64,000 bases of DNA from Prochlorococcus sp. AG-436-C05. Lineage in GTDB: Bacteria > Cyanobacteriota > Cyanobacteriia > PCC-6307 > Cyanobiaceae. Positions 1-64,000 of the stretch are shown one piece after another. A program made the position numbers and the translations under genes. The stretch spans positions 62,001 through 126,000 of the forward strand of contig QCPB01000001.1 of assembly GCA_003209795.1 (NCBI GenBank), written 5' to 3'. Position 1 is the first letter of the stretch. Each line of letters opens with the position of its first letter. The notes under the pieces were generated by a model that worked only from the letters and a program-made list of their open reading frames with translations, did no database searches and was not told the origin of the DNA.

Positions 1-719
1 CCTTTTATTAATTCAATAAGATCCCCATCTATATCAGATAAATATCTACTAGCTTCCTTTAAATATGATCCAGATAAATCGATACCTTTAATTTTTTCCT
101 CTGGGAAAGCATATCTTAATTGTTTAAGTGTTCTTCCTGAACCAGTAGCAACATCAACAATTTTTATTGAACTTTTTTTTCTATCACTAAAATTGATTAA
201 ACCTTCTTTAAGTGGCTTTATAATTCTTCTTCTCATTGCATCTGCACTTCCATTGAAAAGTATATCCACTTGTAAATCATATATACTGGCAGAAAAATCG
301 GATAAATAGCCATCCGTTTGATGGTGGAAGTTTCTTAAGTAATATTTTGGATAATTATCTTTGTCAATAGATTTAGGTAGATCATCATATTGCTCCTTTC
401 TACGTCTATTCCATATATTTGGCATATCAAACCAAATTTTTGGATACTGGGTTAAATATCTAAGCCAAGGTTCATCGAATAATAATTTCATAGGATATAT
501 ATTTTTTTCTGCATCAGTCCAATCTTCATCCCTCAAAGTATCCATAGAATTTTGAATTTTTATTAATAGATTTTTATCTAAATTAAATTCTGAAAGTTCG
601 CTATCAGGAAGGATAAAGTTCATTATTCTGGAACTAATTTCTTTATGGGCAAGGCCAGCTATGCTTTTACCTTGCTGTAAAGTCTTATATGCAATTTTTG
701 AAAGATTTTCTCTTGCCAT
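1..719 (-). CDS. SAM-dependent methyltransferase, C-terminal part runs off the window
   Basis: Open reverse frame from ATG at 719 (MARENLSKIAYKTLQQGKSIAGLAHKEISSRIMNF...) to window edge; motif VDVATGSGRTLKQL (SAM-binding, reverse strand near 120-160). Confidence 0.75.
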   Translation of the reverse strand, partial: MARENLSKIAYKTLQQGKSIAGLAHKEISSRIMNFILPDSELSEFNLDKNLLIKIQNSMDTLRDEDWTDAEKNIYPMKLLFDEPWLRYLTQYPKIWFDMPNIWNRRRKEQYDDLPKSIDKDNYPKYYLRNFHHQTDGYLSDFSASIYDLQVDILFNGSADAMRRRIIKPLKEGLINFSDRKKSSIKIVDVATGSGRTLKQLRYAFPEEKIKGIDLSGSYLKEASRYLSDIDGDLIELIK

Positions 720-822
720 TTTTAAATTTATATATGTATATTCCAACAAATAAAAAATCAATTTGAGATTAATTTGTGATATTTCTCAAATTGATTAATT
801 TAAATTTTTTTTTAGTATTTAA

Positions 823-2244
823 TTATGCGTCATAATACATAAAGAATTCATGAGGATGAGGCCTTTGTCTTAATTGCTGAACTTCTTCATATTTAATATC
901 GATAAAATTATCTATAAAGTCTTCAGTAAATACTCCACCGGCCAATAAATAATCTTTATCTGCTTTAAGTGCATTAAGTGAATCGTTTAGTGATGATGGA
1001 ACTGTATCAATTTTTGCAAGTTGTTCTGCTGGTAATTCAAATAAGTCCACATCAACACCATCTCCTGGATCAATTTGATTTTTGATTCCATCAATACCCG
1101 CTAACATCATTACGGAGAAAGCTAAATATGGATTAGCAAGAGCATCTCCTGATCTAAACTCTAATCTTTTGGCTTTTGGACTTGGTCCTGTTAAGGGTAT
1201 TCTTACAGCGGCAGACCTATTACCCTCTGAGTACACTAAATTAACTGGCGCCTCAAATCCTGGTACTAATCTTTTATAACTATTTGTCGTTGGATTAGTA
1301 AATGCTAGGAATGAAGGAGCATGCTTAAGTATCCCTCCGATATACCACCTTGCAGTTTGAGATAAGTTTGCATAAGCACCTTCTCCAAAAAACAGCGGTT
1401 GACCACTTTTCCATAAACTTTGGTGGACATGCATTCCTGTACCATTATCGTTAAAAACCGGTTTGGGCATAAAGGTTGCAGTCTTACCATATTTCTTTGC
1501 TACGTTTCTTACTACATATTTATATGTCATAACATTATCAGCTGAATTTATTAAAGAATCAAATTTCATTCCAAGTTCGTGTTGACCTGCTCCTGCAACT
1601 TCATGATGATGTTTTTCTGTTGGTATTCCTAATTCACCCATAAGAAGAAGCATTTCTGATCTGATATCTTGTGCAGTATCATTTGGTGAAACTGGAAAAT
1701 AACCTTCTTTGTATTGAATTTTGTATCCTAAATTTCCTCCCTCTTCTATCCTCCCAGTGTTCCATGGAGCTTCAATAGTATCTACGCTATAAAAACAAGA
1801 TCCCTCTTTTGAGTCATATCTGACATCATCAAATAAGAAGAATTCTGGTTCTGGTCCAAAGAATGCTGTATCTGCTATACCAGTAGACTCTAAGTATTTT
1901 AAAGCCTTTTGTGCAAGCGATCTTGGACATCTATCATAAGGTTCTCCACTTCTTGGCTCTTGAATAGAGCAAATCATACTTAAGGTTTTGTGTTTATAAA
2001 AGGGATCAATCCAAGCTGTACTTGCATCTGGCACCATTGACATGTCAGAAGCATTAATAGCCTTCCACCCTCTTATTGAAGATCCATCAAATGCAAGTCC
2101 CTCTGTAAATGAATCCTCATCTATCATGTCTGAGGTTAATGTTAAATGTTGCCATTTTCCATGAATGTCTGTGAATTTCAAATCGATGAGTTCAATTCCT
2201 TCATCTTTAATTTGACTTAGAACATCTTGGGAAGATTTTACCAT
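823..2244 (-). CDS. glnA: Type I glutamine synthetase
   Basis: 473-aa ORF with GS signatures ([52 protein letters not shown]). Confidence 0.98.
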
Positions 2245-2266
2245 TGCTTTTAAAATACCTTCTATG

Positions 2267-2308
2267 AAATTAATTAGTTAATGTTTCTTATTATGTATCA
2301 TTGATAAC
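2267..2308 (-). promoter_or_regulatory. Candidate NtcA-type promoter of glnA: GTTATCAATGATAC (2308-2295) plus -10-like TAATTT (2272-2267)
   Basis: GT-N10-AC palindrome-like site, 22-nt spacer to a TAN3T -10 box, short leader to the glnA ATG at 2244. Confidence 0.5.
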
Positions 2309-2459
2309 TTTTTTCAACACTTGAGCTCTTCTTTTAGTATTTCAAGTTATATGTTTAGAATTTATTTAGTTAATTATTTAAATTGAATTAATTTCGTTAA
2401 AGAAATATCGATTATGTGACTATATTAGTCTAAGTTTAAAAGTAATACTTTAAAAGGCT

Positions 2460-3644
2460 TTGACAGAAGCAAAACTAATTTCGAGTTTAAATGAGGAGAA
2501 TTTATCTTATCTCTCTAAAACTTATGTTCCTTCAAGACTTTTACTAGGCCCTGGACCATCTAATGCGCATCCTGATGTTTTAAAAGCATTATCTCTTAAT
2601 CCTATTGGACATTTAGATGAGGCATACATAAATTTAATGTCAGAGGTTCAAAAACTTCTTAGATATACATGGCAGTGTAATAATCGTCTTACACTGCCAA
2701 TGAGTGGAACTGGAAGTGCAGCAATGGAAGCTTCTATTGCTAACTTTATAGAACAGGGTGAAAGGATATTAGTAGCGAAAAATGGATATTTTGGAGAACG
2801 ATTGGTTGATATGGCAACAAGATATAAAGCCGAAGTATCTGTTATCGAAAAAAATTGGGGAGAATCTTTTTCTTATGAAGAAATTAAAAATGCAATAGAA
2901 ACCAACAAACCTTCTATTTTTGCAATAGTACATGCAGAAACATCAACAGGCGTATTACAACCTTTACATGGAATAGGTGAGTTATGTAAAAAAAATAATT
3001 GTTTATTTTTAGTGGATGCTGTTACATCATTAGGTGCTATAGAACTTTTAATCGATGATTGGGGAATTGATATTGCATACAGTTGTTCTCAAAAAGGCTT
3101 AAGTTGTCCTCCTGGATTAAGTCCTCTCACCATAAACAAAAGAGCCGAGGATAAACTTAGTTCAAGAAAATCTAAAGTTCCAAATTGGTATTTAGATTTA
3201 ACTCTTTTAAATAAATATTGGGGTTCTGATCGCGTATACCATCATACAGCTCCAGTAAATATGAATTTTGCAATAAGGGAAGGTTTAAGAATAATAGCTA
3301 GTGAAGGTTTATATAATATATGGGAAAGGCATAAAACTAATGCGAATAAATTATGGAGTGGTCTTGAGAACTTAGGTTTCGAATTACACGTATCTAAGGA
3401 TTATCGACTTCCTACCCTTACTACAGTTAAGATTCCAAATTCAATTGATGGAGATTCATTTAGAAATCACCTTCTAAAAAACTTTGGAATTGAAATAGGA
3501 AATGGATTAGGAGAATTGTCAGGTAAAGTATGGAGAATAGGATTAATGGGATTTAATTCTAGTGAAGAGAATGTTGAAAGATTATTAAATCTTTTTGATA
3601 CAGAAATGAAAAAGTTTTCTATTTTTGACTCCTCAACTTTTTAA
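2460..3644 (+). CDS. Class V aminotransferase, serine/alanine-glyoxylate aminotransferase family (TTG start)
   Basis: LLGPGPSNAHPDVL..., PLP lysine region SCSQKGLSCPPGLSP. Confidence 0.9.
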   Translation: MTEAKLISSLNEENLSYLSKTYVPSRLLLGPGPSNAHPDVLKALSLNPIGHLDEAYINLMSEVQKLLRYTWQCNNRLTLPMSGTGSAAMEASIANFIEQGERILVAKNGYFGERLVDMATRYKAEVSVIEKNWGESFSYEEIKNAIETNKPSIFAIVHAETSTGVLQPLHGIGELCKKNNCLFLVDAVTSLGAIELLIDDWGIDIAYSCSQKGLSCPPGLSPLTINKRAEDKLSSRKSKVPNWYLDLTLLNKYWGSDRVYHHTAPVNMNFAIREGLRIIASEGLYNIWERHKTNANKLWSGLENLGFELHVSKDYRLPTLTTVKIPNSIDGDSFRNHLLKNFGIEIGNGLGELSGKVWRIGLMGFNSSEENVERLLNLFDTEMKKFSIFDSSTF

Positions 3645-4086
3645 ACCATAGCTGTAAACTTTCTTTGCATTCTTCTTCCAAAATGCCTCCTATAACTTCC
3701 ATCTTATGATGAGAGCTTTTATGCTTAGATAAATCAATTGAACCTCCTAAGCCGCCTCTTTTAGTATCACAAGCTCCATATATAACTCTTCCCATTCTGG
3801 CCTGTATTAATACTGAAGCACACATTGTACATGGTTCCAAATTAGTTATCATTTGACATTCATTAAATCTCCAATCATTTTTTAGTAAAGAAGCCTGTTT
3901 AAGTGCAATTATCTCTGCATGACCTAAAGGATCATTATTAGAATTCCTATTATTAGAACCTCTACCTATACACCTTCCCTTCTCATTAATTACTACAGCG
4001 CTTATAGGTAACTCTATGTTTCCAACTTCTTTAGATCTTCGTAATATAAATTTCATCCATTGAATATATTCTGAATGTGTATTCAA
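3619..4086 (-). CDS. tadA: tRNA-specific adenosine-34 deaminase
   Basis: Deaminase motifs HAEIIAL and LEPCTMCASVLIQARMGRVIYG. Confidence 0.93.
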   Translation of the reverse strand: MNTHSEYIQWMKFILRRSKEVGNIELPISAVVINEKGRCIGRGSNNRNSNNDPLGHAEIIALKQASLLKNDWRFNECQMITNLEPCTMCASVLIQARMGRVIYGACDTKRGGLGGSIDLSKHKSSHHKMEVIGGILEEECKESLQLWFKKLRSQK

Positions 4087-4164
4087 CTTATTTGTACAAA
4101 ATTTCTATTTCTATTTTAAAAAAAATAATTCATTTAACAAGATTATCAATAAACTAACTAATAG

Positions 4165-5565
4165 ATGTTTCTTCGAATGACTAACGATCTAATTAATAAA
4201 AAAGATATATACTTCCCAAATTATTCAGGGTCTAATGAAAATCTTAATTCTCTATTAAATAAAACATCTCAAATTATTTGTAGTTGGTTTTCAAATTCAG
4301 AAAAATATGGACCTTTTCCTATTGACGAGGAATTTAAATACCACATGCCAACTGAAAATGGTAATTCTCCAGAAGATTTGTTCTCTGAGATAGAAACTCT
4401 AATGTTGAATTCCTTTAATCCTTTACATCCAGGATCTCTTGCCCACCTTGATCCTCCACCCTTAATTTTCTCAATATTGGGAGATTTAATTGCAGCTGCG
4501 TTAAATAATAATTTGCTAGCTTATGAATTATCTCCTAGTATTTCTGATCTTGAAGAGTCATTATTTAGATGGTTATCAAAAAAAATTGGTTTTGGTGATT
4601 ATTCAGGTGGTATAGCTGCAAGTGGAGGGACATTAAGTAATTTAAATGCTCTTATTGCTGCTAGAGACAATGCTGGACTAAGTTCAGATCCCAATGCAGC
4701 ATTCCTAATAAGTGACGAAGCACATTCTTCATTTATAAAGTGTGCGAAAATTATGGGTCTTCATGAAAATAACCTTATCAAGGTAAAAACTGATAATAAA
4801 GGTTCTATGGATTTAAAATATCTTAAAAAAACAATAAAAAAATGTTCAAAATTAAATAAAAAAATTTTTTCAATAGTTGCTACTCTTGGTACCACAATAA
4901 GAGGGGCATTAGATCCAATAGAAGGTATTGGGGAAATCTGCAAAAATAATAATATATGGCTACACATCGATGGATCTATAGGAGGTATTTTTTCAATAAC
5001 TAACATACCCATAAATGGTTTAAAAAATATTAACTGTGCTAACTCGATTACAATAAATCCTCAAAAAATACTTGGTATAACAAAAACATCTTCTATATTA
5101 TTGGTTTCTAATATGGAATATTTAAAAAATACTTTTTCAACAGGATTACCATATATTTCTTCAAAAAGTAATTTCCTAGATAGGGGAGAACTAGGTTTAC
5201 AAGGATCTAGACCTGCTGAAGTTATTAAATTATGGCTAGGATTAAGATTTTTAGGTATTAAAGGAATAGAGGATATCTTAAAATCATCAATTGATAAAAA
5301 AATTTATTTAGAGAAAAATCTAAATAGTAAAAAATATGAAATATATTCTGGACCTTTACATATAATATCATTCCTTCCAAAAGGAATGAATATAAAAGAT
5401 TCGAATTCTTGGACGCAGATCAACAGAATTAAACTCCTAAAAAATAATTTCATGCTTTCTAGACCAGAATTTAAAGGAAAATATTTTTTAAGAGCTGTTA
5501 TGGGCAACTATAATACAAGCGAATCTCATATCGGAGATCTAGTAAAAATATTAAATTCTATATAA
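4165..5565 (+). CDS. Pyridoxal-dependent (group II) decarboxylase family protein
   Basis: 466-aa ORF; HPGSLAHLDPPP, GGIAASGGTLSNLNALIAAR, HIDGSIGG, NPQKILG. Confidence 0.88.
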   Translation: MFLRMTNDLINKKDIYFPNYSGSNENLNSLLNKTSQIICSWFSNSEKYGPFPIDEEFKYHMPTENGNSPEDLFSEIETLMLNSFNPLHPGSLAHLDPPPLIFSILGDLIAAALNNNLLAYELSPSISDLEESLFRWLSKKIGFGDYSGGIAASGGTLSNLNALIAARDNAGLSSDPNAAFLISDEAHSSFIKCAKIMGLHENNLIKVKTDNKGSMDLKYLKKTIKKCSKLNKKIFSIVATLGTTIRGALDPIEGIGEICKNNNIWLHIDGSIGGIFSITNIPINGLKNINCANSITINPQKILGITKTSSILLVSNMEYLKNTFSTGLPYISSKSNFLDRGELGLQGSRPAEVIKLWLGLRFLGIKGIEDILKSSIDKKIYLEKNLNSKKYEIYSGPLHIISFLPKGMNIKDSNSWTQINRIKLLKNNFMLSRPEFKGKYFLRAVMGNYNTSESHIGDLVKILNSI

Positions 5566-5702
5566 TGGATATTAAGAGGCAAAAATTTATTGCAATATTA
5601 ACTGGATTCATTTCAATTAGTATATGTATAGTTTACTTACTTTTGATAACAGTTTTTGATTTCAGAGATTATATAAATGATCATCTATCTAATATCACTT
5701 AA
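5565..5702 (+). CDS. 45-aa small single-TM protein
   Basis: ATG overlaps the stop of the preceding gene (TAATG); MDIKRQKFIAILTGFISISICIVYLLLITVFDFRDYINDHLSNIT*. Confidence 0.6.
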   Translation: MDIKRQKFIAILTGFISISICIVYLLLITVFDFRDYINDHLSNIT

Positions 5703-7194
5703 TAGATGGAGGCAATTTATTACGAGATTGATAATACTTATTTATATCTAGCTTTAAAATAGCCTCTTTTATAAAACTATTTAGAAGCACTTCTCTTTTA
5801 TTTATTTTATAAATATTATCAACTACTTCTTGTATTCCATCGTCACCCCAATGTTGTCCATTTTTAAAATATTCAATTAAAGTAAGTCCTACTATTTTAA
5901 TTAACCAACCTGCAGTAATAGATTGTATAGATTTTGATATAAATATAGTTGTAAAATTTGATGATAGGGCAGATGAAATAATTGATATACCTCCTTTTAT
6001 GATTCCCAGTCTTACTAATGCTGTGAGGATTTCTTTAGATAAATTCACTGCATCTTTCTTCGTTATATTTAAATCATAAATTTTCGATATTTCAATTATC
6101 ATTTGAACGTTTACTGTAGTTGTAGTCAAAAAATCTACACCAGGTAGAGGATTAACAAGTACAGCTCCACCTGTTATCCATATATATTTATTTATTACTT
6201 TAGTTGCTGTTAAATGGCGTTGTTCTGATATGAATTTTTTACTTTTAATTCCTAATTTATTTGATCGGAAAAGAATGTTATCAGCCATCAATTCTTCGCC
6301 ATTATTATCCAATGTCGTAATTATCTCAATGAATAAATTGCTAACATCTTGGGACTTGTAAAAAATATCTGAATCTTTGATTTTAGGTGATTGAGGAAAA
6401 GCGATTGTTTTAACCACTGCAATATTATTTTGTATAGAGGAGGTAATTTTCATTATGTTTTCTTGAATTATGTGGTTATCATCTTTAGATCTTAAGTCAC
6501 ATTTATTTAATACAATAATTATCTTTTTTCCTATTTTTAAAAATTTTTTTATTAGATAATCTTCGTATTTATTAATGTCTTGATCTAATACAAATAAAAT
6601 TAGATCAGAGTTTGAGGCCTGTAAAATCGTTAATTTTTCCCTCTCTTCACCTTTAGTAGAGGGTTCAAATAATCCTGGGGTATCAATAATGTTAATATTC
6701 CTTTTTAAAATAGGTATTCTAATCTTATAACTCTTTATTTCCTTGGTTGTGCCAATAGTTGGTGATGTCTTGCCGATAATATTATTTAACAATGCTCTTG
6801 CTATTGATGTTTTACCTGATGAACCAGCACCAAAAAGAGTCACATTATAGTCTCCTGTTTTTAATTGAGACTCTAACTTATTTTTTTCATAATTAATTAA
6901 ATCAAATTTTACTTTATCATTAATCTTTTTATTAATTTCTTCAATACTATTGAGACTAATTTTTGCTGCTCCAAATTTATTTTTAAATGAAAGTCTTTTC
7001 TTTTTATTTCTATAAATAACTTTATAAAGTATTTTCTTAAACTTTCTTTTATCTATATAGTAAGTAGTGAAACATAATATCAGTAGTAGTAATAATGAAT
7101 ATATATTTATTAGTCTATTTAAAATTAAAAATAAAATATATATAAATATTATTACTAGAAAATATTTAAGATATTTCAATTTAATGTTAATCAT
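5695..7194 (-). CDS. Membrane-associated GTPase (Era/YcjX-like G domain, DUF697-like C-terminal domain)
   Basis: G-motifs GAGSSGKTS, IIDTPGLFEP, LNKCDLRS; hydrophobic N-terminus. Confidence 0.85.
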   Translation of the reverse strand: MINIKLKYLKYFLVIIFIYILFLILNRLINIYSLLLLLILCFTTYYIDKRKFKKILYKVIYRNKKKRLSFKNKFGAAKISLNSIEEINKKINDKVKFDLINYEKNKLESQLKTGDYNVTLFGAGSSGKTSIARALLNNIIGKTSPTIGTTKEIKSYKIRIPILKRNINIIDTPGLFEPSTKGEEREKLTILQASNSDLILFVLDQDINKYEDYLIKKFLKIGKKIIIVLNKCDLRSKDDNHIIQENIMKITSSIQNNIAVVKTIAFPQSPKIKDSDIFYKSQDVSNLFIEIITTLDNNGEELMADNILFRSNKLGIKSKKFISEQRHLTATKVINKYIWITGGAVLVNPLPGVDFLTTTTVNVQMIIEISKIYDLNITKKDAVNLSKEILTALVRLGIIKGGISIISSALSSNFTTIFISKSIQSITAGWLIKIVGLTLIEYFKNGQHWGDDGIQEVVDNIYKINKREVLLNSFIKEAILKLDINKYYQSRNKLPPSIK

Positions 7195-7654
7195 GTTTTT
7201 GTCCTAATTTAAAAAGATTATATAAAATCAAAACGAAACCAATATTAATTGAAACGTCGGCAATATTAAATACAGCAAAATTAATAAAGTTTAAATTTAT
7301 AAAATCTACAACATAACCTTTATATATTCTATCGAGTCCGTTCCCCATTGTTCCTCCAAGAATAAAACTATAACTAAAGAGATCTATAGTTTTATTAATA
7401 TTATTTTTAAATATAAAATATATAAGTACTAAAGAAAAAAAAATACTTATTGTAGATAAAAAGATTCTACTTCCGTTAAATATATTAAAAGCTGCTCCAT
7501 AATTCTCTAAGTAGTCTATGGTAAATAATATTAGGTCCTTGTTTATTATAGATTTATAATTTATGCTTATTATATATTTACTGAACTGATCTATAAAACA
7601 AATTAATAAACTTAAGAAGATAAAATATAATCTAAGTGGTTTAATGTTAATCAT
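7187..7654 (-). CDS. lspA: Lipoprotein signal peptidase (signal peptidase II)
   Basis: IDQFSKYII, NYGAAFNIF, GNGLDRIYKGYVVDFI, FNIADVSIN. Confidence 0.93.
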   Translation of the reverse strand: MINIKPLRLYFIFLSLLICFIDQFSKYIISINYKSIINKDLILFTIDYLENYGAAFNIFNGSRIFLSTISIFFSLVLIYFIFKNNINKTIDLFSYSFILGGTMGNGLDRIYKGYVVDFINLNFINFAVFNIADVSINIGFVLILYNLFKLGQKHD

Positions 7655-8223
7655 TTTTTCTTATATTTAATATAATTAACTGGTTTTATTATTAAGGATA
7701 AAGGTATTAGCATCAACAAATGAAATCCTATCTTGCCTAAAGAATAACTTGATAAATTATATATAAATGAACTCAACTTATTGTAATAAAACATTTGTAT
7801 AAAACTATAAATAATTCCACTAATATGCATTGCTGTTATAGCTAAAATTCCAGATTTTATAAAGTCAAAAGTCTGAATTTTATTTTTTATATTTAACTTA
7901 CCAATTATTTTTATTAATGGGTAGATTCCTATTAAATATCCAAAATTTGGAGTCAGTAAATAGCCTAGAGAACCACCTTGATGAAATATTGGAATTAAAA
8001 ATAAACCTAAATAAAGATAAATACTAAATGCTATATAAACTACTTTTCTATTAAAAATAAGCGTAGTCATAATAATTGTTGGTATTTGCCATGTAATTGG
8101 TATTTCTAAACCATTGTTCAAATTATTTGAATCATGAATGGGAACAATAACTGGAATCATGGTAGAAATAAATATGGCCTGAAGGCTAATTAATATCTCA
8201 ATAACTTTTATATAATTGAGCAT
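7651..8223 (-). CDS. bioY: Biotin transporter BioY family
   Basis: 190-aa hydrophobic protein; PITWQIPTI, GLFLIPIFHQGGSLGYLLTPNFGYLIG. Confidence 0.85.
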   Translation of the reverse strand: MLNYIKVIEILISLQAIFISTMIPVIVPIHDSNNLNNGLEIPITWQIPTIIMTTLIFNRKVVYIAFSIYLYLGLFLIPIFHQGGSLGYLLTPNFGYLIGIYPLIKIIGKLNIKNKIQTFDFIKSGILAITAMHISGIIYSFIQMFYYNKLSSFIYNLSSYSLGKIGFHLLMLIPLSLIIKPVNYIKYKKK

Positions 8224-8237
8224 GATTAAAATTATAT

Positions 8238-9470
8238 TTATAAACTTCTTAATGCAACTATTGGATCTAATCTTGATGCCCTTTTAGCTGGTAAAACACC
8301 AAAAATTAATCCAATTGAACCTGAAATAAACATTGTTGATAATGTTGTTGTAATTCCTACAGAAGCTGGAAGAGGTGTAATTACACCTAAAAGAAAAACA
8401 CCAGATAATCCAGTTGTTGTTCCTATTAAACCTCCAATTGAAGATAAAATTAAAGCCTCAAATAAAAATTGTATTAATATATCTGATTGCTTAGCTCCAA
8501 TAGCTTTCCTTAACCCTATTTCTTCTGTTCTCTCACTTACTGAAACAAGCATAATATTCATAATTCCTATACCTCCAACAAATAGAGAAACTGCTCCAAT
8601 ACCAGCCAACAAAAATGTTAGGCCACTGGTAATATTAGTTACAATGCTTAGAGCATCTTTTTGTGATCTAACTGCAAAATCATCATCTCTAATAATTTTA
8701 TGCCTTTGTCGAAGTAAATTAGTAATTTGAAATTTGGCCGCACTAGTTTTATTTTTATTTATTGCTTCAACACTTATAAAACTTAAACTAACTCCGTAAG
8801 TGGGATCTTTACCTGTAATTCTATTAACCATTGTAGATAAGGGAATATATGCATTTTTATCTTGATTATTTCCAAAAACCGCTCCTTTTGGTTTGAGTAT
8901 TCCAATTATTTCATATGTATTATCTTTTATTCTAATACTCTCTCCAATTGAAGAAGATCTGGTACTGAAGAATTCATCTTGTAAATCAGGTCCAATTACA
9001 ACATAACTTCTTGCACTCTTAACATCGGCTTCAGATATAAATCTTCCCTTATCTATTTCAAAACTCCTAACATCAAGAAACTCAGGAGTAACACCTGCTA
9101 TTGATATATTTAAACTCTTTGAATTTGATTGTACTATTTCATTGGTTGAAATTTGTGGTGCTACTTTTTCAACAGTTGGGACTTGGTTTCTTATTGCAAT
9201 TGCGTCATCTAAAACAAGATTTTTTGGAAATGATATACCACGCCTCCTTGTATCATTGTTACCTGGAACGATAAATAGAACATTGGCCCCTAAGTTACTT
9301 AATTGGTTTTTGGCTAATGTTTGAGCACCTCTACCTAGACCTACAAGTGTTATTACAGATGCATTGCCTATTATTATTCCAAGCATTGTAAGCGAACTTC
9401 TTAATTTATTTGAAACCAGTGTCTTATAAGCCATATTAAAGGCTTCATTTATAGATATATTCCTAGACAT
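8238..9470 (-). CDS. MacB/FtsX-like ABC transporter permease
   Basis: MacB-type N-terminus (AYKTLVSNKLRSSLTMLGIIIGNASVI) and C-terminal SERTEEIGLRKAIGAK; likely start MSRNISINEAF at 9470 rather than 9506. Confidence 0.88.
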   Translation of the reverse strand: MSRNISINEAFNMAYKTLVSNKLRSSLTMLGIIIGNASVITLVGLGRGAQTLAKNQLSNLGANVLFIVPGNNDTRRRGISFPKNLVLDDAIAIRNQVPTVEKVAPQISTNEIVQSNSKSLNISIAGVTPEFLDVRSFEIDKGRFISEADVKSARSYVVIGPDLQDEFFSTRSSSIGESIRIKDNTYEIIGILKPKGAVFGNNQDKNAYIPLSTMVNRITGKDPTYGVSLSFISVEAINKNKTSAAKFQITNLLRQRHKIIRDDDFAVRSQKDALSIVTNITSGLTFLLAGIGAVSLFVGGIGIMNIMLVSVSERTEEIGLRKAIGAKQSDILIQFLFEALILSSIGGLIGTTTGLSGVFLLGVITPLPASVGITTTLSTMFISGSIGLIFGVLPAKRASRLDPIVALRSL

Positions 9471-11253
9471 ACTTATATTTATCTTGGGCTTCGTCATCAT
9501 CTTCAATTTGTCCCATATAAATTACTCCTTCATTAAGCTGTAATGTTATTAAGCTGCCATTTATTACAAGTTCTTTAATTGATTCTAAATTACAAATAGT
9601 AGAAAATTTTTTGTTATTTTTATTAAATAATTTATAACATTCATCAACGTTTTCGTTAGTAACAATTCCAGCAATATCTTTGTTAAATGGTAAATATTTT
9701 AAAAGTTCCTTTGGGACAAATAATATTTCTCCTGGATTTATTAAAGACAAATCTTGAGTGTTAATTATATTTCTAGCCTTACCAGTAACACCTGTCTCTC
9801 CTATCGAAATTCCCCTAGAAATAATTTTTCTAACTAAACCAACTTTTATTAAATCTGTAGATCCACTTATACCTGTTAAAGTTCCAGCCGTTTGCACTAC
9901 TAAGTCACCTTGCTTCAGGATCCCCATTTCTTGAGCAATCTGCATGGCTAGGCTAAATGTTTTAGCTGTTCTTTCGTCCCTCTTAACTAATATTGGTGTA
10001 ACCCCCCATATTAGCTGCAACCTCCTTGCTACACTCCTTTCTGTAGTTGTGGCCAAAATTGGTGTTGGTGGCCTAAATTTACTTACATTACGAGCAGTAG
10101 AACCAGATTTAGTAAGCGGAATTATAGCTCCCGCATCAAGCTGTCTGGCAATATTACTTACAGCTGCACTTATAGCATTTGGAATTGTACTTGGCAAATG
10201 ACTTTCTATAGCTTTAAGTGGGTAATCCCTCTCAATTCTTCTTGCTATGGTGGCCATAGTTTGGACGGCTTCAACAGGATAGTCCCCTACAGCTGTCTCG
10301 TTAGAAAGCATTACTGCATCAGTTCCATCAAGTATCGCATTAGCTACGTCACTAACTTCTGCTCTAGTGGGTCTTGGATTCGAAGCCATAGAATCAAGCA
10401 TTTGAGTTGCAGTAATAATTGGTATACCAAGGGAATTTGCTTTTCTTATTAATTCTTTTTGTAAAAGAGGAACTTCCTCTGCAGGCATTTCAACTCCTAA
10501 ATCTCCCCTTGCGACCATTACCCCATCACATAAGGGTAATAAAGTATCAATTTGATCTATTGCTTCAAATTTTTCTATTTTGGCTACTACAGGAGTAGAG
10601 TAACCATTCTTATTTATTAAATCCTTTATTTCATTAATATCAGAGGGATTCCTTACAAAACTTAGAGCTATCCAATCAACTCCTGCATTTAAACCAAACT
10701 TCAAATCCTCTTTATCCTTATTTGTTAAAGCCTTTACAGATAATTGTACATCAGGAAAATTTACACCTTTATTATTAGATAAAACACCTCCCACTGTAAC
10801 AATACATTCTAAAAGATTTGAATTAATATCAACTCTTTCAACTACCATTTCGATTTTGCCATCATCTAATAAAATTCTTTTGCCAACACTTACTTCTTGG
10901 ACAAGTTTTTCATATGTAACATTTGCAATATTATTATTACATTCAACTTCATTAGAAGTTAATACAAATTTATCCCCTTTTTTTACTTTTACAGGGCCAT
11001 CTTTAAATCTTCCTAGCCTAATTTTAGGCCCTTGAAGATCTTGAAGAATTCCAACATCTAGATCTAGTTTTGTAGATACTTCTCGAATGGTTTTTATTCT
11101 TTCCTCATGATCTTTATGATCACCGTGTGAGAAGTTTAATCTAAAAGTTGTTACACCAGCTTTAATAAGATCCGTAATAATTTCTTTTGATTGTGTTGCA
11201 GGGCCAATGGTTGCTACAATTTTTGTTCTTCTTTTTAAGTCAATATTCGACAT
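9463..11253 (-). CDS. pyk: Pyruvate kinase
   Basis: 596-aa; RTKIVATIGPATQS, MVARGDLGVEMP, ITATQMLDSM. Confidence 0.97.
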   Translation of the reverse strand: MSNIDLKRRTKIVATIGPATQSKEIITDLIKAGVTTFRLNFSHGDHKDHEERIKTIREVSTKLDLDVGILQDLQGPKIRLGRFKDGPVKVKKGDKFVLTSNEVECNNNIANVTYEKLVQEVSVGKRILLDDGKIEMVVERVDINSNLLECIVTVGGVLSNNKGVNFPDVQLSVKALTNKDKEDLKFGLNAGVDWIALSFVRNPSDINEIKDLINKNGYSTPVVAKIEKFEAIDQIDTLLPLCDGVMVARGDLGVEMPAEEVPLLQKELIRKANSLGIPIITATQMLDSMASNPRPTRAEVSDVANAILDGTDAVMLSNETAVGDYPVEAVQTMATIARRIERDYPLKAIESHLPSTIPNAISAAVSNIARQLDAGAIIPLTKSGSTARNVSKFRPPTPILATTTERSVARRLQLIWGVTPILVKRDERTAKTFSLAMQIAQEMGILKQGDLVVQTAGTLTGISGSTDLIKVGLVRKIISRGISIGETGVTGKARNIINTQDLSLINPGEILFVPKELLKYLPFNKDIAGIVTNENVDECYKLFNKNNKKFSTICNLESIKELVINGSLITLQLNEGVIYMGQIEDDDEAQDKYKYV

Positions 11254-11314
11254 ATATAAATAATATTGCTAGATATAAATAAATTTAACACACACAAAGT
11301 TAGTTATTTAAATC

Positions 11315-11644
11315 ATGGATTTTAAAACTTATCAGAAAAAAGCAAGAGAAACTGCTCAATATCCAAATTTAGGATCCAATATTATTTATCCAACTCTTGG
11401 TTTGGTTGGCGAAGGTGGTGAAGTTGCAGAAAAAGTTAAAAAGGTTATTAGAGATAAAAATGGAATATTTGATAAGGAATCAAAATTAGGTATTAAAAGA
11501 GAGTTAGGAGATGTTTTGTGGTATATATCAAATCTTTGTACAGAATTAAATATTAATTTGGAGGATGTTGCATCAGAAAACCTAGAAAAGTTAAGATTAA
11601 GAGCTCTTAAAGGTAAGATATCAGGTTCAGGGGATAATAGATAA
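11315..11644 (+). CDS. MazG-like nucleotide pyrophosphohydrolase family protein
   Basis: GLVGEGGEVAEKVKK, KRELGDVLWYISNL. Confidence 0.87.
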   Translation: MDFKTYQKKARETAQYPNLGSNIIYPTLGLVGEGGEVAEKVKKVIRDKNGIFDKESKLGIKRELGDVLWYISNLCTELNINLEDVASENLEKLRLRALKGKISGSGDNR

Positions 11645-11652
11645 ATAATTTT

Positions 11653-11934
11653 TTAAAAATTATATAACGATAAATAATACAATTGACCTTGGAGGAAACT
11701 TAATAATAAAAACGCTAGTATTGATGAGATATCAAAACCTCCTATAGGAGGTATTACCCCGCGAAAAATGTTCAAATATGGGTCAGTAATTGAACAAAGC
11801 GCTGATAATATACCATTACTCCAGTCAATACCTGGGAACCAAGTTAATAGAACTCTTATAAGCAATAAATAAGAATAGATTCTTAGAGTATCACTAAGAA
11901 CACCGAAAATTGGTCCAAAGATGTCTGTATTCAT
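11653..11934 (-). CDS. YggT family (Ycf19-like) membrane protein
   Basis: LIRVLLTWFPGIDWS, ITDPYLNIFRGVIPPIGGFDISSILAFLLL. Confidence 0.9.
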   Translation of the reverse strand: MNTDIFGPIFGVLSDTLRIYSYLLLIRVLLTWFPGIDWSNGILSALCSITDPYLNIFRGVIPPIGGFDISSILAFLLLSFLQGQLYYLSLYNF

Positions 11935-11951
11935 AATAGATATATTAACAT

Positions 11952-12491
11952 TTACTTTTTGTTACTGCCTATTTGCGATAGATATTCATTACTTACAGCA
12001 AATGTCTGAAAAAACTTTTCTGACAATGATAACCAGTACGATCTTCCATCTTTTTGCTTACGCTTAACAATAAAGTTTTTATTCAACAATTCCTTAATAT
12101 GATCATAAGCTCCAGAACCTCTTAGGATTATAAGATCTGATTGTAAAATCTTTTTTTTAATCGCTATCGTTGCTAAGGTTCTCAATTCTGAAGTTTTTAG
12201 CTCTGATGGCAATAAATCTTCTACAAAATCATTAAGAGTAGATTTTAACTCAAGACAATAGTTATTATTTATTTCATTTAGTTCTAGTGCCGATTTAGAG
12301 TTACAGTATTTTTTTTTCAATTCGTCTATTGCATTTATAATTGAATTGATATCGGAATTAGTAATTTCTGCTAGATCATTCTTAGAGATAGGCCTACCCT
12401 TCAAATACAAAACAGCTTCAATTTTAGTAATTAGGTCTATTTTCAATAATTGCTTAGTATTGAGATCAGATTGAATAATTTTAACTACCAA
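11952..12491 (-). CDS. scpB: Segregation and condensation protein B
   Basis: KIEAVLYLKGRPISKNDLAEIT..., LRGSGAYDHIKELLNKNFIVKR. Confidence 0.88.
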   Translation of the reverse strand: MVVKIIQSDLNTKQLLKIDLITKIEAVLYLKGRPISKNDLAEITNSDINSIINAIDELKKKYCNSKSALELNEINNNYCLELKSTLNDFVEDLLPSELKTSELRTLATIAIKKKILQSDLIILRGSGAYDHIKELLNKNFIVKRKQKDGRSYWLSLSEKFFQTFAVSNEYLSQIGSNKK

Positions 12492-12515
12492 ATTCTTACC
12501 TAATTTACCTCATAT

Positions 12516-14057
12516 TTAATTTGATGCACCAAGAAAAAGTTTATAAGTTTGGTTATTAGTTTCGTTCCAGTGTTTATATCCTAAGAATTTAATAAATCTT
12601 ACCCAGTCTTTAATTTCATTTCTATTTATTAAAACACCAATAACTATTCTTCCAACATCTGCGCCATAATTTCTATAATGAAAAATACTAATTGTCCAAT
12701 TTGATTTCATATTTTTTAAGAAATTTATTAAGGCTCCAGGTCTTTCTGGAAATTCAAATCTGTATAAAAGCTCTACCTTGTCTTTCTTCATGAATTCCTG
12801 AATGTTATGAGGTAATCTTCCGCCTACCATATGTCTAAGATGGTTTTTTGATAATTCATCATTACTTATATCTATAAAAGGATAATTAGAATTTGTAAAA
12901 GTATTTAGTAGGTTTTTTTTATCAATGGATCCGTAAACTTCAACTCCAACAAATATTTGAGCATTATAAGAATTTGACATCCTATAGCTAAATTCTGTTA
13001 AATTTCTTTTGTTAAGTAGTTTGCAAAAATCTATCAAACTACCTGCTCTTTCGGGTATTTCCACTGCAATCATAACTTCTTTACATTCTCCCAGCTCAGC
13101 TCTTTCTGCTACAAACCTAAGCCTTTCAAAATTCATATTTGCTCCACATGCAATAGTTATGAGTTTTTTATTTGAATAATTACATTCTAGAATATCTTTT
13201 TTCATACCTGCAATTGATAATGCTCCAGCTGGCTCTAATATTGATCTAGTTTCTTCAAAAACATCTTTAATAGCAGCACATATCTCATCAGTATTAACGG
13301 TAATCATCTTATCAATGTACTTCTTTCCAATTTCAAATGTTTTTATACCAACTTTCTTAACAGCTACTCCGTCTGCAAATTGACCTACTGAACTCAATTC
13401 AACAATTTTAGATTCAACTAGAGATCTAGACATTGCATTTGCATCTTCAGGCTCTACGCCAATTATTTTTACATCAGGCCATATGTGTTTAACATAAATA
13501 GAGATTCCTGATATTAATCCTCCTCCTCCAACAGCTACATAAATAGCATATGGAGGTTCTTTTATTTGTTGCTCAAGTTCTACAGCTATAGTTCCTTGTC
13601 CAGCAATAACATCTGGATCGTCAAAAGGATGAATAAAACATAATTTTTTCTCTTCACTTATGCGGATGGCTTCATTGTATGTTTCATCATAATTATCTCC
13701 AAATAATATTACTTTTGCGTTTAGGTTCTTAACAGCATTAACTTTAACTAAAGGTGTTGTTATAGGCATTAATATTGTTGCTTTACAATTCAATTTAAGA
13801 GCACTTAAAGCAACACCTTGTGCATGATTTCCAGCGCTTGATGTAATTACTCCATTAGAAAGCTCTTCTTTAGTAAGCTGTCTCATTTTGTTATATGCGC
13901 CTCTAATTTTAAATGAAAACACATCTTGGAGATCTTCTCTTTTTAAATAAATATTATTATTGAAAGTATTACTTAAATTCTTAGCTTTCTCTAACGGAGT
14001 TTTTTTTGCTACTTCATAGACCTGAGCTTGAAGTATTTTTTCTAAATATTCATTCAT
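12516..14057 (-). CDS. ilvA: Threonine ammonia-lyase, biosynthetic
   Basis: KREDLQDVFSFKIRGAYNKM, SSAGNHAQGVA, C-terminal ACT-like domains. Confidence 0.97.
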   Translation of the reverse strand: MNEYLEKILQAQVYEVAKKTPLEKAKNLSNTFNNNIYLKREDLQDVFSFKIRGAYNKMRQLTKEELSNGVITSSAGNHAQGVALSALKLNCKATILMPITTPLVKVNAVKNLNAKVILFGDNYDETYNEAIRISEEKKLCFIHPFDDPDVIAGQGTIAVELEQQIKEPPYAIYVAVGGGGLISGISIYVKHIWPDVKIIGVEPEDANAMSRSLVESKIVELSSVGQFADGVAVKKVGIKTFEIGKKYIDKMITVNTDEICAAIKDVFEETRSILEPAGALSIAGMKKDILECNYSNKKLITIACGANMNFERLRFVAERAELGECKEVMIAVEIPERAGSLIDFCKLLNKRNLTEFSYRMSNSYNAQIFVGVEVYGSIDKKNLLNTFTNSNYPFIDISNDELSKNHLRHMVGGRLPHNIQEFMKKDKVELLYRFEFPERPGALINFLKNMKSNWTISIFHYRNYGADVGRIVIGVLINRNEIKDWVRFIKFLGYKHWNETNNQTYKLFLGASN

Positions 14058-14173
14058 ATTTATATTTTTAGCACTAAATATTAATCTAATAAAACATTAC
14101 ATGATCTATTTCATAAAAAATACTCATTTTGCACCATGGCGTTTTAAATTATATAAGTAACTATTTTTATATA

Positions 14174-16063
14174 ATGCTTTTAAGCGAGTTAAGCCATCCT
14201 AACCAACTTCATGGCTTAACGGTTTCACAATTAGAAGAAATTGCTTGTCAGATAAGAGAAAGGCATCTGCAAGTTGTATCTACAAGTGGAGGCCATCTTG
14301 GTCCTGGATTAGGTGTTGTTGAATTAACATTAGCTTTATATCAAACACTTGATCTCGATTTCGATAAAGTCGTATGGGATGTTGGGCATCAAGGTTATCC
14401 GCATAAGTTGATAACTGGTCGATTCAATGAATTTGATTCCCTAAGGCAACAAAACGGAGTAGCAGGTTATCTTAAAAGAAGTGAAAGTAAGTATGACCAT
14501 TTTGGTGCAGGTCATGCAAGTACATCTATATCAGCCGCATTGGGAATGGCATTAGCAAGAGATAGAAAGGGAGAAAATCATAAATGTGTTGCTGTTATTG
14601 GAGATGGTGCTTTAACAGGTGGAATGGCATTAGAAGCAATAAACCATGCTGGTCATCTACCTAATACTCCCTTTGTTGTTGTTCTAAACGACAATGACAT
14701 GTCAATATCTCCTCCCGTTGGAGCATTGTCTACATACTTAAATAGAGTAAGACTTAGTCCTCCCTTACAATTTCTTTCAGATAGTGTTCAAGAAAGTGTT
14801 AAAAATATCCCTCTAATTGGTAAAGATATTCCAGAAGAATTGAAATCAATTAAAGGAAGTGTTAGAAGATTAGCTGTACCAAAAGTTGGAGCTGTTTTTG
14901 AAGAACTTGGATTTACTTATATGGGTCCCATTGACGGTCATGATATCACCAACTTAATCAATACATTTAATGCAGCACATAGACTTAAAAAACCAGTCCT
15001 TGTTCATGTTGTTACGACTAAAGGGAAAGGTTATCCATATGCAGAAGCTGATCAAGTAGGTTATCATGCTCAATCATCATTCGATTTGACGACAGGAAAA
15101 TCTATACCTTCTAGCAAGCCAAAACCTATTAGCTATAGCAAGATTTTTGGTCAAACGTTACTAAAAATATGTGAACAGGATAGCAAGGTAGTAGGTATAA
15201 CAGCTGCAATGGCTACAGGTACGGGTTTAGATTTATTACAAAAAAATATACCTAATCAATATATAGATGTAGGAATAGCAGAACAACATGCAGTAACACT
15301 AGCGGCAGGAATGTCCTGCGATGGTCTTAAACCTGTTGTAGCAATTTATAGTACGTTTTTACAACGTGCTTTTGATCAGTTAATACATGATGTAGGTATT
15401 CAGAAACTACCTGTATCATTTGTTCTTGATAGAGCAGGAATTGTTGGAGCTGATGGTCCAACTCACCAAGGACAGTATGATATTAGCTATATGAGATCAA
15501 TTCCTAATTTTGTACTAATGGCTCCAAAGGATGAAGCGGAGCTACAGAGAATGTTAATTACATCAATTAACCATAAAGGTCCTACGGCATTACGTATACC
15601 AAGAGGTTCAGGGCTTGGGGTAGCAGTAATGGATGAGGGATGGGAACCTATAAAAATTGGTGAAGGTGAAATATTAGAAGAAGGAAATGATATCTTAATT
15701 CTTGCTTATGGATCTATGGTCGCATCCTCGTTAGAAACAGCTAAATTATTAAAGGAAAAAAACATTAATGCATGTATTGTAAATGCAAGATTTGTAAAAC
15801 CTTTAGATCATAATCTAATAATTCCTTTAGCCAATAAAATTAGAAAAGTGGTAACGATGGAAGAAGGAACCTTAATTGGGGGATTTGGTTCAGCTATTGT
15901 TGAGTTATTCAACGATAATGAAGTCAATGTTCCTGTATTAAGAATTGGTATACCAGATGTATTAGTTGATCATGCTACACCAGATCAGAGTAAAGAAAAA
16001 TTAGAACTAAACCCTGATCAGATGGCAGATAAAATTATAGAAAAATTTAAATTAGATAAGTAG
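14174..16063 (+). CDS. dxs: 1-deoxy-D-xylulose-5-phosphate synthase
   Basis: [45 protein letters not shown]; start taken at MLLSELSHP rather than the longer ORF. Confidence 0.97.
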
Positions 16064-16089
16064 ATTGAATCTACTTTAATTAATAATTA

Positions 16090-16350
16090 CTATAAAACAC
16101 CTCTGGAAGCTAATCCTAGAATTGTTCCTATACCCATAATATGTCCAAGGCAATTTGCTCCAACAACAGATGCATGGCTTAAACCACCATAATATTTGGA
16201 ATTAGGTATTTCAAAACCATCATTTGGTTTTTGAATATTTGCTCTTGCTATCGCATAAGCAATTCCATTACATGTAATCATTATCATGGCGCATTTAGGA
16301 GACCAAGAAAATGTTGCTGGATCAGCAGCTGCAAATAATGTAGTAAGCAT
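16090..16350 (-). CDS. psaK: Photosystem I reaction center subunit PsaK
   Basis: TFSWSPKCAMIMITCNGIAYAIARANIQKP...LSHASVVGANCLGHIMGIGTILGLASRGVL. Confidence 0.92.
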   Translation of the reverse strand: MLTTLFAAADPATFSWSPKCAMIMITCNGIAYAIARANIQKPNDGFEIPNSKYYGGLSHASVVGANCLGHIMGIGTILGLASRGVL

Positions 16351-16415
16351 AAAAAATCGGTATTTTTAATATTCTCCAATACTTTTAGCCAAAAAACACA
16401 AAATTGTAAAAGGTC

Positions 16416-16751
16416 TTAAGAGTTTTTTACTTCTAGTTGTTTTAACAAGTTAATAAAACCTACTAAAATAACAAAATCACTTAAAGTTAGAAAAAACTCT
16501 GCAAATCCATGTAAAAAGTCAATTTCAACAAGGGGTTTTCCATAATTATTTAATGAATATAATGACAATAAAATAGTTATTAATACAAAAAATACAGTAA
16601 GGGAATATCCAGTCTTTATAAATTTATTAAAAAATTTAATCTTATATAAATAAAATAAGAATATAGAATATGGAAAAATTGATACAGCAAATAATGCTGT
16701 GTTATCAAACTGAGCTAAATATTCTATAAAATTTAAGAAAAAATCATTCAT
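16416..16751 (-). CDS. DUF3593-like cyanobacterial membrane protein
   Basis: 111-aa multi-TM; adjacent to a DUF2499-like gene, a familiar cyanobacterial pair. Confidence 0.7.
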   Translation of the reverse strand: MNDFFLNFIEYLAQFDNTALFAVSIFPYSIFLFYLYKIKFFNKFIKTGYSLTVFFVLITILLSLYSLNNYGKPLVEIDFLHGFAEFFLTLSDFVILVGFINLLKQLEVKNS

Positions 16752-17046
16752 AATTAATCGTTAATTTGTAAATAGCAATAGTTGATATAGCTAATGTTGA
16801 GTTGCCGATTAAAGTCGAAATTCCTTGTAATGTTACCAAACCGTATAAAATTTCTTGATTGTCGTAAATATGCCAAGTAATAGCACACATAGCACTTATC
16901 AAATTAGGTATCATACCAAGACTTAACCAAAATAAAGGTTTATATTTGTCAAATTTACTTATTTTACTAATTATGAAAATTGCAAATATCCATTCAATTA
17001 CGGAGGAAATATGAATAAGCCATGTACCAAATGATAGTTCGTGCAC
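16744..17046 (-). CDS. DUF2499-like cyanobacterial membrane protein
   Basis: MHELSFGTWLIHISSVIEWIFAI...CAITWHIYDN. Confidence 0.75.
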   Translation of the reverse strand: MHELSFGTWLIHISSVIEWIFAIFIISKISKFDKYKPLFWLSLGMIPNLISAMCAITWHIYDNQEILYGLVTLQGISTLIGNSTLAISTIAIYKLTINYE

Positions 17047-17051
17047 AATTT

Positions 17052-17585
17052 TTATATTTTTTTCTTTAGAACATTAAGAACTTCTTTTGCGTGATTTGTA
17101 GGTAAAACGTTCATCCATCTATAGGATATTACACTTTCTGGTGAAATCAAAAAAGTATTTCTATCTGATAATGGAGGGATCCATGAACCATATTTTTCAC
17201 TAATAGAGCCATTAGGATCAGATAATAATGTATAGTTTATTGATTTTTCACTACAGAAACTTTTATGTGAATCTTGATTATCTGCACTAATACCAACAAT
17301 TTCTGTATTTAGTTTTGAAAAATAACTTTTTAATTCTGTGAACCTCTTAGCTTCAAGAGTACAACCTGCTGTAAAATCTTTAGGATAAAAATATAAAACT
17401 AACCATTTACCTTTAAAATCATTTAGTTCCCATTCTTTTTTTGATTTAATACTATTATTAATACCTTCAAGGCGAAAGTTTGGAGCTAAATCACCTATCT
17501 CGGGAGCAAAATCAAAAGCTAATGATGGAGTGCTATTAATAAATAAAAATAATAATATTATTAAATTTCCAAGTAAAGTCTTCAT
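17052..17585 (-). CDS. Peroxiredoxin (BCP/PrxQ-like) with N-terminal signal sequence
   Basis: GDLAPNFRLEG, YFYPKDFTAGCTLEA; hydrophobic leader MKTLLGNLIILLFLFINSTPSLAF. Confidence 0.9.
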   Translation of the reverse strand: MKTLLGNLIILLFLFINSTPSLAFDFAPEIGDLAPNFRLEGINNSIKSKKEWELNDFKGKWLVLYFYPKDFTAGCTLEAKRFTELKSYFSKLNTEIVGISADNQDSHKSFCSEKSINYTLLSDPNGSISEKYGSWIPPLSDRNTFLISPESVISYRWMNVLPTNHAKEVLNVLKKKI

Positions 17586-17590
17586 TAAGT

Positions 17591-17827
17591 TTAGAATTTA
17601 CTTAAATCAACTCCATTTGATTTAGCAAATTTATGTAAACCTACTTTTTGTATAGATTTTAAAGCCTTGGTACTAATTTTTATATTTATCCATTTGTTGC
17701 CTTCATTCCACCAAAGTCTTCTTTTTTGAAGATTAACTTGTTGTAATTTCTTAGTACGAATATGTGAGTGACTCACTGCCATACCATTGTTAGCTTTTGC
17801 GCCAGTTAGTTCACACACTCTTGACAT
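17591..17827 (-). CDS. rpmB: 50S ribosomal protein L28
   Basis: [37 protein letters not shown]...; ORF-track start is over-extended. Confidence 0.97.
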
Positions 17828-17867
17828 ATTTTTTTTTTGAAAATCTTCAAAAATTCTAACACATGAG

Positions 17868-19772
17868 TTAATTTTTTGAATCAAGCAATTCTGAAATCAA
17901 TTCGGCACTATTATTTTGTAAATTAATGATCTGTTCTTGATCTAATCCACCTACGGATAATTTAGCCATATCGTAAACATTATTAGCAATTTTAGATGCT
18001 AATTGATTTTGAATAGGATCTTTTTTATCAAGAATTATTTTATTGCCTGTAATTTTATTAAGTCCAACAATAAGTGGGTGTTCTTTATTAATTAAAAGGA
18101 CATGATATTCAGGTAAACCAGGAATCTTTTGTTCCATGTAAGCTCCCATATCATTAATTCTTCTCATTTGTTCTGGAAGCAAGATCATTGCAGGAGGAGC
18201 ATCTTTACTAGTTAGAGATTGAACTTTAACTGTTACTTTTTCATTGTTAAGAGCATTAACTATCGTATCTCTAAGATTATCTGTATTAGATTTACCATCC
18301 TTATCTACTATTTCATTAGATTCCTTATCTTCTAATTCATTAATTTCTGAATCAACTCTTTGAAATTGATAATTTTCGTTTTTACTTTCTAACCATGGAA
18401 GAAATTGTGCATCAATTAAGGGGTCTGATTTAATAACTTCTTTGTCATCAGATATACAGATATTTAAGGCACTCGACTGAGCAATCAAATCTGAACAATA
18501 AATAATTTTATTAGTATCTTTTATATTATTTCGTACTTTATAATTTGCAAGAGTTGTGAAATACTTATCATTAGATTTAATAAGGGTTTTATTTTCAATA
18601 TCCTTGCTAACTTCTTTTTCTGAATTGAAAATTGTTTCAAAAATTATACTGTTTTCGACTAAATCAGCAAATTTCTCATCTTCGATAGCACCAATTTTAA
18701 TAAAGGCAGAGATTGAATCCCATATTTCTGCATAAAACTCTGGAGAATTTTTTATCAAATCCTTCAATTTATTAGCAATTTTCTTGGAGATAAATGAAGA
18801 TATTGACCTCACTTTTCTATCTGTTTGCAATGCACTTCTACTTACATTTAATGGAATATCTGTTGAATCAATAACTCCTCTAAGGGGCAAAAGGTACCTT
18901 GGTACAATCTCTTTAATTGAATCGCTGACAAAGACTTGATTGCAAAAGAGCTTTATTTCTCCCTTTTCCCAGTCAGCTCTACCAGTTAACTTAGGAAAAT
19001 ACAAAATACCTTGTATATCATATGGATAATCTGTATTTAAATGAATCCATAAAAGTGGATCTCCCTGAAAGGGGTAAAGATATTTATATAACTCGATATA
19101 GTCTTCATCTTTTAATTCACTTGGTTGTTTTCTCCAAGGGGGATTTTTCTTATTAATTGTCTCGCCTTCTAACAAGACATCTATTGGCATAAAGTCACAA
19201 TATTTCTTTATTAATGATTTAATTCTTTCAGGCTCAATAAATTCTTTTTCTTCTTCAAGTAAGTGCAGTATTACATCTGTGCCAACAGCCTCTCTTTCTG
19301 ATTCCTCTAATGTGAAATTTGGGGATCCATCACAGGTCCATTTAAATGCTTTTGATTCCGCAATGGCAGATTTAGTTAATATATCGACTCTTTCTGCAAC
19401 CATGAAACTTGAATAAAATCCAAGTCCAAAATGACCAATAAATTCATCATTATCTTTTTTATATTTTGTTAAAAATTCTTCTGCGCTTGAAAATGCTACT
19501 TGATTTATATACTTTTTAATTTCTTCATCATTCATTCCAATACCATTGTCAGATATTGTTAAAGTATTTTTCTCACGGTCAATAGTTATTTTTACTTGAG
19601 CTTCATCAGTATTCTCACAATCGCCCGCCATCGATGCCATTCTTCGTTTACTTATTGCGTCAACACCGTTACTAACAAGTTCTCTTACAAAGATTTCATG
19701 GTCAGAATATACTGCCTTCTTTATAATTGGGAAAATATTTTCGGTATTAATACGGATTTCGCCTTTTTCCAT
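17868..19772 (-). CDS. htpG: Molecular chaperone HtpG (Hsp90)
   Basis: [37 protein letters not shown]. Confidence 0.96.
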
Positions 19773-19902
19773 TTAAAAAAAAATTAAACATCTAAATTTT
19801 ATTTCCTACAAACTAGTTAATCAAGTTTAATTAGGAGTATTGTCCGAACAATAATATTTGCTAAAAATTAATTTAATATTGAATTGTTATTGAGAAATGA
19901 TT

Positions 19903-21054
19903 TTATATGACCCATTTAATCTCAGTACAATTATTTTCTTTCATTATTTGATTAGCTTTAGTCAAGTCATTGCATGGATTTAAATGTAAAATGGCGATAT
20001 TTCCTGATTTCTGTTGTTCTTTTTGCTCATTCACACCTTTTTCCAACAAACAGAAATCTTTAAACAATAGTAAAACCTTTTTCTTATCTGTAGTTTCTTC
20101 CTTAATTAAATTTCTTAAATTATCTATTGATATTGTGAACCCAATTCCATTTAAAATTTTCTCATTTGGATTAAAGTATCTTACTAGTTCATCATATCTT
20201 CCACCTTTTGCTATGACGGTTTTATTATTATCGCTATCGCCTATAAGTTGAAAAACTATTCCTTCATATAAATTCAAATGGGGCTGGAATGTTGGGTCAA
20301 GTTGTAATTTGACTCCATATTTATTAGATATTTTTGATAATGTTTCAAATAGAAAATGTACTTCATCTAAAGTTTGACTAGTTCCATATATACTTCTCAT
20401 TTTTTTTATGACTTTATTTGGTTCTCCTCGTGTGAATAATAAATCTTTTAAAATAGATTTATCACCTTCATCAATTTCTAATTTTGATAATTTATCTTGA
20501 TCAAAGTTAACCATACTTTTTTTAATATCTTCAAAATTATTATTTTTATATTTATCTAATATTAAATCCATGATTTTTGTAGTACTAACTAGTAGACATA
20601 AATTACAATTATCCTTCAAATTAATATTATCTATAGCATCAAATAATATATTAATAACTTCAATCTCTGGGTATTTTGTTTCGTATCCAATCAATTCAAT
20701 TCCACTCTGAAGTTTCTCCTTAAATTTAAAAGAATTTTTTATATTTTGTTTTTTTTCAAAAACTATCCCATTATTAAATAATCTAATAGGTCTTTTCTTA
20801 TTTACTAATCTAGTAGATGTCAATTTAACTATAGATGTAGTCATCTCCGGCCTAAGGCATAATGAATTATTACTTACAATTCCTATAACCTCATTTTCTT
20901 GGATTACACCTCGACCTTTAATTGTCTCTAAAGTATTTATAAATGAAGGGGAAACTTCTTCATATCCCCATAATTTATAAATTTTATTTAAATTATTTAT
21001 GATAGTAGAATTATTTTTTACATCTACTAAATTAAATTCCTTTATATCAGTCAT
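19903..21054 (-). CDS. hisZ: ATP phosphoribosyltransferase regulatory subunit / HisS-like
   Basis: Class II tRNA-synthetase-like fold motifs (LRPEMTTSIVKL, AKGGRYDELVRYF, NGIGFTISID), lacks the full HisRS length. Confidence 0.85.
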   Translation of the reverse strand: MTDIKEFNLVDVKNNSTIINNLNKIYKLWGYEEVSPSFINTLETIKGRGVIQENEVIGIVSNNSLCLRPEMTTSIVKLTSTRLVNKKRPIRLFNNGIVFEKKQNIKNSFKFKEKLQSGIELIGYETKYPEIEVINILFDAIDNINLKDNCNLCLLVSTTKIMDLILDKYKNNNFEDIKKSMVNFDQDKLSKLEIDEGDKSILKDLLFTRGEPNKVIKKMRSIYGTSQTLDEVHFLFETLSKISNKYGVKLQLDPTFQPHLNLYEGIVFQLIGDSDNNKTVIAKGGRYDELVRYFNPNEKILNGIGFTISIDNLRNLIKEETTDKKKVLLLFKDFCLLEKGVNEQKEQQKSGNIAILHLNPCNDLTKANQIMKENNCTEIKWVI

Positions 21055-21073
21055 TATTTATATTTAATAGTTA

Positions 21074-21922
21074 TTAAGTATAAAGATTTTCTTTAAAGGG
21101 AGAAACATTATTTAGTTCCTTTCTTAATTCTTCCTCAAGAGTAGGTGAACATGCAAGAATTCTTCCAGAACTTAAATTAAATTCACCTGATGGATAATTT
21201 GAAACAAGTCCACCTGCTTCTTTTACAATAATAGCACCGGCTGCTAAGTCCCATACTTCTAATCCTCTTTCCCAGTATCCATCGACCTTCCCTGCTGCAA
21301 CAAATGCCAGATCAACGGCAGCTGCTCCTCCTCTTCTAACTCCTCTCGTCTTATGAGTTAAATAGCAAAATTCAGCATAATTATTATCTTCTGTCTCAAA
21401 CCTGTCATAAGAAAAACCAGTTACAAGTAAACTATCAGAGAGGTTAACAGGATTAGATACTTTAAGTTTATTATCATTGCAGAAGGATCCTCCACCAATA
21501 AATGCTGAATATAGTTCATTTAGATATGGTACTGATATTGCCCCTAAAATGGGTATGTTTTTAAATACAAGTCCTATAGAAGTCCCAAAAAAAGGATATC
21601 CGTGGGAATAATTAGTTGTACCGTCTAGTGGGTCGATACACCATGTTAAATCTGAAGATTTATTTAATTTCCCTGACTCCTCCGCATTTATAGATATATC
21701 TGGTGTTTTCTCTGTTAAATATTCCTTTATTTTGTTTTCAACCTCCAAATCTACGTTGGTAACAAGATCACCTTTTCTACCTTTAGATGATATTGTTTGA
21801 ATTTTATTGTAATTATCCTTAAGGATTTCGTTTCCAATCAAAGCCGATTTTTTGGCAATTTCCAATGTCTCTAATAAATTTATACTCTTTGTTAATTCTT
21901 GTATTTGATTAAGGTTAAACAT
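21074..21922 (-). CDS. suhB: Inositol monophosphatase family protein
   Basis: WCIDPLDGTTNYSHGYPFFGTSIG, WERGLEVWDLAAGAIIVKEAGG. Confidence 0.92.
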   Translation of the reverse strand: MFNLNQIQELTKSINLLETLEIAKKSALIGNEILKDNYNKIQTISSKGRKGDLVTNVDLEVENKIKEYLTEKTPDISINAEESGKLNKSSDLTWCIDPLDGTTNYSHGYPFFGTSIGLVFKNIPILGAISVPYLNELYSAFIGGGSFCNDNKLKVSNPVNLSDSLLVTGFSYDRFETEDNNYAEFCYLTHKTRGVRRGGAAAVDLAFVAAGKVDGYWERGLEVWDLAAGAIIVKEAGGLVSNYPSGEFNLSSGRILACSPTLEEELRKELNNVSPFKENLYT

Positions 21923-21927
21923 TTTTT

Positions 21928-22302
21928 TTAATCTTCTTCAAATTCCCAAGGAGGAGCAATTCTTGTATTCCCCTTTCCAAAATATTGTCCAAATTGTAAT
22001 TCATAAACTTCATCATAGTATGTCGTTTCAACAACAAGATCCTCAGTAGCTTTGGCCACACAAAGAAGAGCATAACCCTTATCTTTAAGGGCTTGAGATA
22101 CCCCCATAGCCTCGGGTTGTTCTAATTTTCCTGAAATTATTTTGACAGCACAACTTGTACAGCAACCATTCCTACATGAGAATGGTAAATTAAATCCTTT
22201 TTTTTCAAATTCTTTTAGAATATATTCTTCACTATTAACCTCTTCCTGGTATTCCTTACCAGTTTCCTTGTTTTTAATTGTGACTTTGAAAGTCTTATTC
22301 AA
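21928..22302 (-). CDS. [2Fe-2S] ferredoxin with C-terminal extension
   Basis: CRNGCCTSC + distal LLCVAKA Cys ligand pattern; tail FGKGNTRIAPPWEFEED. Confidence 0.93.
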   Translation of the reverse strand: MNKTFKVTIKNKETGKEYQEEVNSEEYILKEFEKKGFNLPFSCRNGCCTSCAVKIISGKLEQPEAMGVSQALKDKGYALLCVAKATEDLVVETTYYDEVYELQFGQYFGKGNTRIAPPWEFEED

Positions 22303-22350
22303 GTAACTTACCTCGAACAGTGGTTAATAAAAGGTAAAATGTGATTCTAT

Positions 22351-22437
22351 GGAGAGGTGGCCGAGTGGTTGAAGGCGCAGCACTGGAAATGCTGTATAGG
22401 GGCAACTTTATCGAGGGTTCGAATCCCTCTCTCTCCG
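22351..22437 (+). tRNA. tRNA-Ser (GGA anticodon)
   Basis: Acceptor GGAGAGG/TCTCTCC, long variable arm, anticodon loop CTGGAAA, GGTTCGAATCC T-arm. Confidence 0.95.
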
Positions 22438-22659
22438 TTCTATCTTAATAGATTGCGGTTATGAGTAACAATATATAATTTATAATTAAATTTATTATTT
22501 TGCTAAAAGTAAAAATAAATTGGTAATTAGTTATAAATTAACTTATTTACTTAAATATTCTTGAAATTATTTCATTTTTACTATTATATGAAGATATCAA
22601 AGATAAAACATTGATTAAATTATTAGTAATTGTTTGCTAATAGTTAACAATTTAAAATC

Positions 22660-24657
22660 ATGGGGAAAATAGTTGGAATCGATTTGGGTACTACTAACTC
22701 CGTTGTTGGAGTTATAGAAGCTGGACGTCCAATTATAATTGCAAATTCAGAAGGAAATAGAACTACTCCTTCAATCGTAGGTTTTACAAAAGATACAGAA
22801 ATAATTATTGGTGATCAAGCAAGAAGACAACTAGTCTTGAATCCTAAAAATACATTTTATAACTTAAAAAGATTTATTGGTTGCGACTGGGATGAACTAG
22901 ATGAGACTAGCATTTCTGTTCCTTACAATGTAAAAGCAAATGATAATGGAAGCGTTAGAGTTTTAAGTCCTTTCACAAAAAGAGAGTATGCACCAGAAGA
23001 GTTAGTTAGTTCAATAATACGTAAATTAATTAATGATGCTGAAACCTATCTTGGCGATACAGTTGAATCAGCAGTTATTACTGTTCCCGCATACTTTAAC
23101 GATGCACAGAGACAGGCTACTAAGGATTCAGCCATATTAGCCGGAATTAAAGTAGATAGAATTTTAAATGAACCTACTGCAGCAGCTCTTGCTTATGGAT
23201 TTGAAAAAAGTTCCTCTAATAATGTATTAGTTTTTGACTTAGGCGGAGGTACATTTGATGTTTCTTTATTAAAAATATCTAATGGAGTTTTCGACGTTAA
23301 AGCAACATGCGGTGATACACAGCTTGGTGGTAATAATTTTGATTCTAAAATAGTCGATTGGCTAGCGGAAAGTTTCATAAAAAAATATAAAATTGACCTA
23401 AGAAGAGATAGACAAGCTCTCCAGAGGCTAACTGAAGCTGCTGAAAAAGCTAAATGTGAATTATCTGGGTTACAAAAAACTAAAATATCCTTACCATTTA
23501 TTACTACTAATGAAGATGGGCCATTACACATTGAAGAGACTTTAGATCGGAAATTGTTTGAATCATTATCTCAGGATCTATTAGATAGATTATTAGAACC
23601 TGTTCAGATAGCATTAGATGACTCTGGATGGGATCCAAATGACATTGATGAGGTTGTTCTCGTTGGAGGAAGCACAAGAATACCAATGGTACAACAATTA
23701 GTTAAAACTCTAGTGCCTAATGATCCATGCCAATCCGTTAATCCTGATGAAGTTGTCGCAATTGGTGCTTCTATACAGTCAGGAATAATTAGTGGAGATT
23801 TACGTGATTTACTTCTAAATGATGTTACTCCTTTATCTTTAGGTCTTGAAACAATTGGTGGTCTAATGAAAGTTCTTATTCCTCGTAATACTCCAATACC
23901 AGTAAGACAATCTGACGTTTTTAGCACCTCAGAATCTAATCAATCCTCAGTTGTCGTTCAAGTTAGACAGGGAGAAAGACCATTAGCTTCTGAAAATAAG
24001 TCACTAGGAAAATTCAGATTATCTGGGATACCTCCTGCACCAAGAGGAATTCCACAAGTTCAAGTAGCATTTGATATTGATGCAAATGGACTTTTAGAAG
24101 TTAGTGCCACAGATAGAACAACAGGAAGAAAACAAACAGTTTCAATTTCAGGAGGTTCAAATTTAAACGAGCAAGAAATTAATTCAATAATCGATGAAGC
24201 GAAATCTAAAGCTAATGAAGACAGAATGAAAAGATCAGTTATTGATAGAAAAAATAAAGCTCTAACACTTATTGCTCAAGCGGAAAAACGTTTAAGAGAT
24301 GCCTCCTTAGAATTTGGACCCTATGAAGCAGAAAGGCAACAAAGAGCTGTTGAGGTTGCTATACAGGATGTTGAAGAATATATAGATGATGAAGATCCAC
24401 AAGAATTAGAGATTTCAGTCAGCTCTCTTCAAGAAGCATTATTTGGTTTAAATAGGAAATTTGCAGCAGAAAAGAGATTTGAAAGTAATCCTTTACAAGG
24501 CATTAAAAATACATTTGGATCAATAAAAGATGAATTATTTTCAGATGATTATTGGGATGAGGATCCTTGGGATAATGAAATGAATAGTAATTATAGAAAT
24601 TCAAGGTATCGTAATTCTAGGGATGATGATCCATGGGACAATGACTACTTCCTCTAA
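22660..24657 (+). CDS. Hsp70 family chaperone (DnaK paralogue)
   Basis: GIDLGTTNSVVGV, AVITVPAYFNDAQRQATKDS, VFDLGGGTFDVS; unusual acidic/aromatic tail. Confidence 0.96.
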   Translation: MGKIVGIDLGTTNSVVGVIEAGRPIIIANSEGNRTTPSIVGFTKDTEIIIGDQARRQLVLNPKNTFYNLKRFIGCDWDELDETSISVPYNVKANDNGSVRVLSPFTKREYAPEELVSSIIRKLINDAETYLGDTVESAVITVPAYFNDAQRQATKDSAILAGIKVDRILNEPTAAALAYGFEKSSSNNVLVFDLGGGTFDVSLLKISNGVFDVKATCGDTQLGGNNFDSKIVDWLAESFIKKYKIDLRRDRQALQRLTEAAEKAKCELSGLQKTKISLPFITTNEDGPLHIEETLDRKLFESLSQDLLDRLLEPVQIALDDSGWDPNDIDEVVLVGGSTRIPMVQQLVKTLVPNDPCQSVNPDEVVAIGASIQSGIISGDLRDLLLNDVTPLSLGLETIGGLMKVLIPRNTPIPVRQSDVFSTSESNQSSVVVQVRQGERPLASENKSLGKFRLSGIPPAPRGIPQVQVAFDIDANGLLEVSATDRTTGRKQTVSISGGSNLNEQEINSIIDEAKSKANEDRMKRSVIDRKNKALTLIAQAEKRLRDASLEFGPYEAERQQRAVEVAIQDVEEYIDDEDPQELEISVSSLQEALFGLNRKFAAEKRFESNPLQGIKNTFGSIKDELFSDDYWDEDPWDNEMNSNYRNSRYRNSRDDDPWDNDYFL

Positions 24658-25564
24658 AAAAGATTATTTATCGATCTTAGGTTTATCTTATGATTTCGAC
24701 GATATTGAACTCAAAAAGGCTTTTCGTAGGGAAGCGAGAAAGTGGCATCCTGATTTAAATAAAAATGATTTAAATGCAGAAGAAAGATTTAAGTTGATAA
24801 ATGAAGCTTATGAATTCTTACGTGAACAAAAAAAAAGAAATGTTTCTTCAGATGAAAATATTCATAGTCAAGATGATATAAATAGTTTCAAAAAAGGATT
24901 TCCTGATTTCCAAGAGTATCTAAACTCCTTATTTGGTTATGAATACAATTCTAATTATGAGCCAACTTCGAATTATCCTTTTAATGATCAATCGAAAGAC
25001 ATAGATTATGAAGAATTTAATAATTATGATTACCCAACTACATCTCCAGATGAACCTCCTCCAGTAAAAATCCATAAAGATATTGAGACAATTATTGAAT
25101 TAACTCCAGAAGAAGCATTATCAGGAGCCTCAATTTTAATAGAACTTGAAGACGAAACTGTTGTTGAAGTAGATACCCCTCCATTTGCGGGAGATGGATG
25201 GAGATTAAGACTTGAAAATATTGCAAGGGGCGGCATGGACCATTATTTACAATTAAAAGTTCAAACAGAAAGTGGACTTAGAATTGATGGGTTACGTGTT
25301 CTTTATAAATTGGAATTGTTTCCTCCTGATGCACTACTTGGATGTGCCGTTGAAGTACCAACACTTGATGGCAATGTAACTCTTCAAGTTCCTCCTAAAT
25401 CATCTACCGGTAGAATGTTGAGATTAAAAGGAAGAGGTTTAGTTTCTGGAGATAATGTAGGAGATCAATATGTAGAAATAATTGTCGTTATCCCAGCAGA
25501 TATTAACGACGAAGAAATTGCTTTATATACAAGATTACAAGAATTATCCCTTTCTGAATCCTAA
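24641..25564 (+). CDS. DnaJ/CbpA-type co-chaperone
   Basis: J domain YLSILGLSYDFDDIELKKAFRREARKWHPDLNK with HPD; C-terminal substrate-binding domains, no Cys-rich zinc finger; overlaps Hsp70 3' end by 17 bp. Confidence 0.93.
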   Translation: MTTSSKKDYLSILGLSYDFDDIELKKAFRREARKWHPDLNKNDLNAEERFKLINEAYEFLREQKKRNVSSDENIHSQDDINSFKKGFPDFQEYLNSLFGYEYNSNYEPTSNYPFNDQSKDIDYEEFNNYDYPTTSPDEPPPVKIHKDIETIIELTPEEALSGASILIELEDETVVEVDTPPFAGDGWRLRLENIARGGMDHYLQLKVQTESGLRIDGLRVLYKLELFPPDALLGCAVEVPTLDGNVTLQVPPKSSTGRMLRLKGRGLVSGDNVGDQYVEIIVVIPADINDEEIALYTRLQELSLSES

Positions 25565-25596
25565 TGAATAATATATAATTAAAAAAAATTTTTTTT

Positions 25597-25977
25597 ATGC
25601 AAATTTTTATTCTACTATATAATTCCGGAACAGATAAAGAAGGAATACATTCAATTGAACTTAAAGGTAGAACTATAGTACTTATGTTTGAAGATAAAGA
25701 TGATGCAATTAGATATTGTGGTCTACTAGAAGCTCAAGATTTTCCTTTGCCAACTGTTGAAATGATTAATATTGATGAAATAAGAGATTTTTGTATAAAA
25801 CTAGATTATGAATGCAAATTAGTTGAGAAGAATTTTATTCCAAAAACTCCCGAAGATAGATTATTGATTTCACCTCCACAAAAAAATCTAGAATTAGATG
25901 ATTGGAAGAGTGATAAAAATAATTTAGATAATATTGATTTAAATTCCATTAAGGAAAATCTTGAAAAGTTACTTTAA
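25597..25977 (+). CDS. DUF3110-like protein
   Basis: MQIFILLYNSGTDKEGIHSIELKGRTIVLMFEDKDDAIRYCGLLEAQDFPLP. Confidence 0.78.
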   Translation: MQIFILLYNSGTDKEGIHSIELKGRTIVLMFEDKDDAIRYCGLLEAQDFPLPTVEMINIDEIRDFCIKLDYECKLVEKNFIPKTPEDRLLISPPQKNLELDDWKSDKNNLDNIDLNSIKENLEKLL

Positions 25978-26010
25978 CGTTTAAAGTATATTGGTGCTAA
26001 AAATTAAAAA

Positions 26011-26448
26011 ATGACCAGAGCTTTATTTGAAACAGAAGTTGGAAATATTAATATTGAATTTTATTCAATAGATGCCCCCAATACTGTTAATAATTTCACA
26101 AAATTGATAAGTGAGGGTTTCTATGACGGCTTAGCATTTCATAGAGTTATTCCGGGATTTATGGCCCAAGGTGGTTGCCCAAATACTCGTGAAGGGGCAT
26201 CAGGAATGCCTGGTACTGGAGGGCCTGGATACAATATAAAATGTGAAATCAATAAAAATAAACATCTAAAAGGTTCACTTTCAATGGCTCATGCAGGTAA
26301 GGACACAGGAGGAAGTCAATTTTTTATAGTTTATGAACCGCAACCACATTTGGATGGAGTTCATACTGTTTTTGGAAAAACAGAAGATATGGATGTTGTT
26401 TTGAAACTGACTAACGGTTCAAGAATATTCAAAGCAACTCTAAATTGA
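26011..26448 (+). CDS. Cyclophilin-type peptidyl-prolyl cis-trans isomerase
   Basis: [39 protein letters not shown]. Confidence 0.95.
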
Positions 26449-26453
26449 ATATT

Positions 26454-28178
26454 TTATTTATCAAAGACAATACTAAATGTTTCTTTATCTAAATTAAATT
26501 TTCTAGTAGAAGAGTATAAAATTTCATTATTTATTGAAAATTTTGTATTGATTAATTTGATACTATTTTTAGGATGTAATGCTTGTTCAATATTTTTAGA
26601 TACAATAATACCTATTTTGGAACTTTTTTCGTACTTAGAAAGAAAATGAATAAAAAGCTCAATATTCTTTATCTCAATATCATTTATGTTGGTATCAGTT
26701 CTATTTCTATTATGCAAAATTCTCCAAACTAATCTTGGTCTATTCCAAAAAGCTAATAATCTTGGTGAACTTTCTAAAATAATCTTTATATTAAGATCGG
26801 TACAGAATTTTAAAACTTTATTTTTTATAGGGACTAAATCTATCGATTTATATTCACCGTCAAGGAAAATAGCTATAAAAGGGTCAATGCTTTTAGCATT
26901 AAAATTTTCGTCATCAATCAAATGTCCAAGTTTTGTTTTTTTAACACTTAAATATTCAGCATTATTATCGTTAGGACATATTACTAGTGGGACTCTCTCT
27001 ATTACTTCAATTCCATAACCACCTAATCCAGCTATTTTTCTAGGATTATTAGTTAATAATTTTAATTTTTTTATGCCCAGATCAGTTAATATTTGCGCGC
27101 CTACTCCATAATTTCTTAGATCAGCTGGAAATCCTAATTTTTCATTTGCCTCTACTGTATCTAATCCTCCGTCCTGAAGACTATAGGCTTTTAATTTATT
27201 TATTAGACCTATACCTCTTCCCTCTTGTCTTAAATAAACAACTACGCCCTCTTCTTCTTTTTCTATCCTTGACAAAGCAGCTTCTAGCTGAGGTCTGCAA
27301 TCACAACGCAGAGAACCAAAAGCATCTCCAGTTAGGCATTCAGAATGCATTCTAACTAAGACAGGTTCGCTTAACTTTGTTGACTTTTGTTTTACTAATG
27401 CCACATGTTCTGATCCATCAAGTTCATTGATATATCCATAAGCCTTAAAATTACCAAAAATACTTGGTAGAACAGCATCAGATTTCCTAAATACAAATCT
27501 TTCATTTTGAAACCTATAACTTATTAAATCAGCAATTGATATTAATTTCATTCCCCATTGTTTTGCATAATCTTTTAATTGTGGAAGCCTTGACATGGAA
27601 CCGTCTGGATTTTGAATTTCACATATAACTCCAGCTGGATAAAGACCTGACATTGCTGCAATATCAACAGCTGCTTCAGTATGTCCTGCTCTTTTTAAAA
27701 CACCTCCTTTTTTTGCTCTTAAAGGGAATATATGACCTGGTCTACGTAAGTCTTCTGGTTTTGTATTAGGGTTTATTGCTACTTGTATTGTTTTGGCACG
27801 ATCTTCTGCGGAAATCCCTGTAGTAACATTATTTTCAGGACCTGCATCAATAGAAATAGTAAAGGCAGTTTGATTTTCGTCTGTATTTCTATCAACCATT
27901 AATGGCAAATCAAGAGAATCAAGCTTTTCTCCTTGCATAGCTAAACAGATAAGACCTCGACCTTCTGTTGCCATAAAATTAATTTGTTGCGGAGTTGCAA
28001 ACTGCGCTGCACAAATTAAATCACCTTCGTTTTCTCTTCTTTCATCATCAACGACAATAATACATTCACCATTTCTTATAGCTGCTAATGCATCACTAAT
28101 TGGATCAAATTCTATTTTAAAATTTTCATTTATATCCAAAATTGTTCCATTATTAGATTTGGGACTTGTTTCTTTCAT
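26454..28178 (-). CDS. ribBA: Bifunctional 3,4-dihydroxy-2-butanone-4-phosphate synthase / GTP cyclohydrolase II
   Basis: [15 protein letters not shown] (RibB), [22 protein letters not shown] and [12 protein letters not shown] (RibA). Confidence 0.96.
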
Positions 28179-28268
28179 TATTCCTAATCAATATAGAAAA
28201 AAAGTGTTTTACTAATTATCTTTTCAACACTTTATAATCCTATCTCAAATTCTGCCAATTAAATAGAA

Positions 28269-29324
28269 ATGAATGTTGCAATAGTTGGTGCTTCAGGTTA
28301 TGGAGGAATTCAAGCAGTTAATCTCTTGAAGAATAATAAGAACTATAAAATCTCTTATCTTGGAGGGAATAAGTCTTCTGGATCAAAATGGAATGATATT
28401 TTTCCTTTTATTTATCTGGATTCAGATCTTTTTATAGATAAAATTTCAGTAGATAATATTTCTAATAATGCAGATATTGCATTACTTTGTCTACCTAATG
28501 GTATATCTTCAACCCTAACAAGAGGATTACTAGAAAAAGGCCTTAAAGTTATTGATTTATCCGCTGACTACAGATATAAGTCTCTTGAAGAATGGAAAAA
28601 TGTTTATACAAAAGAGGCTTCTATTTATAAAAGAAATGATAATGATTTATGTAAAGAAGCAATTTATGGTCTTCCTGAAATTAATAAAGATGCAATTTCA
28701 AAAGGACGATTAATAGCATGTCCAGGGTGTTATCCAACATCAGCTCTTATTCCACTCGTCCCATTCTTGTCTCAAGGAATTATTGAAAATGAAGGAATAG
28801 TAATAGATGCTAAAAGTGGTACCTCAGGTGGAGGAAGAGAACCAAATCAGAAATTCCTTTTGTCTGAATGTGGTGAGGGTCTTTCAGCATATGGCTTAAT
28901 TAACCATAGACATAGATCTGAAATAGAACAAATCGCATCATTTATATCTGGGAATGAAATACAACTCCTCTTTACTCCTCATTTGGTTCCAATGGTAAGA
29001 GGTATGCATTCAACAATTTATGCAAGATTAAAAGATCCTGGATTGACATCCGATGACTGTAGAATTCTTATGGAAAATTTTTATAGGAATTTTAGTAATA
29101 TTAATGTTCTACCTGTTGATACATTTCCATCAACTAAATGGGTTAAAAATACTAACCAAAATTATCTTTCAGTAAAAGTCGACAATAGAAATGGAAGAAT
29201 AATCATTTTATCTGTAATTGATAATTTATTAAAAGGTCAAACTGGTCAGGCAATTCAGAATTTAAATATTATGAGCGGCTTCTCAATGGATGAAGGACTT
29301 GAATTAACTAATAATTATCCTTAA
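28269..29324 (+). CDS. argC: N-acetyl-gamma-glutamyl-phosphate reductase
   Basis: MNVAIVGASGYGGIQ, ACPGCYPTSALIPL. Confidence 0.96.
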   Translation: MNVAIVGASGYGGIQAVNLLKNNKNYKISYLGGNKSSGSKWNDIFPFIYLDSDLFIDKISVDNISNNADIALLCLPNGISSTLTRGLLEKGLKVIDLSADYRYKSLEEWKNVYTKEASIYKRNDNDLCKEAIYGLPEINKDAISKGRLIACPGCYPTSALIPLVPFLSQGIIENEGIVIDAKSGTSGGGREPNQKFLLSECGEGLSAYGLINHRHRSEIEQIASFISGNEIQLLFTPHLVPMVRGMHSTIYARLKDPGLTSDDCRILMENFYRNFSNINVLPVDTFPSTKWVKNTNQNYLSVKVDNRNGRIIILSVIDNLLKGQTGQAIQNLNIMSGFSMDEGLELTNNYP

Positions 29325-29964
29325 ACTTTTCTCTTATCAAATAACCTGCATGTGAAATTGAAAGAGGCAAAATTTTATGTTCCAGAATTTGTATTCTCTT
29401 TGTAAGTGATTCTAAATTATCATTTTTTAAAACAGTTAATGCAGCTTGCATAATTAAAGAACCACTATCAACTTCATTCTCGACAAAATGGACTGAGCAT
29501 CCTGTGATTTTTGAACCATTTGATAATGCTTCTTTAATTGCAGAACTTCCTTTATAAGAAGGAAGCAATGAAGGGTGGATATTTATAATTTTGTCCTTAT
29601 ATTTACTAATAAAAAAAGACGAAGCAATTTTCATCCAACCTGCCATAATGACAAGTTCCACATCCAAACTCTTTAATATCTTAATAATTTCTGATTCAAA
29701 TAATTCATTATTTAGAAAGTCTTTTCCTTTAATTATTTTGCAAGGTATATTTGCCTTTAATGCTCTTTTTATACATCCAGCTTCCTCCTTGTTTGTAATA
29801 AGAACTTTAATTTCAATATCAAGATTCTTATTTGTCGAGAGATTAATTAATTCCTGGAAATTAGTTCCTTCTCCAGAGGCAAGAACGCCTATTCTTAATT
29901 TAGGAGAAAATTTTCTAAAATTAGTTATCTCAGGTGAAATTATGTAATTGAATGATTTATCCAA
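29308..29964 (-). CDS. purN: Phosphoribosylglycinamide formyltransferase
   Basis: GVLASGEGTNFQ, MAGWMKI, NIHPSLLPSYKG, GCSVHFV. Confidence 0.95.
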   Translation of the reverse strand: MDKSFNYIISPEITNFRKFSPKLRIGVLASGEGTNFQELINLSTNKNLDIEIKVLITNKEEAGCIKRALKANIPCKIIKGKDFLNNELFESEIIKILKSLDVELVIMAGWMKIASSFFISKYKDKIINIHPSLLPSYKGSSAIKEALSNGSKITGCSVHFVENEVDSGSLIMQAALTVLKNDNLESLTKRIQILEHKILPLSISHAGYLIREKFKDNY

Positions 29965-30139
29965 ATTTTTTTATATTTATTAAATAATAAGTCAGAACAA
30001 AACAAATAAAACCCCAAAATTATATTATTTAAATTCACAAACATTAGTATTTAAAAATATATAGTTAAATTAATTTAAATGATTATATTTTTAGTACTAT
30101 AATTAAAAAATTATTATTGCAAATGAAAAAAGATTTATA

Positions 30140-31723
30140 ATGAATAGTGATTTTAATTCTTGGGATAAATTCTGTAATTATCTATGGTTCGATAAAAAAT
30201 TAAAGATTTGGTTAGACATAAGCAAAATAAAATTTAATAATGATAAAATTATATCTTTAGAAAAGAAATTTAAAAATGTTTTTTCTTCAATAAAAGAATT
30301 GGAAGCTGGTGCAATTTCAAATATTGATGAAGGTAGACAAGTTGGGCATTATTGGCTAAGAAATCCTTCTATAGCCCCTACAGTTAAAATAGGTGAAGAG
30401 ATAAGTAATGAAATCAATGATATCTCTGAATTTGGAAAAAATATCATAAGTGGCAAGATAAAAAATATAAGTAATCAAAAATATACAAATGTTTTATGGA
30501 TAGGTATAGGAGGAAGTGGGTTAGGTCCATTACTTATTACAGAATCCTTACGAAAGTTCTCTGAAGGACTAAATTTTTCTTATATCGATAATATTGACCC
30601 TTTTTTAATAAACGAAAAGTTAATTGAATTATCAGATAAATTACCAACTACATTATTTGTAGTAGTAAGCAAATCTGGAGGTACTCCTGAGCCTAAAATT
30701 GCTATGGATATTATAAAAACTCATCTAGAAGCTAATGGATATGAATGGAACTTAAATGCTATAGCTATAACGATGAAGGATAGTAAGTTATATAAAAAAG
30801 CGGTTAGTGAAAACTGGTTAAAAATTTTTAATTTACAAGATTGGGTAGGAGGTAGAACAAGTATAACTAGTGCTGTTGGATTACTTCCACTAGCACTTAT
30901 TAATGAAAATATATTTGAATTTATTCGTGGAGCATCAGTAATGGATGATGTAACTCGATCAAATGATTTTAAGAAAAATCCAGCAGCCCTTTTATCTTCA
31001 GCATGGTATTTATCTGGAGATGGTTTAGGAAAGAGAGATATGGTTGTATTGCCTTATAGAGATAGGTTACAGGTCTTTAGTAAATATCTCCAACAATTAG
31101 TAATGGAATCCCTAGGTAAAAAATTCAATAGGAATGGAGAAATTGTTAATCAAGGCATTTCAGTCTTTGGGAATAAAGGGTCAACAGATCAACATGCATA
31201 TGTTCAGCAACTTAGAGATGGAATTGATAACTTCTTTTGTATTTTTATTGAATTATTAGATTCTCCTTCGACTTATATTTTTAATGATAAAGAGAATCCT
31301 AAAGAATATCTTTCTGGTTTTTTGCAAGGAACAAGATCAGCACTTTCTACTGAAAATAGACAAAGTATCACTATCACATTAGAAGAATTAAATTGTTTTT
31401 CACTAGGTGCCTTAATCGCTTTATTTGAGAGGGCTGTATCTTACTACGCTGAATTAGTAAATATAAATGCATATGATCAACCTGGTGTTGAAGCCGGAAA
31501 AAAAGCAGCGGCTGATATAATCAATTATCAAAAACAATTAACTCAATTATTAAATAAAGGAGGAGAATTCACAATAAATAAATTAACCTCGTTAATAAAA
31601 AATTCATCAAGTGAATCAATATTTTTTATACTCCGAGAGATGTGTTTCGGTAATGATGATTATTTAGTTAAGGGCGATTGGTCAAATCCAAATTCATTAG
31701 TTATTCAAAAAACAAATTCTTAA
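30140..31723 (+). CDS. pgi: Glucose-6-phosphate isomerase
   Basis: [63 protein letters not shown]. Confidence 0.96.
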
Positions 31724-34290
31724 ACAACAATATTCATAATTTTTCCTTTAACAATAATTATTTTTCTTATTTCCTTATCTTGAGTCCATTTTAATATGTT
31801 AGGTCTTTTAAGAGTTAATTCCTTAATTTGATCTTCATTCATTTCATTATTAATATTTATTTTGTCTCTAACTTTTCCATTTACTTGTATTACTAGTTCA
31901 TATGAATCTTCCTTTAGTGCTTCGGCATTAAATGAAGGCCAGTGTTCTAAATGAACAGAATTTTTAAATCCTATAAGATGCCATATTTCCTCTGCAATAT
32001 GAGGTGAAAATGGAGCCAACAAAATACAAAATGTTTTTAAAGCATCTTTTTTTAAATTATTGTTTACGTCATTAATCGAATTTGATAATGAATTATAAAA
32101 CTTCATTAGTTCTGAAATCGCTGTATTAAATTGGTTATTTATTATGTCATTTGAAATTTCTTTAATTGCTATATTCATTGACTTTATTAAAGCTTTTTCT
32201 TTATCTGGATAGGTTTTATTTTTACTATTTTTATCTTTTTCACAATTTATATACAGCTTCCAGATTCTGCTTAAAAATCTAAATTGCCCTTCAACATCTG
32301 TGTCTCCCCATTCCAAATCTTTTTCTGGTGGCGCTTTAAATAATATAAACATTCTTGCTGTATCTGCTCCATATTTTTTAATTACAGATTCAGGGTCTAT
32401 TCCATTATATTTTGATTTAGACATCTTCTCAAAAAGAACTTCAAGTTTAGAATAGTCAATTGGATCTGTAGGGTTTGATAGGTCCGTAATATCCGAAGGA
32501 GAAACATATTTACCCGTTTTATTGTTTTTATAGGCAGCGGCCTGAACCATTCCTTGAGTTAATAGCTTTTTGAAAGGTTCATCAATTTCAAATAGTTCAT
32601 TATCTCGCAACGCTTTAGTAAAAAATCTTGCATATAACAAATGCAATATTGCATGCTCTACTCCTCCAACATATTGATCTACAGGCAACCAATTATTAAT
32701 TTCCATCTTTACAAATGGCTTAGTTGAACATTTTGATGATGGATATCTTAAAAAATACCAAGAGGAACACATGAAAGTGTCCATAGTATCAGTTTCTTTT
32801 CTTGCAGCTATTCCACATTTTGGACATGTTGTATTTATCCAATTATTATTATCACCAAGAGCATTAATCTTATTAGCCGAGATTTCTATATCTTTAGGTA
32901 AGGCAACAGGTAATTCTGATTGTTTTAAAGGAACAGAACCACATTTTTTACAGTTAACTATCGGTATTGGACATCCCCAATATCTTTGTCTAGATATTAA
33001 CCAATCTCTTAGACGATATTGAATCTTATTTTCAGCCCATCCATTATTTACTCCGTCCTCTGAAATTTTTAATTTAGCAATAGTATTTTCTATACCATCG
33101 TATTGATTTGAATTAATAAGATATCCATTTTCTACATAAGCATTATTAATTTCAGTATATGGTTCACTTTTTTCTTTTATTATTACCTGCTTAATATCAA
33201 TATTGTTTTTCTTAGCAAATTCAAAATCCCTTATATCATGTGCAGGTACTCCCATAACAGCGCCTGTACCATATTCATCAAGAACATAACTTGCCACCCA
33301 AATAGGTATAGGTTCAGAATTTACTGGATTTATAGCTATTAAGCTTGTTTTTATACCGATTTTTTCAAATTCATTGTTTTTATTTTTTTTCAAATATTGT
33401 TTTAGTTTTTCTATTTCTTGTATTTTTGCTTGATCAGAAATATTTTTAATTAATGAATGATTAACCGAAATTGCCAAATAGGTAACTCCAAATAAAGTAT
33501 CTGGTCTTGTAGTGAAAACAGTTATTTTCACTTGTGGATTGGTATTAATTATGAAATTAATATTTATACCAATTGACTTTCCAATCCAATTATCTTGCAT
33601 TAATTTTACTCTTTCTGGCCAATTATCTAATTTGTCTAAATCCTTTAATAACTCTTCTGCATAGTTAGTAATCCTTAAAAACCATTGCTTTAATAATTTC
33701 TTTTCAACTATTGCTCCAGATCTCCATGATTTACCCTCTGAGTCAACTTGTTCATTCGCTAAGACTGTATTATCTATAGGATCCCAATTAACTTCTGATT
33801 CCTTTTGATATACAAGTCCTGCCTTGTATAACTCTAAAAATAGATATTGTGTCCATACATAATAATTTTCATCACAGGTTGCAAATTCCTTATCCCAATC
33901 GACTGATAGTCCCAAAAGCTTTAATTGTGACTTCATATGAGAAATGTTTTTTTTAGTCCAAACGCTAGGACTAATACCTCTTTCAATCGCTGCATTCTCG
34001 GCAGGTAAACCAAATGCATCCCAACCCATTGGATGTAAAACAGATTTACCCTTAAATCGTTGAAAACGAGCTATTAAGTCTGTAATTACATAATTCCTAA
34101 CATGCCCCATATGAAGATTACCTGATGGGTAGGGGAACATTGATAAAGCATAAAATTTATCGCTATGTTCTGTTAATTCATCGGTTTTATACAAATTGTT
34201 TTCAGTCCATATTGACTGCCATTTTTTTTCTATTTCATATGGATTATATAAATCGGTATCAGATGCATATTCTTTATCAGGAGAAATCAC
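31720..34290 (-). CDS. leuS: Leucyl-tRNA synthetase
   Basis: [41 protein letters not shown]. Confidence 0.98.
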
Positions 34291-34397
34291 TTAATTCTTA
34301 TTTATTAAATTATTATCTTAATATCCATTATATAAAATAGAAATAGATTGTTAATAGGAATAATTTATAATTAAAATTTAAAATATATTAACTTCAT

Positions 34398-35258
34398 ATG
34401 AAAAATATAACTTTTGAAAAATATCAAGGAAACGGAAATGACTTTATAGTTATTGATTCCAGAGGAAATGATTTATATAAAAATTACAAGCCAAATAAAT
34501 TTTTTGATATAAAAAAAATTTGTAACAGACAATTTGGTATTGGAGCAGATGGTGTAATTTTTGTAGAAGAACCTAATGAAGATAATTATGCAAGAATGAT
34601 AATCTTTAATTCTGATGGTTCTGAGGCACAAATGTGTGGTAATGGGATTAGGTGTTTAGTTGAGTATCTCCATGTAAATGATCCACAGAAGAATAAAAAT
34701 ATTGAATATAAAATTGAGACTAAGGCAGGTTTGAAAATTGCAAAATACATAAATGATGAAATTACAGTAAAAATGGGTTTTCCAATTTTAGATAGTCAAA
34801 ATATTCCAACAACAATAGAAAAAAAAATCAATTCGGTTCCTACACATGATTTTATTGAGAAAAATTTTATTAGTAAAGGTTATGCAGTAGGAATGGGCAA
34901 TCCTCATTTAATATTCTTCGTACAAGACTTAGAGCCAATCCCTCTTTCTAGCCTTGGGCCTTTATTAGAAAGAAATATATTATTTCCAGAAAAAACAAAT
35001 GTTCATTTTTGTCAAATTTTAAATAGAGATAATATTAAAGTAAAAGTATGGGAAAGAGGAGCAGGGCCAACCTTAGCCTGTGGAACAGGAGCTTGTGCTA
35101 TTCATGTTGCTGCCTACAAATTAGGACTCTGCAATTCAGAAACCATAGTAAGCTTACCTGGAGGCAATCTTAAGATTGATTGGTCGAAAGAAGATTGTGA
35201 AGTAATGATGACAGGTAATGCTAAAAAGGTTTTTTCAGGTTCAATTTTAGTAAATTAA
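34398..35258 (+). CDS. dapF: Diaminopimelate epimerase
   Basis: GNGNDFIVID, NSDGSEAQMCGNGIRC, ERGAGPTLACGTGACA. Confidence 0.97.
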   Translation: MKNITFEKYQGNGNDFIVIDSRGNDLYKNYKPNKFFDIKKICNRQFGIGADGVIFVEEPNEDNYARMIIFNSDGSEAQMCGNGIRCLVEYLHVNDPQKNKNIEYKIETKAGLKIAKYINDEITVKMGFPILDSQNIPTTIEKKINSVPTHDFIEKNFISKGYAVGMGNPHLIFFVQDLEPIPLSSLGPLLERNILFPEKTNVHFCQILNRDNIKVKVWERGAGPTLACGTGACAIHVAAYKLGLCNSETIVSLPGGNLKIDWSKEDCEVMMTGNAKKVFSGSILVN

Positions 35259-36430
35259 TGAAAAATAAGTTTATCTATTTTGATAATGCATCTACAACTC
35301 AATTATCTGAGAATGTTTTAAATGTAATAAATTCAACTTATAGGAATTATTGGCATAATCCTTCATCTACATATCAGTTAGGGATAAAATGCTCTACCTA
35401 TCTTGAAAATATTAGATGTAATATCGCTGATATATTTAATGCTGATCCAGAAGATATTATTTTTACATCAGGTTCTTCAGAATCTACAACTATTGTATTT
35501 AGTAATATTTTTGAAAAATTCAAGAAAGGTAGAGTAGTAATATCAAATGTTGAGCATCAAGCAACAATAATATCCGCTAATAAATTAAGGAAGAATTACT
35601 GGGAATTATATGAATGGATTGTAAATAAGGATGGAATTGTAGACCTTAAATATATTGATAAAGCTTTAAGAAAAGAAACAAAACTTGTCTCTATTATTTG
35701 GGGGCAAAGCGAAATTGGTTCTTTACAACCAATTCAATATATAGGTTCCAAATGTAAAGATTCAAACATTTTATTTCATGTTGATGGAACACAAATATTA
35801 AGTAATGGAATATTTAACTGGAACGATCTTAATTGTGATTTTTTAAGTTTATCAGCACATAAATTTGGTGGTCCTAAAGGTATAGGTATATTATTAACAA
35901 ATAAAAAGTCTAGATTGATTCTAAAAAATAAAGATATATCTCTTTCTCAGGAATATTCAATAAGACAAGGGACGCAAGCTCTCCCATTAATAGCTGGAAT
36001 GTATCAATCAATCAAAAATATTACTGGAAAAATTAAATTTTCTAACTTTGAAACCCAATTTTTATCAAATAATATTTTGCTACTTAAAAATTATTTTTTT
36101 CAAAAGATAAAAGGTAATAAACACATAAAGATTACTGGGAGTATTAATAAAAGGCTACCAAATCATATTTCTTTTATTTTATTAAATAAAACATTAAAGC
36201 CTATAAAAGCTTATAAAGTTATAAATTTCATGTCAGATAATAATATTGCAATCAGTAGTGGAAGTGCATGTTCAAGTAACTCTGGTAAACCTAGTTCAAT
36301 TCTTAAAAATATAGGGTTTAAAGATGACGAACTTTATTCTAATATTCGTGTTAGTTTATGTTCAATCAACAATAAGTCTGAAATAGATAAATTTTTAAAA
36401 CTTATTAAAGATTGCATTGAAATTTTCTAA
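35258..36430 (+). CDS. Cysteine desulfurase family (NifS-like) protein
   Basis: YFDNASTTQLSENV, HVDGTQ, SLSAHKFGGPKGIG, active-site loop ISSGSACSSNSGKPS. Confidence 0.92.
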   Translation: MKNKFIYFDNASTTQLSENVLNVINSTYRNYWHNPSSTYQLGIKCSTYLENIRCNIADIFNADPEDIIFTSGSSESTTIVFSNIFEKFKKGRVVISNVEHQATIISANKLRKNYWELYEWIVNKDGIVDLKYIDKALRKETKLVSIIWGQSEIGSLQPIQYIGSKCKDSNILFHVDGTQILSNGIFNWNDLNCDFLSLSAHKFGGPKGIGILLTNKKSRLILKNKDISLSQEYSIRQGTQALPLIAGMYQSIKNITGKIKFSNFETQFLSNNILLLKNYFFQKIKGNKHIKITGSINKRLPNHISFILLNKTLKPIKAYKVINFMSDNNIAISSGSACSSNSGKPSSILKNIGFKDDELYSNIRVSLCSINNKSEIDKFLKLIKDCIEIF

Positions 36431-37056
36431 TGAAACCTAATTACAAACTACCTAAAGATTTAAATGAATCTCTTAAAAATATTGAAGAAGCTATTATTCC
36501 AAGCTTATTAGATTCAAATAGGCAATTTTCTATAGAATTGAATTTTGAAGGATTGAAGTTTAATAAAATAGGAATAACTATTTATAAAATTTTGGCTAGA
36601 AATAATAATGTTTTTATTACTTTTGCAGATCAAGGTGCTGCAGCTTTGTTACAAAGAGATTATCCAGATATAAAAGATAAAATTTTTACTTTTAAATCTT
36701 TTAATGAATCAAAAAATATACAAAATAATGATTCAGTAATGTTATCGATGCTAGCTCAGCCTTTTGATTTCGACTCTTTTGAGCCAATGTGTGAGAATTA
36801 TCAAGGGATACATTATTCTTTAAATCCAAAATTTGAAGATCTTAATATCGGGATAGGAAGTGTAATTAGAGAAAGGCGAAAAAACTTTGTAAAGAAATGG
36901 AAAAATATTTATTTTCTTCAACCTATAAATAAAGGTGCTCTTATGCATATTTATCCAAATAATTGGTTATTGTTTAAGGAAGAAAACAAAAAATATATTT
37001 TTAAAAAAGAATTTGAATCCAAACCTGATAATGAAACGGTTTTTGTAAACTTATAG
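36430..37056 (+). CDS. DUF1995-like protein
   Basis: Cyanobacterial/plastid-type sequence (FADQGAAALLQRDYPD...VIRERRKNFVKKWKNIYFLQPINKGALM). Confidence 0.7.
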   Translation: MKPNYKLPKDLNESLKNIEEAIIPSLLDSNRQFSIELNFEGLKFNKIGITIYKILARNNNVFITFADQGAAALLQRDYPDIKDKIFTFKSFNESKNIQNNDSVMLSMLAQPFDFDSFEPMCENYQGIHYSLNPKFEDLNIGIGSVIRERRKNFVKKWKNIYFLQPINKGALMHIYPNNWLLFKEENKKYIFKKEFESKPDNETVFVNL

Positions 37057-37063
37057 ATTAAAG

Positions 37064-38284
37064 GTGAAAAGAGCTTATTATATATTCCTTCTAATTTTTC
37101 TAGTAATTGCAGCTTCTCCATTTCTAGTAAGATATTTGCTAATCAATAAAAAAATAGGACTTTTAAATAAAATTTATTTTAATTCACCAGCACTAATAAC
37201 GAATGAAAAGAAATGCGATAATTATGATGCCTTATTAGATAAAACACTTGATAGTAGTTTTAGTGTATCTATTCTTAAAAATGGATCTTTAATTAGTTCT
37301 CATAATGATGATGAACTAAAAGTACCTGCATCAAATCAAAAACTATTTTCCTCTGCATATGTTTTAAGTAAGTACAAAATAACTAATAATTTGAGAACTA
37401 ATTTAATAAAAGCCTGGAATAATGACTATTATCTTATTGGGGAAGGAGATCCTGATCTTAGTTATTCTGATATCTATAAACTACTTTCATATATTAAATT
37501 TAATAAAAATATTAATATTAATATTGTAGAAATTAATTCAAAATATTATTGGCCTAATGGATGGACAAAAACAGATAAAATTTATGAATATGGGGCACCA
37601 ATAACAACTTTAGCAATAGAAAGTAATAGTAATAATTTTGATAATATTTATCCTTTAAATAAACTAATTGAAAATTATTTGAAGGATAAATATCCTTCTT
37701 CAAAAATAAAAATAAATAATATAGACTTTAACAAATTATTTTATTTAAGAAGTACTAAAGAAATTTACAGTATTTATTCAAATCCTATACTTTCATTATT
37801 AACCTTAGCGAATTCGGAAAGCCATAATTTTACTGCAGAATCCCTTTTTAAAAATGCATCAAATACATGGAATAAGAATATCTATGATGAATTGAAAATA
37901 TGGTTAAGAAATAAAGGCCTTCCAACTAGTAATACAAATTTTGCAGATGCAAGTGGTTTATCTAGAGAAAATAAGGTTACAACAAAATTAATTGCATTAT
38001 TTTTAGATAAGATGAGATATTCAAATGATTTTAAGACATACCAATCCTCTCTATCAGTCTTAGGAGTAAGAGGAACATTAGCTAATAGATTAAAAGATTC
38101 AGATTTATCTGGTAAATTTTTCGGTAAAACAGGAACACTTTCAAATGTTTATGCATTATCTGGTTATTTATATAAAAATAAGGAACCAATAATAGTTAGT
38201 ATTATTCAAAATTCAGAAAATATAGATAAAAATAAAACTTTTTACCTCTTAAACGAAATTTATAAATTGGAAAAATGTAACTAG
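37064..38284 (+). CDS. D-alanyl-D-alanine carboxypeptidase (PBP4 family; GTG start)
   Basis: PASNQKLFSSAYVL (SxxK), DASGLSRENKVT, GKTGTLSNVYALSGYL. Confidence 0.88.
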   Translation: MKRAYYIFLLIFLVIAASPFLVRYLLINKKIGLLNKIYFNSPALITNEKKCDNYDALLDKTLDSSFSVSILKNGSLISSHNDDELKVPASNQKLFSSAYVLSKYKITNNLRTNLIKAWNNDYYLIGEGDPDLSYSDIYKLLSYIKFNKNININIVEINSKYYWPNGWTKTDKIYEYGAPITTLAIESNSNNFDNIYPLNKLIENYLKDKYPSSKIKINNIDFNKLFYLRSTKEIYSIYSNPILSLLTLANSESHNFTAESLFKNASNTWNKNIYDELKIWLRNKGLPTSNTNFADASGLSRENKVTTKLIALFLDKMRYSNDFKTYQSSLSVLGVRGTLANRLKDSDLSGKFFGKTGTLSNVYALSGYLYKNKEPIIVSIIQNSENIDKNKTFYLLNEIYKLEKCN

Positions 38285-38287
38285 AAT

Positions 38288-38761
38288 TTAGTTAAAATAT
38301 TTCTTTAAGTCATCTTCAACAGTTACAGGTACCATATGACTTATTTCGCCTCCAAATTTTGCAACTTCTTTTACAAGTGAACTGCTAAGAAAACTATAAT
38401 TTGTATTAGTAGATAGAAAGATAGTTTCAATTTCTTTATTAAGAGATTTATTAGTATGAGCTATTTGGAGCTCATATTCAAAGTCACTCATTGCTCTTAA
38501 TCCTCTTAAAATAATATTAGCTTTTACATCTTTTGCGCAGTCAACAGTAAGACCTGAATAAGAAATAACTTCTATATGAGGTAAATGTGACAAGGATGTT
38601 CTTATTTGTAATATTCTTTTATTTAAATCAAATGTTGGAATTTTATTAGTATTTTCTAAAACAGCTACAACTACATTTCCAAATAATTTTTCTGCCCTTT
38701 GTATCAAATCAACATGACCATTTGTTAATGGATCAAATGTACCTGGGTAAAGTATTTTCAT
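38288..38761 (-). CDS. coaD: Pantetheine-phosphate adenylyltransferase
   Basis: [33 protein letters not shown]. Confidence 0.96.
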
Positions 38762-38820
38762 GATTTTATTATGATCAAATAAAAAATTTAGTTAAAATAA
38801 ATATATTAGTTAAATTAATT

Positions 38821-39309
38821 ATGACATTAAATCTAGAAGCAAAAAAAATCTTATTAAGAAAAATACCTCACGGTCTATTTATTTGTGGAGTGAGAGATGA
38901 AGAAAAAGATGAAGTAAATGGATTCACAGCTAGTTGGGTAACGCAAGGATCATTTAATCCTCCTCTAGTCGTAATGGCAGTTAGGGCTGAGGGGTCTAGT
39001 CACGAAATAATAAATTCAAACAATAAGTTTTCACTTAATGTTCTAAAACATGATCAGAAAGATCTAGCAGCAGTTTTTTTTAAACCTCAAAAGGCATTGG
39101 GAGGTAGATTTGAATCTGTTGAATTTAATTTAGGTGAATTAGGTTTACCAATATTAGTTGATAGTGTTGGTGGAGTTGAATGTAAAGTTGTTGGGAATGT
39201 TAAATATGGAGATCATACAGTTTTTGTAGGGGAAGTTCATTCTGCTTATTTAAATAATGATGTAGATTCTCTTAATCTAAGTTCTACAGGATGGAATTAT
39301 GGAGGGTAG
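38821..39309 (+). CDS. Flavin reductase-like domain protein
   Basis: VNGFTASWVTQGSFNPPLVVMAV, FSLNVLKHDQKDLA, HTVFVGEVHSA. Confidence 0.85.
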   Translation: MTLNLEAKKILLRKIPHGLFICGVRDEEKDEVNGFTASWVTQGSFNPPLVVMAVRAEGSSHEIINSNNKFSLNVLKHDQKDLAAVFFKPQKALGGRFESVEFNLGELGLPILVDSVGGVECKVVGNVKYGDHTVFVGEVHSAYLNNDVDSLNLSSTGWNYGG

Positions 39310-39318
39310 CAATAATAA

Positions 39319-41277
39319 ATGAGTAATCCCTCCATTAAGAAAGTTGATAATAAATATAATTTTAAGATTGAATATAAATTAATCAATAATAAAGAGTTAT
39401 TAAAATCAAGATTATCTGAAATACCTAAATCCTCTGGTTGTTATCTTTTTAAAGATATAGATAATAACTTACTTTATATAGGAAAATCAAAAACACTTCG
39501 TAGCAGAGTAAGCAGTTATTTTAATAACTATTTAGATTTAACACCAAGACTAAGTTTAATGGTACGCCAAATAGCTGAAATTGAAATTATAATTACTGAT
39601 AGTGAATATGAAGCTTTAAATTTAGAGTCAAATTTAATAAAAACAAATAAACCATATTTCAATATTCTTTTAAAAGATGATAAGAAATATCCTTATCTTT
39701 GTATAACTTGGAGTGAGAAATATCCAAGAATATTTATTACAAGAAGAAGAAGAAATAGGAATAATTTAGATAGATATTATGGGCCTTATGTAGATGTAGG
39801 GTTATTAAGAAAAACATTATTTACTATAAAAAAAATATTTCCTCTTAGACAAAGACCTAGGCCCGTTTATAAAGATAGAACATGTTTGAATTACTCAATA
39901 GGAAGATGTCCAGGAGTATGCCAAGAAATAATTTCTTCTGAGGATTATAAAAAAACAATGAAACAAGTATCTATGATATTTCAGGGAAGGAATGATGACT
40001 TAGAAGTTTTTCTAGAAAAAAAAATGTTTCAATACTCAAACGATTTAGATTATGAAAATGCTGCTAAAGTAAGAGATCAAATTTCAGGTTTAAAGTTATT
40101 AACTGAATCACAAAAGATATCTATTCCAGATTCATCTGTAAATAGAGATATTTTTGGAATAGTATCTGAAAAAAATGTAGCTAGTATTCAAATTTTTCAA
40201 ATGAGGTCCGGAAAACTTATTGGAAGAATTGGATATAGTCAAAAATTAAATAATCAAGATGAGATTGTTATTTTACAAAGAGTTTTAGAAGAACATTATA
40301 TGAATGTAGAAGGAGTTGAAATTCCATCAGAAATACTTCTTCAACAAAAGCTTCCAAAACAAAAACCTATAGAAGATTGGCTAACTGAATTAAGGAAAAA
40401 GAAAGTTAAACTAATAATCCCAAAAAGGAATAAAAAATATGCAACTGTAGAGATGGTTTTAAAAAATGCCAAACTAGAATTAGAAAGAATATTAAATGGT
40501 ATTCAAGATAATGAATTAGCAATTGAAGATCTTACTCAAATTCTTGAATTAAGTGATCAACCTAAGAGAATTGAAGGATATGATATTAGTCATATTCAAG
40601 GAACAGATCCTGTAGCTTCACAAGTGGTTTTTATTGACGGAATACCATCTAAACAAAATTATAGAAAATATAAGATAAATGATTCAAACGTATTTATTGG
40701 TCATAGCGATGATTTCGCTTCAATATATGAAGTAATTCTTAGAAGGTTTAGAAAATGGTCAAGATTTAAAAATAATGGAGGAGATTTTTCAATATTTAGG
40801 GATAAAAAAAATAGTAAATTATGTAATGAACTATTTTCTGACTGGCCCGATTTAATAATGATTGATGGTGGCAAAGGACAATTAAATGCGGCTATAAAAG
40901 CTTTAATAGAATTAAACCTTGAGGAAGAAGTAACTATATGTTCATTGGCAAAAAAAAATGAAGAAATATATATACCAGGCGTCTCTAAACCACTTAATAC
41001 TGATCAAAATCAAAAAGGAGTGCTTCTTCTAAGAAGAATCAGAGATGAAGCTCACAGATTTGCTCTTTCTTTTCATAGAGATAAAAGGTCTAAAAGAATG
41101 AACAGATCGCAACTTTCTCAAATAGTTGGTTTGGGACCATCAAGAATAAAAGAATTACTAGAACATTTCAAATCAATAGATGCGATTAGAATCGCGAGCA
41201 AAAAGGAATTATCAAATGTTAAAGGACTTGGGAAAAACACGGCAGACGAAATTTATGACTATTTTCATGAGATATAA
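39319..41277 (+). CDS. uvrC: Excinuclease ABC subunit C
   Basis: GIY-YIG domain (GCYLFKDIDNNLLYIGKSKTLRSRVSSYF), UvrC homology (YDISHIQGTDPVASQVVF), C-terminal HhH. Confidence 0.97.
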   Translation: MSNPSIKKVDNKYNFKIEYKLINNKELLKSRLSEIPKSSGCYLFKDIDNNLLYIGKSKTLRSRVSSYFNNYLDLTPRLSLMVRQIAEIEIIITDSEYEALNLESNLIKTNKPYFNILLKDDKKYPYLCITWSEKYPRIFITRRRRNRNNLDRYYGPYVDVGLLRKTLFTIKKIFPLRQRPRPVYKDRTCLNYSIGRCPGVCQEIISSEDYKKTMKQVSMIFQGRNDDLEVFLEKKMFQYSNDLDYENAAKVRDQISGLKLLTESQKISIPDSSVNRDIFGIVSEKNVASIQIFQMRSGKLIGRIGYSQKLNNQDEIVILQRVLEEHYMNVEGVEIPSEILLQQKLPKQKPIEDWLTELRKKKVKLIIPKRNKKYATVEMVLKNAKLELERILNGIQDNELAIEDLTQILELSDQPKRIEGYDISHIQGTDPVASQVVFIDGIPSKQNYRKYKINDSNVFIGHSDDFASIYEVILRRFRKWSRFKNNGGDFSIFRDKKNSKLCNELFSDWPDLIMIDGGKGQLNAAIKALIELNLEEEVTICSLAKKNEEIYIPGVSKPLNTDQNQKGVLLLRRIRDEAHRFALSFHRDKRSKRMNRSQLSQIVGLGPSRIKELLEHFKSIDAIRIASKKELSNVKGLGKNTADEIYDYFHEI

Positions 41278-41364
41278 ATATTAATTAATTTTTGAAAAAT
41301 AGAATTCTTGATATTAATAATTTTATTTATATTAAAATTAGTTTTTTTAATATAATTTACTAAT

Positions 41365-41931
41365 TTGACAGTCGAAGCATATCTCTGGTTTAAATCACTT
41401 CACATAATTGGAGTAATCGTTTGGTTCTCTGGATTATTTTATTTGGTGAGGCTTTTTATATATCATGAAGAATCAAGATCTATGGAAGATAAATTAAAAA
41501 TTGCTTTCAACAATCAATATACATTGATGGAAAAAAGATTAGCTAATATTATTACAACCCCTGGCATGATATTAGCCTTAACTATGGCTATATGTATGGT
41601 TATTATGCAGCCTAGTTGGCTAAGTGAGAAATGGCTTCAAATAAAAATTTCTTTTGTTTTAGGTTTAGTAATTTATCATTATTATTGTTATAAGATAATG
41701 AATTCATTACAAAATGGTACTTCTAACATTTCAGCTAAAAATCTAAGATTATTAAATGAATTGCCAACATTATTATTATTTATAATTGTACTTTTAGTTA
41801 TTTTTAAAAATAACTTTCCTACTAGTATTGCAACATGGAGTGTAGTTGGTCTTATTGTTTTTATGCTCGCTTCAATACAGTTATATGCAAAAATCAGGAA
41901 GAAAAATGAAGAAAAAGTAAAGAATGAATAA
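41365..41931 (+). CDS. hemJ: Protoporphyrinogen oxidase HemJ (UPF0093; TTG start)
   Basis: LWFKSLHIIGVIVWFSGLFYLVRLFIYH, ITTPGMILAL. Confidence 0.9.
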   Translation: MTVEAYLWFKSLHIIGVIVWFSGLFYLVRLFIYHEESRSMEDKLKIAFNNQYTLMEKRLANIITTPGMILALTMAICMVIMQPSWLSEKWLQIKISFVLGLVIYHYYCYKIMNSLQNGTSNISAKNLRLLNELPTLLLFIIVLLVIFKNNFPTSIATWSVVGLIVFMLASIQLYAKIRKKNEEKVKNE

Positions 41932-42571
41932 GGAAGAATTAATAAAATTAACTTCAAACATTAATCAACACAGTTGTCCAAAGAATGTAAATTTCCACTG
42001 TCATAGTATATATAGTGATGGCAGCTTAGGAGTTGAGGAACTTTTAGATCAGGCCTATAAAAATAACTTAAAATTTATAGCTATAACAGATCATCACACA
42101 ATTAAAGCTCACGAATACATAGAAAAAAATAATATATTTTCCAAATATCCTGAAGATTCTTTTAAAATAGTTTCTGGAATAGAAATTAATTGTTTAATAC
42201 TTGGTTGCTTAGTGCATGTAATTGGTTTAGGAATTGACATAAAAAGTAAATATCTTTATCCATATATTCATGGAGAGTCTCCAATAGGAAATAATTTGCA
42301 AATTAATTGTGTTACCAAAGCAATTAGTTCAGCTGGAGGATTATCATTTCTAGCACATCCAGCAAGGTATAGAATTCCTTTTTATAAATTAATTCCAGAG
42401 GCTAAGAAACAAGGTTTGGATGGAATAGAGGTTTGGTACGATTATGAACTAAACCAAAAATGGAAGCCAAGTTTATTCGTATGTTCACAAATAGATAAAT
42501 TAGCAGATAAATATTCAATGCTAAAAACATGCGGAACAGATAGTCATGGACTTTCACTATTAGGCAGATAA
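41924..42571 (+). CDS. PHP-domain phosphoesterase
   Basis: NFHCHSIYSDGSLGVEELLDQA, AITDHHTIKA, CGTDSHG. Confidence 0.9.
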   Translation: MNKEELIKLTSNINQHSCPKNVNFHCHSIYSDGSLGVEELLDQAYKNNLKFIAITDHHTIKAHEYIEKNNIFSKYPEDSFKIVSGIEINCLILGCLVHVIGLGIDIKSKYLYPYIHGESPIGNNLQINCVTKAISSAGGLSFLAHPARYRIPFYKLIPEAKKQGLDGIEVWYDYELNQKWKPSLFVCSQIDKLADKYSMLKTCGTDSHGLSLLGR

Positions 42572-42572
42572 T

Positions 42573-45500
42573 TCAGAATTCGTTTTTTTCAATTATTGAA
42601 TCAGTATTAATAATTATGTTCTTTAAATTTTCAATGACATCAGAAGAACAATTATTCCACATTTTTCTATTGACAATTTCAAGAAATCTTTGTGCAATAT
42701 CTCTTAAAGCCCATGGATTATTTTCTAGAAAGAAATTCCTAAGATCCCGATCACATAACCATGATTTATAAACTTCCTCATAACACCAATCAGACACTAC
42801 TTCAGTAGAAGCATCAAAAGCATATAAGTAATCTAGTGTCGCTGAAAATTCAAACGCTCCTTTATAACCATTATCCTTCATTCCATTTATCCATTTAGGG
42901 TTAAGTATTCTTGATATAACAACTTTATTAATTTCATCTTGTAATTTTGAAATTTTAGATAATCCAAATTTAGATAAATCACCATGATACATTTCAGGTA
43001 ATTTACCGCTCAATTTTTTTACTGCTGAAGATAAACCACCTTGAAACTGATAATAGTCATCAGAATCTAAAATATCATGTTCCTTATTATCTTGGTTATG
43101 AACAACTAACTGCACATTTTTAAGAGCATTTTCTAATGATTTTTTATCCTCTATAGGTTCAAGATTATCACTATAAATCCACTTACTCCAATTAAGAAAA
43201 GATTCTCCAAAATCATCTATATTTTCCCAATTAGAATTTGAAATTAGTTCTTGTAGACCAGCTCCATATGAACCTGGAGCTGACCCAAATATACGATTAA
43301 TTGGATCACCATCCTTTAATGCCCCAGCAAGAGGGTTAAATTTATCATTCTCTTTAAGATTAGATATTAGATTTATTGCTTTAGAAGTTAATTTGACTAA
43401 CTGAGGAAATGCATCTCTAAACATTCCCGAAATCCTTAATGTAACATCTACTCTTGGCCTATCCAGAACAGATAAAGGGATGATTTCTAAGTCTACTACT
43501 CTTCTTGAGGGTCCATCCCAAATAGGTTGTACCCCTAATAAATATAATATTTGACAAATGTCTTCTCCACCATTTCGCATGGTGGATGTTGCCCATACAG
43601 ATATTGCCATATTTTTTAAATCTTCTCCATTTTCTTGTTTGTATAAATCAATAATTTGAGACGCAGATTTACAACCAACACTCCATGCTGATTCAGTTGG
43701 CAATCCTCTCGCATCAACTGAAAAGAAATTTTTACCAGTGGGTAAAGCTTCAGTTTTACCTCTCGTAGGGGCTCCAGATGGACCACTTTTTACATATTTG
43801 CCATTTAATGAATTAATAAATGAAAATTTTTCATTATATGAAGAATTAATGATTGGATTTAGTATCTCATTTTTTAATAATAAAAAATAATTATTATGTT
43901 TTTTATCATTAAAGAAATAGTCTATTATTTTCTGATTTTTATATTTGTCTAAATAATTTATATTGGTTTTCTTTTTGTAAAAAAACAAATATATAATATA
44001 TTTTGCTTGTTGTTCCAAAAACTCTATAGCCATTCTAAAATTTAAAATTTTCCTGTTTGAAAACCTCAATAATATTTTTTTATCCTTTTCAGTTAACTTT
44101 TGATCATATTTATTTGTCCAAGGATTCAAATCCAGTTTTAAATTTTTCGCTATATATTGAACAACACCAATTCTGGTAGCATTTGGTACTCTTGCAATAC
44201 ACAAGAATAAATTTATTTCATTAATATTATTCTGCCTATTGCCAAATACATGCAAACCTGTTCTAATTTGAGATTCTTTAATTTTGCAAAGAAAGGAATC
44301 AATTTCTTCTATTTTAATATTTTTATTCTTTAAAGTAATTTCACTAAAATCTTTTTTAATTAATTCAAAAATGGATTTTTCTATTATCTCAATACGATTA
44401 GAATTTAATAATTTTGCTTCAAAATATTCGTCTAAATAATTTTCTAATATTGAATATTTTCCATATAATTCTGACCTATCCAAAGGAGGGGTTAAATGAT
44501 CAATAATTGTGGCAGCAGTTCTTCTTTTAGCTTGGGATCCTTCTCCAGGATCATTTACGATAAAGGGATATATGTTAGGTATTGCTGGACAAATAATATT
44601 TGGAAAACATTTATTGCTGAGACCTATAGATTTGCCAGGTAGCCATTCAACAGTCCCATGTTTACCAATATGGCATATAGCATTTGCATTAAAAACTTTT
44701 TCAATCCAAAAATATTGTGCTAAATATCTATGAGGAGGTGGAAGATCAGGAGAATGAATATCTCTATCAGTGTAAGTGTCATAACCACGTTGAGGTTGAA
44801 TCAATAATGTTATTTTTCCAAATCTAAGACCATTTATTGAGAAGCCTTCATTATCTAGATCGATCGCATCAGATGGTTTACCCCAACGATTAATAATAGT
44901 ATTTTTTGGATCAAGTTCTAAATAAGTCCAATATTTTAAATAATCACTAAGTGGTAAGTAATCTAATGGTTTATTATTCTGAGATTCAATATCATTAGTT
45001 CTAGTTTTTATAAGCATTGACATTAATTCAGAAGAATCTTTAGGATAATTACAAGATCCAAGGTCATAACCTTCTTCTTTTAACCAATTAAGAATATTTA
45101 TTATTGAAGATGGTGTATTTAGACCAACGCCATTACCGATTCTTCCGTTCTTTACTGGATAATTACTTATTACTAGACAAATTCTTTTATCAAAATTATT
45201 AAGTTTCTGTAGTTTCACATAATTTGTTGCAAATTTTGAAATCCAATCAATCCCAATTTGATCAGCTTTGTAACTAGTTATTTCACTGTAAAGTGTATTC
45301 TTTTTTGATATTATTTCTTTAAAAGCAGAAGGTAAGGTAGTAATTCTTCCATCAAATTCGGGAATAATTATTTGCATTAATAAATCAGATGAATTCATTC
45401 CAATTGATGAATTTAACCAATTTTTTTTTGATATATTTGAAGAAAGAAGCTGTAAAATTGGGATTTTAAGAGAAGTAAAAATATTTGTAGAATTTTCAAT

Positions 45501-46310
45501 TAAATCATTATTTTTGATTTGAGATGAAGAAAATGAAGTTGTGGTAATTATTATTTTAATATCTTCTTTTTTAAAAATTTCTATTAATTTCTTTTGAATA
45601 ATTTGATCTTTTAGAGTTGAAATAAAAAATGTTTTAGGAGATAGTCCACATTTTCTTAACTGCAAGTTAAGTTTTTCGTTTACTTCAATTTCATTAGCCA
45701 AAAAAAGCGATTTATAGGATATTATTCCTATCTTTTCTCCTTTTTCAATTTTCCAATCATACAAATAAGGATCTGCATAAAAAGAAATCTTTAAAAACTC
45801 ATTAGGAATTAATGTTTCATCTTTTTTTAGGTAATTTAAACAATTAAGAAATTTTCTATAATTATCCAGTCCTCCAGATCTTAGTAATTTAGAAATATTT
45901 AATGCTACATCTTTATCTATACTACTAATTTCACATAAGGAAACTTCCTGATCAAGGGTACCTGATAGGATTACTAACTTCCTTTTTTTATCAACTTCTT
46001 GCCAATTTAAAAGTTGTTCAATTCCATAGTTCCATGTTCCTTTATCTCCAAATAATCTTAGTACGACAACTTTTGCATAATTAATTGTTTTTAATAGATA
46101 ATTATCTATTTGTGCTGAGGAATTTAAATTAGAAATTTCTAAAGCTCTAATATTATTTTTTAATGAAGTAAATTCTTTTTCTAACAATAAGTTCGATAAG
46201 AGATTTAAATCAGCTTTGACACTGGTTATAAAAATAAAATCTGCAACTGGTTGCTCTATTAAATCATCCTTATTCTTTTCATTTCCTGCTATATTCAATA
46301 TCCTGTGCAT
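42573..46310 (-). CDS. cobN: Cobaltochelatase subunit CobN
   Basis: 1245-aa; FGKITLLIQPQRGYD, HIGKHGTVEWLPGKS, STMRNGGEDICQILYLLG, GSAPGSYGAGLQ. Confidence 0.94.
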   Translation of the reverse strand: MHRILNIAGNEKNKDDLIEQPVADFIFITSVKADLNLLSNLLLEKEFTSLKNNIRALEISNLNSSAQIDNYLLKTINYAKVVVLRLFGDKGTWNYGIEQLLNWQEVDKKRKLVILSGTLDQEVSLCEISSIDKDVALNISKLLRSGGLDNYRKFLNCLNYLKKDETLIPNEFLKISFYADPYLYDWKIEKGEKIGIISYKSLFLANEIEVNEKLNLQLRKCGLSPKTFFISTLKDQIIQKKLIEIFKKEDIKIIITTTSFSSSQIKNNDLIENSTNIFTSLKIPILQLLSSNISKKNWLNSSIGMNSSDLLMQIIIPEFDGRITTLPSAFKEIISKKNTLYSEITSYKADQIGIDWISKFATNYVKLQKLNNFDKRICLVISNYPVKNGRIGNGVGLNTPSSIINILNWLKEEGYDLGSCNYPKDSSELMSMLIKTRTNDIESQNNKPLDYLPLSDYLKYWTYLELDPKNTIINRWGKPSDAIDLDNEGFSINGLRFGKITLLIQPQRGYDTYTDRDIHSPDLPPPHRYLAQYFWIEKVFNANAICHIGKHGTVEWLPGKSIGLSNKCFPNIICPAIPNIYPFIVNDPGEGSQAKRRTAATIIDHLTPPLDRSELYGKYSILENYLDEYFEAKLLNSNRIEIIEKSIFELIKKDFSEITLKNKNIKIEEIDSFLCKIKESQIRTGLHVFGNRQNNINEINLFLCIARVPNATRIGVVQYIAKNLKLDLNPWTNKYDQKLTEKDKKILLRFSNRKILNFRMAIEFLEQQAKYIIYLFFYKKKTNINYLDKYKNQKIIDYFFNDKKHNNYFLLLKNEILNPIINSSYNEKFSFINSLNGKYVKSGPSGAPTRGKTEALPTGKNFFSVDARGLPTESAWSVGCKSASQIIDLYKQENGEDLKNMAISVWATSTMRNGGEDICQILYLLGVQPIWDGPSRRVVDLEIIPLSVLDRPRVDVTLRISGMFRDAFPQLVKLTSKAINLISNLKENDKFNPLAGALKDGDPINRIFGSAPGSYGAGLQELISNSNWENIDDFGESFLNWSKWIYSDNLEPIEDKKSLENALKNVQLVVHNQDNKEHDILDSDDYYQFQGGLSSAVKKLSGKLPEMYHGDLSKFGLSKISKLQDEINKVVISRILNPKWINGMKDNGYKGAFEFSATLDYLYAFDASTEVVSDWCYEEVYKSWLCDRDLRNFFLENNPWALRDIAQRFLEIVNRKMWNNCSSDVIENLKNIIINTDSIIEKNEF

Positions 46311-46382
46311 TTTTATATATAAATAGGGTTTAGAATACGTAAGTAGGATAAAACAAGTTTACCTTAATTAAATAAATTAAAT

Positions 46383-47297
46383 ATGCATGAATTTCTTCCA
46401 TATGCCTGGTTCGAAGGTAAATGTATTCCATTTAAAGAAGCAAAAATATCAATAGCTACTCATGCACTACATTATGGTACTGCTGCATTTGGAGGAATGC
46501 GAGCGATACCTAACCCTACAAATAAAGAAGAATTCCTTTTATTTAGAACTGATAAACACATAAAAAGATTAGCTCAAAGTGCAAAATTACTCTTAACTGA
46601 TATTTCTGAAGAATATATTTTTAAAGCCTTAGAGGATGTTATTAAAAGAAATAAGCCAGAAAAACCTATCTATATTAGACCATTCGTATATACAAGCGAT
46701 TTAGGTATAGCTCCGAGGTTACACAATATTGAAACAGATTTCTTTATTTATTGTATTGAACTAGGAGATTATCTATCCCCAGATGGAGTTTCTTGTAGAA
46801 TGAGTAGTTGGACTAGACAAGAAGATAGATCTCTCCCATTGAGAGGAAAAATAAGTGGAGCTTATATTACTAGTTCATTAGCTAAAACAGAAGCTAGTTT
46901 ATCGGGTTTTGATGAAGCCTTGCTATTAAATTCAAGTGGTAAGGTAAGCGAAGCTAGTGGTATGAATTTATTTATTGTAAGAAATGGAGATTTAATCACT
47001 CCTGGTGTTGATCAAGATATCCTTGAGGGGATTACTAGAGCTAGTGTAATTGAATTAGCAAAATCTTTTGGAATAAATGTAATTGAAAGACCTGTTGATA
47101 AAACAGAATTATTAATAGCAGATGAAGTTTTTTTAACTGGTACAGCAGCAAAAATTACACCAGTTAAAAAAATTGAATCAAGTGAATTAAATGGTGAAAG
47201 ACCAATAATGAATAAATTAAAACGTAAGCTTATAGAAATAACAGAAGGTCGTTCTCAAGACTATGATAATTGGGTAACCAGAATTTCAATAAGATAG
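46383..47297 (+). CDS. ilvE: Branched-chain amino acid aminotransferase
   Basis: THALHYGTAAFGGMRA, YIRPFVY, EASGMNLFIV, GITRASVIELA. Confidence 0.93.
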   Translation: MHEFLPYAWFEGKCIPFKEAKISIATHALHYGTAAFGGMRAIPNPTNKEEFLLFRTDKHIKRLAQSAKLLLTDISEEYIFKALEDVIKRNKPEKPIYIRPFVYTSDLGIAPRLHNIETDFFIYCIELGDYLSPDGVSCRMSSWTRQEDRSLPLRGKISGAYITSSLAKTEASLSGFDEALLLNSSGKVSEASGMNLFIVRNGDLITPGVDQDILEGITRASVIELAKSFGINVIERPVDKTELLIADEVFLTGTAAKITPVKKIESSELNGERPIMNKLKRKLIEITEGRSQDYDNWVTRISIR

Positions 47298-47313
47298 ATT
47301 GATTTTTATCCAA

Positions 47314-50300
47314 ATGGAGTCTTTCAGAACATATCTAAATAGAGATGAAAAGCCTTTAATTATTTTTGACGGGGGTACTGGAACATCTTTTCAGAACTTA
47401 AACCTTACTGCAGACGACTTTGGAGGAAAAGAATTAGAGGGATGTAATGAAAATCTGGTTTTATCATCACCAAAAGTAGTTGAAAAGGTTCATAATTCAT
47501 TTTTAGAAGCAGGTTGCCATGTTATAGAAACTAATACTTTTGGAGCTTCATCTATAGTTCTAGATGAATATGATATTGCGGATAAGGCTTATGAGATAAA
47601 TAAAAATGCAGCATTAATAGCCAAAAAAAGTGCTGCCAAATTTTCATCAATTGATAAACCAAGGTTTGTTGCTGGTTCAATTGGACCAACAACTAAATTA
47701 CCCACATTAGGACACATAGATTTTGATGAATTAAAGCAATCATATAAAGAACAAATATATGGACTTATAGATGGAGGTGTTGATCTTCTTTTAATAGAAA
47801 CTTGCCAGGATGTTTTGCAAATTAAATCTGCCTTATTAGCATCAAAAGAAATACTTGAAAGTAAAAAGATAGATATTCCTATAATGGTTTCTATAACAAT
47901 GGAAACAACAGGTACTATGCTTGTTGGATCTGATATTGCATCTGCATTAACAATATTAGAGCCATTTAATATAGATATCCTGGGACTAAATTGTGCAACT
48001 GGTCCAGAACAAATGAAGGATCATATTAAATATTTGTCTGAAAATTCACCATTCGCTATAAGTTGTATTCCCAATGCAGGGCTACCAGAAAATATTGGTG
48101 GTGTGGCTCACTATAAATTAACGCCAATAGAATTAAAAATGCAGTTAATGAATTTTATATATGACTTTAATGTTCAATTGATAGGTGGATGTTGTGGAAC
48201 AACACCAGAACATATTAAATATCTTTCTTCACTTATCGATGAAATTATAGATAAAGAAAGGCCTAACAAAAATGGTAAGAATTTTTCTTGCAGTTATATT
48301 CCTTCTGCGGCATCGATATATAATTCTGTGCCATACAAACAAGATAATTCAATTTTAATTGTAGGAGAAAGATTAAATGCGAGTGGATCTAAAAAGGTAA
48401 GGGAGTTGTTAAATAAAGACGATTGGGATGGTTTGGTTTCAATTGCTAAGCAACAACAAAAAGAAAATGCACACGTGCTTGATGTAAATGTTGATTATGT
48501 AGGAAGAGACGGAGTAAGTGATATGAAAGAAATCACATCAAAACTAGTGACAAATATAAATTTGCCATTAATGATTGATTCGACAGATGCTGACAAGATG
48601 GAAAGTGGATTAAAGTCTGCTGGTGGTAAATGTATTATAAATTCGACCAATTACGAAGATGGTGATGAAAGGTTTGATCAAGTTCTAGATTTGGCCTTAA
48701 GTTATGGTGCAGGACTTGTTATTGGTACTATTGATGAAGAAGGAATGGCAAGGAATTCAGAAAATAAATATAACATTGTTAAAAGAGCGATTAATCGAAC
48801 TAGAGAATCTGGTTTATCAGATTACGAGCTCTTTTTTGATCCATTAGCACTTCCAATATCTACTGGTATAGAGGAGGATAGATTAAACGCGAAAGAGACA
48901 ATTAGTGCTATTTCTAAAATTCGTGATAATTTCCCAGAAATTCATATTATATTGGGGATTTCGAACATAAGTTTTGGTCTTTCACCATTATCTAGAATTA
49001 ATTTAAATTCAATATTTTTAGATGAATGCATTAAAGCAGGATTGGATTCTGCCATCATCGCACCAAATAAAATTTTGCCATTATCAAAAATTACTGATGA
49101 AACTAAAAAGCTTTGCTTAGATTTAATCTATGACAAAAGAGAATTTGAAGATGATATTTGTACCTATGATCCATTAGTTGAACTAACAAAGGCATTTCAA
49201 GATATATCTATTCAAGATTTCAAAAAAGCATCTTCAGAAAATAAAAATTTAACATTGGAAGAAAGTTTAAAAAATCATATTATTGATGGTGAAAAAATTG
49301 GTTTAGAAGATCAATTAAAAAAAGCGTTAAATAAATATAAGCCTCTTGAGATAATTAATACCTTTTTACTAGATGGCATGAAAGTTGTAGGTGATTTATT
49401 TGGTTCAGGTCAAATGCAATTACCATTTGTACTACAATCTGCTGAAACCATGAAATTTGCCGTTTCAATTTTAGAACCACATATGGAAACTGTAGAAGAA
49501 AATATATCAAATGGAAAACTTTTAATAGCAACAGTCAAAGGTGATGTTCATGATATTGGAAAAAATTTGGTTGACATAATACTTACAAATAACGGTTATG
49601 ACGTTATAAATCTTGGAATAAAACAAGATGTTTCCGCAATTATAGATGCACAAAAGAAGCACAATGCGGATTGCATTGCTATGAGTGGACTTCTTGTAAA
49701 GTCAACTGCATTTATGAAAGATAATTTAGAGGCTTTTAACAATGAAGATATTAGTGTACCAGTAATATTAGGAGGCGCAGCGTTAACGCCAAAATTTGTT
49801 AATGAGGACTGCAGCAAAATCTATAAAGGGAAAATATTGTACGGAAAAGATGCTTTTACTGATCTAAAATTTATGAATGAATATATGGATAATAAAAAGA
49901 AGGGAAATTGGTCAAATACAGAAGGATTTATTAACAAAGAAGGTATAAATATTAATTTAGCCTCATCAAGATCTAACTCTGAAGCTGTAAATAAATCAAT
50001 ATCCAAACCAACCGATACTTCGAAATTAAATCTAAAAGAAAATGTTATAAGATCTGAATTTATAAATGAAGAAGAACCAATTAAACCTCCTTTCTTGGGA
50101 ACGAAAGTCCTTTACGAAGTTGATATAGATGTAAATAATTTAATTTTTTATCTAGATAAAAAGGCTCTATTTAGTGGTCAATGGCAAATAAAAAAAGGCA
50201 AACACCAAAGCGTAGATGAATACAATAACTATTTGGATTCATATGCCAAACCATTATTAGATAAATGGTTAGAGATAATTGTGGAAAAAAAACTTATTTC

Positions 50301-50880
50301 ACCAAAAGCAGTTTATGGATATTTCAGATGTGGAAGAAAAGATAATAGTATTTATTTATTTGATGATAAATCTCTAAAAAAAATTTCCGAATTTAATTTT
50401 CCAAGACAAAAATCTGGGAATAATCTTTGCATAGCTGATTTCTATTGTGATTTAAAAAATGATAAACCAATAGATATATTTCCTATGCAGGCAGTAACAA
50501 TGGGTGATATTGCTAGTGAATATTCTCAAAAATTATTTAAAGAAGATAAATATAGTGATTATTTATTATTTCATGGACTTACTGTACAGTTAGCAGAAGC
50601 ACTAGCTGAGTATGTTCATGCATTAATTCGTATTGAATGTGGTTATAGGAATGAAGAACCAGACAAAAATAAAGAAATACTTGCACAAAAATATAGAGGA
50701 GCTAGATATTCTTTTGGATATCCTGCCTGTCCAAAAGTTTCTGATTCAAACATACAATTATCAATGTTAGACGCAAAAAGAATTAATTTGACAATGGATG
50801 AATCTGAACAACTTCATCCTGAACAAAGTACTACAGCTATCATTTCACTTCACTCAAAAGCTAAATATTTCAGCGCTTAA
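47314..50880 (+). CDS. metH: Cobalamin-dependent methionine synthase
   Basis: IFDGGTGTSFQ, GERLNASGSKKVRELL, cobalamin-binding GDVHDIGKNLVDIIL, activation-domain C-terminus; start MESFRTYL. Confidence 0.96.
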   Translation: MESFRTYLNRDEKPLIIFDGGTGTSFQNLNLTADDFGGKELEGCNENLVLSSPKVVEKVHNSFLEAGCHVIETNTFGASSIVLDEYDIADKAYEINKNAALIAKKSAAKFSSIDKPRFVAGSIGPTTKLPTLGHIDFDELKQSYKEQIYGLIDGGVDLLLIETCQDVLQIKSALLASKEILESKKIDIPIMVSITMETTGTMLVGSDIASALTILEPFNIDILGLNCATGPEQMKDHIKYLSENSPFAISCIPNAGLPENIGGVAHYKLTPIELKMQLMNFIYDFNVQLIGGCCGTTPEHIKYLSSLIDEIIDKERPNKNGKNFSCSYIPSAASIYNSVPYKQDNSILIVGERLNASGSKKVRELLNKDDWDGLVSIAKQQQKENAHVLDVNVDYVGRDGVSDMKEITSKLVTNINLPLMIDSTDADKMESGLKSAGGKCIINSTNYEDGDERFDQVLDLALSYGAGLVIGTIDEEGMARNSENKYNIVKRAINRTRESGLSDYELFFDPLALPISTGIEEDRLNAKETISAISKIRDNFPEIHIILGISNISFGLSPLSRINLNSIFLDECIKAGLDSAIIAPNKILPLSKITDETKKLCLDLIYDKREFEDDICTYDPLVELTKAFQDISIQDFKKASSENKNLTLEESLKNHIIDGEKIGLEDQLKKALNKYKPLEIINTFLLDGMKVVGDLFGSGQMQLPFVLQSAETMKFAVSILEPHMETVEENISNGKLLIATVKGDVHDIGKNLVDIILTNNGYDVINLGIKQDVSAIIDAQKKHNADCIAMSGLLVKSTAFMKDNLEAFNNEDISVPVILGGAALTPKFVNEDCSKIYKGKILYGKDAFTDLKFMNEYMDNKKKGNWSNTEGFINKEGININLASSRSNSEAVNKSISKPTDTSKLNLKENVIRSEFINEEEPIKPPFLGTKVLYEVDIDVNNLIFYLDKKALFSGQWQIKKGKHQSVDEYNNYLDSYAKPLLDKWLEIIVEKKLISPKAVYGYFRCGRKDNSIYLFDDKSLKKISEFNFPRQKSGNNLCIADFYCDLKNDKPIDIFPMQAVTMGDIASEYSQKLFKEDKYSDYLLFHGLTVQLAEALAEYVHALIRIECGYRNEEPDKNKEILAQKYRGARYSFGYPACPKVSDSNIQLSMLDAKRINLTMDESEQLHPEQSTTAIISLHSKAKYFSA

Positions 50881-50889
50881 ACTAAATCT

Positions 50890-51108
50890 TTAGTTCTTTT
50901 CTAGATATTCAATAATTTCTCCCTGAAGTTCTTCCATTGTTTCATTATCACCCAGATCAAGGCCCTCACCAGCTGCATCCTGTGTTAATTCAAGATAGTA
51001 TGAAGCACCATCACTAGATAAAAATTCTAATGCTGATGTTTCTTCACTATCTTTAAAAGCATCATAAAGAGCTTTAAATGCTATATTTTCAGTAAAGTCC
51101 CAATCCAT
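50890..51108 (-). CDS. Conserved small acidic hypothetical protein
   Basis: 72-aa ORF, ATG, plausible composition MDWDFTENIAFKALYDAFKDSEETSALEFLSSDGAS... Confidence 0.65.
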   Translation of the reverse strand: MDWDFTENIAFKALYDAFKDSEETSALEFLSSDGASYYLELTQDAAGEGLDLGDNETMEELQGEIIEYLEKN

Positions 51109-51214
51109 AATGAAAAAAACCTTATTAGAATTATTACCTCCTTACCCCCCATACTCGTCAACCTTTTTTTAAGAAATGTTGGAGTTTTATTATTATTTAT
51201 AAAAACAAAAATCT

Positions 51215-51598
51215 ATGAACATTAAAAATCAAGTTCAATTGAATGTCTTAGGAGAAAAAATAGAGGTTTGTAGTTGTGAACCTATGACAGGCTGGTTCAG
51301 AGATGGATTTTGCAATTATGACAAAAATGATGGAGGAAATCATTCCATATGTTGTGTAATGGATGATAATTTCCTGAAATATAGTAAATCACAAGGAAAT
51401 GATTTAATAACACCCATGCCTATTTATTCATTCCCAGGACTAAAGAATGGAGATCATTGGTGTATTTGTCTTGATAGATGGAGGCAAGCATTATTAGACG
51501 GACTTGCACCTAAAGTTATATTAGAATCAACAAATATTGTAGTCTTAGAAACAGTACCTCTAGAAAAATTGAAAGAGTATCAATTTAATAAAAAGTAA
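51215..51598 (+). CDS. DUF2237-like protein
   Basis: CSCEPMTGWFRDGFC, HWCICLDRWRQALLDGLAPKVIL. Confidence 0.85.
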   Translation: MNIKNQVQLNVLGEKIEVCSCEPMTGWFRDGFCNYDKNDGGNHSICCVMDDNFLKYSKSQGNDLITPMPIYSFPGLKNGDHWCICLDRWRQALLDGLAPKVILESTNIVVLETVPLEKLKEYQFNKK

Positions 51599-51646
51599 TT
51601 ACAAATTAACTATTTTTTTTAGAATAATTATGTTAATTATTTATAA

Positions 51647-52477
51647 ATGAGTTTAGAGCTATATTGGAAAAAGGCACTAGATCAAACTCGATTATCAATT
51701 GATGATGAATCATTATATCCTCTCAAGACTACTATTATTACAAGCGATTTATATCAAAAAAACGACTTCATAATTAGGAAGCTTGATACTTCAAAATTTA
51801 TCAAAACAAAAATTTACGGTCCTAAGCAGAATCCATTTTCTCCATGGGATAAGATACTAGAAATCGATAAAATTGGTTATAATCATCAATTAATATTAAA
51901 TAAGTACCCTGTACAAAAAGGACATATTTTACTGATAACAAATAATTGGAAACCTCAAAATGGATGGTTAGATATGAATGATTGGAAAGCGATGCAAAAA
52001 GTTAATAAAGATACTAGTGGATTATGGTTTTTCAATAGTTCTCCAAATGCAGGAGCAAGTCAACCTCATAGGCATTTTCAACTTCTACGTAGATCTAAAG
52101 ATGAGATATCTTGCCCAAGAGAAAAGTGGTTTTTGGAAATAAAAAAAGATATTAACAATTGTAGTAAAATTAAAAAAAATATTATTGTATCCAAATTTAA
52201 CTTTTTAGAAAATTCAATATCTCTTCTTGAATTGTATTTAGAATTATCTAAAAAATTAGGACTAGGAGACCCAATTAGTGATAGGAAACCGAGATTTCCT
52301 TACAATCTTTTAATAACTAATAAATGGATCGCAATTATAAAGAGAAGGAATGATCATATCCATGGATTCAGTATTAACGCTTTAGGATTCGCAGGATATT
52401 TACTAGTAACTGATAAATCAGATATTAATTATTTAAAAAAATATGGTCCTGAAAAACTTCTAGAAAATTTTATTTGA
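51647..52477 (+). CDS. ATP adenylyltransferase / Ap4A phosphorylase family
   Basis: NKYPVQKGHILLITNNW, NSSPNAGASQPHRHFQLL (HxHxQ-type). Confidence 0.9.
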   Translation: MSLELYWKKALDQTRLSIDDESLYPLKTTIITSDLYQKNDFIIRKLDTSKFIKTKIYGPKQNPFSPWDKILEIDKIGYNHQLILNKYPVQKGHILLITNNWKPQNGWLDMNDWKAMQKVNKDTSGLWFFNSSPNAGASQPHRHFQLLRRSKDEISCPREKWFLEIKKDINNCSKIKKNIIVSKFNFLENSISLLELYLELSKKLGLGDPISDRKPRFPYNLLITNKWIAIIKRRNDHIHGFSINALGFAGYLLVTDKSDINYLKKYGPEKLLENFI

Positions 52478-52480
52478 AAA

Positions 52481-52660
52481 CTAATTAGTAACTTCAGGTT
52501 CTTTATCCCTGCTTATTTGGCTTTCTAAAACATCTATAGAAGCAGTTACAGAAGCAATTTTACGTTCAAGAGAATCTTTAATATAATTTAGCATTTCTAA
52601 CTTCTTATGTTGATAAAAACTCTTTTTTTCTTTTGATGACTTGTAATAACAATTAAACAT
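52481..52660 (-). CDS. 59-aa hypothetical protein
   Basis: Not in the supplied track; ATG at 52660: MFNCYYKSSKEKKSFYQHKKLEMLNYIKDSLERKIASVTASIDVLESQISRDKEPEVTN*; stop abuts the preceding gene. Confidence 0.6.
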   Translation of the reverse strand: MFNCYYKSSKEKKSFYQHKKLEMLNYIKDSLERKIASVTASIDVLESQISRDKEPEVTN

Positions 52661-52818
52661 TTTTACTTTTTATTATAAAAAGATACGTAATCAACTTGTG
52701 ACTTGAAAATAATTTGGTTTAAATTTAAAAACAATCTTCAATATAGAATTTCAAATGAGAAATAAATAAATAGTATCAACTACTAAAAAAGAAATTCAGA
52801 AGTTAGTACAATAAATCG

Positions 52819-52859
52819 CATATAAGACTTAATTTGAGTCCAAGAAAGAGTCTTATATG
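52819..52859. repeat. Perfect 11-bp inverted repeat CATATAAGACT...AGTCTTATATG, 19-nt loop
   Basis: Read directly: 52819-52829 and 52849-52859. Confidence 0.9.
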
Positions 52860-53007
52860 ATAGACATTAAAATTATTTGAAAATGTATGGTAATTATATA
52901 ATATTAACAATTAGAATAAGAAACAAATAGATAGCTAATTGAAAGACTGATGAAATAACAAATTTTAAAGATCAAAAAGTGAAATATAGGTTGTATTTGC
53001 TTTCTTA

Positions 53008-53029
53008 TATGAGACTAACATTAAGTCTA
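53008..53029 (+). repeat. 22-nt hairpin module, copy A (TATGAGACTAACATTAAGTCTA)
   Basis: Matches reverse complement of 53512-53533 at 20/22 positions; AGACT/AGTCT stem, 7-nt loop. Confidence 0.85.
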
Positions 53030-53219
53030 ATAAATAGTCTTATAATAGAACTATAAGGCATCTGGAATTAATCACTCCAAGCAATAATCAACCATAATAT
53101 TTTATTTTCCATATAAAATAATTAAATTAACAAATTAAGAAATAACTTGTGTCCTTTAGAAGTCCAGTTAATTAAATACATCATAAAATCCCTTGCTATG
53201 AAAACTTTTTAAAACTATG

Positions 53220-53242
53220 AGTACTGTCTTATAGACAGTACT
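53220..53242. repeat. Perfect 9-bp hairpin AGTACTGTC-TTATA-GACAGTACT
   Basis: Read directly. Confidence 0.9.
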
Positions 53243-53511
53243 GCCTATCATGGAGATTTAGAATTGTGAGCTCTAATTAAATTATGTCACTATTGACTAA
53301 TCAAGACAGTTCCAGTGTCTATAAGTAGTTGATATATAGTCATAAGATTAGTGGGTAGCTATATCAATTCAGCCTTAGGGATAATGAGTCCCTTGTACTA
53401 AAGCAAAGAAGAAATTGCAAAATAAGAGTATCAACCAAATGGTTGGTAAAGTAATGTATATGATAAAGCAAATTTATGCATTTATTAAGTGTATCAAATT
53501 AGAATCATACC

Positions 53512-53533
53512 TAGACTTATTATTAGTCTCATA
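53512..53533 (-). repeat. 22-nt hairpin module, copy B (reverse complement TATGAGACTAATAATAAGTCTA)
   Basis: 20/22 match to copy A in opposite orientation, just downstream of the pheT stop. Confidence 0.85.
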
Positions 53534-53550
53534 CAAGAGAAGGTAGACAC

Positions 53551-56016
53551 TTAATCTCGTAATTTAGCTTTAAATTTGTTTTCTAAAGTAGTAATAATAT
53601 TTGAGTGAATGTTTGTAATATCAGACTCTAATAAAGTTTTATCACTACTACGGTAGGATAAACGAAATGTATAACTTACAAACTTATCGCCAAATTTTTC
53701 ATCTTCAAAAACATCAATTAAATGAATATCTTCCAATAGATTTTTTCCTGATTTCTTTATTTGAGAAATTATTTCACTAATTAAATATTTTCTATCAAAA
53801 ACGAAATTAATATCTCTTTCCATTTTTGGAAAAGTAGAGAAATTCTTATATATTGGGATCCATTTATTTTTTCTAGTGCTAGCATCTAATACATTATTAA
53901 CTTTAAGACTAAATAAATATAATTTTTTTAAAGCTTTTTTTTCTAATATGAATCTGGGATGAATTTCTCCAAAATATCCTGCTTCTTTTCCTTCAATAAA
54001 TAATTTTGCTGACTTACCTGGATGAAGAAATTCAATAGAATCAGTTGGTTTATCAATCATATTGATATTTAAACTTGAGATGGCCTCATTTAACTTTCCT
54101 CTAGCTTCGTAATAATTAAGATCATTTTCTTTATCTGAATCTGCCCATTTTTCAAATCTTCTTTTACCAAAAATTCCTCCACTCAATATTTGTTCTTGAA
54201 CTAAATCGATTTTTTTTTGAAAGATATTTCCTATTTCAAATATCCAACAACTTGTCTGACCTACTTTGATATTTCGATTTATTATTCTTAAATGCTCTTG
54301 CCAAATATTATCTCTAAGGCAACTTGTTTCAAGTAATAATGGATTTGAAATTTTTATCAAATCATCATTTTCTTCTCCAACAAGTGAATAAGATAAAACT
54401 TCATTAAAACCATTTTCAATAAAACCATTGTTTAATTTCTTTAAAGCTAATTGAGAATAAGAAAGTTTTCCAGGTTTAATTGGATTAGGAAGTTTTAAGT
54501 CGAACAAATCATATCCAACTAATCTAGCAATCTCTTCAATTAAATCTATTTCTCGTAGTAAATCTTGTGATCTATTAGGAATTACATGTACATCCCATCC
54601 ATATTCTTTACTTTTTAAAATGCAACCTATAAGTTTTAATTTATCTTCTATTTCTTTATCAGATAAATTTCTTTTAACTAATTTTTCACTGCTAATGGAT
54701 TCAGGATTCTTTAGCAATATAGGTCCAAGAATTTGATGAATACGATTTCTCCTTAATTTTATGAATTTTTCTTCATTAATTAATTCCTTTGAGATATTGA
54801 TAATTGGTTTTTTATCCCCAAAAAATTGCTCTATAAGATTAATAGCTCGTGTAACAGAATCTATGGTGTTTTCAAAGGAAATTCCTTTTTCAAATCTGCT
54901 ACTTGATTCGGTTCTAATCCCAATTTCCTTGGAGGATTTTCTAATAGAAACAGGGTTGAAAACGGCAGCTTCTAGATAAATAGAAGTCGTAGTATCTGAA
55001 ACGGCAGTATCTAAACCACCTATCAATCCAGCAATTGCTATGGGTATATTGCAACAAGCAATTATGGTAATATTTTCATTCAATTCATATTTTTTTCCGT
55101 CCAAACATACAAGTGATTCTTTATCATTTGCTTTTCTTACAGAAAAATCATCAGGGAAAGGATCTTTACCAATTAATTTAGAAAGCTTATCTTTATCAAA
55201 TGCATGCAAAGGTTGTCCTTGTTCCAAGAGAATAAAATTTGTTAAATCCACTAAAAGATTAATAGACTTGATTCCTGACTTTTCTATGCGATCCTTAAGC
55301 CATCCTGGCGATAATTGCTTTCCATTTACTCCTTCAATAGAGGTTATTGTATAAAGACAATCTGAAGTTATTGCCTCAGAACATAGATCTATTTCTTTTA
55401 ATGATTTAATTTTGTACTTATTACTTAATTCTGGGGCATGAAATTTTGTTTCTAAAAGTGCAGAAACTTCACGTGCGATACCTAAAACAGACATGCCATC
55501 TGGTCTATTAGCTGTTATAGCCAAATCATAAATATAGTCATTCAAATCAAGTAAAACAGCTCCTGGCGTCCCTAATTGATGTTTAATTGCTATATCTTCC
55601 TCTATAATTGCAATGCCATCGCTAGAGTCTTCTAACCCCAATTCCTTTAAGGAGCAAATCATTCCTTCACTTATGACCCCTCTGATTTCACTCCTTTTGA
55701 TAATTAAATTAACAGCACTTAAATGCGCGCCAACAGTGGCAACATAAACAAAAATATTTGATTTAATATTTCTAGCACCACAAATTACTTGCAAAATCTT
55801 TGTATTACCAATATCAACTTGACAAATAGATAATTTGTCAGATCCTTGATGCTTTAATACACTTAAAACCTTACCTAGAACAACACCATTTACATTCTTT
55901 GAGCAATCCTGAAGGTCTTCAACTTCAAATCCTCCAATTGACAATTTCTCAGAGAGATCCTGTGGAGTAGAATCTATATCTACTAATGTTTTTAACCAAT
56001 TTTGTGAGACCTTCAT
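53551..56016 (-). CDS. pheT: Phenylalanyl-tRNA synthetase beta subunit
   Basis: 821-aa; tRNA-binding N-domain, ITANRPDGMSVLGIAREVSALL, C-terminal anticodon-binding domain. Confidence 0.97.
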   Translation of the reverse strand: MKVSQNWLKTLVDIDSTPQDLSEKLSIGGFEVEDLQDCSKNVNGVVLGKVLSVLKHQGSDKLSICQVDIGNTKILQVICGARNIKSNIFVYVATVGAHLSAVNLIIKRSEIRGVISEGMICSLKELGLEDSSDGIAIIEEDIAIKHQLGTPGAVLLDLNDYIYDLAITANRPDGMSVLGIAREVSALLETKFHAPELSNKYKIKSLKEIDLCSEAITSDCLYTITSIEGVNGKQLSPGWLKDRIEKSGIKSINLLVDLTNFILLEQGQPLHAFDKDKLSKLIGKDPFPDDFSVRKANDKESLVCLDGKKYELNENITIIACCNIPIAIAGLIGGLDTAVSDTTTSIYLEAAVFNPVSIRKSSKEIGIRTESSSRFEKGISFENTIDSVTRAINLIEQFFGDKKPIINISKELINEEKFIKLRRNRIHQILGPILLKNPESISSEKLVKRNLSDKEIEDKLKLIGCILKSKEYGWDVHVIPNRSQDLLREIDLIEEIARLVGYDLFDLKLPNPIKPGKLSYSQLALKKLNNGFIENGFNEVLSYSLVGEENDDLIKISNPLLLETSCLRDNIWQEHLRIINRNIKVGQTSCWIFEIGNIFQKKIDLVQEQILSGGIFGKRRFEKWADSDKENDLNYYEARGKLNEAISSLNINMIDKPTDSIEFLHPGKSAKLFIEGKEAGYFGEIHPRFILEKKALKKLYLFSLKVNNVLDASTRKNKWIPIYKNFSTFPKMERDINFVFDRKYLISEIISQIKKSGKNLLEDIHLIDVFEDEKFGDKFVSYTFRLSYRSSDKTLLESDITNIHSNIITTLENKFKAKLRD

Positions 56017-56117
56017 ATATTATTTTTATTCAATGATACTAAAAGAAAAGTAAATAGCTTCAAAATAGTTTGTTGAAGTTGTACAATAGAAAATTATACA
56101 TCAACGTATTAATTAAA

Positions 56118-56312
56118 ATGGCCAAAAAAGGTACAAGAGTTGTAGTTACCTTGGAATGTACTGAAGCTAGAACAAGTACAGACCCCAAGAGATCTAATGG
56201 CGTTTCAAGATATACTACTGAAAAGAACCGTAGAAATACAACTGAAAGATTAGAACTTAAAAAGTTTAATCCTCATTTAAACAGAATGACTATTCACAAG
56301 GAAATAAAGTAA
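56118..56312 (+). CDS. rpmG: 50S ribosomal protein L33
   Basis: [64 protein letters not shown]. Confidence 0.97.
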
Positions 56313-56320
56313 TTAAAGAC

Positions 56321-56542
56321 ATGCCAAATTCCATTTTTAAAAAACAATTATCACCAATAAAGCCTGGAGATCCAATTGATTATAAGGACGTAGAGCTTTT
56401 AAAAAAATTCATTACTGAAAGAGGGAAAATTCTACCAAGAAGGATGACAGGGTTAACCTCAAAACAACAAAGAGATCTAACATTAGCTGTAAAACGAGCA
56501 AGAATAGTTGCTCTATTACCTTTTGTTAATCCAGAAGGCTAA
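56321..56542 (+). CDS. rpsR: 30S ribosomal protein S18
   Basis: [51 protein letters not shown]. Confidence 0.97.
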
Positions 56543-56583
56543 ATTCAAATTAAATAGTTTTAAAATAATTAATTATAAAATAT

Positions 56584-57768
56584 TTGAAAGATTTAACAAA
56601 TTTAAAAACATATATAATTGATTCTGATTCCCCTCATGAGATAGATGATGCTATTTCATTAGAAATAACAAAAGGCAATAAAAAGAAAATATGGATACAC
56701 ATTAGTAATCCATGTAGTTTATTTTCCTCAGAAACGAGTATTGATCTTGATGCTAAAAAGAAAAGTTGTAGCTTATATTTAACCGATCAATATGTTCCAA
56801 TGCTACCTAAAAATATTATTGATGAAGCAAATTTGTGCCAGAATAAAGTTTCGAATACAATAAGTGCTTCAATAGAATTAGATGATAAAGGATCAATTAT
56901 TAACTATGAAATAATAGAAGCAATGATAAAACCTAAATATCAATTAACATATGATGATGCTAATGATATTTTTGAAATAGAGCCTAAAGAAGAAATAGAT
57001 TTAGTAGAGCTTAAAAACTTATTATTGAAAAGTATAAGCTATAGAAAAAAAAAAGGAGCAATTATATTCGAAACGCCAACCTGTAAATTAAAGTTAGACG
57101 AAGGAAAAGTTGTATTAACAAGAGTCGATAAAACAATTGCCCATATAGTTGTTGCAGAGGCAATGATATTAATGGGTTACGTCACAAGTTTATATTTATT
57201 TAATAATAATTTGGTAGCAGCATATAGGAGTCAGAAAATAAATTGTAATCATAATGATTTACTTGAAAGATATAAAAATAGCGAAATTAAATATATATTA
57301 TTAAAGCAATATATAGGAAAAAGTTATATAACGACGAAGCCTAATAGCCATGAATGTTTAGGACTTAATATGTATGTACAGTGTACATCTCCACTAAGAA
57401 GATATTTAGATTTAATTATACAAAGACAGGTGTACAATAAGATTAAAAATTACGATGAAATAAGTTCAGATACATTCATAAAAGTTATTGATGAATCAAG
57501 AATTAAACAAATCGAAATTAATAATATATATAAAAATGATAAATTAAAATATTTATCATTATTCTTTATTAAAGAGAATAAAAAAGATTACAAAATAATC
57601 TTCGTAAAATGGATAAATCATAAAAGGAATATTGCCTTAGTTTACTTCCCAGAATATTTCTTAGAAATCCTAATTATTCTTTACGTATCAATAGACATTT
57701 ATAGTAATAAAGTATATAAAGTAAGATACAATATTAATGATAATAATAATTTAGAGTTTATTTATTAA
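56584..57768 (+). CDS. RNB-domain ribonuclease (RNase II/R family; likely TTG start)
   Basis: YIIDSDSPHEIDDAIS, CTSPLRRYLDLIIQRQ. Confidence 0.9.
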   Translation: MKDLTNLKTYIIDSDSPHEIDDAISLEITKGNKKKIWIHISNPCSLFSSETSIDLDAKKKSCSLYLTDQYVPMLPKNIIDEANLCQNKVSNTISASIELDDKGSIINYEIIEAMIKPKYQLTYDDANDIFEIEPKEEIDLVELKNLLLKSISYRKKKGAIIFETPTCKLKLDEGKVVLTRVDKTIAHIVVAEAMILMGYVTSLYLFNNNLVAAYRSQKINCNHNDLLERYKNSEIKYILLKQYIGKSYITTKPNSHECLGLNMYVQCTSPLRRYLDLIIQRQVYNKIKNYDEISSDTFIKVIDESRIKQIEINNIYKNDKLKYLSLFFIKENKKDYKIIFVKWINHKRNIALVYFPEYFLEILIILYVSIDIYSNKVYKVRYNINDNNNLEFIY

Positions 57769-57843
57769 ATAAAAATCAACTAAATAAATAATAATGATTT
57801 GATTAAATAATATTTGTTATTATTATATAAAAAAGAATTTTTT

Positions 57844-59379
57844 ATGAGTTTTGTTATAACTACACCTTTATATTATGTTAATGACAAACCTCACTTAGGA
57901 AGTATATATACGACTATAATTTGTGACTCAATAGCTAGATATAAGAGACTTTTGGGTGAAGAAGTTGTTTTCATTACTGGTGTCGATGAACATGGCTTAA
58001 AAATCCAACGAACAGCCAATGAGAATGATATTGATCCTCAAATACATTGTGACAAGATTTCTAATATCTTTATTGATAACTGGAAGGAATGGGATATAAC
58101 TTATGACAAATTTATAAGAACAAGTTCAAAGCATCATGAATCTATTGTTAATGAATTTTATGGAAGAGTTAAAAAATCAGATGACATCTATATGGGTGTA
58201 CAAAAAGGTTGGTATTGCGTTGGTTGTGAAGAATTTAAAGATAATCCAGAAAACTCCTCAACATATAAATGTCCAATACATCAGAAAAATTTAGAATGGA
58301 GAAATGAAGAAAATCTTTTTTTTAGATTATCAAAATACCAATCGCAAATAGAAGAAATCATAAATAGGCCAACATTCATTGAACCAAAAGAAAGAAGGAA
58401 TGAAATTATAAATTTTGTTTCTAAGGGTTTAAAAGATTTTTCAATATCTAGAACCAATGTTTCTTGGGGAATATCAGTGCCCGGCATAGATAAACATACC
58501 TTTTATGTTTGGTTTGATGCGTTACTAGGATATATAAGTGCCCTTAATCTTAATACAAAAGAACATTCACTAAGAAAAACGATTAATAGAAGTTGGCCCG
58601 CTGATATTCATTTAATTGGAAAAGATATTCTTAGGTTTCATGCCGTCTATTGGCCCGCTATGCTTATATCAGCAGGAATCGAAGTGCCTAAAAAAGTATT
58701 TGGTCACGGCTTCCTTACTAGGGAAGGTCAAAAAATGGGTAAAAGTTTAGGAAATGTACTTGACCCCAAATTATTACTATCCAAATATGGAAGAGATCCA
58801 GTTAGATGGTATCTAATTAAAGATATTTCATTAGGAAATGATGGGGATTTCCAGGATAAAAGATTTGTTGACATTATCAATAATGATTTAGCTAACACCA
58901 TTGGTAATTTGTTAAATAGAACATCCGCTATGTCAAGAAAATGGTTCGAAAATAAAGTCCCAAATAATGTGAAAATAACAGAAACGAGTGAATTGGCTTC
59001 TCTCTCAAAAATAACAGTTGATAAATACATTAATAATTTTAATTGCTACAAATTAGATTCAGCTTCTACTGATATTCTTAATCTAGCAATTAAAACAAAT
59101 TTATATCTAAATGATAAACAACCATGGATATTAATAAAACAAGAATCGAACATTCAACTTGTTAAAGAAATTATATATGACGTATTAGAAAGCACAAGAA
59201 TAATAGGTTTATTATTATTACCATTATTACCTGAGTTGTCGGCGAAAATAGATGCACAACTAGGTTTCAAATATAAGAAAGAATCGCCTTGGCAAAATCA
59301 ATTAAAATGGGGTTTATTAAATCAAAACGTTGAACTTCCTAATCCTAAACCAATAATAAATAAACTTGAGTATGAATAA
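57844..59379 (+). CDS. metG: Methionyl-tRNA synthetase
   Basis: TTPLYYVNDKPHLGSIYTTI, TGVDEHGLKIQ, KMGKSLGNVLDP. Confidence 0.97.
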   Translation: MSFVITTPLYYVNDKPHLGSIYTTIICDSIARYKRLLGEEVVFITGVDEHGLKIQRTANENDIDPQIHCDKISNIFIDNWKEWDITYDKFIRTSSKHHESIVNEFYGRVKKSDDIYMGVQKGWYCVGCEEFKDNPENSSTYKCPIHQKNLEWRNEENLFFRLSKYQSQIEEIINRPTFIEPKERRNEIINFVSKGLKDFSISRTNVSWGISVPGIDKHTFYVWFDALLGYISALNLNTKEHSLRKTINRSWPADIHLIGKDILRFHAVYWPAMLISAGIEVPKKVFGHGFLTREGQKMGKSLGNVLDPKLLLSKYGRDPVRWYLIKDISLGNDGDFQDKRFVDIINNDLANTIGNLLNRTSAMSRKWFENKVPNNVKITETSELASLSKITVDKYINNFNCYKLDSASTDILNLAIKTNLYLNDKQPWILIKQESNIQLVKEIIYDVLESTRIIGLLLLPLLPELSAKIDAQLGFKYKKESPWQNQLKWGLLNQNVELPNPKPIINKLEYE

Positions 59380-59992
59380 TATATATAAATTAATAATTAT
59401 ATTCCCTTTTCTCCTATTAGGTTGCAAGCCAAGTGATATTGATGGGAACAGAATTATGCAAAAAATAGATAGTTTAGATATGAATATATATTCAAATCAA
59501 GGTGATAAAATATATAGAATAACTAGTCCTAACTCTTCTTATGACATAGTAAAACAAACAATTAGTATAAAGAAGACAACTATTAATCTATTTAAAGATA
59601 ACGAAATAGAATATATTATAAATTCAGACGAATCTAAATTATCTAATAATAACAAACTTATAGAATTAAATGGTAATGTAAAATTAAAAAATGTTCTTCA
59701 AGATAATGATATATTATATTCGGATTATTTTATTTGGAACATTGATGATTCTAAATATTTACTAAAGGGAAACATAAAGTTCGAGAATGAAAATATCATA
59801 TTAAATTCTAATAAAGCAATCTTAAGTTCAGATAATATAATCGAATTCTTTAATCCAGTTAAATATATAATTAAAAAAGATAATAAAAGTATTTACGAAA
59901 TAAACTCAGAGAATGCCTTTTATAATATAAAAACAAAGAGTGTAAGTTTTAAATCAAAGAATAAAAGAGTTCGTTCAAAAATATATTTCTAA
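59366..59992 (+). CDS. lptC: LptC-like LPS export periplasmic protein
   Basis: Lipobox-like LLGCKPS; repetitive beta-rich pattern YRITSPNSSYDIVKQTISIKKTTINLF. Confidence 0.7.
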   Translation: MSMNNIYKLIIIFPFLLLGCKPSDIDGNRIMQKIDSLDMNIYSNQGDKIYRITSPNSSYDIVKQTISIKKTTINLFKDNEIEYIINSDESKLSNNNKLIELNGNVKLKNVLQDNDILYSDYFIWNIDDSKYLLKGNIKFENENIILNSNKAILSSDNIIEFFNPVKYIIKKDNKSIYEINSENAFYNIKTKSVSFKSKNKRVRSKIYF

Positions 59993-60636
59993 ATATTATT
60001 CTTAGAAAACATATTATTAATTTTTTTAGACCAATTATTTATCCATTTTTCATCAGATTTTGTAAAACATCTTGAACTCCATCCTCCTATTAAAATAAAA
60101 GCTTTACTATTTATAGGTACAATTAAAATTGAAGGTATATTTGGGCAATAACTATAGAATTCATCTCTACCTGGATAAAATTTTGTATTTGCTAAAGAAA
60201 TTAATTTCATATCTTTTATTGATCTCAAACAAGTTTCGCCAGGATTAAATATATTACTTGAAATAATACCTCTCCTTAGAATATTGACCCCATCATTGTG
60301 AATTAATATTGTTGCGGCAGCAGTGGAAGTCAAGATTGCTTCTGAACCCCAAGCGAGTTCATCAATAACTTCATTAGGTATATTAGAATCAAATATAAAT
60401 TTATTTGATCCTTTTAAGTTTACTTTATCTCCAGTTGTCGAATTAAATTGTTTAAACAAAAAACCTATTAAGAGAATGATCACTGATGCTATAGCTGAAA
60501 GTACTTGTGCTCTCTGAAGTTCAGGGGTAATTGAATCAATAGAAAAGAAATTTGCTAATTGAAATAAAAAAAGTATAGAGCCTATTATTATTAATGTTTT
60601 TCCATTAAAACCCATATATTTCTTTAAAAAACACAA
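59989..60636 (-). CDS. Cofactor assembly of complex C subunit B (CCB2/CCB4)-like protein
   Basis: Two N-terminal TMs followed by DELAWGSEAILTSTAAATILIHNDG...IGGWSSRCFTKSDEKWI. Confidence 0.75.
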   Translation of the reverse strand: MCFLKKYMGFNGKTLIIIGSILFLFQLANFFSIDSITPELQRAQVLSAIASVIILLIGFLFKQFNSTTGDKVNLKGSNKFIFDSNIPNEVIDELAWGSEAILTSTAAATILIHNDGVNILRRGIISSNIFNPGETCLRSIKDMKLISLANTKFYPGRDEFYSYCPNIPSILIVPINSKAFILIGGWSSRCFTKSDEKWINNWSKKINNMFSKNNI

Positions 60637-60723
60637 TAAGTTATTTAATTATAATATTGAAAAAATAAATCAAGGATATCCAGTCCTAAAGTTTTTAATA
60701 TATAATTAACCAAAACTCTAAAA

Positions 60724-61035
60724 ATGTTTAATTTCTTTAAAAGATACTTTTTATCAATTATTTTGATAGGTTTTATTTTTATTATCATGCCAATATCCTC
60801 ATATGCTGAAGGTATTAACAATATAAATAAATATTTTATTACAACTCAACAAAAAACAATTATTAATTACGAAAAAAGTCAACCATCGTCTATCGATAAC
60901 CCCGTGGTGGATCCTAATTTCAACGTTATGAGAGAAAATGATACAGCAAACACAACTGCCACATATATAGTTATTGGTTTATTAATAGTTGCCACTCTAA
61001 TCCCGCTAGCAACTTGGTGGTATTTCTCCAAGTAA
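60724..61035 (+). CDS. Conserved hypothetical membrane protein
   Basis: 103-aa; N-terminal signal-like TM, C-terminal TM ATYIVIGLLIVATLIPLATWWYFSK. Confidence 0.7.
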   Translation: MFNFFKRYFLSIILIGFIFIIMPISSYAEGINNINKYFITTQQKTIINYEKSQPSSIDNPVVDPNFNVMRENDTANTTATYIVIGLLIVATLIPLATWWYFSK

Positions 61036-61045
61036 CAATTAATTT

Positions 61046-61606
61046 ATGGAAAGAGATAAATATAGCCCTAAAGATAACTTAGCTAAAATTATATTTATAA
61101 CAGGGGGAACTAAAAGTGGAAAAAGTGAATTTGCAGAACATATAGCTAAGAAGAGTAATCATATGACTTATATTGCTCTATCAGAGAAAAGAACTAAAGA
61201 TGAAAGATGGGATAAAAAAATATCTATACATTATAAAAGAAGACCTAAAAATTGGAAATTAATAGAAACTACAGATATATTAACCATATTAAATAATAAA
61301 CTTGGTCCAATACTAATTGATTCAATAGGTGGTTTTGTCATGGAAAGTATCGATAGAGAAGATAAAGAATGGAGAGACAAAATGAATGCACTTATAGATC
61401 TTTTAATAAAGAGAAAAAGTCTCACATTAATTGTTGGAGAACAAGTAGGGTGGGGTTTGGTATCAGAATATAAAATTGGAAATGTTTATATTGAAAGGAT
61501 TGGTGAACTTCAAAAGAAAATCACTAAAATATCACAAGAAAATTGGCTTGCGATAAATGGTAGAGCACTCAAAATAGATGAAATAAGTTTAGAAATACCT
61601 AACTAG
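61046..61606 (+). CDS. cobU: Adenosylcobinamide kinase/guanylyltransferase
   Basis: FITGGTKSGKSEFAEHIA, ILIDSIGGFV, VGEQVGWGLVSEYKIGN. Confidence 0.92.
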   Translation: MERDKYSPKDNLAKIIFITGGTKSGKSEFAEHIAKKSNHMTYIALSEKRTKDERWDKKISIHYKRRPKNWKLIETTDILTILNNKLGPILIDSIGGFVMESIDREDKEWRDKMNALIDLLIKRKSLTLIVGEQVGWGLVSEYKIGNVYIERIGELQKKITKISQENWLAINGRALKIDEISLEIPN

Positions 61607-61609
61607 AAA

Positions 61610-62092
61610 TTGGAAATCTCACTTTTCGAGCCAAGAATACCTCAAAATACTGGAAATATAGCCAGGACATGTGCTGCATTTGACATCACTTTAAATTTAA
61701 TTGAACCATTAGGTTTTAAACTTGAAGACAAATATTTAAAAAGAGCGGGATTAGATTACTGGCCAATAGTAAAAGTAAATAAATACCCTAATTTTGAAAC
61801 ATTTGTCGATGCAAAAGTAAATAAAAGAATAATTTCCTTCAGTAAAAAAAATGGAGCTTATTTAAACAATTTTAGGTTTGAACAAGAAGATATATTGTTA
61901 TTTGGAAGAGAAGATAAAGGATTACCTGAAAGTATTATTAACGAAAGTGATTCCTTGATATCCATTTATATGCCCAATTTAGAATCACCGATGAATAATA
62001 GAAAAGGAGTGAGAAGTCTAAATCTATCAGTGGCATGCGGAATAGCCATTTATGAGGCTCATAAACAAATAAATTTCCAAAATATCATTTAA
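61610..62092 (+). CDS. trmL: tRNA (cytidine/uridine-34 2'-O)-methyltransferase, SPOUT family (TTG start)
   Basis: LFEPRIPQNTGNIARTCAAFDI, LFGREDKGLPESI, RSLNLSVACGIAIYEA. Confidence 0.92.
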   Translation: MEISLFEPRIPQNTGNIARTCAAFDITLNLIEPLGFKLEDKYLKRAGLDYWPIVKVNKYPNFETFVDAKVNKRIISFSKKNGAYLNNFRFEQEDILLFGREDKGLPESIINESDSLISIYMPNLESPMNNRKGVRSLNLSVACGIAIYEAHKQINFQNII

Positions 62093-62121
62093 TTACAAAT
62101 AATGTTTTAGAATAATTAAAT

Positions 62122-62195
62122 GTCTCGGTAGCTCAGCTGGTTAGAGCGGTGGATTCATAGCCCACAGGTCGCGTGTTCAAGTCACGCTCGAGACA
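62122..62195 (+). tRNA. tRNA with CAT anticodon (probable elongator tRNA-Met; tRNA-Ile2 not excluded)
   Basis: Acceptor GTCTCGG/TCGAGAC, GGTAGCTCAGCTGGTTAGAGC D-arm, anticodon loop TTCATAG, GTTCAAGTC T-arm; 1:72 is a proper pair, so not initiator. Confidence 0.92.
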
Positions 62196-62275
62196 TTTAA
62201 ATACATTTAATTAGTTTCGACTTGAAATTATCATAGCTATAAATATAAAGCGGGCTAAAGTCTGTAAACATCACG

Positions 62276-62353
62276 ATGGAGAGGCGCTCTAGAAGAAGGA
62301 AAGTTGTATTGTCAGCAAGTGGAAAGCAAAGGATTAAATATGGAACGAATTAA
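62276..62353 (+). CDS. Candidate 25-aa Arg/Lys-rich peptide
   Basis: MERRSRRRKVVLSASGKQRIKYGTN*; locally higher GC than surroundings. Confidence 0.35.
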   Translation: MERRSRRRKVVLSASGKQRIKYGTN

Positions 62354-62433
62354 AAAAACTTATTATTTAATAATCATTCCTTGATAAAACAATAAAAAAA
62401 TCAAAGTTTAAGAAAAAATGTAGAGTTAATTAT

Positions 62434-62459
62434 GGTATTAAAAAAAATTTTTTAATACC
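62434..62459. repeat. 26-bp palindrome GGTATTAAAAAA-AA-TTTTTTAATACC
   Basis: 12-bp perfect arms, read directly. Confidence 0.9.
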
Positions 62460-62492
62460 CTAGTACAAATTAGTTTAAAAAGGATAGCCAAT

Positions 62493-62503
62493 AGTGTGAC
62501 ACT
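62493..62503. promoter_or_regulatory. Palindromic element AGTGTGACACT, copy 1 (candidate operator)
   Basis: Core of 17-bp palindrome AATAGTGT-G-ACACTATT overlapping the stop codon of the RHH-like gene. Confidence 0.6.
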
Positions 62504-62504
62504 A

Positions 62505-62870
62505 TTAATTTTTTATATTATCATTTTGATTCATAATTTTTTTAAACAACTTAAACTCAATAAATTCATGAATCATTTTTATATCATCTTTTAGAGATTT
62601 GTTGTTTATATTAGAAGAACCATAATTATTTAATATTTCATTATAAAATGATGATTTGTTATTTTTTGATGAATTATTTAAAATTTTTTCAATTAAAGAA
62701 GAATTCTTTGTAAAAGAAATATTTAAAAAGCCTCTAAACTTTAATGCTTCTTCAACTAATATTCCAGTTACTTTTGACTGACTATAATTATGGTCTTTTG
62801 ATATTTTTTCAATAATAAGATGAACCTCTTCACTAGGTAAGAACCCAATTCTTTTTCTATGAGAGGGCAT
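62505..62870 (-). CDS. Ribbon-helix-helix-like small DNA-binding protein (hypothetical)
   Basis: N-terminus RKRIGFLPSEEVHLIIEKISKDHNYSQSKVTGILVEEALKFRG has beta-alpha-alpha CopG/RHH spacing; variable Asn/Lys-rich C-terminus. Confidence 0.6.
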   Translation of the reverse strand: MPSHRKRIGFLPSEEVHLIIEKISKDHNYSQSKVTGILVEEALKFRGFLNISFTKNSSLIEKILNNSSKNNKSSFYNEILNNYGSSNINNKSLKDDIKMIHEFIEFKLFKKIMNQNDNIKN

Positions 62871-62885
62871 AACTCTAACTAAACT

Positions 62886-62896
62886 AGTGTAACACT
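62886..62896. promoter_or_regulatory. Palindromic element AGTGTAACACT, copy 2 (candidate operator)
   Basis: 16 bp upstream of the RHH-like start codon, adjacent to -10-like TATAAT (62907-62902, minus). Confidence 0.65.
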
Positions 62897-62907
62897 TGCA
62901 TATTATA

Positions 62908-62918
62908 AGTGTTGCACT
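62908..62918. promoter_or_regulatory. Palindromic element AGTGTTGCACT, copy 3 (candidate operator)
   Basis: 22 bp centre-to-centre from copy 2; the two sites bracket TATAAT. Confidence 0.65.
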
Positions 62919-62946
62919 ATATTATATTTAAGTCAACCAAATTCAC

Positions 62947-63111
62947 ATGCATTTTTTGATATTTCCTATAGGATTTATACTCTGGTATTTAGCTTATGAC
63001 ACGAAACCTCAAATTAATGATGAGGTAACTAATCTATGGGAACAAGAAAATATCAATAAGAGGGGTAAACTTCTAAATATTCTTAAAGAAAGTTACTATG
63101 CTTCTAAATAG
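62947..63111 (+). CDS. 54-aa membrane-anchored hypothetical protein
   Basis: MHFLIFPIGFILWYLAYDTKPQINDEVTNLWEQENINKRGKLLNILKESYYASK*; divergent from the RHH-like gene. Confidence 0.6.
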   Translation: MHFLIFPIGFILWYLAYDTKPQINDEVTNLWEQENINKRGKLLNILKESYYASK

Positions 63112-63113
63112 AC

Positions 63114-63284
63114 TTAATAGCCAATATTTCTTGACCAATCTTTGTGTTTTGAATCTAAATTTGATATTAATTGTCTTTGATATGTCAATTTGAGGTGATT
63201 TTCAATAAGAAACTTTTTAGTTACAATCATTTCATCAGAATAAAAATCTAAACAATCATCTCTAAATCTTTTTTTAATTTCCAT
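63114..63284 (-). CDS. 56-aa hypothetical protein (track start at 63302 likely over-extended)
   Basis: MEIKKRFRDDCLDFYSDEMIVTKKFLIENHLKLTYQRQLISNLDSKHKDWSRNIGY*. Confidence 0.55.
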   Translation of the reverse strand: MEIKKRFRDDCLDFYSDEMIVTKKFLIENHLKLTYQRQLISNLDSKHKDWSRNIGY

Positions 63285-63460
63285 AAAAAAATAATTACAC
63301 ATATTTATTTATATTATTCTTAATCCCTACATTCCTAAATGTTTATATTTTTTTTATCTTTGCTTAATAAAATATTAATTTAAAAATTTTAATAAGTTTG
63401 TGAAAAATGAATAATTATTTAATAGATATAGCTATACTTAAGTAAATTATTATTATAACT

Positions 63461-63616
63461 ATGAACTTAAGGGAAAGAGGTATAACTGTAGGTGATTTAC
63501 TTATAATTTTAATTATTATATTTTCAACAACCATTATAATTAATAAATATAAGAATCAAAAACAATCTAGTCTTAATAACATAAAGACAGAAATAATCAC
63601 CCTTAAAAGTTACTAA
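63461..63616 (+). CDS. 51-aa prepilin-like small protein
   Basis: MNLRERGITVGDLLIILIIIFSTTIIINKYKNQKQSSLNNIKTEIITLKSY*: basic leader, Gly, then hydrophobic stretch. Confidence 0.5.
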   Translation: MNLRERGITVGDLLIILIIIFSTTIIINKYKNQKQSSLNNIKTEIITLKSY

Positions 63617-63766
63617 TTATTTAGAGAATGGAAACTCATTAGGATTTCCATTACAAACTCTATCAAGCATTATTTCGGTGCTAGCTTTACTAACGCTACA
63701 ATCATTAGGTTTAATATAATTTGAAATTTTCTCAACTTTATTCTTTATATTGGAGGTTTCTTTCAA
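63617..63766 (-). CDS. Candidate 49-aa protein (TTG start)
   Basis: LKETSNIKNKVEKISNYIKPNDCSVSKASTEIMLDRVCNGNPNEFPFSK*. Confidence 0.45.
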   Translation of the reverse strand: MKETSNIKNKVEKISNYIKPNDCSVSKASTEIMLDRVCNGNPNEFPFSK

Positions 63767-63827
63767 CTGTAATTTAATTATATTTAATTAGTATTATTAA
63801 TCAAGTAAAGAGAAAGGACTATATTCT

Positions 63828-64000
63828 TTATCTTAATTTAACATTTGCGTAAAATGTTTCCCATTTAAGATTCTCTTTTAGATCCATAATATCATCGGAT
63901 ATTGATATTAATGTAACCATATGTAGAATTTCAGATTTATTAAGTCTTTCTGATATTATAAGCTTATTAAGCATATCTAGAACATAATTATCATTAATAT
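63828..64000 (-). CDS. Partial hypothetical protein, 5' end beyond window
   Basis: Open reverse frame to window edge: ...INDNYVLDMLNKLIISERLNKSEILHMVTLISISDDIMDLKENLKWETFYANVKLR*. Confidence 0.5.
   Translation of the reverse strand, partial: INDNYVLDMLNKLIISERLNKSEILHMVTLISISDDIMDLKENLKWETFYANVKLR

Follow-up and report, generated by a model that had tools for sequence, protein, structure and literature searches.

A family of ribbon–helix–helix (RHH) regulators in Prochlorococcus apparently forms a genuine, highly conserved and self-targeting circuit, in which a 121-aa protein probably represses its own gene, that of a paralogue and a divergently transcribed microprotein gene. Although Prochlorococcus has very few transcription factors, the family is present in all 87 near-complete genomes examined and its control DNA is strongly conserved. 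It is a compact example, open to direct testing, of regulators that are apparently aimed only at their own family and a microprotein neighbour; unusually, one operator also holds a fixed place at the 3′ end of the gene that it would regulate. Autoregulating RHH repressors are of a known kind; new here are the genus-wide set of three paralogues, the shared paired operator lying over two overlapping candidate promoters and the fixed 3′ operator. In a literature search, mostly outside subscription journals, neither the family nor its operator was found described.

The analysed DNA (the window) is a 64-kb stretch from Prochlorococcus sp. AG-436-C05. Among named relatives, single-cell genomes of Prochlorococcus and P. 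marinus MIT 9107 are the closest; judged by them, the window is of the high-light type. The features discussed below are as follows.

62505–62870, minus strand: RHH regulator gene, paralogue class A, 121 aa (open reading frame (ORF), 43-sequence alignment and structure models)
62730–62870, minus strand: predicted RHH DNA-binding core, codons 1–47 (helices 14–27 and 31–45; Foldseek matches to CopG, Arc and ORF56)
62514–62609, minus strand: conserved C-terminal helix, codons 88–119 (predicted helix 90–120; candidate oligomerisation segment)
62886–62896, no strand: proximal operator AGTGTAACACT (AGTGTNACAC(T) in 79/80 orthologous loci, 22 bp from the distal operator)
62908–62918, minus-strand form AGTGCAACACT: distal operator AGTGTTGCACT (exact in 79/80 class A and 50/50 class B loci)
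62490–62506, no strand: 3′-end operator in a 17-bp palindrome over the stop codon (GTGTNACAC in 80/81 orthologous loci)
62931–62936, minus strand: candidate −35 TTGACT of the RHH promoter (conservation of TTGACN-17-AACACT)
62908–62913, minus strand: candidate −10 AACACT of the RHH promoter, within the distal operator (conservation; analogous to TACACT of TrcR, PMC10272220)
62896–62901, plus strand: candidate −35 TTGCAT of the divergent promoter (conservation of TTGNNN-16-TATATT)
62918–62923, plus strand: TATATT, candidate −10 of the divergent promoter, which overlaps the distal operator at its end (conservation of TTGNNN-16-TATATT)
62947–63111, plus strand: divergent 54-aa gene with an N-terminal hydrophobic stretch (conserved start and length, pN/pS 0.29)

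Conserved operators at both ends of the regulator gene

The motif AGTGTNRCACT (for which AGTGT-NN-CACT is a shorthand denoting the same sites) occurs three times in the window, as AGTGTGACACT at 62493–62503, AGTGTAACACT at 62886–62896 and AGTGTTGCACT at 62908–62918, exactly where the preliminary description had placed it, and nowhere else in the 64 kb; 100 shuffles of the window gave a mean of 0.08 and a maximum of 2 occurrences. The two promoter-side operators are 22 bp apart from start to start, and the distal one is 1 bp short of a perfect palindrome, its form AGTGCAACACT being itself conserved. The first site lies, as described earlier, inside a 17-bp perfect palindrome (AATAGTGTGACACTATT, 62490–62506) that overlaps the stop codon of the RHH gene (62505–62507) by 2 bp, and a TATAAT is indeed present between the operator pair on the minus strand (62907–62902). 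Across the window's own assembly, AGTGTNNCACT is found in five places, namely the three window sites, C6:9339, which is upstream of a paralogous RHH gene, and C5:14108.

Both ends of this arrangement are conserved in orthologous loci. The promoter pair, AGTGCAACACT and AGTGTNACAC(T) separated by 11 bp, is kept in 79/80 class A loci with enough upstream sequence, and GTGTNACAC is found at the stop codon in 80/81, most commonly starting 3 bp past the stop, although the loci are related by descent and these counts are therefore not independent. The two exceptions, one in a promoter pair and one in a 3′ site, are single-base changes. In the alignment the 5′ conserved island reads GTTGACTTAAAT..AAATATAGTGCAACACTT-TAAT-TGCAAGTGTGACACT and the 3′ island reads TGTCACAC, with variable DNA beyond it. 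The 3′ site is exact even in two loci (L038 and L040) whose proteins are only 46–48% identical; exact 3′ sites appeared in 0.03–0.7% of shuffles per locus, and in <1% for these two.

Genome-wide, the motif is gene-specific rather than randomly distributed. Exact matches to the paired operator in 15 genomes fell solely at the promoters of paralogues A and B, the few remaining matches carried one mismatch each and were at the level of the reversed control (0–1 per genome), and single exact AGTGTNNCACT sites away from family loci were also at the reversed-control level; these searches used consensus patterns and would miss degenerate operators elsewhere. Within the family the operator takes the forms AGTGCAACACT, AGTGTNACACT, AGTGCTGAACT and AAGTGTTACAAT.

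Conservation points to promoters other than the one proposed at first. The preliminary description took TATAAT as the −10 box of the regulator, and conservation rejects it as the main one: it is present in 56/80 class A loci, absent among the eight commonest class B variants, where it is replaced, mostly by TATTAC, and located 23 bp from the conserved TTGACT. The pattern that never varies is TTGACN-17-AACACT, which points towards the regulator gene and is present in 80/80 loci of class A and 50/50 of class B. On the opposite strand, TTGNNN-16-TATATT reads into the divergent gene in 79/81 class A loci and has a class B counterpart, with TTGAC/TTAAC variants, in 45/50. We infer from these patterns a candidate promoter for each gene, and both candidate −10 elements touch the distal operator.

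The regulator, its paralogues and its divergent neighbour

The class A protein comprises an RHH core (residues 1–47), a variable linker (about 51–86) and a conserved C-terminal helix (about 88–119). With pN/pS values of 0.11 for residues 1–48, 0.75 for the linker and 0.17 for residues 88–119, it is, by this measure of selection, made of two constrained modules with a nearly free linker between them. The full-length structure model has a mean pLDDT of only 63.5, because of the disordered linker, with clear helices at 14–27, 31–45 and 90–120; residues 1–50 modelled alone reach a mean of 84. The best Foldseek matches of this core are CopG, Arc and ORF56, all of them RHH proteins (probability 0.82–0.94, TM-scores of 0.58–0.69), with E-values of >0.3, which are weak because the RHH domain is tiny. 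The monomer model contains both helices of the fold and lacks the ribbon strand. No curated RHH Pfam model matched above its cut-off; with the consensus of class A, RHH_5 reached E 0.04. When the single protein was scanned against Pfam, NCBIfam and PHROGs, no reliable family emerged, BART and YPO3983 matching below cut-off, and PDB sequence searches gave chance matches only. The protein is thus RHH by modelled structure, with Pfam support below threshold. The earlier RHH reading had been staked on the fold, on conservation of the element in orthologous loci and on its non-random distribution, and it survives on each count.

Contrary to the initial view of a single self-contained switch, the window gene belongs to a set of three paralogues, and one operator type is common to two of them. 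A family member is found in 245/267 congeneric genomes and in 87/87 of those that are at least 90% complete, usually as three copies; those of high-light-type genomes are A (the window gene), B and C. In the window's own genome, B is at C6:8928–9302 and C at C8:23760–24116. Class B carries the same distal operator as class A in 50/50 loci, and its proximal operator, in the modified form AGTGCTGAACT, again lies 22 bp from the distal one. A motif cluster, AGTGTTGCTAAGTGCTGTACT, is present at the 3′ end of class B genes (44/50 loci by a strict pattern). Class C has a single element, TTGACANAAGTGTTACAAT / TTGACAGAAGTGTTACAAT, at its own promoter in 18/18 loci and no 3′ motif; in 15 genomes this element occurs only at C promoters, save for one match with one mismatch. 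The ribbon residues K/R-R-I/V-G-F/Y-L/I-P are near-identical in A, B and C, which fits the AGTG half-site common to all three.

Beyond Prochlorococcus, another genus of its taxonomic family mostly has one copy, 6/59 genera have any, and a draw of 297 genomes from the phylum gave just two marginal matches outside the taxonomic family. Searches of phages and IMG/VR viral contigs found no relatives, so a phage origin is without support. In one locus from another genus of the same taxonomic family (L196), a distant relative, MAVSKRVQVLLRDRVAEIIEG..., starts at 1492 on the minus strand; it is without an AGTG operator and matches RHH_5 at E 0.0009.

Judged by its conservation, the divergent 54-aa ORF (62947–63111) is a real gene and corresponds to a conserved gene of about 50 aa that shares the operator region in orthologous loci. 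Its start is conserved and its length is 50–54 aa in 78/79 loci (50 aa in 75 and 54 aa in 3), and its pN/pS of 0.29 indicates purifying selection. The product, with a mean hydropathy of 1.97 over 15 residues of its N-terminal stretch, is probably a single-pass membrane protein. The divergent ORF of class B has 47–51 aa, a hydrophobic start and a pN/pS of 0.33. In the window's own genome this B partner is broken, having CTG where the start ATG should be and a premature stop (L048 ~1930–2070, contig C6); regulator B, by contrast, is intact together with its operators. In several other genomes the B partner is without the usual start, so the B circuit cannot depend on the microprotein everywhere. 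By eye, the A and B partners might have a common origin, but the similarity is not significant (hhalign probability 1.6%).

Relation to known RHH repressors

The demonstrated cyanobacterial RHH autorepressor is TrcR (all0854 of Anabaena PCC 7120 and its orthologues), which has its −10 box, TACACT, inside its own conserved operator, acts on several to many unlinked targets through a short 8-bp consensus and is reported to be missing from Prochlorococcus (PMC10272220). The Prochlorococcus family resembles it in being of RHH type, in having a conserved operator over its own promoter and in the candidate AACACT −10 within that operator. It differs in its paired palindromes, 3′ operator and three paralogues, whereas TrcR has a single operator, ATACTACACTTGTATTAC. 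Identity with TrcR was ruled out: a profile comparison with five TrcR-locus proteins gave an out-of-register alignment with an hhalign probability of 0.3%, and ATACTACACTTGTATTAC had no match in the window's genome with up to one mismatch allowed.

In the fold of its N-terminal core, the protein is like CopG of plasmid pMV158 and Arc of phage P22, small repressors that cooperate in binding to neighbouring symmetric DNA elements. CopG and Arc are plasmid and phage gene products of about 45–53 aa, without a linker or C-terminal helix, whose dimers sit about one turn apart, and to our knowledge neither has an operator at the 3′ end of its gene; the class A pair, by contrast, is two turns apart, and the regulator has a linker and a C-terminal helix, a 3′ operator and a genus-wide chromosomal distribution. 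Antitoxins of the RHH type that repress their own locus are common, and small hydrophobic peptides are frequent toxins. The predicted autorepression and the several operator copies recall such antitoxins (for example RelB), but there is no toxin gene in the operon of the regulator and its partner is divergent. With no adjoining gene on the same strand in the window and the next upstream gene divergent, the locus lacks the operon arrangement of type II toxin–antitoxin modules; it has the conserved symmetric operators over its own promoter that mark an autoregulated repressor.

A proposed self-targeting circuit and its alternatives

In the circuit that we propose, the 121-aa repressor would bind AGTG-type palindromes, and its targets would be essentially limited to its own family. 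Two dimers seated on the upstream operator pair, whose sites are two helical turns apart, would together cover two overlapping divergent promoters, with the distal operator housing the −10 of the regulator and occupying the spacer of the divergent promoter, and the proximal operator touching the divergent −35 and falling in the early transcribed region of the regulator. Because the operators would cover both promoters, binding would repress both the regulator and the divergent membrane-type protein of about 50 aa. As B has the layout and the distal operator of A, the two probably cross-repress. From the 3′ operator the protein could, by way of its conserved C-terminal helix, either form a bridge to the promoter sites, at a distance of about 393 bp, or halt transcription where the gene ends. 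Binding and reporter work could start at once from the operators, spacing and partner as now defined. A more elaborate scheme, which we regard as quite unlikely, would couple the A and B circuits through their common operator type, each looping about 0.4 kb from promoter to 3′ end by way of the C-terminal helix, with the divergent microprotein as a sensor or anti-repressor that releases the loop; if true, such a loop circuit would be a dedicated homeostatic or memory device in a genome stripped of most regulators.

That the operators are chance palindromes of AT-rich DNA is almost certainly wrong: the window shuffles, the genome control and the conservation down to about 46% protein identity refute it, and no point speaks in its favour. 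Toxin–antitoxin-like behaviour, with the RHH protein as repressor and antitoxin and the divergent membrane peptide as toxin, would agree with how common self-repressing RHH antitoxins and small hydrophobic toxins are, and with the retention of regulator and operators in genomes where the B partner is broken or without its start. We consider it very unlikely, however, as the two genes are divergent rather than co-transcribed, the family is in 87/87 genomes that are at least 90% complete whereas such modules are patchily spread, the divergent ORF is under purifying selection and no significant similarity links the partners of A and B (the 1.6% hhalign probability given above). A global, multi-target role, in which A and B would also use degenerate or single half-sites to act on unlinked genes, with the self-sites as just the strongest, has a precedent in the short 8-bp consensus and several unlinked targets of TrcR (PMC10272220) and is in line with the variation of the operators already seen within the family. 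It is unlikely, given that in 15 genomes exact single sites outside family loci stay at the reversed-control level and exact paired sites are absent elsewhere.

The self-targeting reading assigns the 3′ operator to the regulator gene itself, where it most likely belongs, since it is kept despite differing neighbours: tRNA-Met is about 300 bp from the site, on the opposite strand, in the window, and about 2 kb from it in most relatives. It is unlikely that the site serves another unit instead, through an antisense or downstream promoter. The site is an isolated conserved block amid poorly conserved DNA, and in L091, which is typical of the relatives, a small ORF on the same strand starts about 270 bp downstream, as such a role might predict; yet the neighbourhood differs in the window and the perfect 17-bp palindrome is retained, paralogue B, in another genomic context, also has 3′-end motifs, and no conserved promoter was seen around the 3′ site. 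The distance from promoter to 3′ site is 390–396 bp, with one case of 400, and is nearly constant because the gene length is constant; as for helical phasing of the 5′ and 3′ sites, other trial periods were similarly coherent. The data are compatible with looping through the C-terminal helix, a transcription roadblock or control of an antisense start, and we rank looping or a roadblock above control of an unseen antisense start.

The DNA between tRNA-Met and the RHH gene has features of its own. The region at 62232–62352 (plus strand), starting GCGGGCTAAAG, had no match in Rfam; at the corresponding place, relatives have a short conserved hairpin-like element, GCGGGCTAAGGTTCATATCTCCACGAGGATTTAGTCCGC. 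About 1.6 kb that separates the RHH gene from tRNA-Met in most relatives is missing here (62197–62489 compared with L091:3366–5900); in L091 it contains small ORFs, a thioredoxin-like ORF and, by eye, a ClpS-like ORF.
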